From assembly GCA_903904835.1 (NCBI GenBank), contig CAIVEI010000189.1, positions 1-64,000 on the forward strand: 64,000 nt of DNA, in the 5' to 3' direction. Of this stretch, positions 1 to 64,000 are shown piece after piece. A program made the position numbers and the translations under genes. The notes beneath the pieces were generated by a model that worked only from the letters and a program-made list of their open reading frames with translations, was not told where the DNA came from and made no database searches. Within the stretch, counting starts at the first letter, position 1; every line of letters starts with the position of its first letter. This DNA comes from an uncultured Schlesneria sp. (GTDB lineage Bacteria > Planctomycetota > Planctomycetia > Planctomycetales > Planctomycetaceae).

Positions 1-143
1 GCCCTAGCGACTTTTTTCTAAAATCGTCTCTTCCATTCTGTATTCATCCTGCCGCCGAGAATTCTGGTTTCAAAGTTCGACCGACTTCGACCATTCCTCG
101 TAATTCATAGTGTTTTGGCGATTATTCCCCCGTTTTTTGGGGT

Positions 144-196
144 GTTCGAGTTCGATCGAGTTCGACGCAGTTCGACCGACTTCGATCAAGTTCGTC
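144..196. repeat. GTTCGA direct-repeat cluster
   Basis: The hexamer GTTCGA or a one-base variant recurs five to six times here at 6-11 bp spacing, and a further copy lies near position 76. No reading frame in this stretch resembles a protein. It abuts the large inverted repeat at 205-313, so the two are probably parts of one repetitive intergenic block. Confidence 0.6.
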
Positions 197-204
197 TGTC
201 TCTG

Positions 205-313
205 TTTCGTGTTTTCGAACTTTCGTGCTTTCGTGATTGGTTTTCATCATTAAGTCGCGGAAAGCGAGATTATCAAGAGGATCACGAAAACACGAAAGTT
301 CGAAAACACGAAA
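205..313. repeat. Inverted repeat with 33-bp arms
   Basis: The left arm (205-237) and right arm (281-313) are reverse complements over 33 bp with a single mismatch, separated by 43 bp. Each arm is itself built from CGAAA/TTTCG words (for example TTTCGTGTTTTCGAAC). As RNA it would form a long hairpin. It is not beside a recognisable gene end and has no transposase, so I read it as a dispersed intergenic palindrome and not as a terminator. Confidence 0.8.
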
Positions 314-1004
314 AAATGCAGCCTCAGTTGTGCGAGCGGTCTCCCGACCCCGCACCGACTTCACAGGGCACAAATCCCAAGCAACGAGCCCCCACGGTTC
401 GCCGCCGGGTAAACCGCATAAAATTCATTCCAAAATGTCAAAGATCAATTGTCGTCGTCAGGTTGTGGTTTCGGTAAATCCAGGCGAGCCGGGCCGAAAC
501 GGCCAGAGAGTAGTTGATGAGAAAGTGGTAAGTAGACCAGTCTCAGAAACGAAACCGATGTCCTGATTTTTCTACTCTCGACACACTCAAAACCACTCTC
601 CAGCCGCTTCGGCTCGGTCCTCGCGGATTCTTTCCTCTCCGCCAAACAAAATGCGACATAAAAATACAATAAAACGTATTGGTGGTCAATAGAAAAATAG
701 AAATAATTCCTTAATGTTTGGATGGTGTTTTTCGACGTGAAAGGAATGCGGGCAATTACGGGAGTCATTGTGGAGGGCCACGAACCGCGACCGCTACAAA
801 GCCCCTCTTGTCGACGCCGAAAATCAGGAATTGGAGTCCGACATCTGTGCCCTTGCGAGAATTGGCGAAAACGTCGTAATTTCTCACCGTCCCGATTTCC
901 CTAGAGATTCGGCAGCGTTAAACAAACTTATGGGAATCATGACAATTCCGATTGGGCACTTTATCCCTTGATGAAGCCGATCGCGGCACCGAGCCTATTG
1001 AGAA
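314..1004. other. Intergenic stretch without a supported gene
   Basis: About 690 bp between the inverted repeat and the first Rpn remnant. Open frames on both strands have arginine/serine-rich translations typical of non-coding frames. A 67-codon frame at 768-971 lies just before the Rpn remnant and could be decayed coding sequence, but I cannot match it to a family. Confidence 0.5.
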
Positions 1005-1418
1005 TTGACGAAGTTGACGGCGACACGCGAGAATCTGCAATCGGCTACGGCGGCGGAACGATGGTCATTTTTTCTGTTGAACGCGGAAAACCTGACGGTG
1101 GCTGAAATCCGGGAACTGTTTCCGGAGCCGGAATTCGCCGAAGCGGCAGGAGTTTTAGAAATGATCAAAGACAATCCCGACCAAATGAGCGATTATATTT
1201 CGCGACTAAAGTACAAACTGGACGAAGGTTGGAGGATTGAAAGCACCCGTGCCGAAGCGCTGAAGGAAGGGGAATTGATCGGCCAGATCGTCATTCTTCA
1301 AGAGCTTCTCGGATTGACCGAACCGGGTCGCAAGGATTTGTCGAATTATGACGCAATTCAACTTAATGACCTGTGCTCACAACTCCGCCTTCAATTGCGA
1401 TCCCGGCAGTCCAATTGA
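1005..1418 (+). pseudogene. C-terminal remnant of an Rpn-family nuclease-like gene
   Basis: The translation (up to 137 residues) resembles the C-terminal third of Rpn/PD-(D/E)XK 'transposase' proteins: a helical block with WSFFLLNAE, then LFPEPEF, then a basic and acidic helical tail with EALKEGELIGQIVILQELL. The catalytic PD-(D/E)XK half is absent. The only available start is a TTG at 1005, and an in-frame TGA lies at 999-1001, so the frame looks like the end of a longer broken gene. It faces the second Rpn fragment tail to tail across 43 bp. An alternative is a stand-alone small protein like the short Rpn products described as intragenic antitoxins, but nothing seen here proves expression. 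Confidence 0.55.
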
Positions 1419-1461
1419 TTCAAATAAAAAGCGATTTTTTAATGTCTTTGATCAAAGATCT

Positions 1462-2109
1462 TCAGGAAACGCGACGGTTACGCAGGCGTTCTTGAAGATC
1501 AGCCGTTTGTGACTGAAGTTGCTCCAATGTCTTGCCTTCGAAATCGGAATCGGTGCTGATTGGAAGACTCAAAATCTCTTGAAGCATCCGAATCAATTCG
1601 ATTTTCCCAGCAATAAGGCCCTCATTGCGCGAGGCATTCAGTTCCCATTGTCGGTCGCGGATCGCTTTTTCTCGTCCATCGTACATTGCTTTGTCTTCGG
1701 TAACTTCTGCGATCTGTGTGATTGTCTGAGTCGCGAGACGAATTGCTTCCTGTGGAAACAGCCTTAACAACTCTTCGGGTTCGTATTCATGGGCATGGAG
1801 CAGCCAATAAAGCCAACATTCCAGGAAACTCGCCGTAACCAGATCCTTCTCTTCTAAATGATATCGTCCCAACTCGATCGTGTGAATTTCTAAAGTGTCA
1901 TTTAGCGTCCGTCCCGATTCCTGATCGGTGAATTGGAAGGCATGGTGGACTTTCTTCGAATCGTGCCAGAGGACTCCGTCGAGCAGACAGATGGAATACG
2001 CGGGCTTCAGCAACGCATAGTCATCGCCCGACCTCAGTTGGTCGGTATAGATTTCGCACCCGTGGAAAACGATCCGGTGGATCAATCCGCTAAAAATCGA
2101 TAACTGCAT
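1462..2109 (-). pseudogene. 5'-truncated Rpn-family PD-(D/E)XK nuclease-like gene
   Basis: The 215-residue frame matches the C-terminal two thirds of the Rpn family of PD-(D/E)XK recombination-promoting nucleases. It opens at the conserved DVEMQ strand (the second catalytic motif) followed by a GLIHRIVFHG helix and YTDQL, and later has DQESGRTLNDTLEIHT and LLHAHEYEPEELLRLFP. The codons just upstream read V-Y-D-V-E, so homology continues five codons past the ATG at 2109 to an in-frame TAG, where it stops. I could not find the missing N-terminus in any upstream frame. The first catalytic acidic residue is therefore missing and the gene is probably dead. The tail is a charged helix (ENEGL/GKIEL type) as in intact members. 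Confidence 0.7.
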
Positions 2110-2201
2110 TTCGACATCGTAGACCTACTTCAGAAACTGAGAGCGAGCGTAAACTCTGCGTTGAACGCGGTAAGTGGTCCTGCGAGTTTAGAAAACAAAG
2201 A

Positions 2202-2693
2202 ATGACCCGGGAGACAGAAATGCATGAAGACGCGTACCAGTGTGAGGTCGGTTCCGACATCTTTCGGCGTGTTTGTGTCGAGCTGAATTCCACCGTCTTG
2301 GATAGCAATGCAAAATGGTCCGTGGAAATCAGGTCGGGTGGGGTCCGGTTTTCAGACGAGATTCCAGTTTCGATCAAGTCCTCCGACGAATTGCAGTTGC
2401 CCGCCGTGACATTATTCCGGCGACTTTGGGCGTATCGACAGTCTCTTCTTCTCGTCGAGCCTCGCGCGGACTTGGAGCCGACTTGGACAGCGGTGAAGCG
2501 GTCGTCACCAAATTGGGTTGGGTTCACTCCCAACCGATGTTCGCGAGAGCACGGGCAAATCTATGTTGAAGCAACCGCCGAAGCACTCGAAAAATTTGAT
2601 CGAGAGAATCAGAAATACGACTCGTACCCAAAAGCGAACGAGTCAGACCAGGCGAAAAGTATGGACGCACTACAGGTGACCGGGACGAAATGA
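2202..2693 (+). CDS. Hypothetical protein, 163 aa
   Basis: An ATG-initiated frame of 163 codons, divergent from the truncated Rpn gene. The translation is protein-like: mixed strands and helices, an aromatic-rich centre (FRRLWAYRQSLLL), an NWVGFTPNRC segment and an acidic helical end (ATAEALEKFDREN). There is no signal peptide or membrane segment, and I recognise no family. It could be a small cytoplasmic accessory protein, but chance coding in a decayed region cannot be excluded. A second open frame overlaps it at 2315-2569 and looks less protein-like. Confidence 0.4.
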   Translation: MTRETEMHEDAYQCEVGSDIFRRVCVELNSTVLDSNAKWSVEIRSGGVRFSDEIPVSIKSSDELQLPAVTLFRRLWAYRQSLLLVEPRADLEPTWTAVKRSSPNWVGFTPNRCSREHGQIYVEATAEALEKFDRENQKYDSYPKANESDQAKSMDALQVTGTK

Positions 2694-2832
2694 TGAGACT
2701 GAAACGGAGTTGAGGTGGATGTTCTCAATCATCAACACCGACAAGTTCCTTTGTACCGTTCTCGAAACGCGTATCGCCTTGAGGACCAGGCGGTGGCTCA
2801 AAAAAACGGAAGAGTTTCGGAACACTCATTTT

Positions 2833-2923
2833 CGCTAATCCGCACTTATCGGGAAAAACCAGGAACTGAATCTGACGTCAATTCGTGCCTCTTTTCTGAT
2901 TAGCGTTAATTAGTGGAGATTAG
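2833..2923. repeat. CGCTAATC/GATTAGCG inverted repeat with 10-bp-phased ATTAG
   Basis: CGCTAATC at 2833-2840 and its exact complement at 2898-2905 flank 57 bp. From the right copy, ATTAG occurs at 2899, 2909 and 2919, exactly one helical turn apart. The gap 2694-3103 holds no gene I can support. The repeat lies between the hypothetical gene and the 3' end of the interrupted Rpn gene. Confidence 0.55.
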
Positions 2924-3103
2924 TATTTCAAAGCTCTTAATCAATTGGACTTTCTAATTCTCTTCGAATATCAAACGCTGTTGAACTTGGCACACGGGTA
3001 TGGAAGTCAGAACGCGAAATTCGACAATTTGTCGAAAAAGCCTTTGGTTCTACTGAAGAAACAAAAGATTAAAAATGATCACACGCCCGAAGATCTTCAG
3101 TCT

Positions 3104-4153
3104 CTAATGAATCGACGTTTTTAGCCAGTTCTTGAGATCTTCGATTGTCTGAAAGTCGAAGAGAGCGTCGCCCAGTGCCTGGCTTTCGGCCAGGGTTAAC
3201 TGGTTAATTGCCTGCTCGACGTCCCCAGGCAATTGGCCGCACCGCCGCGTCAGCATCCGTAACAGGAGCGTGATACTCCCCTGTTCGCGTCCTTTCTCCA
3301 GACCTTCTTCCAAACCTTTTTCCAAACCTTCTTCCAGCCCCTGCTCGCGTCCTTTTTCCAGACCTTCTTCAAGTCCTTCCTCTTTGGCGAGGCGTTCCAC
3401 AGAAGTGATGTAAGGCATTTTCAGCTCCTTTTCGTAGGCCACGAGTTCCGATTTAAACCGTCGGTCCAAATCGGGTCGCAGATGCATCATCCAGTCTATC
3501 AGACGAAAGATCTCGCGAATCTCATCTTGATTGTAACCTGCCGAATAAAGATTTCGCACTAATTCCGTTTTCGAATTGTATCGAGATTCCGGATCGCTGG
3601 CAGTACGAAGTGCCGCAATCTGGGCACGCGCCACTTCAACGATCAGCGAACGCTGCCCGGCCCAATCGGTCTCAAGATGATCCAAGACCTTACAGACCGG
3701 AAATCGCCGATCGGTTCCATATCCGCCAAATTCAAAATGATATTCGCTTGGTCGCCAGCCCGAATTCAGATCGGTCAGGATCACGAGCGTCAACACTTCC
3801 TGTTGAAAAAGCCATTTCAGCCCGGAATTATAGAGATCGATACGAGCGATAAAGTCGGCTTCGTAGGAAGATTGAATCTCCAAATGGCACAAGATCCATT
3901 GATCGCGACCGTCGATCAGGCGGACTTTGAAAAGTAAGTCGACTTCCTGATTGCGACGCCCCGATCGTCCAATGATTTGACCAATTTCCTTGTCCAGCCA
4001 TTCTTGTTCGCTCGTCCAATCAATTAAACCTGCAACGAGAGGAAAGCAGAGTTCGATGAACTCCTTCAAATGCCATCACAGGGCTTCTTTCCAAGCCCCG
4101 TCGTAGTCGCTCCCTTGCCGCTCGTGCGAACTCTCGTCGAGATATTCGTTCAT
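3104..4153 (-). pseudogene. Rpn/DUF4351 nuclease-like gene interrupted by TGA at codon 26
   Basis: Reading from the ATG at 4151-4153, 25 codons (MNEYLDES...YDGAWKEAL) run into a TGA at 4076-4078. The same frame then continues (WHLKEFIELCFP...) to a stop at 3104, giving about 349 residues with one internal stop. The downstream part alone would have to start at a TTG (4069). The protein has the PD-(D/E)XK core (QEVDLLFKVR, then LCHLEIQSS, about 40-70 residues after the stop). A charged helix follows, built from repeats of EEGLEKGREQGLEEGLEK type. A C-terminal DUF4351-like segment ends at residues DLKNWL. Because homology continues across the TGA, this is a nonsense mutation or less likely recoding. 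The glutamate/lysine repeats are encoded by near-identical DNA repeats at about 3290-3380. Confidence 0.75.
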
Positions 4154-4460
4154 GAGAAAATCAAGTTTAGAACAAGAGTACCCGTACACCGTAAATGCAG
4201 AGGGGCAGACCTGTGAACGGTTACCGCTTAAGAAATTTAGCGTTTAATTCGAATTCGAGTCGAAAAGCCTATCAAATATCAACGTTCGTTAAACGAGTTT
4301 TTTGTATCCTTTGGGTTACGCAAAAGAACGCTGCGCGTGTCGACTAGAATTGAGGTCGAACGGTCGGCCCCTCAGGCCTTTGGGTAATTCGATTGCTGAA
4401 AAATGACCGATCCCTGCGATTCAATCGTTATTGGTATGCGCGCTCAGTCCCATTGCGAAG
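4154..4460. other. Intergenic gap before the respiratory operon 3' end
   Basis: About 300 bp between the start of the interrupted Rpn gene and the stop of the last respiratory-operon gene. It must hold the Rpn promoter and the operon's end. I see no GC-rich hairpin with a T-run and no convincing promoter boxes. Confidence 0.4.
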
Positions 4461-4763
4461 TCAATGTTCGGCCTTCGCCTTGGCCAGATAGGGCTGGCTG
4501 CCAGCGTTGTCAAACAGGTGTTGGTATCCCGCAGCGGTCAGCGCCATCTTCTCTTGCTTCGAAACCCACCAGAGCAACACACCAACGCTCAGGAACAGAG
4601 CCGAGATCATTCCCATCATGAACAGGATGCTGATCATGTAGGCCTTCGGCTCTGGAGCATCGGATGCTTCCAGGGCATACTTACACATCGGGCAGGCCCA
4701 CGCGTTGGAAGCTTGTGCCAGAACGATTGTTGCAAACGCCATCGACTTCAGTGTGCGATTCAT
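4461..4763 (-). CDS. Small membrane protein with CPMC motif
   Basis: Last gene of the respiratory operon, 100 residues from the ATG at 4763. That start leaves 10 bp after the DUF420 stop; the longer ATG frame at 4781 would overlap it. A signal-peptide-like start (MNRTLKSMAFATIVLAQASNAWA) is followed directly by CPMCKYALE and then one membrane span (about residues 43-63). The tail is short and charged. The mature protein would carry the CPMC pair at the outer face, which suits metal or heme handling or thiol exchange, but the family is not one I can name. Position behind SCO1 and DUF420 suggests an oxidase-assembly role; that is inference. Confidence 0.7.
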   Translation of the reverse strand: MNRTLKSMAFATIVLAQASNAWACPMCKYALEASDAPEPKAYMISILFMMGMISALFLSVGVLLWWVSKQEKMALTAAGYQHLFDNAGSQPYLAKAKAEH

Positions 4764-4773
4764 AAAAATAACC

Positions 4774-5238
4774 TCAAACATCCGAGCCAGGCCAATGGTA
4801 AAGCATCACATAGATGATAACACCCGTTACCGAGACGTAAACCCAAATCGGGAATGTTATCAACGCAATCCGACGATGCCGAGCCCAGTCCTGCTTCCAG
4901 GCTCGAAATAATGTGATCGAAGCGAGCACGGGAACGGCTGCCGCCAGAATCACATGCGTGACCAGGATCAGCAGGTAAACGATCCCAATCGCGGTTCCCT
5001 TGTGGCCAAATCGCTTGCCAGGCTCGCCGGTATAAGCATGCAAAGCGAAGTGATAGGCCAGGTAACACCCGAGGAACAGGATCGATGTGAAAAACGCAGC
5101 GATCATCGTCCGGGCATGAGCCGTCCGCTGGCCCCGTTTGATCAGCCAATAGCCAACAACCAGCATGATCCCCGCCAGGCCGTTCAGGCCCGCGTTGACC
5201 GCCGGAAGCATTGCTGCCCAGTAAGGAAGTTTGTCCAC
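4774..5238 (-). CDS. DUF420 family membrane protein
   Basis: A 154-residue protein with four predicted membrane segments and scattered histidines (AYHFALHAY, FGHKG, THVILA), typical of DUF420. Members of this family (for example CtaM/YozB in Firmicutes) are needed for maturation of heme A-containing oxidases, so a role in assembling the operon's oxidase is likely. The start is a GTG at 5238; the next ATG is nine codons in and would trim only the periplasmic end. It is transcribed downstream of SCO1 across a 168-bp gap that contains a tandem duplication. Confidence 0.8.
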   Translation of the reverse strand: MDKLPYWAAMLPAVNAGLNGLAGIMLVVGYWLIKRGQRTAHARTMIAAFFTSILFLGCYLAYHFALHAYTGEPGKRFGHKGTAIGIVYLLILVTHVILAAAVPVLASITLFRAWKQDWARHRRIALITFPIWVYVSVTGVIIYVMLYHWPGSDV

Positions 5239-5279
5239 GAGTTATCGCACGCCTTCTTCAGTGGTTTTTTGGTCTGCTG

Positions 5280-5447
5280 TTGAGGAACTTGACGTACTAA
5301 CTGTCGAAAAAGTTCCTCGGGTTCATGGAGCGGCAGCTCCTGGCAAACCGCTTGTCGCGGCTCTTGAGGAACTTGACGTTCTATATGTCGAAAAAGTTCC
5401 TCGGGTTCAAGGAGCGGTAGCTCCTGGCAAACCGCTTATAGCGGCTC
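5280..5447. repeat. 84-bp tandem duplication spanning the SCO1 stop codon
   Basis: Two copies (5280-5363 and 5364-5447) in head-to-tail array with a few substitutions. The copy nearer SCO1 encodes its last residues (…SGLPGATAP) and stop codon. The second copy repeats that coding end and its TGA beyond the gene. Each copy contains the inverted repeat GAGGAACTT … AAGTTCCTC, so the SCO1 3' end carries two successive hairpins. Period 84 bp equals 28 codons. Confidence 0.85.
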
Positions 5448-6255
5448 TCAATGGGGCAACCTGCTTGAGTTCTTTTCGCAGTTTAGCCATTTCTTCGCCC
5501 TTCTGAGCATTAAACTTCCCGATCACTCGACCGGTTTTATCGACCAACATGATGTTGGTTGAGTGAATGATTTCAAAGCCAGGTTTGCGATCGCGGTCTT
5601 CCTCTTCCTGAACCGGCATCAGGAAGCTGCGGTGAATCAAACCATAGATTTCAGCCTGGGGTCCGGTCAGGAACTTCCAGCGACTGAAGTCAGCTCCCAG
5701 TTCCTTGCCGTAGGTTTTGAGGATTTCAGCAGTATCCCGCTGCGGGTCAACTGTCAGCGAGATAAGATTAAAATCATAGTCTTTCAATCGATCTTGAAGC
5801 TCACGCATTTCCCGGCTGACATTAGGGCAAGGACCACGACAGAAGGTGAAAATGAATGAAATAACAAATGGCTTGCCGAGTAAATCGGCTTTTGTCACCG
5901 TTTGGCCTTCGGTATCGGTGAATAAAAAGTCTTCAATTCCTTCAGGACTCCAGGGGTTTTCATCCTGCTCTTTCGTCACCTCTTGGGGTAGGAAAGTTCC
6001 ATCCTTTTGAGGGATTAACTTGATCGTTTTTCCGCTTCGCCCGTCATCATCCTGAGTCTGATTCTCGGTGACCATTCTGCCGTTACGAGATTCGGATCTG
6101 GCGAGATAATTCAACCGCCACTGATACCACCCGAAAATAATTCCCGCCAGACACATGACCCAAACGATCGATCCAATCCACAATATCGAATTGGAACTTC
6201 GTGAATGGGCTGCCTGATTCTCGCTACGGGAGGTGTTGATGTCTGTGTTTGTCAT
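5407..6255 (-). CDS. SCO1/SenC copper chaperone
   Basis: A 282-residue membrane-anchored thioredoxin-fold protein that delivers copper to the CuA centre of cytochrome oxidase subunit II. Residues 24-42 form an N-terminal membrane anchor, followed by a linker. The SCO domain holds the metal-binding CRGPC motif (C139, C143) and the distal histidine H231 in IIHSTN, so all three copper ligands are present. It lies in the oxidase operon after the ABC permease gene. The C-terminal residues and stop lie inside a tandem duplication. Confidence 0.93.
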   Translation of the reverse strand: MTNTDINTSRSENQAAHSRSSNSILWIGSIVWVMCLAGIIFGWYQWRLNYLARSESRNGRMVTENQTQDDDGRSGKTIKLIPQKDGTFLPQEVTKEQDENPWSPEGIEDFLFTDTEGQTVTKADLLGKPFVISFIFTFCRGPCPNVSREMRELQDRLKDYDFNLISLTVDPQRDTAEILKTYGKELGADFSRWKFLTGPQAEIYGLIHRSFLMPVQEEEDRDRKPGFEIIHSTNIMLVDKTGRVIGKFNAQKGEEMAKLRKELKQVAPLRAAISGLPGATAP

Positions 6256-6279
6256 ATTTTTCTCAATTCGGCCGCACGA

Positions 6280-7149
6280 CTAACGTGCATTATGAGCTGT
6301 TTGGCGACCCGTCAACCAGATGGCGATCGAAATGTAGATCACTGCTGACGCGACTGTCACGGCAAGGCAAACTGGAAACGTTGGAAGCCCTGCGACCGCA
6401 TCGATGTTCGGTGTCACAAGTCGACGAAGTCCGGCCGTACCATAAGTCAAAGGATTAAGCCGAATGACCCATGAAAGCCAACCTGATTCCGGTGCCGGAA
6501 AAAATGACCCGGAAAGAAGCCACATCGGCATCAGAAATACGCTCATGATCGCATGAAATCCATGCGTCGAATCCATTGGCCAGGCAATTAAATACCCGAG
6601 TGAAGTCAGTGCAAATGCCACCAACGCAAGGTAAGCGAGCACAATCGGAAAATTGAACCACGTCAGTCCCGTGGAAATGGGAGGCGAAAGTCCAACAACC
6701 GCAAGCAACGGTCCGATTGCCAGAAATAACACGGCTTGCATGACCGCTAAGATCGTTCCGCCGAAAACCTTCCCTAATACGATGGCCAGCCGCGAAACAG
6801 GAGCCACCAGAACCCCTTGCAAAAATCCTTCGCGACGGTCTTCAATGATCGAAATGGTCGAAAAAATCGCGGTAAACATCACGATCATGACCGCGACACC
6901 GGGGAAAAAATATTCCTGATAGGAAATCCCGGCAGGTCCTCGAAACGAACCTTGCAGACCCGCTCCAAACAAGATCCAGAAAATGAACGGTTGCCCCAGA
7001 GCACCGATAATCCGCGTCCGCTGCCGAAAAAATCGGACGAGTTCACGCAATGCCAGAGTGTAGACCGCCAATCCGATGGAAGGTTGGGCGTGCGCAACGT
7101 CACCATTTGAGTCATTGATCGATTCAGAAATCGCAATCGCTTTTGACAT
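6280..7149 (-). CDS. ABC-2 type transporter permease
   Basis: A 289-residue protein with about six membrane helices and the ABC-2 signature layout: a cytoplasmic N-terminus, a FFPGVAVMIVMF helix, an amphipathic EDRREGFLQGVLVAPVSR coupling stretch, and LSGSFFPAPES before the last helices. It follows the ATPase gene after 22 bp and must pair with it. The substrate is unknown; placement between oxidase subunits and SCO1 suggests export of something used in oxidase or heme assembly, as for CcmAB-like exporters, but this is inference. Confidence 0.9.
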   Translation of the reverse strand: MSKAIAISESINDSNGDVAHAQPSIGLAVYTLALRELVRFFRQRTRIIGALGQPFIFWILFGAGLQGSFRGPAGISYQEYFFPGVAVMIVMFTAIFSTISIIEDRREGFLQGVLVAPVSRLAIVLGKVFGGTILAVMQAVLFLAIGPLLAVVGLSPPISTGLTWFNFPIVLAYLALVAFALTSLGYLIAWPMDSTHGFHAIMSVFLMPMWLLSGSFFPAPESGWLSWVIRLNPLTYGTAGLRRLVTPNIDAVAGLPTFPVCLAVTVASAVIYISIAIWLTGRQTAHNAR

Positions 7150-7171
7150 AATCTTCTTGAATCACTCGAGC

Positions 7172-8113
7172 TCAAACAGGTTCGTTTTCCCAAAAACGAT
7201 GCCCCGTCCGCGAAATAAAAACGTCTTCCAAGGTCGGCTTTGCCAGCGAGATCGCCGTGATCTCACTCGGAAAAGCAGTCACAATGTCTCGCAACAGTTC
7301 GTGTCCCGCGTTCCCTTCGATTCGGATCGACTCCCCTATTTGACGAGGGGTCAATTGAAAGCGATCGGTCAGTTTTTCAGCGAGCGATTTTGGGTCTGAC
7401 GATTGGATCGTCAGGCAGTCCCCCCCGACTGACAGACGCAACTCGTCAGGCATTCCAATCGCAACCAGTTCTCCTTTATGCAAGATTCCCAATCGATCGC
7501 ACCGATCAGCCTCTTCCATCAGATGAGTGGTTACGAGAATTGTAGTCCCTTCGTCGCGTCGCAGGCGTGACAGATACTCCCACAAATCATGGCGAGCGCC
7601 AGGGTCGAGGCCTGTGCTGGGTTCATCGAGCAACAGGATGCGAGGACGATGAAGCAAGCTTTTTGCCACTTCGACGCGGCGCTTCAGTCCGCCAGATAAA
7701 GAATCGACCAGATCTTGAGCACGGTCTTTCAAACCCAATCTGTCCAGTAGCTCGCTGATACGCGATTTCGCCGTTTGGCCGGAGAGACCATAAAGATGTG
7801 ACTGATGTTTCAGGTTTTCCGTAACAGTCAACTTCCCATCCAGGCTCGGTGATTGAAACGTCACACCGATCAGTTGACGGACTGATCGAGATTCTGTGGC
7901 AACGTTCTTGCCGAGAAGAGTTGCGGTACCAGACTGGACCGGAAGAAGTGTTGCCAGCAGCCGAAATAGAGTTGTCTTCCCACCACCGTTTGGCCCGAGC
8001 AATCCAAAGATTTCGCCAGCCGCGACCGTGAAGCCGATGCCTCGCAGTGCCTCACGATCCCCGTAACGATGACGAAGATCGGAAACACGAACAGCAATGC
8101 TATCTGACATCAC
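7172..8113 (-). CDS. ABC transporter ATP-binding protein
   Basis: A 313-residue DrrA/CcmA-like ATPase. The Walker A is GPNGGGKTT (Gly where Ala is usual, still within GxxGxGKT). The signature is LSGGLKRRVEVAKSLL, the Walker B ILLLDEPSTGLDP and the switch VTTHLMEEA. A C-terminal extension of about 90 residues is typical of the drug-export type. It starts 17 bp after the oxidase subunit IV stop and is followed by its permease. It powers an ABC-2 exporter of unknown substrate embedded in the oxidase operon. Confidence 0.93.
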   Translation of the reverse strand: MMSDSIAVRVSDLRHRYGDREALRGIGFTVAAGEIFGLLGPNGGGKTTLFRLLATLLPVQSGTATLLGKNVATESRSVRQLIGVTFQSPSLDGKLTVTENLKHQSHLYGLSGQTAKSRISELLDRLGLKDRAQDLVDSLSGGLKRRVEVAKSLLHRPRILLLDEPSTGLDPGARHDLWEYLSRLRRDEGTTILVTTHLMEEADRCDRLGILHKGELVAIGMPDELRLSVGGDCLTIQSSDPKSLAEKLTDRFQLTPRQIGESIRIEGNAGHELLRDIVTAFPSEITAISLAKPTLEDVFISRTGHRFWENEPV

Positions 8114-8130
8114 ATCCTCAATTGGACTGG

Positions 8131-8499
8131 TCAGTGGTGGCCACCTTGGTGTGCAACAGCGGCTTCATGCTCTGGATAGTCATGTAGTTGCGGGATATCT
8201 TGGACGTAATAACTCGCACCGATATCCGGTCGCAACGACAGCGGAATCGCCAAGGCGATGATGGTCGTTGGGACAAGCAGCAGATACTTCCAGGCTCGCT
8301 CGAACTTCAGGTGCATAAAGTACGCCATCACGCACAATGCCTTCGCCACAGCGACGGCAAGAACGATCGCACCCAGCAAGATTTTGCTTGGCAAATGAAT
8401 AATGTCGGCAACGACCGAAATCAAAGTAAACACGCACAAAGCACAAAATACTTTGAAATAGGTACTACCATGAGACTCATGATGTTCGTGATCAGACAT
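8131..8499 (-). CDS. Cytochrome c oxidase subunit IV (bacterial type)
   Basis: From the ATG at 8499 this encodes about 122 residues beginning MSDHEHHESHG. A longer frame opens at 8565, but its extra 22 residues are not family-like and a GAAAG lies before the 8499 start. Three membrane helices carry the COX4_pro pattern (ILLGAIVLAVAVAKALCVMA, YFMHLKFE). Both ends are histidine rich. It is a small accessory subunit of heme-copper oxidases, next to subunit III. Confidence 0.88.
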   Translation of the reverse strand: MSDHEHHESHGSTYFKVFCALCVFTLISVVADIIHLPSKILLGAIVLAVAVAKALCVMAYFMHLKFERAWKYLLLVPTTIIALAIPLSLRPDIGASYYVQDIPQLHDYPEHEAAVAHQGGHH

Positions 8500-8586
8500 G
8501 GCATTTGCTTTCAATTGAAAACCAACTGGTTGTTGGAGTATTTCCGATGGAGTTAACGATTTCAAACTTCGCGCGTACGATCGAAA

Positions 8587-9642
8587 TCAGATGATATACA
8601 GCAGAGGGAACAGGAAGATCCAGACCAGGTCCACAAAGTGCCAATAGAGGCCGACGTTCTCGACAAACGTCGCGTCCTTGATACTCAGCCGATGGCCCTT
8701 CATCAGAATCACCAGAAACATATACAGTCCGATGATCACGTGAATTGCGTGAAAGCCGGTCATCAGAAAATAGTTTGAGGCAAACAGGTTTCCATAGAGA
8801 ATCGGGTGGGCAGGACTGAGTCCGCTGGCGAGTGGACCGAGTTCTTTATCCTTCAACAACTCTTCGACTTTTCCATTAACTTCATCCAGGCTAACCGGAT
8901 CGTATTTGCTCGATGGATTGTCTTCTTTACGGATGTCATCGAATTTCGCGTAATCGACTTTCAATGAAAGGTTGCTGCGAACGTGTTCTTTCAAACTCAC
9001 ATATTCTGCGCTGAGTTTTGAAAGCGCAGTCGCATCATTCAGTTGTTTAACTTCTTCAGGCGTGAGACCTTTCTCTTTTTTTTCCGTCAGTGCGGCAATC
9101 CGTGCGTCCAACGAAGATTTCTGAAGTTCACGTGTTGTCGGCACTTCTTCACGATTCTTCGCGGCTGCGATCGCTGCGTCCGCCTGCAATCGCCGATCAA
9201 CCAGCTTCCCAAATTGATTAACAACTTTGTCCATGGCCTGACGGTTATTCTCGGGGATGTGACCAGGCAGGATGTCGTGCTGGAACTTGCCTGCGTATTC
9301 AAGACTCTTAATCCCCAGGAACAAACACCCGAGCAGAAGGGTGTAAAGCATGAATCGCCACGCTTTGGCATATTGATGTGAGAGCAGGCAATCATGCGAA
9401 ACGACAACGAAATAGCTGGATACGATCAAGACAAACGTATTGATCCCGCCGAACGCAATGTTGATATGCGTCACATGCGTATCCGTCGGCCAGCCAAGTG
9501 ATCCCATGCGCATCACGATGTATGTGCCAATAAAGGCGGTGAAGAACATGATTTCTGTACCGAGAAATAACCACATCCCGAGTTTTGCATTCGTGATGGG
9601 AATACCCATTTTCAGGGTCGGAGCAGCAACAGCGTGTGTCAT
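8587..9642 (-). CDS. coxC: Cytochrome c oxidase subunit III with a 140-residue helical insert
   Basis: The 351-residue protein has the subunit III helices at both ends: [15 protein letters not shown] and [15 protein letters not shown] near the start, [12 protein letters not shown] and [19 protein letters not shown] at the end. Between about residues 130 and 275 sits a hydrophilic, lysine/glutamate-rich segment predicted to be mostly helical, with no counterpart in ordinary subunit III (about 190-260 residues). It falls in the loop after KSLEYAGKF and before LFASNYF. The gene follows ctaB and precedes subunit IV. Confidence 0.92.
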
Positions 9643-9720
9643 ATCAGTCTCATTCGCAACATAAGTCTTGACCGCCGCATGCAGTCGTGAGCGGGCAGTC
9701 AGCAGTGAAAAAATCAGGCT

Positions 9721-10668
9721 TTAAAGTCGTTCTAGCAGTCTCAAGTGATCCCAGGTCAGCGTCAGTAGCAACAGCGGCAGGTAAATCAACGAGGTCCACA
9801 GCACGCGTCTGGCACTCGTACGAGTTTCATCGATTGCAAACAATACAGAAGCCATCAGGTAAGCTGATCCAAGCAGCATCGCAACGGTGTTATATGTTGA
9901 ACCAGCAAGGCCAAAGTGGCTTGGAAGCAGGCTGATGGGGATCAGGCACAATGCATAAGTTACGGCGAGTAATCCCGTAATATGGGGCAGTGATTTTCCG
10001 CCAGGCAACATTCGCAACCCTGCCCGGCAATAGTCGTCTCGGTGTAGCCAGGCGATCGCGAAAAAATGCGGAAATTGCCAGACAAACAGGATCGCGAATA
10101 AGGCAAAAGCGTTCATGTCCAGCGATGCGCCCGAGGCTAACCAACCCAGTACAGGAGGCAATGCTCCCGGAATCGCCCCGACGGCAGTACATAGCGAAGT
10201 CATTCGTTTAAGCGGCGTATAAACACCTGCGTACAACACGAATGTGATTGCCGTCATCATTGCCGTAACCAAATTCACCGTCAATGCGAGGTAGACGGTG
10301 CCGAGACAGGCCGCAACGAGCCCGAACAACAAGACTTCAATGGGAGCGAGTCGACCGGATGGAAGTGGGCGATTCATCGTTCGCCGCATTCGACCATCTG
10401 TCTTCCTCTCAATCCACTGATTCACGGCAGAGGAGCCAACCGCAACGACGGCGATTCCAAGACAGGCATGAAACAGGGTGATCGAGACGGAAGCGGTTTC
10501 CATCCCCAGCACGAACCCGCACGAAACGGTCAACAAGACCATTAACGAAATCCGTGGCTTGGCGATTTCAACATAGTCAGGTACGCGAGCCAAAACACAG
10601 GCGATCAAACTGTCCGGTGAAGGCTTTGCAACGTCGGGACAGACAGGAAGCGGAGAGATTGCACTCAT
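9721..10668 (-). CDS. ctaB: Protoheme IX farnesyltransferase (heme O synthase)
   Basis: Adds a farnesyl group to heme b, the first step to heme A. From the ATG at 10668 the protein has 315 residues and about nine membrane helices. The prenyl-diphosphate site is visible (NQWIERKTDGRMRRTMNRP), as is the second motif LHRDDYCRAGLRMLP. The ATG overlaps the ctaA stop as ATGA, indicating translational coupling. A longer frame from 10749 would place 27 arginine/cysteine-rich residues inside ctaA and is unlikely. Confidence 0.93.
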   Translation of the reverse strand: MSAISPLPVCPDVAKPSPDSLIACVLARVPDYVEIAKPRISLMVLLTVSCGFVLGMETASVSITLFHACLGIAVVAVGSSAVNQWIERKTDGRMRRTMNRPLPSGRLAPIEVLLFGLVAACLGTVYLALTVNLVTAMMTAITFVLYAGVYTPLKRMTSLCTAVGAIPGALPPVLGWLASGASLDMNAFALFAILFVWQFPHFFAIAWLHRDDYCRAGLRMLPGGKSLPHITGLLAVTYALCLIPISLLPSHFGLAGSTYNTVAMLLGSAYLMASVLFAIDETRTSARRVLWTSLIYLPLLLLTLTWDHLRLLERL

Positions 10669-11633
10669 GTGACAGCTCCCGCGACAGTGTTCGCAACGGT
10701 GACGGGATCTCGCTGATCGTCGTTCAGAGGCCGCAATGCTTTGCAACAAACGACGGTTAAGACACTCGTCATTAATGTCAAAAGGCCAACAACCTTATGT
10801 AGCGAGCAAATCACGATCTGCGGAACTGAGTCCTGTTGTGCCACAACACCCCAGGAAGGGATGCCATATTTGACATACCAGGTTGCCAGGCCGATTAATG
10901 ACTGAGCAAGTGTGAAACCAATGAGAGCATTGGCGCATCGACTGAGATACCTGGATTCGGCTCCGTAAACGGACAAGACGAATAACCCTGTGACAAATAG
11001 CACCACCAAAGCAAACCAGGGGTGAATCATCCAGGCCCATGCGAATTCTTCGTACTCACGCAAATGTCGCAGAAAACCGCCCATAACGTACTGCGCGAGC
11101 AGCGAGCCCAGCAATAGATTTGCCGCAAGCGAAACCCGGTGACTGGTCGCATTTGAACTCAATCGAAGCCGCTGATCCCAGCCCTTGCTCGTAATCAGAA
11201 TCAGTACGGCCATCAAGCTGAATACGATTGCTGCAAAGTCACCGTGAACGAGCGCCAGCGTCTGCTTATCGAGTCGGACTCGGGCACCCCCCAGCATTCC
11301 CTGTGCGAACACCGCAGCAAATATTGTTGCAGCTACCAGTCTGACATGTCGCCTGCGATCCATTACCCACGTGGCAATCACGAGAGAAAGACTAAGCAAT
11401 CCGATCACCATACCCGCCAATCGGTGGCCATGTTCTACGAACTGGTCCCGAGCCGAACTCAACCAGGGATAGGCCAGCATGTTGTATCCATCAGACGACG
11501 GCCAGTCGGAAAAGACCATCCCGGCTTTTAGCGTCGTCACGATTGCTCCCGTCGTCACTGGCAATAACAACGTTAGCGCGGCGATCAGCCACGCTAGACG
11601 ATGCAGCAACTTGGATTGAGACGGTAGGTTCAT
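10665..11633 (-). CDS. ctaA: Heme A synthase
   Basis: A 322-residue, eight-helix membrane protein that oxidises heme O to heme A. The four conserved histidine contexts are present: EHGHRLAGM, VHGDFAAIV, MIHPWFALV and LHKVVGLL. It sits directly upstream of ctaB (ATGA overlap) and downstream of oxidase subunit I, so heme A supply is encoded with its main user. Confidence 0.92.
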   Translation of the reverse strand: MNLPSQSKLLHRLAWLIAALTLLLPVTTGAIVTTLKAGMVFSDWPSSDGYNMLAYPWLSSARDQFVEHGHRLAGMVIGLLSLSLVIATWVMDRRRHVRLVAATIFAAVFAQGMLGGARVRLDKQTLALVHGDFAAIVFSLMAVLILITSKGWDQRLRLSSNATSHRVSLAANLLLGSLLAQYVMGGFLRHLREYEEFAWAWMIHPWFALVVLFVTGLFVLSVYGAESRYLSRCANALIGFTLAQSLIGLATWYVKYGIPSWGVVAQQDSVPQIVICSLHKVVGLLTLMTSVLTVVCCKALRPLNDDQRDPVTVANTVAGAVT

Positions 11634-11671
11634 CGGACGGTATGACGTAACTAGAGTGAGATAAAGTTTTG

Positions 11672-13501
11672 TTAGTGGTGCTCTTCTGCAGCAACACGTT
11701 GTGCAAGTGGAACATATTCGGTTTGCATCAGGAAATCTTTGTCGCCACTGACCGGTGAGCCGTATTCATAAGGACCGTGGTAGACAACTGGCAGCACGTC
11801 GAAATTGCCATGTCCTGGTGGGGACGGAGCCGTCCATTCCAGACCGTTCGCTCCCCACGGATTGCGGCCACACTTAGGTCCGAAATACATGCTGTAGAAG
11901 AAGTTACCAAGTAACAGGAACTGAGCCATCCCCATCAAGAATGCCGATGCCGTCATGAACTGATTCAGTGGGAGCAGGTGTTCAAGATAAGGGAAGTGAT
12001 ACGGGTCGGCATACCGACGGGGCATACCAGCAATTCCAAGCATGTGCATCGGATAGAAGGTGCAGTTAAAGCCGATGAATGTCAGCACGAAGTGAATCTT
12101 GCCAACCGTTTCGTTCATCATTCGGCCATACATCTTGGGGAACCAGAACTGGATCGCTCCAAACACCCCGAACAACGTTGCACCGAAGATCACGTAGTGA
12201 AAGTGAGCCACAATAAAGTACGTGTCATGGATGTAGATATCGACTGGAACAGCAGCCATAAAAATGCCGCTCAATCCACCAATAATAAACATCGAAACGA
12301 ACGCGATGCAGTACAACATCACCGAGTTGAATTGCACGCGACCACCCCAGATCGTTCCAATCCAGTTGAAAGTCTTAATTGCAGACGGGAGGGCGATCAT
12401 GATCGTACTGACCATGAATGTCATTCCCAATGCCGGGTTCATACCGCTGATGAACATGTGGTGTCCCCACACGATGAATCCCAAACCTGCGATCGCCGCC
12501 ATCGAATAGACCATTGGCTTGTAGCCGAAAACAGGCTTTCGACACATGCATGCCAGCATGTCAGAGACCATTCCCATCGCGGGAAGCAACATGATGTAAA
12601 CTGCGGGGTGAGAGTAGAACCAGAAAAGGTGCTGCCACAACAGCGTCTGGCCCCCACCGACAGTAGGTGCAGCATTGTTGACGACGATGCCGGAGGGCAC
12701 GAAGAAGCAGGTTCCCAGCATTCGGTCAGAAACCATCATGAAACCTGCCGCTGTCAGCACGGGAAGTGCAAACGCCTGCAGAATCGCAGTGATAAACATC
12801 GACCAGATCGTGAGTGGCATTCGGAACAGCGTCATACCTGGTGCACGCATATTGATAATGGTGGTCATGTAATTGACCGAACCCATCATGGATGAAACAC
12901 CGACAAACGTCAGACCTAACAGCCACAGGGTCTGAGCGTCACCTGAACCGGGAGCCGCCTCGCGCAAGAGTGACAGAAGCGGGTAAGACGTCCACCCCGC
13001 CGCTGGTCCCCCACCGTACATGAAGAAGCTGGCACCGAACAAGAAAATTGCCGGCCACATGAACCAGTAACTGAGCATGTTCAGCGTCGGAAACGCCATG
13101 TCATCCGCTCCGATTTGCAGCGGAATGAGAAAGTTACCGAAAGCACCTGCCAGCACGGGGATGATCACCAGGAAGATCATCACGGTCGCGTGCATTGTGA
13201 ACAACATCGTATAAGCGTCAGGAGAAATCTGGCCTCCGTCTGCTCCGAACACCATGTCGCCGAAAATTGGCATGCGTTCCCAAGGGCGGGCCAACTGCCA
13301 ACGGACTGCTAACGCAAGTGCACCACCCACCATCATCATAAACAGCGTTGTAATCAGAAATTGCTTTCCGATCATCTTGTGGTCGGTCGAAAAAACATAT
13401 TGCGATATAAAGCTCTGCTTGTGAGCGTGCGCGTGATCATGTCCATGCCCACCATGGTCGGCGTGATCCGCATGATCGATTGTTGGATTGAGAGTGCTCA
13501 T
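11672..13501 (-). CDS. coxA: Cytochrome c oxidase subunit I, A2 type
   Basis: The 609-residue catalytic subunit with about 12 helices. Low-spin heme ligand H104 (FTMHATV) pairs with H435, and H433 binds the high-spin heme (AHFHYVIFG). The CuB ligands are H298, H347 and H348, with cross-link tyrosine Y302. The helix VI motif is YSHPAVY in place of GHPEVY, the mark of the A2 subfamily, where tyrosine-serine replaces the D-channel glutamate. The N-terminus (residues 9-27) is rich in His-Asp and His-Gly, a possible metal-binding tail. It is encoded after coxB and before ctaA. Confidence 0.97.
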   Translation of the reverse strand: MSTLNPTIDHADHADHGGHGHDHAHAHKQSFISQYVFSTDHKMIGKQFLITTLFMMMVGGALALAVRWQLARPWERMPIFGDMVFGADGGQISPDAYTMLFTMHATVMIFLVIIPVLAGAFGNFLIPLQIGADDMAFPTLNMLSYWFMWPAIFLFGASFFMYGGGPAAGWTSYPLLSLLREAAPGSGDAQTLWLLGLTFVGVSSMMGSVNYMTTIINMRAPGMTLFRMPLTIWSMFITAILQAFALPVLTAAGFMMVSDRMLGTCFFVPSGIVVNNAAPTVGGGQTLLWQHLFWFYSHPAVYIMLLPAMGMVSDMLACMCRKPVFGYKPMVYSMAAIAGLGFIVWGHHMFISGMNPALGMTFMVSTIMIALPSAIKTFNWIGTIWGGRVQFNSVMLYCIAFVSMFIIGGLSGIFMAAVPVDIYIHDTYFIVAHFHYVIFGATLFGVFGAIQFWFPKMYGRMMNETVGKIHFVLTFIGFNCTFYPMHMLGIAGMPRRYADPYHFPYLEHLLPLNQFMTASAFLMGMAQFLLLGNFFYSMYFGPKCGRNPWGANGLEWTAPSPPGHGNFDVLPVVYHGPYEYGSPVSGDKDFLMQTEYVPLAQRVAAEEHH

Positions 13502-13561
13502 AGTCTGTCTGCTTTTCGTTCACTTCGACGTTGGAATGTATGCAGCCGGTTTCAAAACTTA

Positions 13562-14374
13562 CTATTCCGCTGGCTTCCGATAACCATCATCAAATTGTTC
13601 CGCGGAGGCTTTGTCTTTCCACGCTTCAAAGTCGTCAGCCGATTGTGCAACCAGCATGGCTTTCATTTTATAATGCCCCCATCCACACAGCTCGGCACAA
13701 AGCATTTCGTATTTGCCGGGCATTGTTGCATCAAACCACACGGGGATCATCTTTCCCGGTACCGCATCCTGTTTAACGCGAAGCATCGGAACGAAGAACG
13801 CATGTTGAACGTCGTCCGTTCGTAGCGTGATCGAGACCAGACCACCCGTCGGAACATGCAGTTCATTCACGGAGTAGATGTCATCTGGTTGTGGAGTCGG
13901 TTTCAGTGGCTTGCCGTTGGCTGGGTAGCGAATCCGCCATTCGAATTGCCGAGCCGTCACCTCAGCAACGACAGTGATTACCTTGGGAGAACCATCCTTC
14001 TCTTTCGCAAAACCCTTCATCCGATATTCAGCCCAGACGTCCAACTGATAAAGGGCGATGAACAGCAGCACGGCCGAAGGTACGATAGTCCAGATCACTT
14101 CAAGGCTGTGACTGCCGTGAGAAAACCAGACCTTCTCGTCTGACTTGATCGACGCACCACGCCACAGAGCGTAGCCCAGAGCCGCACTTGTTCCGACAAA
14201 AGTCACTGAAACAATGACCAGAATCAGATAGAACAGGTCATCGATCTTTCCACCGAGCGTCGAATACGCATTTCCATCTCCAGGAAACCACCAATGCATT
14301 GCAGGGGAAATCCAGGAAACAATGAAAATGATCACTGAAGTCAGGGTGAAAAATACTGCCCAAAACTTGCCCAC
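13562..14374 (-). CDS. coxB: Cytochrome c oxidase subunit II
   Basis: A 270-residue protein carrying the CuA electron entry site. The ligands are all present: H191 (DVQHAFF), C226, E228, C230, H234 and M237 in CAELCGWGHYKM. There are hydrophobic N-terminal helices at about 5-22, 46-68 and 88-112, one more than the usual hairpin; the first may be an uncleaved signal anchor. No cytochrome c domain is fused, unlike caa3 oxidases, so electrons must come from a separate donor such as the diheme lipoprotein encoded just upstream. Confidence 0.95.
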   Translation of the reverse strand: MGKFWAVFFTLTSVIIFIVSWISPAMHWWFPGDGNAYSTLGGKIDDLFYLILVIVSVTFVGTSAALGYALWRGASIKSDEKVWFSHGSHSLEVIWTIVPSAVLLFIALYQLDVWAEYRMKGFAKEKDGSPKVITVVAEVTARQFEWRIRYPANGKPLKPTPQPDDIYSVNELHVPTGGLVSITLRTDDVQHAFFVPMLRVKQDAVPGKMIPVWFDATMPGKYEMLCAELCGWGHYKMKAMLVAQSADDFEAWKDKASAEQFDDGYRKPAE

Positions 14375-14542
14375 GATATTTGCCTTATGTCTTTTGTTGG
14401 AGTTCTGGCAATTTCCCGCCGTCGTATTTTAAATTTCACGCATCGATCTGTCATTCGATCAATCCTCAGCGTGAGGATCAGGTTCGATGAGACTTCAGCT
14501 TGAAAATCAGCGACGACGGGCTGTCACCTGAGCTGCCCCATT

Positions 14543-16024
14543 TCAATTTGCCGGTTTTTCTTCGTTATTCGCCACGACTTCCGCAGGATGCTTCACAGCA
14601 GTCGGCTGTTTAGGCTGATACGGAAGACTCATTACATAATTGACGATATCCCAGACTTGCGGCTCTTTCAGCACGGTGTCGCCGAAGGCTGGCATTGGTG
14701 TACCTTTGATGCCGGCGCGAATCCGACGGAACAGGTCAAGTGGTCGACGACCACCCCGATACTGCCCACTCGTCAGATTTCGTGGCTTCAGCGGATTGCC
14801 CCACTCATCGTGCAGCCCGCGATTTGGATACTTCACACTGGTGCCAGGTTTGTCCCAGAAATCCTCGGTCGCCGCACCATCACCTCGACCCGTCGGGCCA
14901 TGGCAAGTGTAACATTTGGTAGTGTTGGACATATACAGGAGCCGGCCACGCTCGCGAGATTCCAGCGTATCTTCGACTCGTTGAGATGTCGGAATAATCA
15001 GAACTTCGGGAGTCTCTGCCTGGGTCCACGCCGATGCCAACAAATTCGCAGTTTCTTCAACCGCTCCATCAAGTTCTTTGTCATCGACATATTTTTTGAA
15101 TGCTGTTCCAGCGGCTTTTATTGCCTTGGACAAATTCAAAGGCTTTTCCGCTTCTTCCTTGTTCTTCTTTTTCTCAAGGTATGATTTTTCTGCTTTATCG
15201 GTCGAATCCTTAATCGCGGTCTGTGAATAATCATTGGTCAGTTCTTCGACAAATCGCTTTTCAAACTCGCCCCGTATCGCCAGCCATCGAACATACTCAA
15301 CGACAGCGGTTGTTTCTCGTTCTCCTAACAACAGGAACGATGGCATATACGTGCCAGGGATACCGTATTGGATGATCCGGTGCAAATCGTCACGAGTGGC
15401 CTTCTCTTGAGATTGTGTCGAGGTGAACTTGAACTTCCCATTTCGATAGTCACGAGGACGTGGATTCAAGAATTTGCCGGTTGGTCCATTACCGTCGCCC
15501 GTCACTCCGTGACAATGCATGCAATTCTTCATGTAAACCACGCGACCAAGCTGCATGTCTTCGCCAAAACCAACAACGAAACGGTCCCCCACAGACGGCG
15601 TACTCGAACCGCTCGCGAGTTGGAGTGTCTTCGTCTCAACGTTAAAGCCTTTTACATTTGTTTCTGCCGATTTCCCTCCGGCTTGTGATCCCGAAACCCA
15701 AAGTAACGAGGCATTCTTCGAAATCTTACTGGAGTCACCCTCAAGTGCCACGGTGATAGAACCGGAAGGCCCCTCAGTTGAAGCGACAGTCCCTTTCACT
15801 CCGCCATAGTTGATGGGAAAGCGTTCCCAGGCAACCAGAGCCTCTGGCGTCCCGAAGTCGTCAGTCAATGTCTTGGTGACTGCCTTATTGGCCTCGGGAA
15901 TCAGGTCATCCGTCGTTGGACGATACTTGAAGACGGCCTGCGGCCCATTGCCACAACCCAAATTCATAACCGTTAGACCTAGCGTGACCAGCACGGAAAA
16001 ACCCGTACGTGAGCATCGAGGCAT
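14543..16024 (-). CDS. Diheme c-type cytochrome lipoprotein
   Basis: About 493 residues from the ATG at 16024, which gives a lipoprotein signal ending LGC. Other in-frame starts are an ATG at 16051 and a GTG at 16096; no strong ribosome site decides. Two heme sites, CMHCH and CYTCH, each have a downstream Met-Pro (TYMPSF, TPMPAF) as likely axial ligand. Before the first heme lies a compact beta-rich region of about 100 residues that I do not recognise. A lysine/glutamate helical linker joins the two cytochrome domains. Its place between the bc-type genes and coxB makes it a good candidate for carrying electrons to CuA. Confidence 0.85.
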   Translation of the reverse strand: MPRCSRTGFSVLVTLGLTVMNLGCGNGPQAVFKYRPTTDDLIPEANKAVTKTLTDDFGTPEALVAWERFPINYGGVKGTVASTEGPSGSITVALEGDSSKISKNASLLWVSGSQAGGKSAETNVKGFNVETKTLQLASGSSTPSVGDRFVVGFGEDMQLGRVVYMKNCMHCHGVTGDGNGPTGKFLNPRPRDYRNGKFKFTSTQSQEKATRDDLHRIIQYGIPGTYMPSFLLLGERETTAVVEYVRWLAIRGEFEKRFVEELTNDYSQTAIKDSTDKAEKSYLEKKKNKEEAEKPLNLSKAIKAAGTAFKKYVDDKELDGAVEETANLLASAWTQAETPEVLIIPTSQRVEDTLESRERGRLLYMSNTTKCYTCHGPTGRGDGAATEDFWDKPGTSVKYPNRGLHDEWGNPLKPRNLTSGQYRGGRRPLDLFRRIRAGIKGTPMPAFGDTVLKEPQVWDIVNYVMSLPYQPKQPTAVKHPAEVVANNEEKPAN

Positions 16025-16112
16025 CGATATCGTAAAATTGTCGCGAAGCATTATCTGCACCGTCAGTGCTAAAACGTCGAACCCAGATTTATACACAACC
16101 CAATTGTTGGGC

Positions 16113-17009
16113 TCATTTTCCCAGTTGGGATGGCGTTACCTTAATCGTCAATTCGTTGTCACCCGGCTTGATCGTCACAATGAGCCCCTTTTCGAGCACA
16201 CCCGCTGCTTCATGCCAGACCTTGAATTCGTGCTTACCAGACGGCAGGTCCTTAAGTTCAAACTTACCATCTTCACCGCTGACGACCGCAAATGGATGAT
16301 CGATTGGCAAATGATAGGCATTCATCCAAGGGTGGATGTCGCAACCAACTTTAATCGGTTCTTGCTCAGCTTGCTTATACACCATCGGTACCCCGACAGC
16401 ATTATTCTCACCGACGACGGAATTGAACTGCACCGTCTTCTTGCCATACGTATGCGTGTTATGGGCGACCGCATCGCTGTTCAGAATCTTGACCGTTTGT
16501 CCGACTCGAGCAATCATCGCGTGAGGCTTGAAGACGCATGCCTTCTGATCGAAGATCAGGCTTTCACCTGGAACTGGACTTGAGGCTTTCGGAGCTTTTT
16601 TCAGATAGATAAAGACGTTGGCCAAACCACCATCTTTTACCAGAATTGTCTCGTTCGGCGCTTCAACGGCAGCGCAGACGTCCTTGTCCTTGACATCGCT
16701 TCCCTTAAGGTACAACGGGGGAAGTGGTGTGAAAGGTCCTGCAAATTCCACTTTTCCACGAAGTGTTCCCACGCCTTCAGTGGATGCCGTTTCAGAAGTT
16801 TCGGCAACTCCCGAACCCTTCGTCTCGGTCGAATCCCCACCAACCGTACTTGGCTTATATTTCACAGTTGGCTTCAGATTCGCGCCGTTGACCAGTTCAC
16901 CGCAACCCGACGTCAGCAATACCGTAGCTGATAAGAAAAGCGCAACTGTTACACGCGCCACGCGATGTTTTATCACAGTCATTGAATTTCCAGAAATTGG
17001 CATCACCAT
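16113..17009 (-). CDS. Cupredoxin-like lipoprotein
   Basis: A 298-residue lipoprotein (lipobox LLTSGC, C36). Residues 80-240 resemble MauL/plastocyanin-like cupredoxins. Type-1 copper ligands look present: H183 (VAHNTH), C223, H226 and M229 (VGCDIHPWM). A carboxypeptidase-regulatory-like beta domain follows (EDGKFELKDLPSGKHEFKVW). The start ATG overlaps the octaheme stop as TAATG, and a GGGAGGTGG lies just upstream as ribosome site. It may be an electron carrier between the octaheme cytochrome and the oxidase; copper binding is inferred from residues only. Confidence 0.8.
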   Translation of the reverse strand: MVMPISGNSMTVIKHRVARVTVALFLSATVLLTSGCGELVNGANLKPTVKYKPSTVGGDSTETKGSGVAETSETASTEGVGTLRGKVEFAGPFTPLPPLYLKGSDVKDKDVCAAVEAPNETILVKDGGLANVFIYLKKAPKASSPVPGESLIFDQKACVFKPHAMIARVGQTVKILNSDAVAHNTHTYGKKTVQFNSVVGENNAVGVPMVYKQAEQEPIKVGCDIHPWMNAYHLPIDHPFAVVSGEDGKFELKDLPSGKHEFKVWHEAAGVLEKGLIVTIKPGDNELTIKVTPSQLGK

Positions 17010-20000
17010 TATTGACCACCTCCCGCCGCAGGAGCGGATGGGGCAGGTTGTGAAACTGCCTTGCCTTCGCGTTCCAACAATTTGTGATAGTTCATTAATG
17101 CATCTCGCAATGAAATCGTCTGCTTCAGTCCATCATCACCAAACTGTTCAGGATATCGAGGCTGTGCTCCAGGGCCCTGCGGAGGCAACGGTACAGGCAT
17201 TGACGTGTATGGTGTCAACCAGTTTGGTTTGTACAACCACAAGAGTGTCCAATCAGGGCGGAGCCGATCTGCCGCCAAATCGAGGTTTGGCCCGCGAATG
17301 TCTTTTGCTGGATCAGTGATTTTCACCTGATTTCCACCGACCGAGTGACACTTGATACACAAAGGAACATTCAGCATCTTCCAGGATTCTGAAAGATAAT
17401 CATTCGTCTTCGCTGGAAATGCGGCATGGAATTCGGCATCGCGCTTTTGAAGATAACCAGGTTCCCGCTCCGCGATCAGTTGATACGGATATGGCGTACC
17501 ATCAACTGCGGCGAAATAGTTGGCTAACGACTGAGCCTCATCGTCACTCATGTTGAACCGAGGCATGCGTAGTACCGTCGTGTGGCGAATCTTCCCTGGA
17601 TTCTTCAGGAAGTTAAACAGCCAAGGAGTCTGAACTTTAATACCCTCTTTGTAAAGCGGAGGAGGTGCCATTTGCCAAGCCAAGGACCGTTCTTTCGCCT
17701 GTTGAGTATTGACCAAACGATCGACCAGCCATTCGGCATATTTGCCACCACGAGCAGGCAACAAAGCATCCAAATTCGCTGCTGGGAAAATGAATTTGTA
17801 AGTAGGCAGGAAATCCTTGCCAGCCAGTTTCAGCGTTTCCCAAAGCTCAACGACATACTCTTGATCTTCAGGCGAATCTTCTGGGTTCGGTGCGCTGGTC
17901 ACCAATCCATGCAGTTCCAGCATTGATAATGTCTTCTTTTCCCCATCAACCGTCACCGTTTTCTTGGCACCCGTCAGACCGTTTCGAGGAGGTCGCAATT
18001 CCATCAGCAGTTTTACCGCTTCAGGGTATTCGCCCGATGTGTCGGATGCTGCCAAACCGTCAACATCAGCAGCGTAACGAATCTTCGGCATTTCGAGGAT
18101 ATGGCAACCCGAACAGTTGTACTGTTCGATCAACTGTTCGCCACGAATCTTGGCCCCGGCAGGTCCTGTGGGGTTGTACAAGTATTCTGTCGCAGGCGGT
18201 TCGGCGATTAAGCCAACGACGAACGTTGCGATTGCGTCGATTTCGCTTTCGGACAGCGGGAACTTCGGCATACGCAAGCGATCGTCATAAGCCGATTTTG
18301 TTTCGACAGTCTTATAATCGTAACTTCGCGGCTGCCGGAGCTTCTGCCACAGGAATCCAGGTCGACCATGATGCGTGAGGCTTTCATAGTAGAAAGCCGC
18401 AGATAATTCGCGATCCTTGTCTTCTTCGTGCTTAAACTCATTCCGTTTTGCCTGACCAATCCCCTCTTCAACACGAGCCTGCATCGATCCGTCAGGAACT
18501 ATCCGCAACGTCTCGTTCTTACCGTTTCTTAAAACGGTGACCGTTGCCTCTTCTCCTACAACAGTTCGGCTGAGACGATCCTGTAAATCAGCAGCAGTCT
18601 TAATATCGACTCCGTTGAAATTCACGATAATGTCATCCAGTTGCAAAGAGTCTCCACCAGGACCATGACCTGGCTTAATGTTTGAAACTCGCGTACCGGA
18701 TACCGAATCGAGCTTAAGTCGTGCTGCCTGCTTGGCATCAATCGCCTCGAACTCGACCCCCAAGCTTGGATTTCCATGGTGATGCAGGTACTCATGAATA
18801 TGCTCGAAGGCCAACCGTGAGCGATCCTTCTTGCCCCAATCCTGCAATGCGGTTCCGACAGGCCGACCATTTTCGAACTTCGGTATTTCATGGCAGCCAT
18901 AGCAGCCGTACTTGGTAATCGTCTTACGACCGACATACGTCAGCTTACGTTGCTTCCATTCTTCGGCAGAGAACTCGCCGTCTTTCGCAAGTTCGACTTC
19001 ATCTGTCTTGATGTTCTCAGCCGGGATCGGATATTTGCCTGTCTCGAGCAATTTCGTGATTTGGTCTGAGGTCAAAATCTTCGTCAACATGGACCGAATC
19101 AGCGAATCCAACGCGGAATCATCAACAACAGGAGCTTCATAAGTCGCCGTGGGCTTGAAACTCGCGGGATCACCATCGAGCTTCAGCAAGAACGCAGCAA
19201 TGTCGGCCGCTGGATCAATCTTTCCGTCAGCCGTTGTTTCGGCATCAAGATAAAGATTCGGCATCTTGGTACGGGCATGATATCGTTCAGGCTCACGAAT
19301 CCATGTATATAGCCAATCGAATCCCGCCTTGCCCCCCTTGAGCTTCCCATGAATCTTTGACAATTCAGGACCGAACGTCGCGTTCACGCCTGGAACATCT
19401 TCGTGCGAGTGGCAAACAACGCAACCTCGGGTTGCAAACAGGTTTTGACCCCGGGCAGCATCCGGCTTGTATCCTTCGGCGGGTGACAATGTGTCGAATG
19501 TTGCTGAGTTTGCCTGTAAATAGTGTGCCACGGCAGCGATCTCGATTGGCGTATACTTTTCCGCCATCGCGTCACGCTGGTTATCCAAGCCGAAGAATTG
19601 TGGCATCTTGGTGGTCGGACGGAACCGCTTAGGTTCAGCCGTCCAATGCGCCACAAAGCCGACGTCTGATTTGGCGGCCGAGTACTTTAACGAAGGGCCA
19701 ACCTTTCGCATCTTGCCTGCCACTTGTAATGGATCTTTGGCGATCTTATCGGCCTCTTCAGGAGTCGATGGCTCAAGGCGCAGATCCGGTCCGACGATCT
19801 TCGTTCCGTCATAGCCAGAAATTTCGTGGCAGCCAAAACAGCCGTACGTCTTAACAAGCTGATAGCCTTTGAACACCTTGGGCGCGGTTGCTCCAAATTT
19901 TTCGTTGACGCCTAGTTCGGTGACGTTTACGTGACACTTGATACAGCCCGACTCTTCGAACCGCTGGGGATACATCGGGTGTTCCCAGAAATGATTGTCG

Positions 20001-21088
20001 AACCACTTATGCTCATGTTCCCACTTCGCCATTTCTGCCGGATCGTTCGGCGTGTGCGAGGCATTCGTAAACGACGTTCCTGAACCCTGACCTTCGTGAC
20101 ATACCGTACAACCAAACTTCGGCAACGGATGAGGACTGGCGGAAGTGAGATAAAGGTCCAAGCGGGGATGAGATGCATACGGATGAGGATAATTTCCGTC
20201 CTTCACATCACCGTGTGGATATGCAGGTGACGTACCAACATTGACAGAATCAATCATCGCATGACATGTTCGGCAACGGTCGAATCTGGCAACCTTCGAC
20301 ATGCCACCAAGATCGATTTCGAGCTTCGGCATCCAGTCCTGGGTGATTCGTTCACGGCCATTAAAGCCATCAACAATTGGCAATTGCATCAACTGCAACT
20401 TGAGGCTCTTCAATGTTCCATCAAGACCCGTCGACTTGCCTTCCCAGTTGGTCTTTTGAGGCGCAATCTTGTTAAGCGAAGCATCGATCAACGTGATTTG
20501 TGCTTCGGCAGCTTTCTTTGCCGCCTCGGCGGTATCGCGTTCTGCAGTCAACTTTGAAACAGCCGCTTTGGCCTCATTTGATTCGTAGGATAGCTCAACG
20601 AACTGAGCCTCTTTTTTCTGAACATCAGCTTCGATGGTCGCGAATTCCGATGCCAGTTTGGTCAACTGCGGGCCGGGCAAATTGTTACTGACCGCAAGAT
20701 TATAATTAGCGCGAACAACGTCACGTTCAGCACGGCGCAATTTCAATGCGCGCATGTGATCGTCCAGCTTGTCCTTCACGGATTTTGCAGCCGTTTGAAG
20801 GCCGATGAGTTCCTTCTCGTGTGATTTGACCGTCTCCTTGGCCGAATCGACTTTTTGAGTTAAGGCGCGAATGTTTTCTTGGAACGCAGGATCGTTCTTA
20901 ATGTCTTTTTCACGGGACTCATCCCGTTTTGCCTGATAGGCAAACGCCTGGCGCTGGAAGGTTCGCCATTCGTCGTTGTAATCGGCCCACATCATCCACA
21001 AAGTGACGAAAAACAGGAGCGCCGCACTGGCGAAGAACACCCGATGCATCGTCTTGGGACTGCGAAGATAATCGTCGGTCGCCGGCAT
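17009..21088 (-). CDS. Octaheme cytochrome c with coiled coil and inserted PDZ domain
   Basis: A 1359-residue membrane-anchored cytochrome. A helix at 17-34 is followed by a long coiled coil (about 50-210). Eight CxxCH sites follow, with His at 276, 331, 386, 421, 560, 733, 996 and 1248. Five Met-Pro motifs (M495, M609, M940, M1175, M1297) can serve as axial ligands of the last five hemes; the first three may be His/His. A PDZ-like domain (about 779-868) lies between heme site 733 and M940, inside one heme domain. The C-terminus is Pro/Ala/Gly rich. It is encoded right after the cytochrome b halves, so it most likely replaces cytochrome c1/f in the quinol-oxidising complex. Confidence 0.93.
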   Translation of the reverse strand: MPATDDYLRSPKTMHRVFFASAALLFFVTLWMMWADYNDEWRTFQRQAFAYQAKRDESREKDIKNDPAFQENIRALTQKVDSAKETVKSHEKELIGLQTAAKSVKDKLDDHMRALKLRRAERDVVRANYNLAVSNNLPGPQLTKLASEFATIEADVQKKEAQFVELSYESNEAKAAVSKLTAERDTAEAAKKAAEAQITLIDASLNKIAPQKTNWEGKSTGLDGTLKSLKLQLMQLPIVDGFNGRERITQDWMPKLEIDLGGMSKVARFDRCRTCHAMIDSVNVGTSPAYPHGDVKDGNYPHPYASHPRLDLYLTSASPHPLPKFGCTVCHEGQGSGTSFTNASHTPNDPAEMAKWEHEHKWFDNHFWEHPMYPQRFEESGCIKCHVNVTELGVNEKFGATAPKVFKGYQLVKTYGCFGCHEISGYDGTKIVGPDLRLEPSTPEEADKIAKDPLQVAGKMRKVGPSLKYSAAKSDVGFVAHWTAEPKRFRPTTKMPQFFGLDNQRDAMAEKYTPIEIAAVAHYLQANSATFDTLSPAEGYKPDAARGQNLFATRGCVVCHSHEDVPGVNATFGPELSKIHGKLKGGKAGFDWLYTWIREPERYHARTKMPNLYLDAETTADGKIDPAADIAAFLLKLDGDPASFKPTATYEAPVVDDSALDSLIRSMLTKILTSDQITKLLETGKYPIPAENIKTDEVELAKDGEFSAEEWKQRKLTYVGRKTITKYGCYGCHEIPKFENGRPVGTALQDWGKKDRSRLAFEHIHEYLHHHGNPSLGVEFEAIDAKQAARLKLDSVSGTRVSNIKPGHGPGGDSLQLDDIIVNFNGVDIKTAADLQDRLSRTVVGEEATVTVLRNGKNETLRIVPDGSMQARVEEGIGQAKRNEFKHEEDKDRELSAAFYYESLTHHGRPGFLWQKLRQPRSYDYKTVETKSAYDDRLRMPKFPLSESEIDAIATFVVGLIAEPPATEYLYNPTGPAGAKIRGEQLIEQYNCSGCHILEMPKIRYAADVDGLAASDTSGEYPEAVKLLMELRPPRNGLTGAKKTVTVDGEKKTLSMLELHGLVTSAPNPEDSPEDQEYVVELWETLKLAGKDFLPTYKFIFPAANLDALLPARGGKYAEWLVDRLVNTQQAKERSLAWQMAPPPLYKEGIKVQTPWLFNFLKNPGKIRHTTVLRMPRFNMSDDEAQSLANYFAAVDGTPYPYQLIAEREPGYLQKRDAEFHAAFPAKTNDYLSESWKMLNVPLCIKCHSVGGNQVKITDPAKDIRGPNLDLAADRLRPDWTLLWLYKPNWLTPYTSMPVPLPPQGPGAQPRYPEQFGDDGLKQTISLRDALMNYHKLLEREGKAVSQPAPSAPAAGGGQ

Positions 21089-21183
21089 GATACCGAACCC
21101 ATCCTTATTATGTCGTCAGCGGATCAACATATCGCTCAGTTACGAATGTCAGTCTCGCACCAATCGAATAAACGCTATCAAAA

Positions 21184-22569
21184 TCAGATATTGAAGAACC
21201 ACTCAGGTATGGCCACGATGTATTTTAGATTCACCGCCCATCGCAGCACCATCTTAATTGGCAATGACATCATCATCAGCATGAGATTTGCCAAGACCAT
21301 ATATCGTAAAAATCCCATTTTTACATAAAACTTCTTGAAGACCGTCGCTGCCATGATGTTCGGAAGAACGACGAGATAAAACGCAACTCCAACCAATCCC
21401 AACCACTCCCTCAAGAGGATAATGGGAGCCTGCTGGGCAAATGTGGCACCAGGAGGAACCACAGGAAGCGGACGGCCAAGACCTTTGATCCAGAACAACT
21501 CTGAAAGGTTGATATTGTTCAGCAATTCAAGCTTGTGGACGTCCCAGAACTCATAAGGGCTGAAGAAGTTCCAGTTCGGGCCTCTCAGAAATGTGCCGAG
21601 AACAATCATTGCCACCCACAGTGGCAGGAACCCAAACAGGAACGTTGAAACTGCGAATTTCCGTTCGTTAAATGTGTAATAACCATTACCCGCTTTGTTG
21701 AAATCGATGTAGGGAACAGCCATCAGGCCTACCAGGATCACGCTCGGCAATACCACCCCGGCCATCCAAGGGTCGAAGTAAACCAGCATTTCCTGAAGAC
21801 CGAGGAAGTACCAGGGGGCCTTCGAAGGATTGGGGGTCTTGGCAGCAGACGCAGGTTCTTCAAGTGGTGCTTGCAGAACGATACCCCAAGCGATCAGCAC
21901 AGCAGTTACCAGTACCATGCAGATTAGTTCCGAATAGACCAAGTCGGGCCAGGTCAAAACTTTTTCATTGTTTTCCTGCTCGAAAAGGGGCCGCCCAGCA
22001 GCCTTACGCTCGTCGTTGTCGACAGATTTTTTGAAGTACAACCAAGTAAAAAAACCGACGATGTAAAGCATCGCGACAATTGGCACGTTGTCTGGTTTAC
22101 CGACAATCTGGCGGAAATCGTAATCTGTGACACTCAATGCGAGAAACAAAATTGACAAATTCAACAAGATCCATCCGGCAGTCGGTGTCGTCCACCACTT
22201 CCGCAAGACGATCATCAGGACATAGATCGTGGTCGATCCGATGAAAAACGCGACAGGGTTGGATGCGCGATTGATCGGCTCTTTGAGAAACTCGGGCATC
22301 TGTAACGAAAACTGTTGAGGGTTCTTCCAGCCGGTCAAGTGAGTGATGGCAATCATCAGCAGCATGCCTGCATAGACGGCCCAGAACGCCGCGACAGGGA
22401 TCTGTTCGCCTTTGCCGAGAATCCCGCCAAGGCTCAGCCGACAGTTGCCATCAAGGGCATAACTGCGCCGTGTCCAGTAGGCGTTCATCAGGAACATCAA
22501 CAGGTAAACCCACCCCAGTCCGTAGATGACCGAGGAAGTGAGATCAGGATTATGTGTTAAGTGAGTCAT
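21184..22569 (-). CDS. Cytochrome b C-terminal half (subunit IV-like), N-terminally extended
   Basis: A 461-residue membrane protein. From about residue 205 it matches the C-terminal half of cytochrome b: the Qo motif region reads APWYFLGLQE (251-260), followed by three helices. Residues 1-200 add about five membrane helices absent from the roughly 160-residue chloroplast subunit IV. The glutamate of the usual PEWY motif is alanine here; E260 is nearby. It lies between the cytochrome b N-terminal half (96-bp gap) and the octaheme gene (95-bp gap), and should form the Qo site with the Rieske protein. Confidence 0.9.
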   Translation of the reverse strand: MTHLTHNPDLTSSVIYGLGWVYLLMFLMNAYWTRRSYALDGNCRLSLGGILGKGEQIPVAAFWAVYAGMLLMIAITHLTGWKNPQQFSLQMPEFLKEPINRASNPVAFFIGSTTIYVLMIVLRKWWTTPTAGWILLNLSILFLALSVTDYDFRQIVGKPDNVPIVAMLYIVGFFTWLYFKKSVDNDERKAAGRPLFEQENNEKVLTWPDLVYSELICMVLVTAVLIAWGIVLQAPLEEPASAAKTPNPSKAPWYFLGLQEMLVYFDPWMAGVVLPSVILVGLMAVPYIDFNKAGNGYYTFNERKFAVSTFLFGFLPLWVAMIVLGTFLRGPNWNFFSPYEFWDVHKLELLNNINLSELFWIKGLGRPLPVVPPGATFAQQAPIILLREWLGLVGVAFYLVVLPNIMAATVFKKFYVKMGFLRYMVLANLMLMMMSLPIKMVLRWAVNLKYIVAIPEWFFNI

Positions 22570-22665
22570 AGTACTTGTTGTCTGCCACCCAACAGTCTGA
22601 GTGAATCATGTTTCCATTAAGCCGCTAATCAACAAAACCCATTTCAAACTACTGATCGAAAAGCG

Positions 22666-23439
22666 TTACAACGGCTGGCTGATACCACCATCCTTACGAA
22701 CTCGCCAGAAGTGAATCGCGATCAACAGCGACACCACCAGGGGAATGGCGACGCAGTGAAGAATGTAGAATCGGTTCAACGTTGCCTCACCGACGAATCG
22801 GCTTCCTAACAATAGAAAGCGAGCGTCGCTTCCATTGGTGATGAGGTCATAACCCCCAATGTTCAACAACTGGGCACCGGGGCCTTCGTAACCGAGGAAC
22901 GGAGTCGCACGAGCCATGTTGGAACCGACGGTGATCGCCCAGATTGCCAGTTGATCCCACGGCAACAAATATCCTGTAAATGACAACAGCAGCGTCAATA
23001 CCAGTAGAAGAACGCCAATGACCCAGTTGAATTCTCGTGGCGGCTTATAGCTACCAGTGAGGAATACGCGATACATGTGCAGCCAGACGGTGATCACCAT
23101 GGCGTGCGCCGACCAGCGATGCACTTCTCTCATGATTCCCAGCGTTGTTACGTCACGTAACGCCAGAATATCGTTAAACGCAAATTCCAGCGTGGGGCGG
23201 TAATAGAACATCAGCAATACGCCGGTGATCGTTTCCACCAGAAACAGGAAGAACGTGATCCCACCCATACACCATGTGTAAGAGAGTGCAATTCCCTGCT
23301 GCTTGATCGATACTGGATGCAAGTGCAGAAAGAAATTGGTGAGCATCACCACAACGCGGTTGCGGCGATCAACCGGTGCAGGATGCCGAAAGATGCTCTT
23401 CCAGATCTGCGAACCGCGAATGTAGTCACCAACAGACAT
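22666..23439 (-). CDS. Cytochrome b N-terminal half (b6-like)
   Basis: The 257-residue protein binds two b hemes through H107/H121 (VHRWSAH…WLHMYRV) and H228/H243 (ILHCVAI…IHFWRV), with 13 and 14 residues between ligands. The 14-residue second spacing is the b6/Gram-positive pattern. C57 in WCMGGIT matches the cysteine that binds heme ci covalently in b6f complexes. Qo-side elements include GYLLPWDQLA. The separate C-terminal half is encoded next. Together they form the quinol-oxidising membrane core. Confidence 0.95.
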   Translation of the reverse strand: MSVGDYIRGSQIWKSIFRHPAPVDRRNRVVVMLTNFFLHLHPVSIKQQGIALSYTWCMGGITFFLFLVETITGVLLMFYYRPTLEFAFNDILALRDVTTLGIMREVHRWSAHAMVITVWLHMYRVFLTGSYKPPREFNWVIGVLLLVLTLLLSFTGYLLPWDQLAIWAITVGSNMARATPFLGYEGPGAQLLNIGGYDLITNGSDARFLLLGSRFVGEATLNRFYILHCVAIPLVVSLLIAIHFWRVRKDGGISQPL

Positions 23440-23504
23440 CGAACGATCCCCGACTGAATCCCACCAAACTCAAACAACACAAAACAAATTTTGCGGTCAG
23501 AAAC

Positions 23505-24608
23505 TTAGACAACCTCAACGTAGGAAGTTGTATCAGTCCACTGGCCCATTTCTTCCTGGAATTTCACGCTTTTGTTGACTTCCAGCATTCCGTCTTCAGC
23601 AATTCGCAGCCCCATCCGCTCAAGCGGCCGCGGAGCTGGACCTTCGAAGTTAATGCCCGTCATATAAAATCCAGAGCCGTGACACGGGCACTTGAATTTC
23701 TGCTCACCATCCAGCCAGTTCGGGGTGCAACCCAAGTGAGTACAAACAGACGCCAGTGCGAAAATCATGTTGCGACCTTCGTATTGGTCTGTATGCACGA
23801 CCCAGATCCCGAACTGGTCTTTCCACTTGTTCGAAACGGTATTCAACGGATAGTCCGACAGTGGACCGACCTTGAATTTTGAAGGAGGTTCGACCAGCAC
23901 ATTGGGAAACATGAAGCGAGCAATCCCAAGCGTGCCGATTCCACCGACGCTGGCGAGAGCTGCCCAAGCCGCCATAAATGGAGACAACAGGGCACCCCAA
24001 GCGAGCGCACCGACAGCAATCAAGAGGCTATTTCCAAAGAGATAGCCGAGCACAAAGCAAATCGCACTAATGCAGGCTACCGTGGCAAAACTTGCCATAC
24101 CACGACGAACGGCAGCCGGCTTAGCTTTTCCAGCAGCAACGGGTTTCGCCGGCATCGGTGGAGCTGCCACCGGAGCGGTTGTTTTTGCGACTGCAGCCAC
24201 AGGAGCTGCAGCAGGGCCACCAGCCGCCTTGGCCTCACGCATTTTCTGCAGCATTTCCTGAGGCGAAAGCTTCGGTCCCGCGGCTGCCGCCGTAGACGGT
24301 GCTGGTGTGCCGGCAGGAGCAGTACTCGCCGCCGTAACAGCAGCAGGCGTTGACGCGACCGGCGCTGCGGCTGGTTTCGCACCACCTCCACGAATAGCAG
24401 CCATGATGTCTTTGGTTGACGTCGGCTTAGGGCCGGGTGCAGCGGCAGGCGCTGGAGCGGCCGCAGCGATCGGTGCTGATTCAGGAGCCGCAACAGGCGC
24501 TGGTGTTTCCGGCGGGGAAACAGGTGTCTCAGGTGCTGCAGCGGCGGCTGCTTTTTGAGCACGGATTTTTGCGAGGATATCGGCAGTGGAAGTTTTTTTC
24601 TCTTCCAT
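23505..24608 (-). CDS. Rieske 2Fe-2S protein with long Ala/Pro N-terminal extension
   Basis: First gene of the respiratory operon, 367 residues. The Rieske fold is at about 265-350. Cluster ligands are C289, H291, C307 and H310 (CTHLGC, CPCHGSGF), with C294 and C309 for the disulfide. Two hydrophobic segments (about 171-190 and 194-230) precede it. The first 165 residues are low-complexity Ala/Pro/Gly containing three copies of a short helical motif: STADILAKIR (7-16), STKDIMAAIR (64-73) and SPQEMLQKMR (115-124). Such an extension is unusual for a Rieske subunit and would lie in the cytoplasm if the first helix is an anchor. Confidence 0.93.
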   Translation of the reverse strand: MEEKKTSTADILAKIRAQKAAAAAAPETPVSPPETPAPVAAPESAPIAAAAPAPAAAPGPKPTSTKDIMAAIRGGGAKPAAAPVASTPAAVTAASTAPAGTPAPSTAAAAGPKLSPQEMLQKMREAKAAGGPAAAPVAAVAKTTAPVAAPPMPAKPVAAGKAKPAAVRRGMASFATVACISAICFVLGYLFGNSLLIAVGALAWGALLSPFMAAWAALASVGGIGTLGIARFMFPNVLVEPPSKFKVGPLSDYPLNTVSNKWKDQFGIWVVHTDQYEGRNMIFALASVCTHLGCTPNWLDGEQKFKCPCHGSGFYMTGINFEGPAPRPLERMGLRIAEDGMLEVNKSVKFQEEMGQWTDTTSYVEVV

Positions 24609-24959
24609 GTTGCTTTAGACCCGGAACGAGTAATACATGATCAGAAAGGACGATGCCGCCTTAATCTCAAGGCGTGTCGAACGGATTCTGGCAACATCCA
24701 TTCCACCTGACAACTAACCGTTCACAGCCCCGCCGCAATTTCTCAGAAGCAAGAAACAATTACAGTCCGAAGACTTGGGGATTCTCGCTTCAAGGAAGAA
24801 ACCGTTTGCAAGTGGCGGTCATGATCGGAATCAAACCGAGTGTTTCATTGCTGATGTCGTACTCTCTCGAGGCGAACTTCCCAAAATAGCGGCAGCCGTC
24901 CATAATCGACTTAATTCATATTGCCCGCAGTGAATTGAGTTCCGAAAGAATTTGTTCCG
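24609..24959. promoter_or_regulatory. Divergent intergenic region: respiratory operon / proB
   Basis: About 350 bp between the divergently read Rieske and proB genes. The promoters of the 20-kb respiratory operon and of proB must lie here or just inside. I see no convincing sigma-70 box pair, operator dyad or riboswitch. A 71-codon plus-strand frame (24674-24889) has no family likeness and is not called. Confidence 0.5.
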
Positions 24960-26099
24960 ATGACGTTTGAACGCCGACGTGAGGTTTTGAACCGGGTAAA
25001 AACCCTGGTGGTCAAGGTGGGGACAAACGTTCTTTCGACCGAAGACGATCGCCTTGATGCTGATCGGATTGCGTCTTTAGCAGAACAGCTTCATCGAATT
25101 TGTGAGTCTGGACGTAAACTCGTGCTCGTCTCCAGTGGTGCGATCGGGGCCGGAATGGGGCTGCTGGGTTTAAAAGAACGCCCGAAAGACCTGTCGCACC
25201 TTCAAGCTGCGGCTGCCACAGGTCAGGCTCATTTGATCCATATTTATGACAAAGCGTTTCGTCCCTATGGCTACCACGCCGCTCAATTGCTGCTGACCGC
25301 CAACGATTTTAAGGGTCGGGGGCGTTACCTCAATGTCCGCAATACTTTACGGACATTGGCAGAGTATTCCGTGATACCGATTATCAATGAGAATGATTCG
25401 GTGAGTACTGCGGAAATCAAATTAGGGGATAATGACCGCCTTGCCGCAATGGTGGCCGGTTTGATTCAGGCAGATCTCTTGATCATTCTCTCGGTTGTGG
25501 ACGGATTGCTGACGGGTGATCCGACGAATCCTGCCAGTGAACGGATCCCGTTCGTCGACAAGTTCGACGACAATCTGCTGAATCTTGTCGGTGCCTCAAA
25601 AAGTTCCCGGGGAACGGGAGGGATGGGGACCAAGTTGGAGGCTGTCCGAACAGCGACAGCGGTTGGTGTGAATGTCATGATCGCAAACGGCAAACGTCAG
25701 AACGTTCTTAACGAACTTCTTTCAGGAGCCGACATCGGGACTATGTTTCTTGGTGAAGGGGACGGAGTTTCCGCGTGGAAACGCTGGATCGGGTATACAA
25801 TGCCGCCCAAAGGGCGATTGGTGCTTGACGCGGGCGCTCGACGCGCGGTCGAGCAACAGGGGAAATCGCTGCTGGCGATCGGTGTGGTCCGGGTGGAAGG
25901 TGAATTCGTCAAGGGCGAAGTGGTCTCGATCGTCGACCAGGCGGGCGAAGAGTTTGCTCGGGGATTAACCAATTATGATTCTTCAGCAGCCAAATCGATC
26001 GTGGGGAAACGAACGGACGAGATCACTCGCGAACTTGGTTCTATCCCGTACGATGAAGTGATTCATCGCGACAATCTGGTTGTCACGAGTCAAAAGTAA
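24960..26099 (+). CDS. proB: Glutamate 5-kinase
   Basis: Phosphorylates glutamate in the first step of proline synthesis. The 379-residue protein has the amino-acid kinase fold (KVGTNVLS near 20, VSSGAIGAGMGLL near 60, INENDSVS near 147, and the MGTKLEA nucleotide motif). A C-terminal PUA domain follows (RLVLDAGARRAVEQQGKSLL to about 365). Full length for the family. proA is not in the window, so this gene is apart from its pathway partner. The cobA-hemD gene follows 46 bp later on the same strand. Confidence 0.95.
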   Translation: MTFERRREVLNRVKTLVVKVGTNVLSTEDDRLDADRIASLAEQLHRICESGRKLVLVSSGAIGAGMGLLGLKERPKDLSHLQAAAATGQAHLIHIYDKAFRPYGYHAAQLLLTANDFKGRGRYLNVRNTLRTLAEYSVIPIINENDSVSTAEIKLGDNDRLAAMVAGLIQADLLIILSVVDGLLTGDPTNPASERIPFVDKFDDNLLNLVGASKSSRGTGGMGTKLEAVRTATAVGVNVMIANGKRQNVLNELLSGADIGTMFLGEGDGVSAWKRWIGYTMPPKGRLVLDAGARRAVEQQGKSLLAIGVVRVEGEFVKGEVVSIVDQAGEEFARGLTNYDSSAAKSIVGKRTDEITRELGSIPYDEVIHRDNLVVTSQK

Positions 26100-26145
26100 G
26101 TGTTCCCAGCTCCAAGCAGGCCCCCCTGCATCGTGAAAATGATTC

Positions 26146-27690
26146 ATGCCTGATCCGCAACGCCCTCACACTGCTGTCGGTCGCGTCTACCTGGTGGGTG
26201 CCGGCCCAGGCGATCCTGGGTTACTGACCTTGCGCGGAGCGGAATGCCTGGCGCGAGCTGATCTGGTGCTGTACGACGGTCTGGTGAATCCGCTTCTGTT
26301 GCGACACTCGCATGCGCTGGCGGAACAAACTTGCCGGGTTGACGGACCGGCTGGACGGGTATTGCGCCAGGACGAGATCAATCAGCGGCTGATTGAAGCG
26401 GCTCGTACTGGTAAAACGGTGGTTCGGTTGAAGGGGGGAGACCCGTTCATTTTTGGTCGCGGATCGGAAGAGGCGGCGGCACTTTCGGCTGCGGGAATTC
26501 CGTTTGAAGTCGTTCCCGGTATTACTGCTGCAACGGGAGCGGCTGTCTACACGGGGATCTCGCTGACTCATCGGGATCACGCTTCTGCCGTGGCGTTTGT
26601 CACCGGGCATGAAGATCCAACGAAGTCTACGTCTTTAGACTATCGTGCCTTGGCAACCTTTCCAGGGACACTCGTGTTTTATATGGGGCTGCATCGACTC
26701 GGTGCGATCGCTCAGTCGTTAATCGAAGCGGGCAAGCCGACGTCGACCCCGGTCTGTGTTGTCAGTCGTGCAACAACACCAAGACAGCGAACTGTAACGG
26801 GGACATTGGCAGACATTGCGCCGCTCGCCATCGCCGCTGATCTACATGCTCCGTCGCTGGTGATTGTCGGCGATTGTGTCCGCTTGCGAGAGCAAGCGCG
26901 ATGGTTTGAAGATCGCCCGTTATTTGGACAAGTGATCGGGATTCCTCGACCGGAAGAACAAGCGGACGAGACCGCTCTTCGAGCCGCCGAACTTGGCGCA
27001 CAGCCGGTTTTGCTTCCGACAATCGAAATCGTGCCCCCTGAAAGCTGGGGCGAGGTCGACGCGATGCTGTCGCGTTTGAACGAATTTGACTGGATCGTCT
27101 TTACCAGCGTGAACGGTGTGCATGGCCTTCTGGGTCGTTTGTGGGAAACTGGTCGAGACACGCGTGCGATTGCAAATGGGCGGCTGGCGACGATTGGACC
27201 CAGCACGGCAGCGGCACTCGAAAAATATTCTTTACGAGCGGATCTGATACCTGCAGAGTTTCGCGCGGAAGCCCTGGCCCGCGAGTTACGCCCTCACGTC
27301 GCTGGAAAAAAGGTGCTTTGGGCACGTGCCAGTCGCGGACGGGATGTTCTTCCCGTCGAACTGGCTGCGGCGGGAGCTTCTTTGACTCAACTCATTGTTT
27401 ATCAGAATCGTGATGTGGACCAGCTACCATCAAGCTCGCTTCAGCAGATTGAGCGAGGTGAGCTCAACTGGATCGGGTTATCAAGTCCCTCGATCGCTCG
27501 AAGTCTTGCATGTCTGTTAACCGATCAAGCAAAAATCTGGTTAGGCAAAAGAACAAAATTGGCGAGTATCAGTCCAGTGACATCAGCCGCAGCACGGGAG
27601 GTTGGGCTTCCGATCGACGCGGAAGCGACGGAATACACGTGGGAAGGGTTGTTTCAGGCCGTGATCACTGCGATTGCTGATAAGTCCTGA
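26146..27690 (+). CDS. cobA-hemD: Uroporphyrinogen-III C-methyltransferase / synthase fusion
   Basis: A 514-residue bifunctional protein for siroheme/cobalamin and heme precursors. Residues about 10-250 are the SAM-dependent methyltransferase (VGAGPGDPGLLTLRGAE, RLKGGDPFIFGRG, VVPGITAATGAA). Residues about 260-510 are a HemD-type synthase (a weakly conserved family) with EFDWIVFTSVNGV, TIGPSTAAAL and WIGLSSPSIARSL. This order, methyltransferase then synthase, is a known natural fusion. It may support the heavy heme demand of the neighbouring operon, though this link is only positional. Confidence 0.93.
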   Translation: MPDPQRPHTAVGRVYLVGAGPGDPGLLTLRGAECLARADLVLYDGLVNPLLLRHSHALAEQTCRVDGPAGRVLRQDEINQRLIEAARTGKTVVRLKGGDPFIFGRGSEEAAALSAAGIPFEVVPGITAATGAAVYTGISLTHRDHASAVAFVTGHEDPTKSTSLDYRALATFPGTLVFYMGLHRLGAIAQSLIEAGKPTSTPVCVVSRATTPRQRTVTGTLADIAPLAIAADLHAPSLVIVGDCVRLREQARWFEDRPLFGQVIGIPRPEEQADETALRAAELGAQPVLLPTIEIVPPESWGEVDAMLSRLNEFDWIVFTSVNGVHGLLGRLWETGRDTRAIANGRLATIGPSTAAALEKYSLRADLIPAEFRAEALARELRPHVAGKKVLWARASRGRDVLPVELAAAGASLTQLIVYQNRDVDQLPSSSLQQIERGELNWIGLSSPSIARSLACLLTDQAKIWLGKRTKLASISPVTSAAAREVGLPIDAEATEYTWEGLFQAVITAIADKS

Positions 27691-27717
27691 CGATTTGCAA
27701 TCGCGAAGAAAACCAAA

Positions 27718-28707
27718 ATGTCTAACTTCCTAGATGAACTTCGCGACGGACTGAAACGGTGCGATGTTTGTGAATCCCGGCTGTTAGTAGCCGTTTCCGG
27801 TGGTGCCGACAGTGTCGCACTGCTGCAGGGGCTGGGCGATCTCAGTTCGGAATTCTCGCTGGATTTATTCGTCGCCCATCTCAACCACCACTTAAGAGGC
27901 AAGGAAAGTGACGCAGATGCGAACTGGGTCAGTGAACTTGCAGCATCACTGAAACTTCCCTGTGAAATCGGAGAAATTCCGGAGGGGATTCTCGTTGCAG
28001 ATGCCAGCGGAATGGAAGAGCATGCCCGGCAACTTCGATATGGATTTCTTGAGATTTCAGCGACGAGATTCGGATGTGAAGCGATCGCTCTGGCCCACAC
28101 GGCAAACGATCAGGCGGAAACGGTATTGCACCACCTTTTTCGCGGGACGGGAATTGCCGGATTGAGTGGCATTCCGCCTGTGCGCTCAACCGCTTCGGGT
28201 CACCGACTGGTTCGCCCGATGCTTGCCGTTAATCGGGCGCACGTCGAAGAATTTCTGCACCAGCGAGGTCAAGCCTTTCGTACGGACCATTCCAACGCTG
28301 ATACCGCAATGACAAGAAACAAGCTTCGACATGTGATCCTCCCCCTGCTCCGTGAACAGATCAACCCTCAGATCGATGCCGCACTTTGTCGTTTGGCGGA
28401 ACAGTCAACGGATATTGACGAAGTTCTACACCACGCCGCATCGCAACTACTTGCACGTTGCCTGATGGATCGGCAACCAGACTCATGCCACATTGATGTC
28501 AGTTTCCTTGCAGACCAGCCTCGACATTTAATTCGAGAAACGTTTTGTGAGTTATGGCAAAAACAACACTGGTCACGTCAGGCGATGGGGTTTGCACATT
28601 GGAACCGATTGGCAGAGATGCTGATCACCCGAAAATCAGTCGATTTTCCCAACGGAATTGAAGCCCGGTTTCACTCTGATCGCTTGCTGGTGCTTCGCCG
28701 TGTCTGA
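27718..28707 (+). CDS. tilS: tRNA(Ile)-lysidine synthase
   Basis: Converts the wobble cytidine of tRNA-Ile(CAU) to lysidine using ATP and lysine. The N-type PP-loop is SGGADS (27-32). The family motifs HLNHHLRG and AHTANDQAETVLHHLFRGTGIAGLSGIP are present. At 329 residues it is nearer the short Aquifex-type enzyme than the longer E. coli one, with a reduced C-terminal region. It starts 27 bp after cobA-hemD on the same strand. Confidence 0.93.
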   Translation: MSNFLDELRDGLKRCDVCESRLLVAVSGGADSVALLQGLGDLSSEFSLDLFVAHLNHHLRGKESDADANWVSELAASLKLPCEIGEIPEGILVADASGMEEHARQLRYGFLEISATRFGCEAIALAHTANDQAETVLHHLFRGTGIAGLSGIPPVRSTASGHRLVRPMLAVNRAHVEEFLHQRGQAFRTDHSNADTAMTRNKLRHVILPLLREQINPQIDAALCRLAEQSTDIDEVLHHAASQLLARCLMDRQPDSCHIDVSFLADQPRHLIRETFCELWQKQHWSRQAMGFAHWNRLAEMLITRKSVDFPNGIEARFHSDRLLVLRRV

Positions 28708-28946
28708 CGTGCAAAGGCTTTTAAGTCAAACGTTTGTAAACTTACGGTTTTTCGGAGTTCTGAAGTTGGGTCATGCCGGTTAAACGGAATGAGTTCTCCC
28801 GGACGCATCAAGAACTACGTTCCCATTCATGGAAAGATGTCTCACAACCCGTTAGCATGCCATCCCTTTCGCCGGGTTCACTGGCGGCTGGCCGTCAGTG
28901 ACGGCAACGGAGTCGTTCGCAAGGATGCGCCTTCTCAAAACTTCTA

Positions 28947-30608
28947 ATGGTGGAAACAACAATGAGTGGTGGAAACAGTGAGAGTGTGGCACCCAACGCG
29001 CAGCGGCTGCTGTGGGCGGGGTTTATGGCGATTCTCGCCGCAGGCGTCGGTTTTGCGATCCGCGGTGGAATTTTCGACAACTGGCAAGCTGCGTACGGCT
29101 TTTCGAGTACTCAACTGGGTGCAATCGGTGGTGCCGGTTTTTCAGGATTCTGTTTCGGAATCATCATCGGCGGCGTGCTCTGTGACAAAATTGGTTACGG
29201 AAAACTGGTCGCGACAGCATTTGCCCTGCACGTTCTGTCAGCCGTTGTGACATTCGGTGCGTCGACGCCGGAAAACGCCTACAACGCGTTGTTCTGGGGG
29301 ATGTTTCTGTTTGCCTTGGCCAACGGATGTCTGGAAGCAGTCGCCAATCCTCTGGTGGCAACACTCTTCCCGAACAATCGAACCCACTACTTGAACATTC
29401 TGCACGCGAGCTGGCCTGCCGGATTGATCCTGGGTGGTATTCTCGGATGGGTTCTGGACGACCGCATGAAGCTCGACTGGAAGATTCAACTTTCGCTGTA
29501 TCTGATCCCGACCATCATCTACGGCATCATGTTCCTGGGTCAAAGCTTCCCAAAATCGGAAGCGTCGAAGAAGGGCCTGAAGCTGGGGGACATGCTTCAG
29601 GACGTTGGTATCCTCGGCGGTCTTGTTGTTTGCTTTCTGTTGTCGATGTTCCTGGGTGACGTTCTCAAGGGCATTCCCCAATTGGGCGAAGACAACGCGA
29701 AGTATATTGGGTACGCGGTTGGTGCGGGCTTGCTGCTCGCAGTTGGCTTCATCACCAAGTTTTCGATGGGATCGATTCTGCTGTTCATTTTGTTCATCAC
29801 TCACGCCCTGGTTGGTGCCGTTGAGCTGGGGACCGATGGCTGGATCCAGAACATCACCGGAAACATCCTGTCGTCTGAACAAGGTAAAATCCTGTTCGTG
29901 TTTACGTCTGCATTGATGTTTGCCTTGCGATTCTGTGCCGACTTCATCGAAAAGAAGATCGGTGTTTCGCCAGTCGGACTTCTGCTGACTTGTGCGATCC
30001 TGGCCTGTATCGGGCTGAACCTGACCAGCCGCATCGAGGCATTCAGCGGTGCATTACTTGCGTTGACGGTCTACGGCATTGGAAAAACGTTCTTCTGGCC
30101 AACCATGCTTGCTGTGGCCTCTGACCGCTTCCCTCGAACGGGTGCGATCGCGATCAGCATCATGGGTGGAATTGGAATGATGTCGGCAGGTTTGATCGGT
30201 TCGCCGGGATTGGGTTATTTCAAGGACCGATATTCGGGCGAAGCACTGCAAAAGGCCGACGCCGGGTTGCATGCGTCAAGCAAGGCCGAAAAGTCGAGTA
30301 AATTCCTTGTGTTCCCAGAGGCATACGGGCTGGACGGCAAGAAACTTGGAGCTGCGCAGAAAGAATTGGACAAAATTCGTGAAGAAGGTGCGACGGGCGA
30401 AGCCGCTCTGGCAAAACTGTCGCCGGACGACCGCAAGTTGATCGAATCCAGTATCAAAGGTGACCGGGATACTCTGGTCGCTGATTCCTTGATTCCAGCG
30501 ACCATGGCGGCGATCTACCTTTGTCTGTTGATCTACTTCAAGGCAATCGGCGGTTACAAGCCAGTAACGATTGAAACCGGAACGTCATTGGGAACAGCCG
30601 AAAGCTGA
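28947..30608 (+). CDS. MFS transporter
   Basis: A 553-residue permease with about 12 membrane helices. The first loop has [13 protein letters not shown], matching the MFS GxLxDRxGxR signature. A TM4-5 stretch [10 protein letters not shown] resembles FucP-like sugar transporters. Between helices about 11 and 12 there is a polar insert of roughly 80 residues (about 435-515) with charged helices. The start may instead be the ATG at 28962, which has GGTGGA upstream. The substrate is unknown. A clear intrinsic terminator lies 50 bp after the stop. Confidence 0.85.
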
Positions 30609-30657
30609 ATCTGAGCTTCGTTTTAATCAATGAGACAGTCTGAGTTGATCTTCTTTT

Positions 30658-30696
30658 CAGCCGGGGGTATCTGACATGATACTTCCGGCTGTTTTT
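30658..30696 (+). terminator. Rho-independent terminator of the MFS gene
   Basis: Stem CAGCCGG (30658-30664) pairs with CCGGCTG (30685-30691), with an inner GTAT/ATAC pairing, and is followed at once by TTTTT (30692-30696). It lies 50 bp beyond the MFS stop and separates that gene from bioF. Confidence 0.85.
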
Positions 30697-30760
30697 ACAA
30701 TGATTTCAGACGTGTCTTGTTCATCTCAATTCCTCTGTCGAAATCGGCCGAAAAACTGCG

Positions 30761-31939
30761 ATGAACGATCTTCTCGACTGGCTTCCGAACGAACTTCAAA
30801 AACTGTCCGAGGAAGGACTGTTTCGACGTCGTCGCGAGGTCAAACCAATCGAGGGAGGACGATTCTTCATTGATGGACGCGAAGCGTGGGATTTCGCATC
30901 GAATGACTACCTCAGCCTTGCCAACGATCCGCGAGTTGTCGCGGCGGCAGCGGAGGGACTTCGCTCGCACGGCGTTGGGGCAAAAGCCAGTCCGCTGGTG
31001 TCGGGCCGAACTGATCTGCATGTGAAGCTTGAGCGAGCATTAGCCGCTTTCGAAGGGACAGAAGCTGCGATCTTGTTTCCAACGGGGATGGCGGCCAACG
31101 TCGGAACGGTTGCAGCTTTGGCGGGCGACGGCGATTCGGTTTTTTGTGATCGATGGAATCATGCCAGCCTTGTTGATGGTTGCCGACTGTCGGGAGCTCG
31201 GCTTCGCGTCTATCGGCACGATGATTTAAAAGGGTTACATCAGTCATTGGCTCGTGAGTCGGCTCGACGTAAGTTTCTGGTTACCGACAGCGTATTCAGC
31301 ATGGATGGCGATCTGGCACCGCTTCTTGACCTGTGCGACATTGCGGAGAAGTATGAAACAACCGTGATACTCGATGAAGCTCACGGAACGGGGGTTTTTG
31401 GCGAACGGGGTCGTGGCGTAGCTGAACTGCAGAATGTGGAAGACCGGATCGGGGTTCGGATCGGAACCTTGAGTAAGTCCATCGGATCACTCGGCGGCTT
31501 CGTGACCGGCAGCCAGACTTTGATCGATTACTTGTGGAACAAAGCCCGAACACAGATTTATTCGACTTCGCTTCCTCCGTCCCTTGTTGCGGCAGCGACG
31601 GCGGCCCTGGAAATCGTTCAGTCAGAACCGTCCAGACGTGACCGACTTCACGCCATCTGCCGACAATTTCGAGATCAGCTTGCCAGCAATGGCGTCGTCC
31701 CCTTCCCTGGTTCTGTTGGGCCGATTGTCCCCATTATGCTGCAAGAACCTCAGGCCGCAATGAATGTCGCCGAACGACTTCTGGAAAACGGTTTTCTGGT
31801 TGGAGCGATCCGACCTCCGACAGTCCCTAAAGGAACATCGCGGTTGAGGGTTACACTGCACAGCGGCCTGCCGGAAGAAGTCGTGACGAGTTTGGCCGTG
31901 AAAATTGGTGAATTGATACGTTTACCTCGAGCGACATGA
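30761..31939 (+). CDS. bioF: 8-amino-7-oxononanoate synthase (BioF-like)
   Basis: A 392-residue PLP-dependent alpha-oxoamine synthase. The PLP lysine is K239 (TLSKSIGSLGG), the cofactor-stacking/aspartate motif DEAHGTGVFG (205-214), and substrate residues NDYLSLAND (48-56). BioF condenses pimeloyl-ACP/CoA with alanine in biotin synthesis. The related glycine C-acetyltransferase and serine palmitoyltransferase share the fold. I prefer BioF from overall pattern and length, but no other biotin gene is nearby. Confidence 0.8.
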   Translation: MNDLLDWLPNELQKLSEEGLFRRRREVKPIEGGRFFIDGREAWDFASNDYLSLANDPRVVAAAAEGLRSHGVGAKASPLVSGRTDLHVKLERALAAFEGTEAAILFPTGMAANVGTVAALAGDGDSVFCDRWNHASLVDGCRLSGARLRVYRHDDLKGLHQSLARESARRKFLVTDSVFSMDGDLAPLLDLCDIAEKYETTVILDEAHGTGVFGERGRGVAELQNVEDRIGVRIGTLSKSIGSLGGFVTGSQTLIDYLWNKARTQIYSTSLPPSLVAAATAALEIVQSEPSRRDRLHAICRQFRDQLASNGVVPFPGSVGPIVPIMLQEPQAAMNVAERLLENGFLVGAIRPPTVPKGTSRLRVTLHSGLPEEVVTSLAVKIGELIRLPRAT

Positions 31940-32057
31940 GATGTCCAATGTTTGAGTTCCGTCGGGGCATTTGTTAACGTCGGCGTGATGAATAACCTTG
32001 TCTTTGCCTTGGTGAGATTGGGATCACTTTAGACCGTTTGGTCTTGGACGCGTAAAC

Positions 32058-32393
32058 ATGACGATTTTCAAACGCATCATTGATCGTGAGATCCCCGCCG
32101 AGATCCTGTTCGAAGACGAACAATGCCTCGCGTTTCGGGATATCAATGGCCAGGCACCAACTCATGTTTTGATCATCCCCAAGAAAGAAATCCCTTCGCT
32201 GGCTGATTCGACGGATGACGATGAACCGCTTCTGGGACATCTACTTTGCGTCGCCCGCAAGCTCGCTGTTCAATTGCAATTGACCGATGGCTATCGAACA
32301 GTCATCAACTGCGGCCGAAATGGAGGCCAGTCGGTGAACCACCTTCATATCCATCTGCTCGGTGGACGACCTCTTAGTTGGCCTCCAGGTTAA
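32058..32393 (+). CDS. HIT family nucleotide-binding protein
   Basis: A 111-residue Hint-like protein of the purine-nucleotide phosphoramidase branch. The triad is HLHIHLLGG near residues 96-104. Family motifs [18 protein letters not shown] and [12 protein letters not shown] are intact, and the length is usual. It probably acts in the cytoplasm as an AMP-lysine or similar phosphoramidase. It lies alone between bioF and the DUF3500 gene. Confidence 0.93.
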
Positions 32394-32476
32394 CGATACT
32401 CAGTTGAGAATCTGGTTGATGAATTTCACCAGAATGATCCCCCTACCCTCATGTTTCACACCTTAGGAAAAAAATC

Positions 32477-33511
32477 ATGGCAACTCGGAAGCTGGTTCTT
32501 GCTTTTACAGTCGTCGTCGCAATGGGGGCACTGTTAGTTGCTCAGTCCCAACCGGTTCCCAAGACGGGACTCGGAATGACGGAAGCGGCAAAGGGGTATC
32601 TTGCGGCAATTACGCCTGACCAGGTGAAAGTGACGTCGTTCAAATACGATGATCCTGAGCGATTGAACTGGCATTTTATTCCTCGCGAGCGAAAAGGGCT
32701 GCCGCTCAAGGCTTTGGAAGGAGCACCGCTCCAGGCCGCTCAAAAACTGATCCGTAGCGGTCTTTCGGAAGCGGGCTACGATCAGGTTTTGAACGTGATG
32801 AGTCTTGAAGAAGTCCTGTATCTGATCGAACCGGGCGAACGAGCCTATCGACGTGATCGCCGCGATCCCGGCAAATACTACATCAGCATTTTCGGGACTC
32901 CATCCGAAACCGGCTTGTGGGGCTGGCGAGTCGAAGGTCATCACCTGTGCCTCAATTTCAGCGTCAAAGACGGCAAGGTGATTGGCAGTACGCCCGAGTT
33001 CTTCGGAGCCAACCCCGGCACGATCGAAGCTGGTAAGGGACGAACGATCCGAGTCCTGGGACCTGAAGAGGATATCGCTCGCCAGATTCTGAAACTCTGT
33101 AATCCTGAACAGCAAAAGTTGTGCTGGGTCAGCAAAGAAGCCCCTGGCGAAGTTCCGTTAGGTCCTGTCGCAGCACAGCCAAATCCACAAGCTGTCGTCG
33201 GCGAAGCGGTCGGCCTTCCTGTCAGCAAGATGTCCGATGACCAGAAGAAATTGATGCAGGAACTACTGGGCGAGTACCTGAAGAACCTGCCTGTCGATGT
33301 CGAAGCGGAACGCCTTGCCGCATTAAATTCAGCAGGCTTGGATAAGATCACCTTTGCCTGGTACGGCGAACCTGATCTGCATCAGGCACACCACTACCGA
33401 GTGCAGGGACCGACGTTCGTCATCGAATACAACAACACCCAGAACAACGCCAATCACGTCCATTCGATGTGGCGAAACCTTGCCGGAGATTTCGCGCTGC
33501 CCGCGAAATAA
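32477..33511 (+). CDS. DUF3500 exported protein
   Basis: A 344-residue protein with an N-terminal signal (LVLAFTVVVAMGALLVAQ). The DUF3500 pattern is clear: NWHFIPRERKGLPLKAL, DPGKYYISIFGTP, WGWRVEGHHLCLNF, FFGANPG, and near the end FEYNNTQN-type IEYNNTQNNANHVHSMWR. The histidines in the last part suggest a metal site, but no function is established for the family as far as I know. It ends facing a DJ-1 gene across a shared terminator. Confidence 0.85.
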   Translation: MATRKLVLAFTVVVAMGALLVAQSQPVPKTGLGMTEAAKGYLAAITPDQVKVTSFKYDDPERLNWHFIPRERKGLPLKALEGAPLQAAQKLIRSGLSEAGYDQVLNVMSLEEVLYLIEPGERAYRRDRRDPGKYYISIFGTPSETGLWGWRVEGHHLCLNFSVKDGKVIGSTPEFFGANPGTIEAGKGRTIRVLGPEEDIARQILKLCNPEQQKLCWVSKEAPGEVPLGPVAAQPNPQAVVGEAVGLPVSKMSDDQKKLMQELLGEYLKNLPVDVEAERLAALNSAGLDKITFAWYGEPDLHQAHHYRVQGPTFVIEYNNTQNNANHVHSMWRNLAGDFALPAK

Positions 33512-33568
33512 CCGTCAATGAGTGATGCGAAAACTTGTTTCGTATCACAGCAAAAAAAAGCCAAGTGC

Positions 33569-33598
33569 CACTGCTTGACCGTCTTCGGTCAAGCAGTG
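33569..33598. terminator. Shared terminator between convergent genes
   Basis: Perfect 13-bp stem CACTGCTTGACCG / CGGTCAAGCAGTG with a 4-nt loop. On the minus strand it is followed, nine bases on, by a run of eight T (33552-33559 read in reverse), so it best serves the DJ-1 gene, though its stop codon lies only 5 bp away. It also lies 57 bp after the DUF3500 stop. Confidence 0.75.
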
Positions 33599-33603
33599 CT
33601 CTA

Positions 33604-34188
33604 TTAACCAATCTCAAACTTCGCCCCGAGTATTTTGGCGAATTCTCTGAGCCAGGCAGGATGAGCCGGCCATGCGGGGGCTGTGACGAAGTTCCCGTCG
33701 ACGTACGCCTGATCGACGGGGACAGCCACATATTGCCCACCTGCTGCCGTGATTTCCGGGCCGCAGGCGGGATAGGCCGTGCAGCGGCGACCTTTCGTGA
33801 CTCCGGCCGCCGTCAGCAACTGAGCACCGTGACAGATCGCTGCGATCGGTTTCTGATCTTTGGCGAATGATCGGATCAGATCTAGAACTTCTTCGTTCAA
33901 TCGCAGATATTCGGGTGCTCGACCGCCGGGAATTACGAGTCCCGCGTAATCGCTGGCTTTGATTTCAGCAAAGGTCACGTTCAACGTGAAATTGTGGCCT
34001 CGTTTTTCGCTATAGGTCTGATCCCCTTCGAAATCATGGATCGCAGTGCGGATTTTATCTCCCGCTTTTTTGCCAGGACAGACGGCGTCGACCTGATAGC
34101 CGACAAACGACAACGCTTGGAATGGCACCATAATTTCGTAGTCTTCGACAAAGTCTCCTGCGATGAGCAATAATTTCTTGGATGACAT
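33604..34188 (-). CDS. DJ-1/PfpI family protein
   Basis: A 194-residue class-I glutamine amidotransferase-like protein. The nucleophile-elbow cysteine is in [10 protein letters not shown], and the acidic residue partner in [13 protein letters not shown]. Members include deglycase/chaperone-like DJ-1, PfpI peptidase-like proteins and general stress protein 18. The exact activity is not decided from sequence. Length is usual. No operon partner is apparent. Confidence 0.9.
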
Positions 34189-34249
34189 TGGAGTGACCTT
34201 TCTTTTTCAAATTGCGATTTGAGGTCGATCAAATGAGACGGGTTGTCGA

Positions 34250-34345
34250 GCCCCTTCAGGGCATTCCGTTTCGTTGTGATCGTTACCCAGGGCGGCGCTC
34301 AAAGACGAGCTTGCCCTGGGCTGGTATCTGTTGCCCATTCAGGGC
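34250..34345. repeat. Three-hairpin intergenic element
   Basis: Three successive inverted repeats in the 300-bp gap between the DJ-1 and DUF58 genes. GCCC-CTTCA-GGGC is at 34250-34262. CCCAGGGC (34286-34293) pairs with GCCCTGGG (34313-34320), with an inner GCTC/GAGC. TTGCCC-ATTCA-GGGCAA is at 34331-34347. The first and last share the TTCAGGGC half, so the element has an internally repeated design. Confidence 0.7.
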
Positions 34346-34465
34346 AATAAGACCTTTTGTGGTGACGATGTTTGAATCGATGCCTTTTTGACGCAATAAA
34401 ACATCTTCAAAGGAATACCATGTTTCATCCGTTAACTATTAGCCGCTGAGGTAAAATTTTGCGTT

Positions 34466-34490
34466 GAGGCTGGAAGTCTCCACTACGGTT
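34466..34490 (+). repeat. GAGGCTGGAAG-type dispersed repeat copy
   Basis: GAGGCTGGAAG followed by TCTCCACTACGG abuts the stop codon of the DUF58 gene. A related copy (GGAGGCTGGAAG, ACTCTGCTACG) overlaps the stop codon of the VOC gene near 40294-40319. The core pairs with itself (GGCTGGAAG..CT.C), so it can fold weakly. Confidence 0.6.
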
Positions 34491-35403
34491 ATCTCTGTCG
34501 CTTGCGTTGAACTCGCATTGAGAGAAATTCGCCCAATGCCTTCTGGTATGGTTGATCGGTCGTGAGTGACAGAAAGTCGATTCCGGCCGAACCGCATTGT
34601 TTGATCAGTCCCTCGCGGAATGCTTTGAATCGTGACAGATACAATTTCCGCAATCGGTGCGGATCGGCGAGGATCTCCTGGCCTGCTTTTTCGAGGTTTC
34701 GAAATTGAGTTGGCTGGGTATACGGAAACTCTTCTTCCTCCGGGGCTGTGATTTGAAACAGGACCACTTCATGCCGTGCCATCCTCAGTTGTTTCAACGC
34801 CGCAGCGAATGAGTCGAGATTGTCAAAACCGTCGGTGAATAGAAACACCAGACACCGGCGCTTCAGCGATGGCAAAATCTGAGCGACGATGTTGCCGAGA
34901 CTCCCTTCCTGGCCCGGGCGACGAGCCTGCAGTAGCCTGACGATCTGGCCGAACGTTTCGCGATTTGTTGACGGTTCCCACCTGTCTTCCACCTTCGTGT
35001 CGAACGTAATTAATCCGCATCCATCACGTTGGCTCAGCAATAGATAGGCAAGCGCTGCTGCCAGTTGTCGAGCGTAGTCGAATTTGCTGATCGTCTTTCC
35101 GCGAAACGCCATGCTGCCGGAACAGTCGACCAACAGGTACGCGCGTAGATTTGTCTCTTCTTCGTATTCCTTGACGTAGTAATGGCCAGTCTTGCCGTAC
35201 GCTCGCCAGTCGATATGGCGGATCTCGTCGCCAGGGTAATACTGCCGGTGCTCAACGAATTCAACACTGGACCCTTTGAACGGGCTTTTGTGTTGCCCGA
35301 TCATGTACCCTTCGACAATCATCTTGGCGACGACTTCCAGCCCGCCAAATCGAGCGAGTGCCGTTGGATCGTCAAGCGATGCCGGGTTTTTTGAGCCAAA
35401 CAT
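34489..35403 (-). CDS. DUF58 / von Willebrand A-like protein
   Basis: A 304-residue protein of the DUF58 family. The family core EFVEHRQYYPGDEIRHIDWRAYGKTG lies near residues 47-72 (only part quoted: HRQYYPGDEIRHIDW). A vWA-like domain follows with the metal-site DCSGSMAF. There is no membrane segment. DUF58 proteins usually sit with MoxR ATPases and vWA membrane proteins; none is visible beside this copy, though it is next to an S41 peptidase. Confidence 0.9.
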   Translation of the reverse strand: MFGSKNPASLDDPTALARFGGLEVVAKMIVEGYMIGQHKSPFKGSSVEFVEHRQYYPGDEIRHIDWRAYGKTGHYYVKEYEEETNLRAYLLVDCSGSMAFRGKTISKFDYARQLAAALAYLLLSQRDGCGLITFDTKVEDRWEPSTNRETFGQIVRLLQARRPGQEGSLGNIVAQILPSLKRRCLVFLFTDGFDNLDSFAAALKQLRMARHEVVLFQITAPEEEEFPYTQPTQFRNLEKAGQEILADPHRLRKLYLSRFKAFREGLIKQCGSAGIDFLSLTTDQPYQKALGEFLSMRVQRKRQR

Positions 35404-35431
35404 GAATTGACTCGTTAAAAAAGGGAATCAC

Positions 35432-36907
35432 TCACAAGAATTGAACTCGTCGGTCTAGTTGGATTCGCCAATATTCCAGAATCGCGTCGACGAATGGGAC
35501 CCGGGATTTGGCGGGGTTGATCATTCCCGCAGCTTTCTTCTCTGGCACTTTTTTCTCGGGATCAGTCGCTCGTTCAACAGGCTGCTCAACAATCGGCTTT
35601 CCATCTGCCAATTGCTTCTTGATTCCTTCGAGAGCTGCGTTCAGTTGTCTATCAACGAACGTCGATTGCGGAACAGTTCCGTCCTTGCGAATCACTTCGC
35701 GGTCACGACGAGAATTATCCAGGTCACGCAGTTCCTCGTTTGACATCTTCTGCTCGTAGCCGGGGTCAGGCATGACGCCCCATTCGTCTTTTTCTGTTGC
35801 TTTGGGGAACCGGTGAATGTTCTTACCGCTTGGACGGTGATAGCTGGCGGTCGTCAGTTTCAGAGCACTTTTGCCACCTTCCAGTTCGACGACGTTTTGC
35901 ACGCTGCCTTTACCCCAGGTTCTCTCGCCGACGATAATTGCTCGTTTGTAGTCCTGAAGGCAAGCACTGACGATTTCGGCGGCCGACGCGCTGTATCGAT
36001 TGACGAGCACCGCCATCGGAAAACCACTGAAAGTTCCTGCTCTCTTGGCTTCGACGAAATGCTCTTCTGTGTTGCGTCCCTTGGTGCTGACGATGACGCC
36101 ATTTGAAATGAAGAAATCGGCGATGGCGGTCGCGGCGGTCAACAGGCCCCCGGGATTGAATCGCATATCCAGCACCAGCGCCCGCATTCCCTCTTTTTGC
36201 AGCTTGGTTAATGCATCGTGCAATTCTTCTGCGCTGTTTCGTCCGAAGCTGGTCAGGCGGATGTAGCCGATCTTTTCCTTCTCGTCGAGCATGAATGACC
36301 ATTCACCTTTCGCATCGTAATGGTCCCCCAGAACGGTTGGGGTTTTGATCACGTCTCGCGTGACTTCGATGGTCACTGGGGTCTCAGAACCTTCATGCTG
36401 CAACTTGATTTTGACCATGGCGCCTGGCTTGCCACGCATCAGCGATATGGCCGAATCCATTTCGCGACCTTCCTGGAAGTCGGCGGTCAGTTTGTCATCG
36501 ATTTCCAAAATGCGATCGCCTGCCAGAACACCAGCCTTGTAAGCGGGAGTCCCTGGCAGAGGGGTCATCACCATTAGCTGGCGAGTCCGTGGATCAATGG
36601 TGACCTGGATGCCGATCCCACCGAATTCCTGCTCGACATGTTCGGTGAAACTTCGCAGTTCCTGCTTGTCGATGTAGGACGAATAAGGATCGAGCTTCAG
36701 CAGCATGCCTCGCATCGCAGCTTCAATCAATTCCCGCTTGTCGACCTGAGTGACGTAATTACGGTCGATCTGCTCGAAGGTATCTACGAAGACTTTCATC
36801 AATTCGTAGTATTCATCTTCGGTTGCGGCACGAGCCGAATTCACAGACAACCCGCTGCCAACCACGATCAACAGAACCGCCAGCCCAAATCGCCGCCACT
36901 GCATCAT
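35432..36907 (-). CDS. S41 family C-terminal processing peptidase
   Basis: About 491 residues from the ATG at 36907, which has GAAGGAAA just upstream; a longer frame from 36964 adds a charged stretch before the signal peptide. The signal ends near SARA. A PDZ domain (GGIGIQVTID … GDRILEIDDKL) is followed by the S41 fold, with nucleophile serine in NRYSASAAEI and the general-base lysine in WGKGSVQ. It is a periplasmic tail-specific protease. The C-terminal 60 residues are charged and basic. Confidence 0.93.
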   Translation of the reverse strand: MMQWRRFGLAVLLIVVGSGLSVNSARAATEDEYYELMKVFVDTFEQIDRNYVTQVDKRELIEAAMRGMLLKLDPYSSYIDKQELRSFTEHVEQEFGGIGIQVTIDPRTRQLMVMTPLPGTPAYKAGVLAGDRILEIDDKLTADFQEGREMDSAISLMRGKPGAMVKIKLQHEGSETPVTIEVTRDVIKTPTVLGDHYDAKGEWSFMLDEKEKIGYIRLTSFGRNSAEELHDALTKLQKEGMRALVLDMRFNPGGLLTAATAIADFFISNGVIVSTKGRNTEEHFVEAKRAGTFSGFPMAVLVNRYSASAAEIVSACLQDYKRAIIVGERTWGKGSVQNVVELEGGKSALKLTTASYHRPSGKNIHRFPKATEKDEWGVMPDPGYEQKMSNEELRDLDNSRRDREVIRKDGTVPQSTFVDRQLNAALEGIKKQLADGKPIVEQPVERATDPEKKVPEKKAAGMINPAKSRVPFVDAILEYWRIQLDRRVQFL

Positions 36908-37036
36908 CTCGTTTCCTTCGCTCAGTTCGATCTGTCGTTCCCTCGATTTGCTCGCATCCGGCATCGCCGGATTATGAATCTTCTATGAACGAAGAATACG
37001 TCTTTCACACCGTAGCGGCAAGACTTGCATTGCAAA

Positions 37037-38482
37037 TCAAGCCTCAATAAGTTTCTGTATCGCATTCGTCGCCGCTTCAATCACCGTTTCAAGACAGCCT
37101 TGAGCGAGTACCGAAACTTCTTCTTCGTAAAGCCCCAATCCGTAACTTGTCGCTTCGGGCAGATACCAGACGGTTGAGCCATTAGCGATTGTTCCGATGA
37201 TCAAGGGAACATTCGGAAATCTCGCGCGTAACGTTCGTTGCAGGATATTGTAGTGTTCGCCGTCCAGAGCCAGCCAGACGGCATTGCCGATCCGCCACGC
37301 GATCACCGGATACGGATAACTTTCACCTGGCGGCAGCGGCGCAAAGCGAATTAAACGCCGGGTCGTTCGTTCGACCATCGCATGTGCATTACGAATCGCT
37401 TCGGCATCCCCTTTGATGATCGCTGCCTGCTCTTCAACTCGATGCTGCAATTCTTCCATTTCGAGGTCGGCACGCGAAGGGAGTTCGCTACGATACTTCA
37501 GCGGCACAATGTCTCGCCGATCGATCCATCGCGAATGTTGTGAGGCACGTTCGACAGGTTCCGGCGAGTACTTCCAGATGCCGAGAGTTGCGCCAGAAAT
37601 CACAGGCCCGACATATTCAAATTCTTCACCCGCTGCTGGTAGCGATTCCAGCACTGCAAGTGCGGCATATCCCAATTGCCGACCGTTTCGATCGGCAACT
37701 TCGACATCACCAACAAATCCGTGTTTGGGACCAATGTCACCTGATGCCCCTTGGATAAACAGGCAGGGGACGTTGGATACCCCTTCTACGACTTCCCGCA
37801 TGGCGCCGATGTAGTCAGGACTGATCAGCGTATTTTCCCACGCCAACGTCGTTGGATGACAGGCGTAGTTCACGAATGTTGCGATCGGCGAACCTGTATC
37901 GGAGGTGACGCGACCAACGATCACGGTGTCATCGGCCACGCCGTTTGGGTTGTAACCACAAACGTAATGGCCACGTTCGACATCCAAATAATCACGATTC
38001 TGTGCCAGGCTGCATTTGCCCTGACCGTAGACAATCGATGCCGGGACAGTACGACGATGCGACTCCCGAACCAGATCACCGATCTTCGTGGCCAGATCAT
38101 TCAGGTAAGGTTCAATCAAGTCACCCCCCGGAAGATCCTTCCGTTCCAGCCCCATCAATCCCGCGCCATGAGTGTGTGAGAAAAAGACGATCAGCGATTC
38201 GTGACCCAATCCAGTTGCAGAACCGACCGAGTCAAGCAACTGATTCATTTCCTTCGGCCACAGCAAGCAGTGATCAAGAGCAATCAGCACCCTTGGGGGT
38301 TGTTGATCGTCTGACAGACTCTGCAAGTACAGAACAGTCGCCGTAAGCGGCCGATGCACTCCGGTGGATTGGTTGTGTGTCGCGGCTCCCCACATGCGAT
38401 GGAATGTCCCGACGACGGGGGTGACATCACAGCGAGCAACGCCAGCCAGACAACGACTTTGAGGGATTTCGACTCGGTGCAT
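37037..38482 (-). CDS. Neutral ceramidase-like domain protein
   Basis: About 481 residues from the ATG at 38482; a TTG frame at 38509 adds nine codons. The N-terminal domain resembles neutral/alkaline non-lysosomal ceramidases: GVARCDVTPVVG, SHTHGAG, YACHPTTL and FIQGASGDIGP, with histidines suited to a zinc site. I see no signal peptide. Planctomycetes have many such proteins of unknown substrate, so ceramidase activity is not assured. Confidence 0.8.
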   Translation of the reverse strand: MHRVEIPQSRCLAGVARCDVTPVVGTFHRMWGAATHNQSTGVHRPLTATVLYLQSLSDDQQPPRVLIALDHCLLWPKEMNQLLDSVGSATGLGHESLIVFFSHTHGAGLMGLERKDLPGGDLIEPYLNDLATKIGDLVRESHRRTVPASIVYGQGKCSLAQNRDYLDVERGHYVCGYNPNGVADDTVIVGRVTSDTGSPIATFVNYACHPTTLAWENTLISPDYIGAMREVVEGVSNVPCLFIQGASGDIGPKHGFVGDVEVADRNGRQLGYAALAVLESLPAAGEEFEYVGPVISGATLGIWKYSPEPVERASQHSRWIDRRDIVPLKYRSELPSRADLEMEELQHRVEEQAAIIKGDAEAIRNAHAMVERTTRRLIRFAPLPPGESYPYPVIAWRIGNAVWLALDGEHYNILQRTLRARFPNVPLIIGTIANGSTVWYLPEATSYGLGLYEEEVSVLAQGCLETVIEAATNAIQKLIEA

Positions 38483-38690
38483 CAATTGGATTTCCAGGTA
38501 AGTTCTCAACCAGCCACATTATGTGAGGGGCGGAGCCGAACTGCCAATGATGAGAACGATCAGTGATACGGCGTCTTCGGAAAGCCAAACCCAATAGAAA
38601 TAACGGTGCTTAACTTGTGCTTTTTTGAAAAACCTGAATAGGATCTATAGGACGAATGTGGCTTGATCGAACGGGTGACATAAGTCGAAT

Positions 38691-38715
38691 AGGTCTTATG
38701 AGTCGTATAAGACCT
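38691..38715. repeat. AGGTCTTAT/ATAAGACCT inverted repeat
   Basis: A 9-bp stem with 7-nt loop in the gap between the ceramidase-like and MoaD-like genes. The same words make up the perfect 42-bp palindrome at 45587-45628, so the two are copies of one dispersed family. This copy has a diverged outer part (GTCGAATAGG in place of GTCGTATAGG). Confidence 0.65.
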
Positions 38716-38770
38716 CTCACAGTTCGGTCAATGCTGTGCCGGGTCTATTGGAATTAACACAAATACGGCT

Positions 38771-39067
38771 TTATCCACCCGCAACCGCGCCGACGACGAA
38801 AAAGGGCTCAACTCCTGCTACGACTGCATCGGGTAACGGAGCGTCCGCCGGCTCAAAAGAAAGATCTTCGCCACAGGCGAAGAACCTCAGGAACGGTCTT
38901 CGCTTGAGGGTCACGTGATCCCGAATCGTGCCGCGAAGCATGGGATATTCGGCCTCAAGTTTGTCGAGAATCGCGTTTCGTGTTGCAGTTCCTTCAACCT
39001 CGACCGTGACCTCGCTACCGACCTTTGCCAGGGTTCGCAGATGTGGCGGAAGAACAATACGAATCAT
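38771..39067 (-). CDS. MoaD/ThiS family sulfur-carrier protein
   Basis: A beta-grasp protein of about 98 residues from the ATG at 39067, which overlaps the BNR gene stop as ATGA. The longer frame from 39127 would lie inside that gene. It starts [17 protein letters not shown], has a family-like middle ([15 protein letters not shown]) and ends in Gly-Gly, the adenylated and thiocarboxylated terminus of sulfur carriers. No partner MoeB/ThiF or molybdopterin gene is in the window. The coupling to the BNR protein is noted as a finding. Confidence 0.85.
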
Positions 39068-40179
39068 GGTAGCGTCTGGACCTCGACTGCGACGACTGGG
39101 GGAAGATCCCGCACGATCGGCGTCCAATGGTCCCCGGAGTTGGCTGACGCATACACCTGGCCTCCGGTTGTGCCGAAGTAGACTCCGCAGTCATCAAGCG
39201 AATCGACGGCCATCGCATCGCGTAAAACGTTCACGTAACAGTCGCGTTGTGGAAGTCCATTTGTGAGAGCTTCCCAATCGTTTCCGCCCGTTCGGCTGCG
39301 AAAGACTTGCAGCTTTCCATCCAGTGGATAGTGTTCGGAGTCACTTTTGATCGGGACGACGTAAACCGTTTCAGGTTCATGAGCGTGGACGTCGATGGTA
39401 AATCCAAAGTCGGTCGGCAGGTTGCCGCTGACCTCGTGCCACGAGTCACCGGCGTCGTCACTGCGCATCACATCCCAATGCTTCTGCATGAACAGGACGT
39501 TTGGGCGAGATCGGTGTGCGGCAATCTTGTGGACGCAGTGGCCGACTTCGGCTGTAGGGTCCGGGATATGGTTTGATCTGAGGCCTCGATTGATTGGCTT
39601 CCATGTCAGGCCACCGTCGTCTGTTCGAAATGCCCCTGCGGCAGAAATAGCGATAAAAATTCTTCGCGGGTCGACCGGGTCAATCAGGATCGTATGCAGG
39701 CACATCCCCCCTGCTCCGGGAGTCCAGTTGGCTCCAGTCCCTTGAGTTCGCAAACCAGAAAGTTCGTGCCATGACTTTCCGCCGTCACTGGTCCGAAACA
39801 AGGCGGCGTCTTCGACTCCGGCATACACCGTGTCGGGGTCGGATAGCGACGGTTCGAGATGCCAGACTCGTTTGAATTCCCATGGGTGCGGTGTCCCATC
39901 GTACCACTGATGAGTCCCCGGAACGCCGTCGTAGACAAACTTGTTATCGACCGGTTCCCATGTCTTGCCACCATCGTTGGAACGCTGAATCAATTGCCCG
40001 AACCAACCGCTTGATTGAGAGGCATAAATCCGATTCCGATCAACAGGCGAACCCTTCAGATGATAGATTTCCCAGCCGCCGAAAAAGGGGCCGTTGACAT
40101 CCCAGTTTTCACGTTTTCCATCCGAAGTGAGGATAAATGCACCTTTACGCGTACCGACAAGAACACGAACCTGGGCCAT
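39064..40179 (-). CDS. BNR/Asp-box repeat beta-propeller protein
   Basis: A 371-residue protein with at least four BNR/Asp-box repeats ([32 protein letters not shown]) and sialidase/VPS10-like strand patterns. There is no signal peptide and the catalytic arginines of true sialidases are not evident, so it is a propeller of unknown ligand. It is translationally coupled to the MoaD-like gene by an ATGA overlap. Confidence 0.88.
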
Positions 40180-40217
40180 GAGATTTTCCCGTTTGCGTTA
40201 TTTTAATGTCGCGGAGG

Positions 40218-40305
40218 CTTCCAGCCGCCGTGAGTTTTTTTCCGTTCATTCATCGCAAAAAAAATGAGTGTGTTGCTGAAACGCAAATTTCACGGAGGCT
40301 GGAAG
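40218..40305. repeat. Inverted pair of the GGCTGGAAG repeat
   Basis: CTTCCAGCCGCCGTG (40218-40232) and CACGGAGGCTGGAAG (40291-40305) are reverse complements over 15 bp with one mismatch, 58 bp apart. They flank an A/T-rich core with runs of seven T and eight A. The right copy runs into the VOC stop codon. The design recalls a two-unit BIME of REP sequences. Confidence 0.65.
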
Positions 40306-40311
40306 ACTCTG

Positions 40312-40731
40312 CTACGATTGCGGTACCACCATGATCATCCAAATCACGTCGAATCGATCTGCGACCATACCAAAACTTGATGAGAAAAACGTGTTCGTCA
40401 GCGGCATCTGGACCTGACCGTTCTGACTGAGTGCTTCGAACCGCAGCGTTGCTTCGGCGTCACTTGAAACGCTGAGAGACAAATTAATGCCATGAAATTT
40501 TGGACATCCTGAGTTGCTGCTATCGGTCATGAAGATAATCGTATCGCCAATTTGCACTGCGGCGTGCATGATCTTGTTTTCGAACTCTGGAGAACTCAAG
40601 CCCCCCGATTCGGGATCTGGACTCTCTTTGAACCGCATCAGCATTCCCACTTTCGCACCCAGCGCCTCACGGTAAAACTCAATCGCTTCCTCGCAGCGGC
40701 CGTCAAAGTCCAAATAGGGTTGGATATGCAC
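40312..40731 (-). CDS. VOC family protein (PhnB/YjdN-like)
   Basis: A 139-residue member of the vicinal oxygen chelate superfamily: PYLDFDGRCEEAIEFYREALGAK at the start (first 15 residues after HIQ), FKESPDPE, IMHAAVQIGDTIIFMTDS, and an end DRFDVIWMIMV. These YjdN/'demethylubiquinone methyltransferase-like' proteins have no settled function. Its stop codon lies inside a dispersed repeat. Confidence 0.88.
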   Translation of the reverse strand: MHIQPYLDFDGRCEEAIEFYREALGAKVGMLMRFKESPDPESGGLSSPEFENKIMHAAVQIGDTIIFMTDSSNSGCPKFHGINLSLSVSSDAEATLRFEALSQNGQVQMPLTNTFFSSSFGMVADRFDVIWMIMVVPQS

Positions 40732-40948
40732 GCATTGTCCTTTTGTACAACAGGAATCGATCGGGCAGTCGGTTCAAGAGGGCCGCTGCTACGATTGTTG
40801 GGCATCCGCAAACGTATCCATCCCGGTAAAAACGGTCAATCAACACTTTTTCTAATTTTCATGAACGGTGACTGATACCGACAATTGCGTCGCGGATTGA
40901 TTAGAATTTGGATGAAACTTTAATGAGTCGGGTTGCGGATGAATTTCT

Positions 40949-43900
40949 ATGACGAGAAAGAGCACGGAAAGTTTTCGATTTTCGAAGCCGATTCGGAAAC
41001 ACAACGGCATGAAACAATCATGTATCAACGTCATTGGTGCCGTTCCGCACGTTGGTGCGTTTTTGGTAACGCTTGTGTTTTCATCGACGTTCGTGTTTGC
41101 GAATGACGACATGCAAACCCACGACTTTGTCGAAGTCGTTCAACCACTGCTTCAATCGAAATGCATTTCCTGTCATGGTTTGGAGAAGCAGGAAGGTGGC
41201 TTACGACTTGATTCGTTGACGGCAGCAAAGCGAGGGGGCGATCGTGGCGCTGCGATCGTTCCTGGCGATCCAGGCAAAAGTCGTTTGATCGAAGCCGTTC
41301 GTTTCACGAATCCCGACTTGCAAATGCCACCAAAGTCCCGACTTTCCGACCGGGAAATCGAAGTTCTGGAGCACTGGGTCAAGGCGGGCGCAGTCTGGCC
41401 AGAGCTGGCGACTGTGCTGTTCGAAGACGAATCGCAGTTTGTATCAGCGCTGATTAATGGTAACGGGACGGCGCGATTGACCACAGACGATCCGTTTGCA
41501 GGCAAGCTGGCGCTGGGTATGACTCCTTTGCAGAGAGATCAAGTATCGATTCCTGGTTGGAACTATCGGATTCGAGAGAACCCCGAGTCGGGTGAATTTC
41601 GTTTTTTGCGACTCGCCTGGAAGAAGCGTGGTGCGGGAAGCGTCATGATTGAACTGGCTTCAAGTGGACAGTGGCCCGATCCACAAGTTGCCAAAGGACG
41701 GTATGTCGCAGGGCCGAATACGACTGGCTTGGCCGCGATTCAGGTTGCGGAACAAGCTCCCACAGAATGGACTGTCGTGACGTTTGATCTCTGGAAGGAC
41801 CTTGGCGATGTCATACTGACGGGAATTGCGCCGACATGCGATCAGGGCGAGGAGGCATTTTTTGATTCCATTATTCTCGGCCCGACAATCGAAAGCCTGG
41901 ATGCGTATCGACCTGGTTTCGGACTGCCGAGTGTTCTCGCACCCAAACCAGCGGGTCCCTGGATTGGCGATGCCTTGACCGACGCGAGCAACCCGATTCG
42001 CAAAATATTTCGAGGCGAAAGACTCGATCTCTGGTCTTTGAAAAAGCCTGTCATTGATGAAGTGACATACCAAGGTCATGAAGGTCTGACAACGGAGTCA
42101 GTGAACCACCTTTCTGCTCAAGTCATCGATCTATTGATCCGCAAACGATTGGCTGAAGCGGGGATCGCTCCTTCAGTTCCGGCAGACCGACGAACCTTGA
42201 TCCGCCGACTCAGTTTTGACCTGACCGGGTTGCCGCCGACGCCAGATGAGGTCCGCCATTTTATCCAGGATTCGTCGCCGAACGCGTACGAATCCCTGGT
42301 TGACCGGTTGTTGGATTCGCCACGTTATGGCGAGCGTTGGGCGCGACATTGGCTCGACGTCGTTCGCTATGCCGATACTGAAGGATTTGAGCGTGATGAA
42401 TTCCGGCCATTGGCCTGGCAATACCGGGATTACGTCATTCGTTCGTTCAACCTAGACAAGCCGTACGACCAGTTTATTCGAGAACAGCTTGCTGGGGATG
42501 AACTTGTTAATGCCCCACCGAAGAACGCTGACGAAGCCGACAAGTTGATTGCAACGGGTTTCTTGAGACTGGGCCAATGGGACAGTACCGCCCCGATTTT
42601 TCAGGAAGAAGTTCGGCATCGGGATCAGCAACTGGCGGATCTGGCAAACACAACGGGCTCCGCATTTCTTGGGTTAACGTTTTCTTGCTGCCAATGTCAT
42701 GATCACAAGTACGATCCTCTTTCTCAGGCCGATCATTTTCGTCTGCGAGCGTTCTTTGCGGGAGTAACTCCTCGGAACGATCTGGTCATTGAATTGGCCG
42801 ACGAACTTGAAGAGATCGCCAAACACAACGCGGTTGTTGATGACGAAGCGGCTCCTCTGAAGGAGGAACAGTCGAAACTGGACAAGGACAAAAAAGAGGA
42901 TCAGCCTCGATACGAGGAACTTGCTAAAACGATTGGGGAGATTGAAAAGAAAAAACGCTCGCCACGTATGACAATGGGAGCGACCGATTTCGGTGCAGAA
43001 GCTCCCGCGACGCATGTTTTTTATCAAGGTGACTTTTCGCAACCGCGTGAGGAAGTTCCACCGGGATACGTCTCGGTTCTTGACCCAAATCCGGCGGCGA
43101 TCGAACCGCCTCGAGCTGATACAACGGGCCGAAGGCTGGCGCTGGCCAAATGGATTGCCTCATCAGATAATCCGTGGACCGCTCGAACCCTGGTCAACCG
43201 CGTCTGGCAGCATCACTTTGGAGTCGGGCTTGTCGCCACTGCGAACGACTTTGGCTTTAGCGGAGCGAGGCCGACAAATCCTGAGTTACTCGATTGGCTG
43301 GCCGTCGCCTTTATCAACGATGGATGGTCGATCAAGAAATTGCATCGAACAATCGTCTGTTCGGCGACTTATCGGCAAGCGAGCGACGCAGTTGGTCTCG
43401 ATTCTGTGGCACAAATCAATGTCCACAGTCAGGAAAAAGATCCTGCAAATACGCTCCTTTGGCGACAGAACGTCGTTCGTCTTGATGCTGAGACGTTGCG
43501 AGACAGCTTACTTTCGGTATCAGGTGCACTGAAGACTGTCGACTCAGGCAAGCCGCGCTGGCCGCATGTGCCGATTGAACTGTTGCACGCCCAACCGGGA
43601 ATATTGGAGGCGAAAGACGGCGGTGACGGGGGACGGATGCAGGGCTGGTACGAAGACCCGGTTGAAGAGACTGATGTCCGAAGTGTGTTTCTCGTCCGCA
43701 AACGAGCCATGCCAATCCCGTTCCTGCAAGCGTTCGATCTCCCCGATACGACGGTCTCGTGTGCTCGCCGCGATACGACGGTCGTGGCTCCTCAAGCATT
43801 GATGCTGTTCAACAGTCCTGAATCGATTCGCTTTGCGTTGATCCTGGCCGAACGAGTGGCTGAAGAGGCTGGTCTCGATCCAGATAGACGAGTCGAAGCC

Positions 43901-44083
43901 TTGTTTCAGCGAGCGCTAAGCCGATCTCCCGAAGCGAAAGAAAAAGCGATTTGCCAGGATTTACTCCGTCGTCATACAGATCAACATCGAATGGATGGAG
44001 CCGCAGATAGAGCAGAATTGTTTGCACTGCGCGACCTGTGTCGAGCAGTACTCAATCTGAACGAATTCATGTATATCGACTAA
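40949..44083 (+). CDS. PSD1 / planctomycete cytochrome c domain protein (DUF1549, DUF1553)
   Basis: A 1044-residue exported protein. If translation starts at the ATG at 41009 a normal signal peptide (MKQSCINVIGAVPHVG…FVFA) results. Residues 55-130 are the PSCyt1 domain with one heme site (CISCHG). A beta-rich region follows. DUF1549 (about 395-600; RYGERWARHWLDVVRYADT start) and DUF1553 (about 740-1010; NRVWQHHFGVGLV) complete it. The gene is followed by a DUF1501 gene with 24 bp between them. The pair is abundant in planctomycetes, probably for extracellular polymer use, but its reaction is not established. Confidence 0.95.
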   Translation: MTRKSTESFRFSKPIRKHNGMKQSCINVIGAVPHVGAFLVTLVFSSTFVFANDDMQTHDFVEVVQPLLQSKCISCHGLEKQEGGLRLDSLTAAKRGGDRGAAIVPGDPGKSRLIEAVRFTNPDLQMPPKSRLSDREIEVLEHWVKAGAVWPELATVLFEDESQFVSALINGNGTARLTTDDPFAGKLALGMTPLQRDQVSIPGWNYRIRENPESGEFRFLRLAWKKRGAGSVMIELASSGQWPDPQVAKGRYVAGPNTTGLAAIQVAEQAPTEWTVVTFDLWKDLGDVILTGIAPTCDQGEEAFFDSIILGPTIESLDAYRPGFGLPSVLAPKPAGPWIGDALTDASNPIRKIFRGERLDLWSLKKPVIDEVTYQGHEGLTTESVNHLSAQVIDLLIRKRLAEAGIAPSVPADRRTLIRRLSFDLTGLPPTPDEVRHFIQDSSPNAYESLVDRLLDSPRYGERWARHWLDVVRYADTEGFERDEFRPLAWQYRDYVIRSFNLDKPYDQFIREQLAGDELVNAPPKNADEADKLIATGFLRLGQWDSTAPIFQEEVRHRDQQLADLANTTGSAFLGLTFSCCQCHDHKYDPLSQADHFRLRAFFAGVTPRNDLVIELADELEEIAKHNAVVDDEAAPLKEEQSKLDKDKKEDQPRYEELAKTIGEIEKKKRSPRMTMGATDFGAEAPATHVFYQGDFSQPREEVPPGYVSVLDPNPAAIEPPRADTTGRRLALAKWIASSDNPWTARTLVNRVWQHHFGVGLVATANDFGFSGARPTNPELLDWLAVAFINDGWSIKKLHRTIVCSATYRQASDAVGLDSVAQINVHSQEKDPANTLLWRQNVVRLDAETLRDSLLSVSGALKTVDSGKPRWPHVPIELLHAQPGILEAKDGGDGGRMQGWYEDPVEETDVRSVFLVRKRAMPIPFLQAFDLPDTTVSCARRDTTVVAPQALMLFNSPESIRFALILAERVAEEAGLDPDRRVEALFQRALSRSPEAKEKAICQDLLRRHTDQHRMDGAADRAELFALRDLCRAVLNLNEFMYID

Positions 44084-44107
44084 TTGGTCAGTCTTTCCGA
44101 GGCCATA

Positions 44108-45556
44108 ATGCCGTTTAACAACCTTAATCGTCGAGACTTTCTTCAGCGATCCGGAGGTGGCTTCGGCAGCGTCGTGTTGGCCGCGTTGCTGGCAGAAGAA
44201 GCTCGTGCGGCTTCACCGCAACAGACAACGATCGATCCGCTGAATCCTTTGGTCGAGCGCTTGTCGCACGTTGCCCCCAGGGCGAAACAGGTCATCTTTC
44301 TGTTTCAATACGGAGGTCCTTCGACGTTTGACCTGATCGATTACAAACCGGAATTGATCCGGCTGAATGGGCAACCCGTTCCAGAGTCGTTCAAAAATCA
44401 CAACGACAAGGTCGGTGGAGTCCTCAATCACTGCAAGGACGAGCTGATGTCCGGCCCATGGAATTGGGCTCAGCATGGTGAAAGCGGTTTGTGGTTTTCG
44501 GATTTGCTGCCCCATACCGCTCAGCATGCTGACGAGTTGTGCCTGGTTCGATCGATGTATAGCGAAAGTTCGAACCACGCCCCAGCGACCTATTTGATGA
44601 ATACGGGATCAATTTTAAGTGGCAAGCCCAGCATGGGATCATGGGTGACCTATGGCCTTGGTTCACTTAATCAGAACCTGCCCGGCTATGTCCTGCTGTA
44701 TAAAGTTGGGGGCTTGGGCGGGTCGGCCAATTGGAGTAACGGATTTCTGCCTGCGGCGTTTCAAGGGACACAGTTCCGTTACGAAGGTCCACCCGCACTG
44801 AATCTGGAACCTCCGGCGGATCTGGTTGGCGTTCAGCGTTCGACACTTGATGTCGTTCAGCAACTCAATCGAAAACATGCGGTAGAACGACCTGGTGTGC
44901 TCGATCTTTATGGTCGGATCGCCTCATACGAACTGGCCTATCGAATGCAGTCTGAAGCAATCGACGTCGGCGAATTGGCTCAAGAAACGCAGCAGACTCA
45001 CAACGCATACGGACTCAACGACGAGAATAAGAACAAGGCATTGTTCGGGAGAATGTGCCTGTTATTGCGTCGATTAATCGAGAAGGGCGTTCGCTTCGTA
45101 CAACTTTATAATGCCGTCGACAAACTGGGCTGGGACGGACATGATAATAACACCGATTACCACCAGCGAAATGCGGTTCAAACGGATCAACCGATTGCCG
45201 CCTTATTATCTGATCTGAAGCAACGAGGACTTTTAGACACGACGCTCGTCATTTGGGCGGGTGAATTCGGTCGTACGCCGATGATGCAGGGTAATAATGG
45301 GCGCAACCATAATCCCTATGGTTTCACGATCTGGATGGCAGGTGGTGGTGTGAAGTCGGGACAAGCCATTGGTGCGACTGACGAAATTGGTCTGCGGGCC
45401 GTCGACCAGCCCCAACCCGTCAAGAACCTTCATGCAACAATTCTGACTGCATTAGGACTACGTCCGGACGACCTTTTCTTTGAAACGAACGGTCGGCAAG
45501 AACGATTGACGGGTGTTGCCCAAAGCTGGAAGACGATTCCTGGTGTTTTTGGGTGA
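44108..45556 (+). CDS. DUF1501 protein, Tat-exported
   Basis: About 482 residues from the ATG at 44108, which places a twin-arginine signal at the very start (NRRDFLQRSGGGFG). The DUF1501 fold (alkaline phosphatase/sulfatase-like) has FQYGGPSTFDL, AGEFGRTP and GRDHNPYGF-like GRNHNPYGFT motifs. It pairs with the PSD1 gene in the usual planctomycete order. The frame opens earlier, at 44084, but this would move the Tat motif inward. Confidence 0.94.
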   Translation: MPFNNLNRRDFLQRSGGGFGSVVLAALLAEEARAASPQQTTIDPLNPLVERLSHVAPRAKQVIFLFQYGGPSTFDLIDYKPELIRLNGQPVPESFKNHNDKVGGVLNHCKDELMSGPWNWAQHGESGLWFSDLLPHTAQHADELCLVRSMYSESSNHAPATYLMNTGSILSGKPSMGSWVTYGLGSLNQNLPGYVLLYKVGGLGGSANWSNGFLPAAFQGTQFRYEGPPALNLEPPADLVGVQRSTLDVVQQLNRKHAVERPGVLDLYGRIASYELAYRMQSEAIDVGELAQETQQTHNAYGLNDENKNKALFGRMCLLLRRLIEKGVRFVQLYNAVDKLGWDGHDNNTDYHQRNAVQTDQPIAALLSDLKQRGLLDTTLVIWAGEFGRTPMMQGNNGRNHNPYGFTIWMAGGGVKSGQAIGATDEIGLRAVDQPQPVKNLHATILTALGLRPDDLFFETNGRQERLTGVAQSWKTIPGVFG

Positions 45557-45586
45557 TGACGGATGATCGCGGTCACGAACCTGAAT

Positions 45587-45628
45587 TTATCGGTCGTATA
45601 GGTCTTATAAGACCTATACGACCGATAA
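45587..45628. terminator. Perfect 42-bp palindrome between convergent genes
   Basis: Two 21-bp arms with no loop, centred at 45607/45608, built of TTATCGGTCGTATAGG and its complement. It lies 31 bp after the DUF1501 stop and 14 bp before the sigma factor stop, on facing strands. There is no T-run, so intrinsic termination is not certain; it could also be a protein-binding or repeat element. A degenerate relative is at 38691-38715. Confidence 0.75.
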
Positions 45629-45641
45629 CGATTTGTGTGTT

Positions 45642-47507
45642 TCACAGCCGCTTCTTTTCGGTTGATTCAGTTCCCTGGCCTTTTAATTGTTCTAACAGTT
45701 CGATGATTTCATCGTGAATTCTTTGTTTCTGACGAATGACCAGCGATTTCGATGTAGCGCGAATGACACCCATCGCTGAGTCGCCAAAAAAACCACCCCC
45801 TCCAGGTCCACCGCCGCCCATCGGTGGGCCACCGAGTGAATTTGATGTGGGATTTCCTTCCGCGACTTCTTTGGTTGAGGCTTCTTGATTGTCTGCTGGC
45901 CGATTCTTCGACGTCGGTGCCCCCGTTATTGGCGGCGTTTGGTTCGCCGGTACAAGACTTCGAAGGGAGGCCGGAAGATTCCACCCTTCTGGATCCACGG
46001 TTGCCAGAATGAGTTCCATCAATTCCTTCGGCGTATAGTCTGGTACAAGGCCCGTGTTGTAGACACGCGTTTCAAACGTTTGATCAGCTTTTTCGGTTGT
46101 CGTGATCATCAGCATGTCGTTCTTGATGACATAGTCGAGTTGCAATGGGTCGAGCAATAATCGTAACGTATTTTTAAGACTGTTTTCGGCAACAAAAAGA
46201 GTCACGTTTTGGTCAGTAGAGATGCCGGCATCGGCCAACGCGGGAGCATCGATCAAAATCTCAATTTTGTGAAGTTCTTCGAAGTAACGAAGTGCTTCAT
46301 TAAGCGGTTGGTCAGTGAAGGCTAATTCGGTATTTTCATGCAGTGCTGCTTCGATCCTTTCCACTAGAGGACTACGGGACTTAAAGTCCCATTTTGTGCG
46401 TGGGACTGTTTTTGACTTGGAATCATTACCGCCGATTTTCGTATCGGGTTCCAATTGGGCCAATTCACGCGTTGCGAGACGTTGTTCCAGTGGGGCGTGG
46501 GTATCAGCCTGGTCAACGTCAAAAGTTTCAACGGTTACTGAAGAGTCATCAGGGTCATTCGCCAAGGACCCTAAATCAAGAGTATTCCGTGCCGGACGGG
46601 CGGATGAACTCGTTGTCACGACGTTTCCGGCTTCGGCCATTGCGCCGGGAAGTCCAACCAACGCGTTGACTCCACCCAATCCCATGGCGAGTCCGCCGAG
46701 AGTCAGTCCAACTGCAACTACTGTTTTTGTCGCTGTCGTCATGGTGATGATTTCCTTTCCTGCGAGTTCGAGGACCCGATCAGAAATCAGATCGGGCGCT
46801 GGAATGTTTGATTGTGAACACCAGGCGATATTCGCCTGGATGGTGGATTCGATCAGCACTTCGTTGCCAGCAGCTTGCACCGTTTGTTGAGTCAACTGAA
46901 TTGCGGCCAAGGCCGTTCCCAGCGTCGTAATCCCTCGCTGTAAAAGCCGATTACGCAACTCATGTTTGCCTCGTTTCAACAATCCTTCCACTGTTCCGAC
47001 GGTCATTGATAATTCCGTCGCGATTTCGCTTGGTGTTTTACCCGCCAGATACCTGAGTACCAGCGGCTGCCGATATCGTTCCGGCAGTGCGTTCAATTCG
47101 ACATCAACCATTTGTTGATCGTGCCGATCTGCCAGCTTTGCAAATGTGTCGTCATCGGTCGATTTGTCATCCACAAGACATGTTTCCCTCCGGCGTTTCT
47201 TCTGTCGAGCGACCCTCAGCGACAATCGGTAAGCGACTCCGTACAACCAACTCGCAAGCGACTTTCGCTTTCTGACTCGGGTTGCGTCGCGAACAAGTAC
47301 GAGGAATGTTGCTTGAAAGACATCGTCAATATCATGTGCGTCATGCAGAACCCGTCGGCAGACACCAAGCACAACAGGACTGTGCCGACGAACCAACTCC
47401 GCGAATGCTGATTGATCGCGAGCAACTATAAATCGCTCGATCAACTCGGCATCGCCCGGCGCTGGCGAATCAATAACCGAAACGGCGTTTAGTACAAGGG
47501 CACTCAT
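45642..47507 (-). CDS. ECF sigma factor with membrane and STN-like extracytoplasmic domain
   Basis: About 621 residues from the ATG at 47507; an earlier in-frame start at 47540 is possible. Sigma region 2 (DIDDVFQATFLVLVR) and region 4 (TPSEIATELSMTVGTVEGLLKRGK) fill the first 190 residues. A membrane helix follows near 259-286. Beyond it lies an STN/secretin-N-like domain (FTDQPLNEALRYFEEL … LRLLLDPLQLDYVIKNDMLMITT). The C-terminus is Gly/Pro rich then basic. It appears to be a membrane-tethered one-protein sigma system, a planctomycete design. No separate anti-sigma gene is visible. Confidence 0.9.
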   Translation of the reverse strand: MSALVLNAVSVIDSPAPGDAELIERFIVARDQSAFAELVRRHSPVVLGVCRRVLHDAHDIDDVFQATFLVLVRDATRVRKRKSLASWLYGVAYRLSLRVARQKKRRRETCLVDDKSTDDDTFAKLADRHDQQMVDVELNALPERYRQPLVLRYLAGKTPSEIATELSMTVGTVEGLLKRGKHELRNRLLQRGITTLGTALAAIQLTQQTVQAAGNEVLIESTIQANIAWCSQSNIPAPDLISDRVLELAGKEIITMTTATKTVVAVGLTLGGLAMGLGGVNALVGLPGAMAEAGNVVTTSSSARPARNTLDLGSLANDPDDSSVTVETFDVDQADTHAPLEQRLATRELAQLEPDTKIGGNDSKSKTVPRTKWDFKSRSPLVERIEAALHENTELAFTDQPLNEALRYFEELHKIEILIDAPALADAGISTDQNVTLFVAENSLKNTLRLLLDPLQLDYVIKNDMLMITTTEKADQTFETRVYNTGLVPDYTPKELMELILATVDPEGWNLPASLRSLVPANQTPPITGAPTSKNRPADNQEASTKEVAEGNPTSNSLGGPPMGGGGPGGGGFFGDSAMGVIRATSKSLVIRQKQRIHDEIIELLEQLKGQGTESTEKKRL

Positions 47508-47633
47508 TTGTCTGACAGTATAGTGCCCAGTCCCGGCCATTTCCGGCGCAAAATTTTCTGATTTTGTCTTGAATCAGCCGACTTTGATCGATCGTGGCGG
47601 GTCGCAATAGACATCAGCAGGACTTGATTGTCG

Positions 47634-48866
47634 CTACTTCGATGGGACTTCCGCACTGCTGAGAGAAGCGAGCCAGGCGTAAACCGTGTCTCCGATTTGG
47701 CGATAACCTCCCGCAGACGGATGAACTCCGTTGCTCTGTCGGACGATCTTCAATTCCGTATGAGCATTAGGTGACACCGTTTCTGTCGGATAATTGTGAA
47801 CGGCATCCAAGTTTACGTGTGTCGGGATCAGATGAACCGATTCGGATTGTCGACTTCCATATCGCTTGATCATCGCCGACACCAAAAAATGCTGGTTTCG
47901 TTTGTACTTCCAGCGAGTTTGGCCGCTTGCATAGTTGCTGCCAAATGCATCCTGGCTGGCTGCCGGGGGGACTGGAAGCATGACACCAATCCGTGTGGCG
48001 GGACTGGCTGTTTTGACCATCTCGATCAACTTATCGTAGTGGCTTAGCATCTCCTGGATTCCGGCTGCGATGGTTTCATCCTGGTACGAAAAGATGTCAT
48101 TGGGACCAAGAAAGATTGTCATCACGTCCGGAAATCGTCCCTCATTTACATCCTGGCAATAGTGCGGGAATTCGAGCTTCACAGTGCCATCAGACTGCTT
48201 GTACAGAAACGGGCTACCTCGTTTTGCATAGTCACCTTGTCGTGCCGTATCCGCAAAATGGGTCGCAAATCGTTGAGCCGTCCAGCCGCCGTATCCCTCG
48301 TGGCGGTTCAGGCCCAACGTCGGTTCAACGCCGTGAGACCCAATCAAGGTTAAAGCTCTCTGGCCCGGTTTGCCTGCGAGATCGAGTAAATGCTGCGAAT
48401 AGACTGAGGCATGTGTCAGGCTGTCGCCAACGAGTAACAAAGAGAGTGATTTGTTCTTGTCCGACTTGGTTGCCGAGACTTTGACAGTGGTGTTTCCGCG
48501 TGAGACGACCCGGTTTTGATCATCACGGATTTCCAACTGAAGCGGAACATCGCCAACGTCGGCCTCGGTCGGTGTCCAGGTCCATCGTTCGGCCTGCTGT
48601 TTGCCCTTAGGGCACGTCACATCAAATGCATAATTTGCAGTGTTCAGCGTGAGAACCACGTTGTCAAAATAGATGTTTGTTTCGACCCCAGCCACAGCGA
48701 AGATTTCGGGCGGCAAGGCCATTCGTAGCGGGTCATTGAGCTCTGTGCTGGGGACCGCCTGCGCAGGTTCGGCGGCGTCCAACAACGTTACGACGAACAT
48801 GCCGTTCACGATGAAAGGGAAGAGTGCGAACCAAACAGCTGAAGACTTCGGTTTCTTCTTTAACAT
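47634..48866 (-). CDS. GDSL/SGNH hydrolase-like protein
   Basis: A 410-residue exported protein (hydrophobic signal at about 9-30). After a beta-rich domain of about 110 residues comes an SGNH hydrolase: LLVGDSLTH (nucleophile serine), GGWTAQRF, FLGPNDIFSY and GVHPSAGGYRQIG, so Ser, Gly, Asn and the Asp/His pair are present. Probably an extracytoplasmic esterase or carbohydrate deacetylase; substrate unknown. Confidence 0.88.
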   Translation of the reverse strand: MLKKKPKSSAVWFALFPFIVNGMFVVTLLDAAEPAQAVPSTELNDPLRMALPPEIFAVAGVETNIYFDNVVLTLNTANYAFDVTCPKGKQQAERWTWTPTEADVGDVPLQLEIRDDQNRVVSRGNTTVKVSATKSDKNKSLSLLLVGDSLTHASVYSQHLLDLAGKPGQRALTLIGSHGVEPTLGLNRHEGYGGWTAQRFATHFADTARQGDYAKRGSPFLYKQSDGTVKLEFPHYCQDVNEGRFPDVMTIFLGPNDIFSYQDETIAAGIQEMLSHYDKLIEMVKTASPATRIGVMLPVPPAASQDAFGSNYASGQTRWKYKRNQHFLVSAMIKRYGSRQSESVHLIPTHVNLDAVHNYPTETVSPNAHTELKIVRQSNGVHPSAGGYRQIGDTVYAWLASLSSAEVPSK

Positions 48867-48985
48867 GACAGCTGACTCCCATCGTTTTGAGAGTTGTTTA
48901 TGTTAAGTCAAAAATGAAACCCAAGGACGATTGTCGTCTGGAACTTTATGACACCTGGAACTTTCATACTCGTTCTCATGCAAAC

Positions 48986-51187
48986 TCAATATTCGTTTGC
49001 AGCTTCACTTGCTTCGTCAAACTGCTGAAACTTTTTCTCGCTCACCTGCCGGATTGTTCGTTCAGCGACTTCATTCTGAAGCTTGGTCAGCGCCGCCTCC
49101 AGTGGCATTGCACCAAGATCACCTTCAATACGGTCACGGATTGATACCGTCCCGTTTTCAACGTCACGACCGCCAACGATCAACATGTAGGGGATCAGTT
49201 CGACTTGCGCATCGCGAACTTTGGCGTTGATCTTGGCTCCACGAAGGTCCGTTGTCACGCGGAAACCAGCGGCACGGAAACGGGCTTCGACTTGTTTGGC
49301 GTAGTCTTCGAACTTGTCGCTGATCGACATGACTCGAATCTGTTCGGGAGCCAGCCAGAGTGGGAATGCCCCGGCAAAGTGTTCAATCAACATGCCTGTG
49401 AATCGTTCCATCGAACCAAACGGAGCGCGATGGATCATGACCGGACGGTGGGTTTGATTGTCCGCGCCCACGTATTCCAATTGAAAACGTTCGGGGAGAT
49501 TAAAGTCGAGTTGGACCGTACCAAGTTGCCATTCGCGACCAATACAGTCGCGAACCATAAAGTCGGTCTTGGGTCCGTAGAACGCAGCTTCACCTTCCCG
49601 TTCGACGAACGGCATCTGCATCTCGGTAAGTACTTTTCGCAACGAATTTTGGGCGTTTTCCCAACCTTCGTCCGTACCAACGTACTTCGATTTGTTCTTC
49701 GAATCACGGCATGACAGTTGAACGCGATAATCATTAAGACCAACGCTGGCGAGGACGAATTTGACCAGTTCCAGCGTCGACTTGAACTCTTCCAGAACTT
49801 GATCCGGTGTTACGAAAAGATGTGCATCATCCTGGGTCAGGCCGCGGACTCGCAGCATCCCGTTGAGTTCGCCCGACTGTTCGTGTCGATAAACAGTACC
49901 GAATTCTGCCAATCGCACAGGAAGATCGCGGTAACTTCGCTGTTGAGCCTTATAAATCTGCACGTGGTGCGGGCAGTTCATCGGCTTGAGCAGATATCGC
50001 TCCTGTTGTTTCTCCCAGGCTCGCAGGAATTCTTTGCGTGCAGCAGGAGTCCCGTTCGTGGGGAAATCGGCGAGGTCCATTCCCATCAGCTTCGCCGAAT
50101 CCGCCAGCTTCTTTTCATCTTCGAGCGAAAAGGCCGTTCCATCCGTGATCAGGGCTTCCAGACGACGGACCCAATAGTCGACCAGTGCGCCTGCGTCGTG
50201 ACCGAAGATCGGAGCAAACTGTGATTCGCGATAATAGGGGAAATGTCCACTGGTTTCGTACATGTCGACTCGACCGATGTGCGGCGAGTAGACCGGCTGA
50301 TAGCCACGTGCAATCAGTTCCCGCTTAATGAAATCTTCAAGCGTTGCCCGGATGGTTGCCCCTTTGGGAAGCCACAGGCAAAGGCCCTGACCAACCTCTT
50401 GGCTGATTGCAAACAGGTTCAGTTGTTTGCCGAGCACGCGATGGTCTCGACGCTTGGCTTCATTGACTTGATCAAGATACCCGTCAAGGTCTTTTTGCGA
50501 GAACCATGCCGTACCGTACAATCGTTGTAGCTGCTTACCGCTGGCATCACCTTTCCAGTAGGCACCTGCCACGGAGAGTAGCTTGAATGCTTTGACTCGC
50601 TTTGCATCGGGAACGTGTGGACCACGGCAAAGGTCAACGAACTCACCCTGTCGGTAAAAACTGACGGTCGGATGGGTGGCGAGGCCCGTGTTGATATGTT
50701 CAACCTTCAGCGATTGAGACATTCCATCGACGAGCTTCAATGCTTCTTCGCGATCGCAGATGAACCGTTCAAATGGTTCCCCAATGTCGACGATCCGCTG
50801 CATTTCTGCTTCGATCCGAGGAAAGTCATCTTCGCTGATTGTGTGCGAGCACGCGATGTCGTAGTAATAACCATGCCCCGTAGTCGGTCCGAAGGCTAAC
50901 TCGACGCCGGGCCATAATCGCATCACAGCACGTGCCATGATGTGCGCACAGGAATGCCGAAGAATTGCCAGCGAGGCAGGATCTTTTTCAGTCAAAAGCT
51001 GTAGTGGCACCGGCCGCTCGTCGGTGACTTCACTGAGCGGTCTGAGGACATCCGTGACCTGTCCGGCAACAACGGCTCCTATCGCTGCCGACGCAAGCCT
51101 TGGGCTGATGGCCGAAGCGACATCATAGGCTGTGGCGTGATCAGGATGATCGACAATAGTACCGTCTGGCAATTTGACTTGAAGCAT
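48986..51187 (-). CDS. thrS: Threonyl-tRNA synthetase
   Basis: The ATG at 51187 begins [15 protein letters not shown], the TGS domain; a TTG frame at 51208 is longer. About 733 residues, so longer than the usual 640-680. After TGS come the editing SAD domain, the class II core with motif 2 ([19 protein letters not shown]) and zinc cysteine in MNCPHH, then the anticodon-binding domain ([18 protein letters not shown]). The tail (about 20 residues) is acidic and helical. No T-box leader is evident. Confidence 0.96.
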
Positions 51188-51285
51188 GGCAAGGGCAATC
51201 CTAGACAAAGGGATTGGACCGAAGGCGAAGCAAAATAACAGCCTCGACCGGAAAGTCGAAGAGGGGGATGTTTATAGGGACCTCA

Positions 51286-52173
51286 TCATGTGGCGTCAAT
51301 CGGCACTGGTGCGACATCAACTGACACAGTCAACACGTGCGAGCCCCCGCCGGTCAGGACTCCCTGAATTGGACACACATCGCCGTAGTCGCGGCCCCAG
51401 CCGATGGTAATGTGTCGCTCCTGCGGAATCACGTTGTTTGTCGGGTCGAGATCGATCCATCCATGGTTCGGGCAAAAGACTGCCAGCCACGCGTGCGAAG
51501 CGTCCGCTCCGACGAGTCGTGGCTTACCTGGTGGTGGAGCAGTCACGAGATAACCGCTGACGTAGCGAGCTGCCAGACCCAGAGTTCGCAAGGCAGTAAT
51601 CTGAAGATGGGCGAAGTCCTGGCAGACACCACGTCGCTTTTCGAGCACTTCCTTCGTGGGAGTGCTGATGCTCGTCGCGGCGGGAGCATATTCAAACTCG
51701 TGATAAATCCTCGACGTTAGATCGAGTGCGGCTTCCAGAATGGGGCGGCCAGGAGTGAAACTTGGTAGTGCGTAATCGCGTGCTTCATTCAGATAACGAA
51801 CATAGGGAGACTCAAATCGAAATTGGGACATCATTCGCATCTCAGCAGTTTCGGCTGTGGCGAGTTGGTCTCGAACGGTTTCCCAAGGGGACGTTTCAAA
51901 CGGCAAAGGGAGTTCTCGCTTCATGACAGTGATTCGGCTTCGAGCGGTCACTCGCAGTTCCTGGTGTGGTTCTTCCAGCGAGAAATAGCGTACTTCGTTG
52001 CCAAACGTATCGATCCAGGAACGCTGAAGCATTGGCTCTGGAGAGACTTCTAACAGGAATCCGGCCGTCGTTTGAAACGGAGTCTGGCGTGGCGTCAAAT
52101 GAACATCGTTTTGACAGATTGACACTGGGTCAGTGTACGAATACGTCGTTGTATGTCGAACGGTATAGTGCAT
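51286..52173 (-). CDS. Transglutaminase-like protein (short)
   Basis: A 295-residue member of the bacterial transglutaminase-like family (COG1305-type). A beta N-terminal domain (HYTVRHTTTYSY) is followed by the papain-like core with C184 (RRGVCQDFAH), H227 (DASHAWL) and D243 (DLDPTN), a full triad. It starts 79 bp after the fusion ATP-grasp gene. It resembles the N-terminal part of the larger transglutaminase-DUF2126 protein in the same cluster, so the two are paralogs. It may hydrolyse or transfer isopeptide-type bonds; substrate unknown. Confidence 0.92.
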   Translation of the reverse strand: MHYTVRHTTTYSYTDPVSICQNDVHLTPRQTPFQTTAGFLLEVSPEPMLQRSWIDTFGNEVRYFSLEEPHQELRVTARSRITVMKRELPLPFETSPWETVRDQLATAETAEMRMMSQFRFESPYVRYLNEARDYALPSFTPGRPILEAALDLTSRIYHEFEYAPAATSISTPTKEVLEKRRGVCQDFAHLQITALRTLGLAARYVSGYLVTAPPPGKPRLVGADASHAWLAVFCPNHGWIDLDPTNNVIPQERHITIGWGRDYGDVCPIQGVLTGGGSHVLTVSVDVAPVPIDAT

Positions 52174-52252
52174 CAGATGTTTTTAATGACGAGGAGACAA
52201 AACCAACGAACACGGATTCGAATACCCTCAAATCAAAAAAAACAAGCGCAGT

Positions 52253-54826
52253 TCACGCTCGTCTTGGAATCTGAAGCTGAACCTCAAGTTGTCTCGAATC
52301 AACCGTGTGCGTGAGATACGTGTGCGTAATGCTATCGGAGAGTGCACGAAGATCGGAAGTCAGCAGGGCCAAAAACTTGTCCAACTGTCGGCGATCACCG
52401 GCACCATTTACTGCGCAAAAGGACTCCACATCAGCCAAACGGAGCGAGGCTTGAGCCGACAAAACAAGCTTTTGTTCCGAGGTGCGGACCATTTCCGATT
52501 CGTCTCGCGCAAGACTTCGGACATGCTCGGACAACGCCATCAGTTGAAAGCCAACGGCCCGCGGGTTCGATTCATCCGCTAATACGAGATCGAGCACCGG
52601 TGCCAATTGAAGCGTCGTCAGATAGCGGTAACGGTAAGTCATCGAACTATCCGCGATTTCGAGCATCGCTTCGAGTCGCGGAAGAACGTCCGCTTGACCA
52701 TCAACCAGCAAGCCGCGAATGACCCTGAGCGTTTGCAATGCACGTTCAATTCGCCGTCCGATATCAAGAAACCGCCAACCAGGGCCGCGAGTCATGCTGT
52801 CGTTACAAAGGCCACTAAACGCCGAAAGCGAAGTCAGCAGTTGGTTTAAGGGGGCTAATGCTTCAGCAAGGTCCGCCGATGTCCTGGGGGCAGTGACCTG
52901 GCGTGATTGCGGAAATTTCAATTGGTTGATAATTCGCCAGCCATCGACAGAAATACGATCTCGGACGATCGAAGCCGTCCGGTGAGTCGTCTCAATTGCG
53001 TCGAATAAACCTGCCTTACGATAAGGATCGTGAAGAAACGACCAGACCGATTCGACCAGTGCTTGCCAAAGCCCGTTTTCATCCGTATTCGCAGCCAATG
53101 GTGATTCGCCCGGGTCGTCGATCGCCAGGACCAGTAAATGAAGATCTGACAATCGAGCCGGTTGTAATTCGCTCGTCATGCGAGCTACAACGCTGCGAGC
53201 GTGACGTACCTTGGCCTCCGTCCTTTCAATCGAGCGCCCCAGCCAGAACAAATGGTCTGCCGCCCGGCTTGGTAAGTCGTTCGCGCTCCGGCGAAGTTCC
53301 AATGCGGTTTGTTTGGGACGTAGCAATGACACCGGTTCAACGGGGCCATCGGCAAGAATCCAGACGTCCTTACTTCGTTGCCCGGCCGCCATGGATTCAG
53401 TCAGTGTTTCTGACCGAGTCGCAACTCGTGACAAGCCTCCAGGCATGACCTGATAATCACCGTCGGTTGCCACGGCGAAGGCTCGTAACGTCACGTGCCA
53501 TGGCTGCATTCGATCGTTGCACCACACAGGGGCCGTCGATCCCACAATCGGTTCCTGTGCCACAAAATGACTGGGCCTTGCACGCATTTCTGAAATCAGT
53601 CTGGCTCGCTCGTCATACGCCAGATTGCTTCCAACATAGACCTTTGTGTTGTGGTGGCGGAAAGCGTGGCGAACGACCAGGCGATCAAGATTGGCTTCAA
53701 CATACTTCAGGTCTTCATTTCGTCCGCACCACCATGTCGGGACGGAAGGGAGCTTGAGGTCTTCTCCCAGCAGAAATCGACAGGCCGCAGGAAGAAACGC
53801 TTGAAGTAACGGGGCTTCGAGAAAGCCGCTGCCAAGCGCATTGGCAACCACCACCTGACCGTCGCGCACGACCTGGATCAGTCCCGGAATTCCTGCTCGG
53901 GAATCAGGACGCAATTCGAGCGGATCGCAGCGTCCATCAGCCATTCGGCGGAAGATGACATCGACTTCAAGTAACCCGCCAAGTGTCTTCAAATAGACTC
54001 CGTCACCACGGACGGTGAGGTCGCCCCCTTCGACCAGCGTATAGCCAAGATACCGTGCGAGATAAACATCTTCGAAGTATCGCGAACTTTTGGGGCCGGG
54101 CGAAAGCAGAACAACACGGGGGTTCTCGCGATGGCTGCGAGACAAGCTGGCCAGCGTGTTCTGTAGTGCAATAAAAAATGACGCAAGTCGGACAACGTTT
54201 AAACTTTGAAATTCTTCCGGCAAAGTGCGGGAAATAACAATCCGGTTCTCAACGGCGTATCCTGCTCCAGACGGGCCCTGCGAGCGATCACCAAGTGCAA
54301 TCCATTGGCCGCGTGCGTCTCGCGCCAACTGTGCTGCATACCAATGAACGAAAATTCCTCCGGGGGGGGTAATCCCCACACACGGCAAGAGGTAATTGGG
54401 GTGTTCGAACAAGCTGTTGGGAGGCAGAATCCCCGACCGCATTAACTCTTGTGAGCCATAAACATCGGCAAGAATCCGGTTCGACAACCGGGCACGCTGT
54501 TTAAGAGCATCCGCCAACACTTTCCATTCTTCGATCGGGATCATTAGCGGGATGGGGTCGAGTTCCCATGGTCGCTCCAAATCCTTGGCGGCCCCGTAAA
54601 CGTTGTAGGTGACGCCATTTTCGCGAAGTAGATGGCGAGCTTGATCGCTACGTCGACCGAGGCCTGCTGATCCTTCATCATTCAGGCTTTGGGCTAATCG
54701 CGACCACGCGGGGCGTACAAAACCGCCCGATCCCAGCATTTCATCAAAGAGCTGATTCGGTGGCTGATACTGTGACACGATATCGCCGGCCGGATGAGCA
54801 CTCACCGTACCGGTGCTGTCATTCAT
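52253..54826 (-). CDS. Circularly permuted ATP-grasp / alpha-E fusion, probably inactive ATP-grasp
   Basis: An 857-residue fusion. Residues 20-480 match the circularly permuted ATP-grasp family, aligned without gaps in most of its length to the separate copy at 59847-61340. Residues about 515-857 match alpha-E. Key residues differ from that copy: at the metal site LEDN becomes LGDR (G179, R181) and the K-P…SGGYG loop becomes R386 and HHNTKVY. So ligase activity looks lost. It is followed by the short transglutaminase gene and preceded by the DUF2126 fusion gene on the same strand. Confidence 0.92.
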   Translation of the reverse strand: MNDSTGTVSAHPAGDIVSQYQPPNQLFDEMLGSGGFVRPAWSRLAQSLNDEGSAGLGRRSDQARHLLRENGVTYNVYGAAKDLERPWELDPIPLMIPIEEWKVLADALKQRARLSNRILADVYGSQELMRSGILPPNSLFEHPNYLLPCVGITPPGGIFVHWYAAQLARDARGQWIALGDRSQGPSGAGYAVENRIVISRTLPEEFQSLNVVRLASFFIALQNTLASLSRSHRENPRVVLLSPGPKSSRYFEDVYLARYLGYTLVEGGDLTVRGDGVYLKTLGGLLEVDVIFRRMADGRCDPLELRPDSRAGIPGLIQVVRDGQVVVANALGSGFLEAPLLQAFLPAACRFLLGEDLKLPSVPTWWCGRNEDLKYVEANLDRLVVRHAFRHHNTKVYVGSNLAYDERARLISEMRARPSHFVAQEPIVGSTAPVWCNDRMQPWHVTLRAFAVATDGDYQVMPGGLSRVATRSETLTESMAAGQRSKDVWILADGPVEPVSLLRPKQTALELRRSANDLPSRAADHLFWLGRSIERTEAKVRHARSVVARMTSELQPARLSDLHLLVLAIDDPGESPLAANTDENGLWQALVESVWSFLHDPYRKAGLFDAIETTHRTASIVRDRISVDGWRIINQLKFPQSRQVTAPRTSADLAEALAPLNQLLTSLSAFSGLCNDSMTRGPGWRFLDIGRRIERALQTLRVIRGLLVDGQADVLPRLEAMLEIADSSMTYRYRYLTTLQLAPVLDLVLADESNPRAVGFQLMALSEHVRSLARDESEMVRTSEQKLVLSAQASLRLADVESFCAVNGAGDRRQLDKFLALLTSDLRALSDSITHTYLTHTVDSRQLEVQLQIPRRA

Positions 54827-54947
54827 TATTACGGAGACTCCAGAAAGTCAGTATTCCGCTTCCTTCCCTGAGCATTGCGTCGCCAGACAAGAACTCACGG
54901 TTGGCTCTTGCTCCAGCAACAGAAGGCTCAAACGAGGAAAACGTACT

Positions 54948-57900
54948 TCAAGCCCTTCTCATATCCAACGTGAATGGGTAGTCAACATTCTTTTCGTTCT
55001 CTGGGATCATCTGAATTCCAGGAGTGTGACCGATTTGGAAGAATCTTGCCACCCGGCGACTTTCTGCTTCGTATGCATTTACCGGGAAGGTTGCGTAGTG
55101 CCGGCCTCCTGGATGAGAGACATGCCAAGTGCAGCCTCCGATCGATTTCTTGTTCCACATATCGAGGAGATCGAACACGAGCGGCGAATGAACTCCAATC
55201 GTCGGGTGCAGGCACGACGGTGGCTGCCAGGCTCGGAAACGAACCCCGGCCACAAATTCGCCTTTTGTTCCCGTTGGATGAAGCGGCACGCGTCGCCCGT
55301 TACATGTAATGACGAATCGCGGATCTGTCAGTCCGCGGACTTTGACCTGAACTCGTTCAACCGACGAATCGACATAACGAGCGGCTCCCGTACCGCCAAA
55401 CTCTTCACCAAGTACGTGCCATGGTTCAATCGCCTGACGCAATTCAATATGGACTCCGGAAATCGTCAGCTCACCAATTAATGGAAATTTGAACTCGACG
55501 TGTGGAGCGAACCATTTGCTCTCAAATCGGAATCCCGATTCATTCAAGTCGTCCAGGACTTCGTTAAAGTCTTGTTCAACGAAGTGAGGCAACATAAATC
55601 GATCGTGCAATGTCGTTCCCCAACGGACAAGCGGCTCGCGGTAGGGTTTATTCCAGAAACGTGCGATGAGCGATCGAACCAGGAGCTGTTGCGTCAAGCT
55701 CATTCGTTCGTGTGGCGGCATCTCAAAGCCACGCATCTCGACCAAGCCCAATCGACCGCTCGAACTGTCCGGTGAGAACAATTTGTCGATACAAAACTCG
55801 GCTCGATGCGTATTTCCGGTCAAATCCGTCAGCAAGTGACGAAACACCCGGTCGACCAGCCACGGTGGGCACGGACCGTTTTCCGGCAGTTGCGAACAGG
55901 CAATTTCCATCTCGTACAGGTTTTCGTGTCGAGCTTCATCCAATCGCGGTGCCTGGCTCGTCGGACCGATAAATAGCCCCGAGAAAAGATAAGACAAGGA
56001 CGGACGGTTGTTCCAATACGAAACCAAACTTCGCAGAAGATCGGGGCGTCGCAGGAATGGGCTTTGAGCCGGAGACGGCCCTCCCATGACGATATGGTTA
56101 CCCCCACCAGTTCCTGTGTGCCGGCCGTCAAGCATGAACTTTTCGGTACTGAGCCGTGACAGATGAGCCTCTTCGTAGAGGACGGTCGTGTTACGAACCA
56201 GTTCTTTCCAAGTGCGCGACGGCTGCAAGTTGACTTCGATCACACCAGGATCAGGAGTCACTTTGAAATGGTCGACTCGGTAGTCATACGGCGGCGGATA
56301 ACCTTCGATCCGAACCGGCATCGATAATTCATCGGCAGTCGCTTCGATTGCCGAAACCAGTTCGAGATATTGTTCGATTCGATCCACGGGTGGCATAAAG
56401 ATATGCAACACGCCACCTCGGGGTTCAACGCACAGTGCTGTTCGAACGATTGGTTCGAAATTTGACGACAGGCCCGGACTATCGGCACTTTCGAGGTCAG
56501 AACCATGAACGCCATTTGATGAGCCATTATCAGCCCATGTCCCGTGGCCGGAACTTCCGTTATATAACGGTCGTCGCGACGTTGATTCGCCGTTCCCCAG
56601 TCGTGCTGTTGCTTCGTCGGCGGCACCTGCTAACACAGGTTCCAGATCATCGAGTGAACGTTTTACGTAGTCGAGAATGCGACCCCGAGTTTGAAGCACA
56701 CGTGGCACAGCCAAATCGGGTTTCAATGACTTAATATCGAAACCGTTCGGATGCGTCTGGTGGGCAAGCTGCCCGTTCAGCGATGGACGAGACAATTCGC
56801 CACGCTCGGCCATTGGGTCAAGTTCGGCAACCTCAGGCCGATCCTCAGGACGCAGCCAAGGTAACGAATCGAGCGGCAGCCGATATCCCATCGGTGAATC
56901 ACCAGGGACAAGAAACATTCGCCCTTGTCGCAAATACCAGGGGCCACTGGTCCACCGAGTCAGCGCATTAGATGCATAGTTCGGCATGATCGGCAATACA
57001 AAGCCGACGGTGCTGGCCAACCCTTGTTCGAAGACACGAGCCAGTCTCGCCCGATCTTCCTCGTTGTCGAGCTTGGAATCGAACGGATCGACATTGACTG
57101 GTAGCTTTCGCGCCTTCCAAAGGTAATACCACGTATCCTCGTATCCGGGCACGACGTGTTCGGATTGGACCTGCAACTGATCCGCCAGCATCGTAATAAA
57201 TTCTCGAGCTTCCTTCTCACCGTGGCCATAATCGCGATCATCGTCGGCAATCAGATCGGGACGCGTCCATACGGGCTCTGTGTCTTTCCTCCAGTAGCAG
57301 CCAAGAGCCCAGCGTGGCAGTGATTCGCCGGGATACCATTTCCCCTGACCGAAGTGAAGCAGCGGTCCATTCGCAAATCGATTTGCCAACCGTCGAAATA
57401 GTGTTCCGCCCAGCTTCCGCTTGGTGTCCCCCAGCGCGGCGGTATTCCACTCAGGTTCGTCGCGATGATCGATGGATACGAATGTTGGTTCACCTCCCAT
57501 CGTGAACGAGCGGGGGCCGATCGCCAGTTCGCGATCAACGTAATCACCCAATTGCTCGATGTCTGCCCACTGCTCTTCAGTGTAGGGCTTCGTCACACGC
57601 GGATCTTCGTGGACGCGTGTGATTGTCATTTCAAAGCCGAATTCGACCTCGCATTTGTCGACGCCGCCAGAGATCGGTGAGGCCGATTGAGGATCAGGGG
57701 TCGCAGCCAGCGGAATATGACCTTCGCCTGCGAGTAGACCTGACGTTGGGTCGAGCCCCACCCAACCCGCACCCGGCAAAAATACTTCCGCCCATGCGTG
57801 CAAGTCCGTGAAATCCGTCGCGGCACCGGAAGGTCCGTCAAGCGACGCAACGTCAGGTTTCAGCTGCAGCAAGTATCCTGAGACGAACCGCGATGCGAGT

Positions 57901-58484
57901 CCAACATGTCGCAACAATTGAACCAGTAGCCATGCTGAATCACGGCAAGAACCGGTTTTCTTTGTCAGCGTTTCTTCGCATGTCTGAACACCGGGTTCCA
58001 TACGAATGACGTAGCCAACGGCCTTTTGAACATATTGATTAAAATCGACAATACAGTCATTCGTCGTGACGGAATGCCGAGGTGCTCTCTCAACAAAGGA
58101 TTGCATCTCAGTTGAAAGAGGTTCCGTCACGAGATACGGCTGCAATTGCGTCTTAAGAGACGGAGCATACGAGAATGGGAAATTCGTTGCTTCAGGTTCA
58201 AGAAAGAAATCGAACGGATTGATGACCGTCATGTCGGCGACCAGATCAACCTCGACCGAGAGTTGCCTGGTTTTTTCAGGAAAGACGAGACGAGCCAGGA
58301 AATTGCCGTAAGGATCTTGTTGCCAGTTCAAAAACTGCTTATCAGGCAGTACCTTCAGCGAGTAGCTGAGGATCGGAGTTCGACAATGTGGCGCAGGACG
58401 AAGTCGAATGACTTGCGGCGACAGATTGACGAGCCGGTCGTATGAATAAGTGGTCTTATGATGTAGTGCAACTCGAATGGTCAT
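54948..58484 (-). CDS. Transglutaminase-DUF2126 fusion protein
   Basis: About 1178 residues from the ATG at 58484 (MTIRVALHHKTTYSYD); a frame from 58529 is longer. The transglutaminase-like domain (1-270) has C180 (GSCRDSAW), H229 (DLHAWAE) and D245 (GLDPTSG). The rest (about 310-1178) is DUF2126, with FTMGGEPTFVS near 342, WYPGESLPRWAL, GGGNHIVMGGPSP and PPHERMSLTQ. DUF2126 has no settled activity. It falls between the alpha-E gene and the ATP-grasp fusion gene, each a known partner in this family of clusters. Confidence 0.94.
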   Translation of the reverse strand: MTIRVALHHKTTYSYDRLVNLSPQVIRLRPAPHCRTPILSYSLKVLPDKQFLNWQQDPYGNFLARLVFPEKTRQLSVEVDLVADMTVINPFDFFLEPEATNFPFSYAPSLKTQLQPYLVTEPLSTEMQSFVERAPRHSVTTNDCIVDFNQYVQKAVGYVIRMEPGVQTCEETLTKKTGSCRDSAWLLVQLLRHVGLASRFVSGYLLQLKPDVASLDGPSGAATDFTDLHAWAEVFLPGAGWVGLDPTSGLLAGEGHIPLAATPDPQSASPISGGVDKCEVEFGFEMTITRVHEDPRVTKPYTEEQWADIEQLGDYVDRELAIGPRSFTMGGEPTFVSIDHRDEPEWNTAALGDTKRKLGGTLFRRLANRFANGPLLHFGQGKWYPGESLPRWALGCYWRKDTEPVWTRPDLIADDDRDYGHGEKEAREFITMLADQLQVQSEHVVPGYEDTWYYLWKARKLPVNVDPFDSKLDNEEDRARLARVFEQGLASTVGFVLPIMPNYASNALTRWTSGPWYLRQGRMFLVPGDSPMGYRLPLDSLPWLRPEDRPEVAELDPMAERGELSRPSLNGQLAHQTHPNGFDIKSLKPDLAVPRVLQTRGRILDYVKRSLDDLEPVLAGAADEATARLGNGESTSRRPLYNGSSGHGTWADNGSSNGVHGSDLESADSPGLSSNFEPIVRTALCVEPRGGVLHIFMPPVDRIEQYLELVSAIEATADELSMPVRIEGYPPPYDYRVDHFKVTPDPGVIEVNLQPSRTWKELVRNTTVLYEEAHLSRLSTEKFMLDGRHTGTGGGNHIVMGGPSPAQSPFLRRPDLLRSLVSYWNNRPSLSYLFSGLFIGPTSQAPRLDEARHENLYEMEIACSQLPENGPCPPWLVDRVFRHLLTDLTGNTHRAEFCIDKLFSPDSSSGRLGLVEMRGFEMPPHERMSLTQQLLVRSLIARFWNKPYREPLVRWGTTLHDRFMLPHFVEQDFNEVLDDLNESGFRFESKWFAPHVEFKFPLIGELTISGVHIELRQAIEPWHVLGEEFGGTGAARYVDSSVERVQVKVRGLTDPRFVITCNGRRVPLHPTGTKGEFVAGVRFRAWQPPSCLHPTIGVHSPLVFDLLDMWNKKSIGGCTWHVSHPGGRHYATFPVNAYEAESRRVARFFQIGHTPGIQMIPENEKNVDYPFTLDMRRA

Positions 58485-58570
58485 GATCGGTTTTCTTGTG
58501 TGTAAATCTGGGCCTTGTTTTAAACACAACCCACCGGGAGTGTCTCTGTGTTCAACGATTCAGGGTTTGA

Positions 58571-59617
58571 TCATCCTTGAGACTGGCTGCTGGAATCTTG
58601 TGTTTGTCCGCCGCTTTCGGGCAATGAAGTACTTTTTCCGTATGATTTCCTCGTGACTTTCGTAGGCTTGATGATCGGTTCGACGGCAAAGAATGTATCG
58701 GAAATCGCGTTTCCGACTTCGTTCATCTTTCCTTGGAATTGATCAATGAACTCGTGCAATCCCGTTGCGAAGATCTCGTCAATATTGGTGTAGTCGAGTT
58801 CTGAGCGTAATCGGCCAAGATACTGTTCGGCTCGATTTTCAAAATTCCCCCGTATTCCACCCGTAATCGTCAGGAGCGAATGCTCGGCTCGGCTGACACA
58901 GAAGCGAACGGCACGCGGAAATTCACGGTCCAGTAACAGGAATTCGGCCACTTGCTGTGGCGTCATTCGACCATGCGCTTTGCGATACATTTCGAGAGCA
59001 CTTGCGGACTTTAAGAGCGCAGACCACTGGTTAGTATCGAGTTGCGTCCCAACGTCTGAAACCTGAGGCAGCAACAGATAATACTTGACGTCGAGAATTC
59101 GAGATGTCTTATCCGCTCGCTCAATCAATTGCCCCATACGATGAAAATGCCAGGCTTCGTTGTGCGAAAGCGTTGATTGAACCGCACCGTCTAAAGTGTA
59201 GGCAGATAACTTGATTTGAGTGAAGAAATCAAAGGGAGATCCCAGGACCTGTGGTTGCGATGCGGTCTTAACCAGCAGGAAGAATTTGTTCAATTCTTCC
59301 CACATCGGCGAACTGATCATGTCACGAACGGTTCTCGCATTCTCTCGTGCCGTTCGTAAACAGCAAAGGATCGAGTTGGGATTCTGAGTATCAAACGTCA
59401 AAAATTGAATGACGTTCTGCTGCGTTCCTTCAGGGTAACGCTTCTGAAAATCGTCATGGTCACCCGTGGTGTAAATCAGTGGATCCCAATGTCGTTCCAT
59501 TTCAGGACCGACATCCAGAGCCAGATTCAAATTGACGTCGATGAACCGGGCCACATTTTCGGCTCGTTCCACGTATCGGCTCATCCAGTAAATCGAGTCG
59601 GCAACGCGGCTCAGCAT
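58571..59617 (-). CDS. Alpha-E domain protein
   Basis: A 348-residue, mostly helical protein of the alpha-E (DUF403/COG2307) family: MLSRVADSIYWMSRYVERAENVARFIDVN-type start, SILCCLRTARENARTVRD, WHFHRMGQLIERADKTSRILDVKYYLLLP (shorter pieces identify it). It encodes the stand-alone partner of the ATP-grasp protein at 59847-61340 and has a paralog fused in the 857-residue protein. Biochemical role is unknown. The last 30 residues are Ser/Gln rich. Confidence 0.94.
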   Translation of the reverse strand: MLSRVADSIYWMSRYVERAENVARFIDVNLNLALDVGPEMERHWDPLIYTTGDHDDFQKRYPEGTQQNVIQFLTFDTQNPNSILCCLRTARENARTVRDMISSPMWEELNKFFLLVKTASQPQVLGSPFDFFTQIKLSAYTLDGAVQSTLSHNEAWHFHRMGQLIERADKTSRILDVKYYLLLPQVSDVGTQLDTNQWSALLKSASALEMYRKAHGRMTPQQVAEFLLLDREFPRAVRFCVSRAEHSLLTITGGIRGNFENRAEQYLGRLRSELDYTNIDEIFATGLHEFIDQFQGKMNEVGNAISDTFFAVEPIIKPTKVTRKSYGKSTSLPESGGQTQDSSSQSQG

Positions 59618-59846
59618 TTTTATTATCTCGTAACGATGAAAGTTCAGGTTTGCTGGGACACGAAGGCGGAAGACTTCCAGGCTATTTTCCGCGTGGGAAC
59701 GTGATGGTTTTTTGGTTGTCGGGCGAAGAACAAGTCAAATGTTGCTGGCGTCATTTTGAAGTCACATAAGTTGTTCCCAGCTCGACAATTGGATAAGCGA
59801 ACTCATTGTCCTATATCCCCGCAGTGTTTAACGCAATCAGCACAGT

Positions 59847-61340
59847 TCAAACACGCGGCGTTCCGTTTTTCAAGACCCAAGTATCCTTGCTTCCTCCTCC
59901 TTGAGATGAATTCACAACCAGCGATCCCTTCACAAGAGCGACTCGCGTCAACCCCCCTGGAAGTATGTAAATGTCTTCCCCGTAAAGGATGTATGGTCGA
60001 AGGTCCACATGACGGCCCTCCAGCCGATCACCAACAATCGTGGGGACTCGCGACAACGACAATGTCGGCTGTGCAACGTAGTTTCTTGGGTTGGAAGTGA
60101 TTAATTCTTTGTACTTATCAAGCTGCTCGCGAGTCGCTCGTGGCCCTACCAGAATGCCGTATCCCCCCGATTCGTTGGCAGGCTTGATCACCAGCTCGGC
60201 AATGTGCTCAAGAACATACTGTCGCTGCTCGTCGTTCGCACAAAGATACGTTGGGACGTTCGGCAGAATCATCTCTTCGCCGAGATAGTACTTAATCATC
60301 TGGGGAACATATGCGTAAACAGCCTTGTCGTCAGCGATACCAGTTCCGGGTGCATTGGCGAGCGCGATTCGGCCTGCTCGATAAACATCCATGAGTCCCG
60401 GGACTCCGAGCGTGGAATCGGCACGGAAAGTCAGCGGATCGAGGAATTCATCGTCGATTCGACGGTAAATGACGTCAACACGTTCCAGCCCCCTCGTTGT
60501 TCGCATGTGAACAAAACCGTTTGTCACGACAAGATCCGAGCCTTGGACAAGCTCCACACCCATCTGTTGGGCCAGGAAACAGTGTTCGAAATAGGCTGAG
60601 TTATAAATGCCGGGCGTCATCACCACGACCGTCGGTTCCTCGGTCGTCGGAGGTGCAATGTGTTGCAGCATTTTCAACAATTGCTCAGGATAATCCTCGA
60701 CAGGCATCACCGACAGTCCGTTGAACAACTGCGGGAATGTTCGCTTCATGACCTCGCGATTTTCGAGGACGTACGAGACACCCGACGGACACCGCAGATT
60801 GTCTTCCAGGACATAAACGGTGCCATCCGCATCACGAACAAGATCCGTTCCCGTGATGTGACACCAGATGCCGCCCGGGGGATTGAGGCCGACGCACTGT
60901 TTCAGAAAATTCCGGCTCGAACGAACCATGTACTCCGGAAAAATTCCCTCTTTGACAATATTTTGATCGTGATAAATATCATCGATGAAAAGGTTCAGGG
61001 CTTTGATCCGCTGTTTCAATCCGGATTCAATATAACGCCACTCGGCGCTCTCGATGATTCGCGGAATCAGATCAAATGGCCAGATTTTTTCCGTGCCTGC
61101 CTCGTGCCCATACACGTTAAACGTGATTCCCATATTCAGCAGTGCCTGGTCCGCGACACGCTGCCGACGAATCAGTTCCCCATCGGTTAAGCCTTTTAGC
61201 CGTGATGCCAGCAACTCACCTCTTGGACGTGGTTGCCCACCTTCCAGGAACATCTCGTCGTAAAAACCCACAGTCTCATAATTGTGAAACGCCAAATCTG
61301 CGGGCATTGATTGATTTGAGCTATCGGTGGCAGCGAGCAT
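59847..61340 (-). CDS. Circularly permuted ATP-grasp protein (stand-alone, active-site intact)
   Basis: A 497-residue protein of the circularly permuted type 2 ATP-grasp family (COG2308). It keeps the metal-site motif [18 protein letters not shown] (E179, N181), the [13 protein letters not shown] strand, the [11 protein letters not shown] stretch and the nucleotide loop [14 protein letters not shown] (K386, 391-395). Such enzymes are predicted amide ligases making peptide-like products. First gene of the cluster, transcribed from a 224-bp gap shared with no other gene start. The C-terminus is short (…[14 protein letters not shown]). Confidence 0.93.
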
Positions 61341-61564
61341 TTCTCGTCTTTCTGATGGAGACTCCGAAATTGTCGACTTTTGCCCCTACCTTCGTTGAAC
61401 TCCATTTAAACGGCCTAAAGTTCAGGCATTAGTCGCTCAGGGAACCGGCAGAAAATACATATGTAGGGCAATTTCGACGTCTGGATCTACAAAGGCAACT
61501 GTCATGCCGCACAGTATATCAAAAAATGCCCTTCTTCGTTGCAAGTGGACTTTCCCTTTCAGAT

Positions 61565-62488
61565 TCATTGCGATTTGGCGGTCAAGTCGATCCCCATATC
61601 CAGAAAGAGCATTTTCATGTCTTCCCAAACATCCTTTTTGGCTGCGGGATTACGCATCAGGTATGCAGGGTGATACGTGCAAAGGACTTTTGCTCGCCCG
61701 TAAGTAAAAAATTTCCGGCGCAATTTGCCAATCGTTTCCGTTGAGCCCAGCAGATTCTGCGCGGCACAAGCACCCCAGCAGACGATGTATTCTGGATTGA
61801 CATGTGCCAATTGTCCATCGAGATACTCGCGGCAATTTGATGCCTCTTCCGGGGCAGGAAGTCGGTTACCCGGCGGCCGGCATCGGAGAACGTTACAGAT
61901 ATAGATGTCCTCCCGCCGCAAACGACAGGCTTTGATAATATCGTTCAAGAGCTGGCCTGCTCGTCCCACAAACGGTTCGCCTTGCACATCTTCGTCCGCA
62001 CCTGGTGCTTCGCCGACAAAGACGATCCTGGCCTGTGGGTTACCTACGCCGAATACGGTCTGCGTTCTTGTGGAAGCGAGTTCCTGGCATCGCGTGCAGC
62101 TTTTGACCCGTTCTGCCAGCGCGGCCAATCCTGAAATACGGTCAGCGAGTGGAAGATCTAAGGGTTGAAATTGAATCGGGACTAACGGGGGAGGAGCGCT
62201 CTTTTTCTTGGCCAATTGGGAACTCTCTGCTTCGACCAGTGGATGGGAATGGGGATGACTGGTCGCTAAAACTGTCGAACCAGATAACGGGGAAAACTTT
62301 TCAGGCGGGCTGTCCGTAACTCGCTGAGGCACCGTTGTATGTGCCTGTAATTGTGGGGTTTGCGCTGGTTTTCGAGGCGAAATCGGATCGATTCGCCTCC
62401 AGTGAGTCACACCAGCTCGACGAAGTCCTTCCAACTGTTGAATGACCGCGAGTCGGATCTGATCGCTGCTCAAATTTGTTTCATCCAT
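61565..62488 (-). CDS. Family-4 uracil-DNA glycosylase
   Basis: A 307-residue Fe-S uracil-DNA glycosylase. Catalytic motif GEAPGADED (159-167) and HPAYL (273-277) flank a PFVGRAG loop. Four cysteines suit a 4Fe-4S cluster: C131, C134, C219 and C237. The first about 105 residues are a basic, Pro/Ser-rich extension of unknown use that is not part of the catalytic fold. It removes uracil from DNA in base excision repair. It stands apart from the ATP-grasp cluster by 224 bp. Confidence 0.92.
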
Positions 62489-62861
62489 TTTTCATCCAAC
62501 GTCAATCACCCGACAAAGGATCATCGATTCCAGCGAGACATCAGATTTTGTGCAAAACAAAATATCATTCGCGGGTTTTTCATTCGAATCAAACCCATCC
62601 AACGTTCCACCCGACAGGTTTGACTTCAAAGACCTTTCGATGTCGCCATTAGTGTGACATCATTTGTACCACCTCGCCACCGTAGCGTTCGATCAGTCGA
62701 AAATCGTTTTCCTGCTGAAAAATGGAAAAGAGGAACCGGAAAATTTCTTCGTCTTGCAATATTTGCCGGTTTTGGCCTAAAACCCGGCTGCGGATACTGG
62801 ATGCGATTATCGTTCGTTCGGTCCGACCGTGTTTTTCGGTCTCTCAAGGGATGGAGAGGTC
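62489..62861. other. Divergent intergenic region: uracil-DNA glycosylase / lipoprotein
   Basis: About 370 bp between divergent genes. Near its right end GGAGAGG precedes the lipoprotein ATG by three bases and is a strong ribosome site. Open frames across the gap are low in protein likeness. No clear promoter box pair is asserted. Confidence 0.5.
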
Positions 62862-64000
62862 ATGCGATTTGCTCTTCGTAATTCAATGTACTGTTTCTTG
62901 GCATTCACGGCTTTATTCACGGGCTGTGGAACTCAATCAGCGCCCGTCGCCGAGTTCAATACGGACGACCCGTTGCTGGCGGAAATGGCCGAAGCCAAGG
63001 GAGGACTTCCGTTACTTGCCGTTCCAGGTCCAGATGACGGGAAAACACCCAACAAATCAGGCAAGGTAACCCAGGCTGCTGCGAAGTCTGCCCCAGGCCT
63101 GTTACCCAAGGGATTATTCGGAAAGAAAACTCCGCAACAACAGGCGGCACCGGAAGCGGAAGAAGAGCCTGCCCCCCGGAAAGTCGCTGAGAAAGGTTCG
63201 CCTGAATGGTTGCTGAACGAAATTCAGCGAGTCCGATTGTTGCCACTGCCACGCGAAGCGGAAGCCGAAAACGAATCGGACGACTCCGAAGAAGACGAAC
63301 AACCTCTGACCCCCGCACAAGAAAAGAAATTTGCTGAAGAGATCGAGAAAACGCGAGCAATCCGCAGGGAACGTAACTTTCAGATCATTAAGCTCGCGGA
63401 AGAGTGTCTCCAGAAGACAAGCAAGAATCCTGAGCAAGAACCGATCTTCTCGGCCGCAGTCCATAACCTGCTCGACGCCCGATTGCAGTTGGCTTTACAA
63501 GGTGATACGGACAGCATCGAAGCCCTGTACGAAGCTGAAAAAGTCTTTTTCGAGCGAAACCCCAAATCGGATTCTGCCTCGGAATCTGCATTGACCCTGG
63601 TCAACCTTGCCCATGCGAATGCACTTCGATACGGGAGCAAGAATCCCAATTGGCTAAAAGAATTTTCCAAGCGAGCCCAAGTCTATGCCTCGCGATTTCC
63701 TGATGAGGCACCTCGGTCAGTGCCGCTGTTGATGGCAGCGGCACGTAGCTGCGAAAATAATGGTCAGGCTGAAGACGCAAAAACCTGCTATTCGTTGATC
63801 AGCTCCAGGTTTGCACAGACTCCCCAAGGCCAGCAGGCGCAAGGAACCCTGAGGCGGTTGCAGTTAAAGGGGCAAGAACTGGATCTTTCTGGACCTGGCA
63901 TTGACGGAAACGACATTGATGTCAAAGCCTATAAAGGAAAAATGGTTCTGATCGTGTTCTGGGCATCTAACGCTCAACCATTCGTCCAGCAGCTTCCAAA
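62862..64000 (+). CDS. TlpA-like lipoprotein, 3' end cut by window
   Basis: Open from the ATG at 62862 to the edge (379 codons), with GGAGAGG just upstream. A lipoprotein signal ends FTGC (about residue 24). An acidic, proline-rich low-complexity stretch and a helical TPR-like region (about 150-310) follow. A thioredoxin-like domain starts near 345 (YKGKMVLIVFWASNAQPF), aligned with the WAxWCxPC strand of TlpA/ResA, but the CxxC cysteines are replaced by Asn-Ala-Gln-Pro. So redox activity by that pair is not expected. The remainder is beyond the window. Confidence 0.85.
   Translation, partial: MRFALRNSMYCFLAFTALFTGCGTQSAPVAEFNTDDPLLAEMAEAKGGLPLLAVPGPDDGKTPNKSGKVTQAAAKSAPGLLPKGLFGKKTPQQQAAPEAEEEPAPRKVAEKGSPEWLLNEIQRVRLLPLPREAEAENESDDSEEDEQPLTPAQEKKFAEEIEKTRAIRRERNFQIIKLAEECLQKTSKNPEQEPIFSAAVHNLLDARLQLALQGDTDSIEALYEAEKVFFERNPKSDSASESALTLVNLAHANALRYGSKNPNWLKEFSKRAQVYASRFPDEAPRSVPLLMAAARSCENNGQAEDAKTCYSLISSRFAQTPQGQQAQGTLRRLQLKGQELDLSGPGIDGNDIDVKAYKGKMVLIVFWASNAQPFVQQLP

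Follow-up and report, generated by a model that had tools for sequence, protein, structure and literature searches.

An HtrA-type PDZ domain between the CxxCH motif and the likely axial methionine of heme 6 in a planctomycete octaheme cytochrome c

The octaheme cytochrome gene and its operon

The DNA studied here, a stretch of 64,000 nucleotides hereafter called the window, carries on its minus strand a cluster of genes encoding a Rieske protein, a split cytochrome b and a multiheme cytochrome c (Table 1). In the direction of transcription, the Rieske, cytochrome b and subunit-IV-like genes lie upstream of the octaheme gene, and the genes of a probable lipoprotein, a diheme cytochrome c and cytochrome oxidase subunits lie downstream. 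This gene set is found again in relatives, the Rieske, cytochrome b and multiheme c genes standing together in related loci, and the named relatives belong to Schlesneria and to other Planctomycetaceae. The octaheme gene, present in a single copy in its genome, starts with ATG and contains no internal stop codon. Judging from the sequences, its product probably provides the multiheme c subunit in a Rieske/cytochrome b - cytochrome oxidase system of planctomycetes, that is, part of a quinol-oxidising complex. Outside the operon, the window also encodes a peptidase of the C-terminal-processing type, S41-like by eye, which has its own PDZ domain (35432-36964, minus strand; PF13180 at 36362-36622).

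A Rieske/cytochrome b complex with a large multiheme c subunit, Kustd1485, is known from the anammox bacterium Kuenenia (complex Kustd1480-1485; PMC12954380). The two systems have in common a Rieske protein, a b6-like cytochrome b with a subunit-IV-like protein, a membrane helix and long helices. In both of them a hexa- or octaheme cytochrome c replaces cytochrome f, a likeness of composition. However, an NAD(P) oxidoreductase belongs to the anammox complex (PMC12954380), whereas in the window oxidase genes follow instead. The text on the Kustd1480-1485 complex makes no mention of a PDZ domain (PMC12954380).

Table 1. Features of the octaheme cytochrome c locus. Positions are those of the window; residues are numbered in the encoded protein.
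Feature	Positions	Strand	Residues or remarks	Basis
Cytochrome oxidase subunit I	11672..13501	minus	conserved neighbour in related loci	ORF sequence, not profile
Cytochrome oxidase subunit II	13562..14374	minus		Pfam
Diheme cytochrome c	14543..16096	minus		Pfam
Probable lipoprotein	16113..17009	minus	downstream neighbour of the octaheme gene	ORF; no Pfam family above cut-off
Octaheme cytochrome c	17009..21088	minus	1359 aa, membrane-anchored	ORF and eight CxxCH
N-terminal membrane segment	20984..21040	minus	17-35; only one in the octaheme protein	hydropathy
Heme 1, CRTCH	20261..20275	minus	272-276	His invariant, 110/110
Heme 2, CTVCH	20096..20110	minus	327-331	His invariant, 110/110
Heme 3, CIKCH	19931..19945	minus	382-386	His invariant, 110/110
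Heme 4, CFGCH	19826..19840	minus	417-421; proposed axial M495 at 19604-19606	
Heme 5, CVVCH	19409..19423	minus	556-560; proposed axial M609 at 19262-19264	
Heme 6, CYGCH	18890..18904	minus	729-733	
PDZ domain	18500..18769	minus	774-863 (insert about 773-864)	Pfam, NCBIfam, PDB sequence, AlphaFold2, Foldseek
M940, proposed axial ligand of heme 6	18269..18271	minus		invariant, 110/110
Heme 7, CSGCH	18101..18115	minus	992-996; proposed axial M1175 at 17564-17566	
Heme 8, CIKCH	17345..17359	minus	1244-1248; proposed axial M1297 at 17198-17200	
Cytochrome b C-terminal / subunit-IV-like protein	21184..22569	minus		Pfam
Cytochrome b, N-terminal half	22666..23439	minus		Pfam
Rieske protein	23505..24608	minus	Pro/Ala-rich N-terminal tail; membrane segments from residue 174	Pfam

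Heme ligands and the PDZ domain of the heme-6 loop

The first-pass annotation of this DNA had described an octaheme protein with eight CxxCH sites and five Met-Pro ligand motifs. This description is supported by comparison with homologues. Overlapping sets of genomes were searched (170 of the same family, 392 of the phylum and 298 of the class), and the loci read from them yielded 110 non-redundant octaheme proteins. The histidine of each CxxCH is kept in 110/110 of these. Exactly five methionines are invariant (M495, M609, M940, M1175 and M1297). Each of hemes 4 to 8 is followed by one of them, and these proposed ligands are among the eight Met-Pro dipeptides of the protein. Three histidines outside the CxxCH motifs, His 307, 320 and 345, are also invariant and suit bis-His ligation of hemes 1 to 3, which we infer. 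The five methionines, the three additional histidines and the eight CxxCH histidines amount to sixteen ligands for eight hemes. The protein would combine a membrane anchor and a helical stretch with eight hemes, of which three are probably bis-His and five probably His/Met ligated.

Heme 6 has two sequence features of a class-I-like cytochrome c domain, namely a CxxCH motif and a downstream methionine, M940. In distant homologues without PDZ, the heme-6 segment is compact (127-150 residues) and retains both the CxxCH and the MP motif. M940 is therefore very likely the ligand of heme 6, an assignment based on conservation and spacing rather than on structure because the heme domains were poorly modelled (no heme, 14-row alignment). 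The best Pfam Cytochrom_C match in the protein is to heme 5 (544-620), and profile alignment of hemes 4, 5 and 6 did not securely reach the Met half.

An HtrA/DegP-type PDZ domain lies between the CxxCH of heme 6 and the likely axial methionine of that heme. Pfam PDZ_2 matches the domain with an E-value of 5.2e-10 (39.9 bits, cut-off 27), and the best partial match in NCBIfam is to the PDZ region of Do proteases (774-879, E 4.6e-14). A PDB sequence search with the PDZ retrieves PDZ1 of DegQ and DegP (E 8e-6 for DegQ PDZ1). In an AlphaFold2 model of residues 650-990, the PDZ block has pLDDT values of about 65-93 and the heme halves are poor; a model of residues 237-1359 had a mean pLDDT of 49 and was left out of the analysis. 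Foldseek searches with the PDZ model return HtrA-family PDZs with a probability of 1.0 (TM 0.79 for 9pno_B, 0.77-0.79 for isolated domains). Thus, the PDZ fold that had been located at residues 779-868 is supported by Pfam, AlphaFold2 and Foldseek, with boundaries that should rather read about 774-864. Its position between heme 6 and M940, also noted at first pass, agrees with the conservation seen in the 110 homologues. The carboxylate-binding loop (hydrophobic-Gly-hydrophobic) is present as L776 G777 V778, and Gly777 is kept in 17/17 sequences. The domain resembles PDZ1 of HtrA, DegP and DegQ in sequence and fold, but the octaheme protein has no protease domain: Pfam finds cytochrome and PDZ families only, and the HtrA/Do model reaches 52 bits against a cut-off of 416.

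In relatives devoid of PDZ, the heme-6 loop reads HHHGEPDGSST..RV, whereas in the window it reads HHHGNP-[PDZ]-PDGSMQARV. Both flanks of the loop are kept around the PDZ, which takes over part of the short HHHGEPDGSST stretch. Retention of both flanks indicates that about 91 residues were placed into a pre-existing heme-6 loop. Within the c-type fold, the PDZ would be located in a loop past the first half of the domain, ahead of the helix leading to Met940. An assembly artefact is ruled out, since the same arrangement occurs elsewhere in the genus and in a sister genus, including in a single-contig genome (G516).

Proteins containing both a PDZ and CxxCH c-type heme domains have been described in magnetotactic bacteria, where they are represented by MamE and MamP (PMC3971196). 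In these proteins, however, PDZ and heme domains (magnetochromes) are arranged in tandem, whereas in the window protein the PDZ is inside a respiratory heme domain. The MamE family model scores 14.7 bits on the octaheme protein, below its cut-off of 800. Full-text literature searches, which covered few subscription papers, turned up no PDZ in a cytochrome of this type.

Distribution, constraint and candidate role of the PDZ

PDZ domains are found at three places in the homologues: the heme-6 loop (site A), the linker between hemes 5 and 6 (site B) and the segment between hemes 1 and 2 (site C). The search of planctomycete genomes that had been proposed as a check of the arrangement recovers a site-A PDZ in the own genus and in one sister genus, which form one clade in the octaheme core tree (support 100). 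Many members of the same family have an octaheme protein without PDZ. Site B is occupied in some genera and site C in many other families of the class. When nine site-B and site-C inserts were submitted to Pfam, each of them hit a PDZ family; seven scored above the curated cut-offs, and L052 and L092 just below. A PDZ scan of the octaheme homologues found none with two PDZs. The octaheme subunit is host to a PDZ module that recurs and is apparently movable, and the presence of PDZs at two further places in relatives, not visible at first pass, is the more informative observation.

Other insertions are found in the same protein. The heme 6-7 spacing of genus g7 and of genome G405 equals that of the window, which made them candidate PDZ carriers; their inserts prove not to be PDZs. 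In g7, a sister genus (L070, L071, L080), the heme-6 loop contains an unrelated insert of ~95 residues showing no profile similarity to PDZ. G405 (L069 / L127) has a different, probably beta-rich, insert in this loop, and the other sampled members of its genus are without it. Large lineage-specific inserts also occur in the heme 5-6 and 7-8 segments of L051, L102, L103 and L132. The octaheme core seems to accommodate many insertions. In four genera of the family represented by near-complete genomes (g3, g5, g9 and g14), weak matches only were obtained and the octaheme subunit is seemingly absent.

Among close relatives, dN/dS of the site-A PDZ is about 0.03-0.15, with dS near saturation, and these estimates indicate that the domain is under purifying selection. 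Mean pairwise identity within the clade is 0.44 for the PDZ versus 0.84-0.89 for the heme-6 flanks. Positions of the PDZ groove vary across the clade and the loop glycine is invariant.

Sites A and B are both beside heme 6 in sequence, so that a docking role near heme 6 is the best guess. As a hypothesis, the PDZ would act as a docking domain tethered next to heme 6, holding a partner polypeptide by its terminus or by an internal strand. The partner held in this way would let the complex assemble or electrons pass efficiently. Candidate ligands were sought among the C-terminal ends of eight operon proteins, namely the Rieske protein, the two cytochrome b parts, the octaheme and diheme cytochromes, the lipoprotein and subunits I and II of the oxidase. 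The likeness of these ends to PDZ ligands is no higher in PDZ-bearing than in PDZ-less genomes. Of the earlier idea that the PDZ could dock another subunit of a quinol-oxidising complex, the membership in such a complex is retained as probable. Docking of a terminus stands as a hypothesis, for which the operon C-termini, which do not track the PDZ, give no positive evidence. The C-terminus of the Rieske protein (...SYVEVV) is on the PDZ's side of the membrane and is PDZ-ligand-like; such tails are equally common in PDZ-free genomes. The Pro/Ala-rich end of the Rieske protein, which had been singled out as a possible partner, is its N-terminus and precedes all of its membrane segments, which start at about residue 174. 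In the usual topology of Rieske proteins, the N-terminus is cytoplasmic. Since the PDZ is periplasmic, this tail is unlikely to be its ligand.

The main rival to a docking role is that a common periplasmic domain landed in an insertion-tolerant surface loop, folds there and persists although no specific ligand binds it. The unrelated inserts of about 95 residues that g7 and G405 have in the same loop argue for this, as do large inserts lacking a Pfam match at several other octaheme sites. PDZs are also readily available (roughly 25-35 PDZ matches per genome), and the groove positions vary. However, recurrence of PDZs at three places of the octaheme subunit, their resemblance to HtrA PDZs, and purifying selection on a site-A PDZ that keeps its carboxylate loop argue against a mere tolerated insert, which we consider rather unlikely.

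Origin of the site-A PDZ and significance

Phylogenetic trees of the PDZs were built from about 95 columns. In a careful tree, site A forms a group with L103, L104 and L117, whose PDZs are at site B (UFBoot 98, SH-aLRT 81). In two further PDZ sets, which used other backgrounds and alignment settings, the neighbour of site A is site B alone in 158/200 and 200/200 bootstraps, respectively. In the first of these sets, site B mixed with background adjoins site A in 41/200 bootstraps. All site-A and all site-B PDZs form one group in 1-5% of bootstraps in two sets and in 94% in a third. In the core tree, L104 and L117 fall in a larger clade around Schlesneria (support 93). Under parsimony, the site-B pattern requires four changes and may reflect one old gain followed by several losses. 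Because site A adjoins site-B PDZs rather than other sampled PDZs, it is probable that the site-A PDZ moved within the gene from the heme 5/6 linker. Such a change of place would go back to the ancestor that Schlesneria shares with its sister genus. Exchange between related genes, instead of relocation within one gene, is possible.

Alternatively, the site-A PDZ may have been copied from an HtrA/Do protease gene independently of the site-B PDZs. Its nearest named family is indeed DegP/HtrA PDZ1, and in one tree an HtrA-like background clade sits between site-B groups. Yet site B, alone or with background, adjoins site A in nearly all bootstraps, against 1/400 for background alone in the two further sets, and such a capture appears unlikely. 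The site-C PDZ looks independent, being separate in the PDZ trees. No bootstrap of the careful tree recovers a single origin of the PDZs of sites A, B and C, and a small tree does not reject it (p 0.54).

Taken jointly, the data are best explained by an HtrA-type PDZ that resides in the heme-6 domain, was relocated from site B and would serve as a docking module; we give this reading a probability of about 0.5. Points against it are operon C-termini that fail to follow the PDZ, the low identity and variable groove of the PDZ within its clade, the many PDZ-less family members, the unrelated inserts of other lineages in this loop, and the small number of columns behind PDZ trees in which all site-A and site-B PDZs seldom group together in two of three sets. 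More tentatively, it can be proposed that the PDZ moved from the linker into the heme-6 fold and was kept there for docking, a separate site-C PDZ having been recruited in sister families. Rieske/b complexes are typically dimeric, and no external ligand was found among the operon C-termini, two points that count for self-association. By analogy with the dimer contacts of the MamP PDZ (PMC3971196), the PDZs might then pair mutually or cap heme 6 in the same chain, which we regard as improbable.

In planctomycete Rieske/b complexes, multiheme c subunits stand in for cytochrome c1/f. In the protein described here, a folded domain interrupts a c-type heme domain, with the CxxCH on one side and the likely axial methionine on the other, and many insert-free homologues are at hand for comparison with the split heme-6 domain. 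A PDZ recurring at different addresses, with no more than one in any sampled protein, offers a concrete experimental handle, either by removal of the domain or by fishing for its ligand.

Follow-up and report, generated by a model that had tools for sequence, protein, structure and literature searches.

The window analysed here, a 64,000-nucleotide stretch of DNA from an uncultured Schlesneria sp., belongs to a genome of 8.18 Mb that is 99.97% complete. Five genes on its minus strand form a cluster encoding an ATP-grasp protein, an Alpha-E protein, a transglutaminase-DUF2126 protein, an ATP-grasp/Alpha-E fusion and a transglutaminase-like protein (Table 1). Both ATP-grasp reading frames lie where the initial annotation had placed them, and the live ATP-grasp gene is followed by the separate Alpha-E gene, an arrangement that mirrors the domain order of the fusion. 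A profile search of the whole genome returned no further PF14403 or PF04168 copies outside the cluster. The DUF2126 protein is predicted to be a circularly permuted glutamine-synthetase-like amidoligase; its reading frame opens with a TTG codon and a short, unlikely leader, and translation more probably begins at the ATG of MTIRVALHHKTTYSYDR (residue 16). Promoter and terminator scans yielded no more than shuffled sequence did, comparison with viral contigs gave no match, and PADLOC and NCBIfam held no family covering any cluster protein. Elsewhere, the window encodes a sigma-70-type protein (45642-47540; regions 2 and 4) whose C-terminal extension exceeds 400 residues, adjoined by two large plus-strand genes of planctomycete appearance (40949-44083 and 44084-45556), and a uracil-DNA glycosylase family protein (61565-62488) with an N-terminal extension of about 145 residues.

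Table 1. Genes, domains and active-site positions of the cluster in window coordinates.
Feature	Position	Strand	Basis
857-aa fusion of a circularly permuted ATP-grasp (catalytically degenerate, N-terminal) and Alpha-E (C-terminal)	52253..54826	-	Pfam, AlphaFold model
Fusion, pseudo-ATP-grasp domain (residues 93-469)	53420..54550	-	PF14403, 468.5 bits
Fusion, Alpha-E domain (residues 518-838)	52313..53275	-	PF04168, 216.3 bits; ER motifs E534-R535 and E694-R695 both kept
Fusion, former Mg-ligand loop: G179-D180-R181 replacing E179-D180-N181	54284..54292	-	Pairwise and family alignment
Fusion, former phosphate-lysine site: E337-A338-P339 replacing D337-D338-K339	53810..53818	-	Family alignment
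Fusion, R386 replacing K386 (not family-wide)	53669..53671	-	Pairwise and family alignment
Fusion, former glycine-rich loop: HHNTK (391-395) replacing SGGYG	53642..53656	-	Pairwise and family alignment
497-aa separate circularly permuted ATP-grasp, active site intact	59847..61340	-	PF14403, 572.9 bits; 582 bits vs 3n6x
Separate copy, Mg-ligand loop E179-D180-N181 intact	60798..60806	-	Pairwise and family alignment
Separate copy, K339 intact	60324..60326	-	Family alignment
Separate copy, K386 intact	60183..60185	-	Pairwise and family alignment
Separate copy, glycine-rich loop SGGYG (391-395) intact	60156..60170	-	Pairwise and family alignment
348-aa separate Alpha-E protein, downstream of the live ATP-grasp gene	58571..59617	-	PF04168, 349.4 bits
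1193-aa transglutaminase-like + DUF2126 protein, directly upstream of the fusion	54948..58529	-	PF08379, PF01841, PF09899 (1326 bits)
295-aa transglutaminase-like protein, directly downstream of the fusion	51286..52173	-	PF08379, PF01841

The fusion matches the PF14403 profile over its full length (positions 1-374 of 374) and above the curated cut-off. Its AlphaFold model (pLDDT 80) superposes best with 3n6x (Z 43.9, 446 residues, rmsd 3.1) and also with glutathionylspermidine synthetase, GspS (Z about 20), so that by both profile and circularly permuted fold the protein is a member of the CP_ATPgrasp_2 family. The C-terminal half belongs to the Alpha-E family (PF04168) by profile match and ER motif; its model (pLDDT 86.8) matched general helical bundles only, with a best Z of 10.3 that is below the trust level for helical proteins.

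Roles for the active-site residues were drawn from trypanothione synthetase, in which a molecular-dynamics study found Asp330, Glu344 and Asn346 to hold two Mg ions, Lys513 and Lys548 to contact the ATP phosphates and Arg328 to contact the gamma-phosphate (PMC3581523). E. coli GspS has the same pattern, with motifs ITGRMD318...E330-Y-N332...S337, GNK498AILP and VK533PIAGRCG, and the 497-aa protein carries ITGTD166...E179-D-N181, DDK339AVYAYVP and IK386PANESGGYG. The equivalence between the family and GspS was set by motif and spacing, K339 corresponding to GspS K498. When the E. coli GspS sequence was aligned with the family profile by hhalign, the probability was 0.2%; the fold match of the fusion model to GspS and 3n6x supports the putative equivalence.

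BLASTP aligned residues 26-494 of the fusion with residues 26-493 of the separate protein (469 positions, 36% identity), and, as the initial annotation had held, the two proteins share their residue numbering up to a single one-residue gap near residue 456. Its contrast of LGDR in the fusion with LEDN in the separate copy was borne out by this alignment, as was that of HHNTK with SGGYG at 391-395. Further losses in the window fusion affect D166 (Q), D338 (A), K339 (P), D446 (T) and the N477-G483 stretch (NSSQGGG). Q166, G179 and R181 thus stand in place of the Mg ligands D166, E179 and N181, and P339, R386 and HHNTK in place of the phosphate lysines and glycine-rich loop of an active ligase. 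The exchange of K386 for R386, also claimed at the outset, holds for this pair of proteins but is not a family trait, with K386 kept in 51 of 95 fused proteins. Because D166 is likewise kept in 79 of the 95, the window fusion is, on the aligned sequences, more degraded than the family average at positions 166 and 386.

To place the window copy in its family, fused proteins were gathered from 149 genomes of its phylum and from a named genome collection. They occur in Planctomycetota, Acidobacteriota, Verrucomicrobiota, Kiritimatiellota, Pseudomonadota, Myxococcota or other deltaproteobacteria, Nitrospirota, Poribacteria, a leptospire and Binatia, and the closest to the window's own comes from another uncultured Schlesneria (82% identity). 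In the multiple alignment, loss of E179, N181, K339 and the SGGYG loop proved common to the family. None of the 95 fused proteins keeps E179, N181, D338, K339, Y394, D446 or N477, none retains the SGGYG loop, and in none do two or more of E179, N181, K339, K386 and SGGYG occur together. Among the 41 separate copies, E179, N181 and K339 are present in every one, D338, Y394, D446 and N477 each in all or all but one, and SGGYG is essentially invariant. An independent set of 39 fused proteins, identified in 392 Planctomycetota genomes through the Pfam model only and chosen for the length of their reading frames, gave the same result, with E179, N181, K339 and SGGYG each kept in 0 of 39. Since the first three are absent from all 95 fused and present in all 41 separate proteins, and the independent set agrees, we judge the loss of the ATP site to be far beyond chance. 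Sixteen further fused proteins, including sequences from Tsukamurella (Actinomycetota), Sinorhizobium and Halomonas, lack N181 and K339 throughout and keep E179 once. The sole fused protein that keeps E179 (L178, genome G456) reads EDRAQAPSG and lacks N181, K339 and K386. Taken together, the sets come to about 149 fused proteins spread over some ten phyla, at least one locus being common to two sets.

The extended reading frames at two live copies (L124, L119) come from read-through ahead of the true start codon and are not fusions, and a seemingly split fusion in Desulfamplus (L085) is a sequence broken by runs of N. Two fusion-bearing metagenome contigs (L074, L089) are labelled Klebsiella pneumoniae and Akkermansia muciniphila; the labels are doubtful and the contigs may be misbinned. 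A fused-type protein also lies on a 90-kb Enterobacter roggenkampii plasmid (NZ_CP116251.1, 15942-18380; 38% identity over 96% of the query), and the cluster can therefore be plasmid-borne in Enterobacteriaceae. Azospirillum brasilense, a laboratory species, also has the cluster with its pair of live and fused copies.

The history of the fusion was traced in two trees, one of 147 ATP-grasp domains and one of 151 Alpha-E domains. In many phyla the separate genes for ATP-grasp and Alpha-E are neighbours, arranged and oriented like the halves of the fusion, and in each tree the fused and separate domains form the two sides of one branch. Under a mixture model in IQ-TREE this branch received support of 100/100 for ATP-grasp and 100/99 for Alpha-E, and the fused or separate state changed once in all 200 bootstrap trees. 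The trees are unrooted, and the ancestral side was judged from the intact active site of the separate copies. The simplest history would be a single duplication of an adjacent ligase/Alpha-E pair, followed by fusion and then by loss of the ATP site. When 175 ATP-grasp and 174 Alpha-E domains were scored against fused-type and separate-type profiles, neither a live fused nor a dead unfused copy appeared, so that fusion may have come before or after loss of the ATP site.

Of 392 Planctomycetota genomes, 80 had a match, with a single separate-type copy in 22, both fusion and separate copy in about 58 and the fusion alone in none. The other copy was present in 48 of the 49 genomes with named fused loci, and one of 299 Pseudomonadota genomes (G346) had the fusion alone. 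The only exceptions to a live partner are thus G346 and a metagenome-assembled verrucomicrobial genome (G161), in either of which a gene may have been missed. Live copies without a fusion are common. By its distribution, the fused protein depends on a live copy in the genome, almost never occurring without one.

Its neighbours are conserved as well. In 59 other loci the gene immediately upstream of the fusion encodes a transglutaminase-DUF2126 protein, and in 75 the one immediately downstream encodes a transglutaminase-like protein. Among Pseudomonadota, DUF2126 is present in 79 of 89 genomes with at least two ATP-grasp copies and in 5 of the 67 single-copy genomes (Fisher p about 1e-26, kinship among genomes being ignored). 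The ten of the 89 without DUF2126 all carry the fusion, so the link is strong but not strict and DUF2126 cannot be the sole partner. Anbu is absent from the window genome, whose only PF00227 protein is an HslV beside HslU (G000:C68:128507-129016, L176).

Selection has acted unevenly along the fused protein. The former ATP-contact positions are highly variable in the family (E179 2.3 bits, K339 2.2, SGGYG 3.0-3.6, Q480 2.9, against a median of 1.7 bits for the ATP-grasp domain), whereas R293, R294, D301, N329, R448 and D486 are nearly invariant and W366 (100%), G368 (99%), E304 (96%) and E337 (86%) are newly fixed. The ATP site has therefore been released from selection and the rest of the protein has not. 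Because the former contacts are among the most variable positions of the family, it is unlikely, as far as the alignment can tell, that other residues fill the site. Compared with its Schlesneria orthologue, the whole fusion has a dN of 0.13, similar to that of neighbouring genes, with synonymous sites saturated, and it is under purifying selection. In its Alpha-E half both ER motifs are intact, along with many of the residues that are invariant in separate Alpha-E proteins. The family-wide loss, the purifying selection and the near-constant presence of a live copy in the same genome together give strong sequence-level support to the initial proposal of a conserved but dead ligase fused to Alpha-E.

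By known chemistry, then, the fusion should be incapable of ATP-driven carboxylate ligation, and a scaffold or regulator role would fit and is our preferred reading. We lean towards the view that it is a non-catalytic pseudo-ligase partner subunit of a predicted peptide-modification system, derived from an early duplicated and fused pair. An adjacent live ATP-grasp/Alpha-E pair would have been duplicated once, early in bacterial evolution, and the duplicate, fused into one chain, would have lost ATP and Mg handling and yet been retained. The live ATP-grasp would activate a carboxylate with ATP and then ligate it, a reaction established for the fold. The pseudo-ATP-grasp half may hold the peptide or carboxylate substrate through its fold and conserved substrate-side residues, and may dock onto the live ATP-grasp, the adjacent transglutaminase-DUF2126 amidoligase or both; the Alpha-E half would play for it the part that the separate Alpha-E plays for the live ligase. 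The absence of ATP contacts from the sequence, the single-branch origin, the purifying selection, the dependence on a live copy and the conserved neighbours are observed here, and the docking, substrate-holding and regulatory steps are what we infer from them. In Yersinia bercovieri, Anbu formed no stable complex with the other proteins of its operon in pull-downs (PMC6376114), and stable complexes in such systems are therefore not a given.

Where the Mg ligands were, the fused family has a signature of its own, D-R-x-Q-x-P-S-G-A-G, with D180 in 97%, R181 in 93% (88 of 95), Q183 in 83% and G189 in 98% of its members. We see a minor chance that this pan-bacterial pseudo-ATP-grasp family either serves as an activator of the live ligase or uses the motif for a new, ATP-independent reaction at the old substrate site, with the DUF2126 branch dependent on it. 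In six of the ten fused proteins from Pseudomonadota genomes without DUF2126 (L179-L182, L185, L186), the D-R-x-Q-x-P-S-G motif is degraded, for example to DHLRAPAG, a hint that it may serve the DUF2126 branch. A general tie between loss of R181 and loss of DUF2126, suggestive at six of ten, was set aside, as Planctomycetota without R181 retain DUF2126.

The same signature invites the thought of a repurposed enzyme, with a new ATP-independent activity such as hydrolysis or transfer at the old substrate site, built from the newly fixed D180, R181 and Q183 and the retained R293, R294, D301 and R448. Fixation of a new motif at the Mg-ligand site and the near-invariance of several new residues speak for it, but the newly conserved residues include no obvious nucleophile or acid-base pair, and R181 is missing from 7 of 95 fused proteins and from 6 of the 10 genomes without DUF2126; we consider such an enzyme unlikely. 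That the dead domain is a structural tether, only keeping a functional Alpha-E folded or localised, is improbable: the Alpha-E half does retain its ER motifs and most invariant residues, but the pseudo-ATP-grasp half, with many invariant residues of its own, is equally constrained (dN 0.125 versus 0.119), and no fused-type Alpha-E without a pseudo-ATP-grasp was seen among the 174 domains scored. A nucleotide sensor, binding ATP or another nucleotide without hydrolysis, is quite improbable. Weak nucleotide binding is conceivable, since K386 is kept in half of the fused family, D166 persists in most members and the fold is close to 3n6x; against this, the family has lost K339, E179, N181, the glycine loop and NSSQGGG, with drift at all of these positions, and the window copy lacks K386 and D166 too. 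Decay or an assembly artefact in the window genome is practically excluded by a sister genome (L035) with the same substitutions and by the roughly 149 proteins that share the pattern.

The partner-subunit reading we favour bears on a widespread cluster that holds two ligase copies, only one of them an enzyme by known chemistry. Recognising the fused copy as dead yet constrained tells experimenters which copy to assay and suggests a pseudo-ligase partner. The gene families and the predicted system were already known, and the dead fused family appears to be unannotated: in public plasmid records, fused and separate proteins share the product name circularly permuted type 2 ATP-grasp protein. 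No description of a dead fused ATP-grasp was found among the papers searched; earlier notice, for instance in the 2009 prediction paper, is possible.

The closest relatives in sequence and fold are the CP_ATPgrasp type 2 proteins (PF14403), represented by 3n6x of Methylobacillus flagellatus, from which the fusion differs in lacking all ATP/Mg contact motifs and in being joined to Alpha-E. GspS and trypanothione synthetase (PMC3581523) share the fold but are active, with their own Mg ligands and phosphate lysines, which the fusion lacks. At the level of gene content, Iyer et al. 2009, as relayed in PMC5666114 and PMC6376114, predicted an ATP-grasp/Alpha-E/transglutaminase/Anbu system that would produce peptide tags or attach them, and a separate-type ATP-grasp from the Anbu operon of Y. 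bercovieri releases phosphate from ATP (PMC6376114). The window cluster sets the same gene families side by side, but lacks Anbu and adds DUF2126 and a second, dead ATP-grasp fused to Alpha-E. When nitrogen is limiting, NtrC turns on a related Burkholderia cenocepacia cluster that includes DUF404/407, DUF403 and transglutaminase-like genes (PMC5491218). Among ATP-grasp-related proteins, TTLL12 (tubulin tyrosine ligase-like 12) is one in which ligase activity is reported not to have been found (PMC3520985); unlike the fusion it is eukaryotic, of another ATP-grasp branch and joined to a SET-like domain. A model for how the fusion may work is the AdoMetDC prozyme of Trypanosoma brucei, a dead paralogue that is kept and activates the live one (PMC5201418). 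Its fold is unrelated, and the activation demonstrated there is what we would infer for the fusion.
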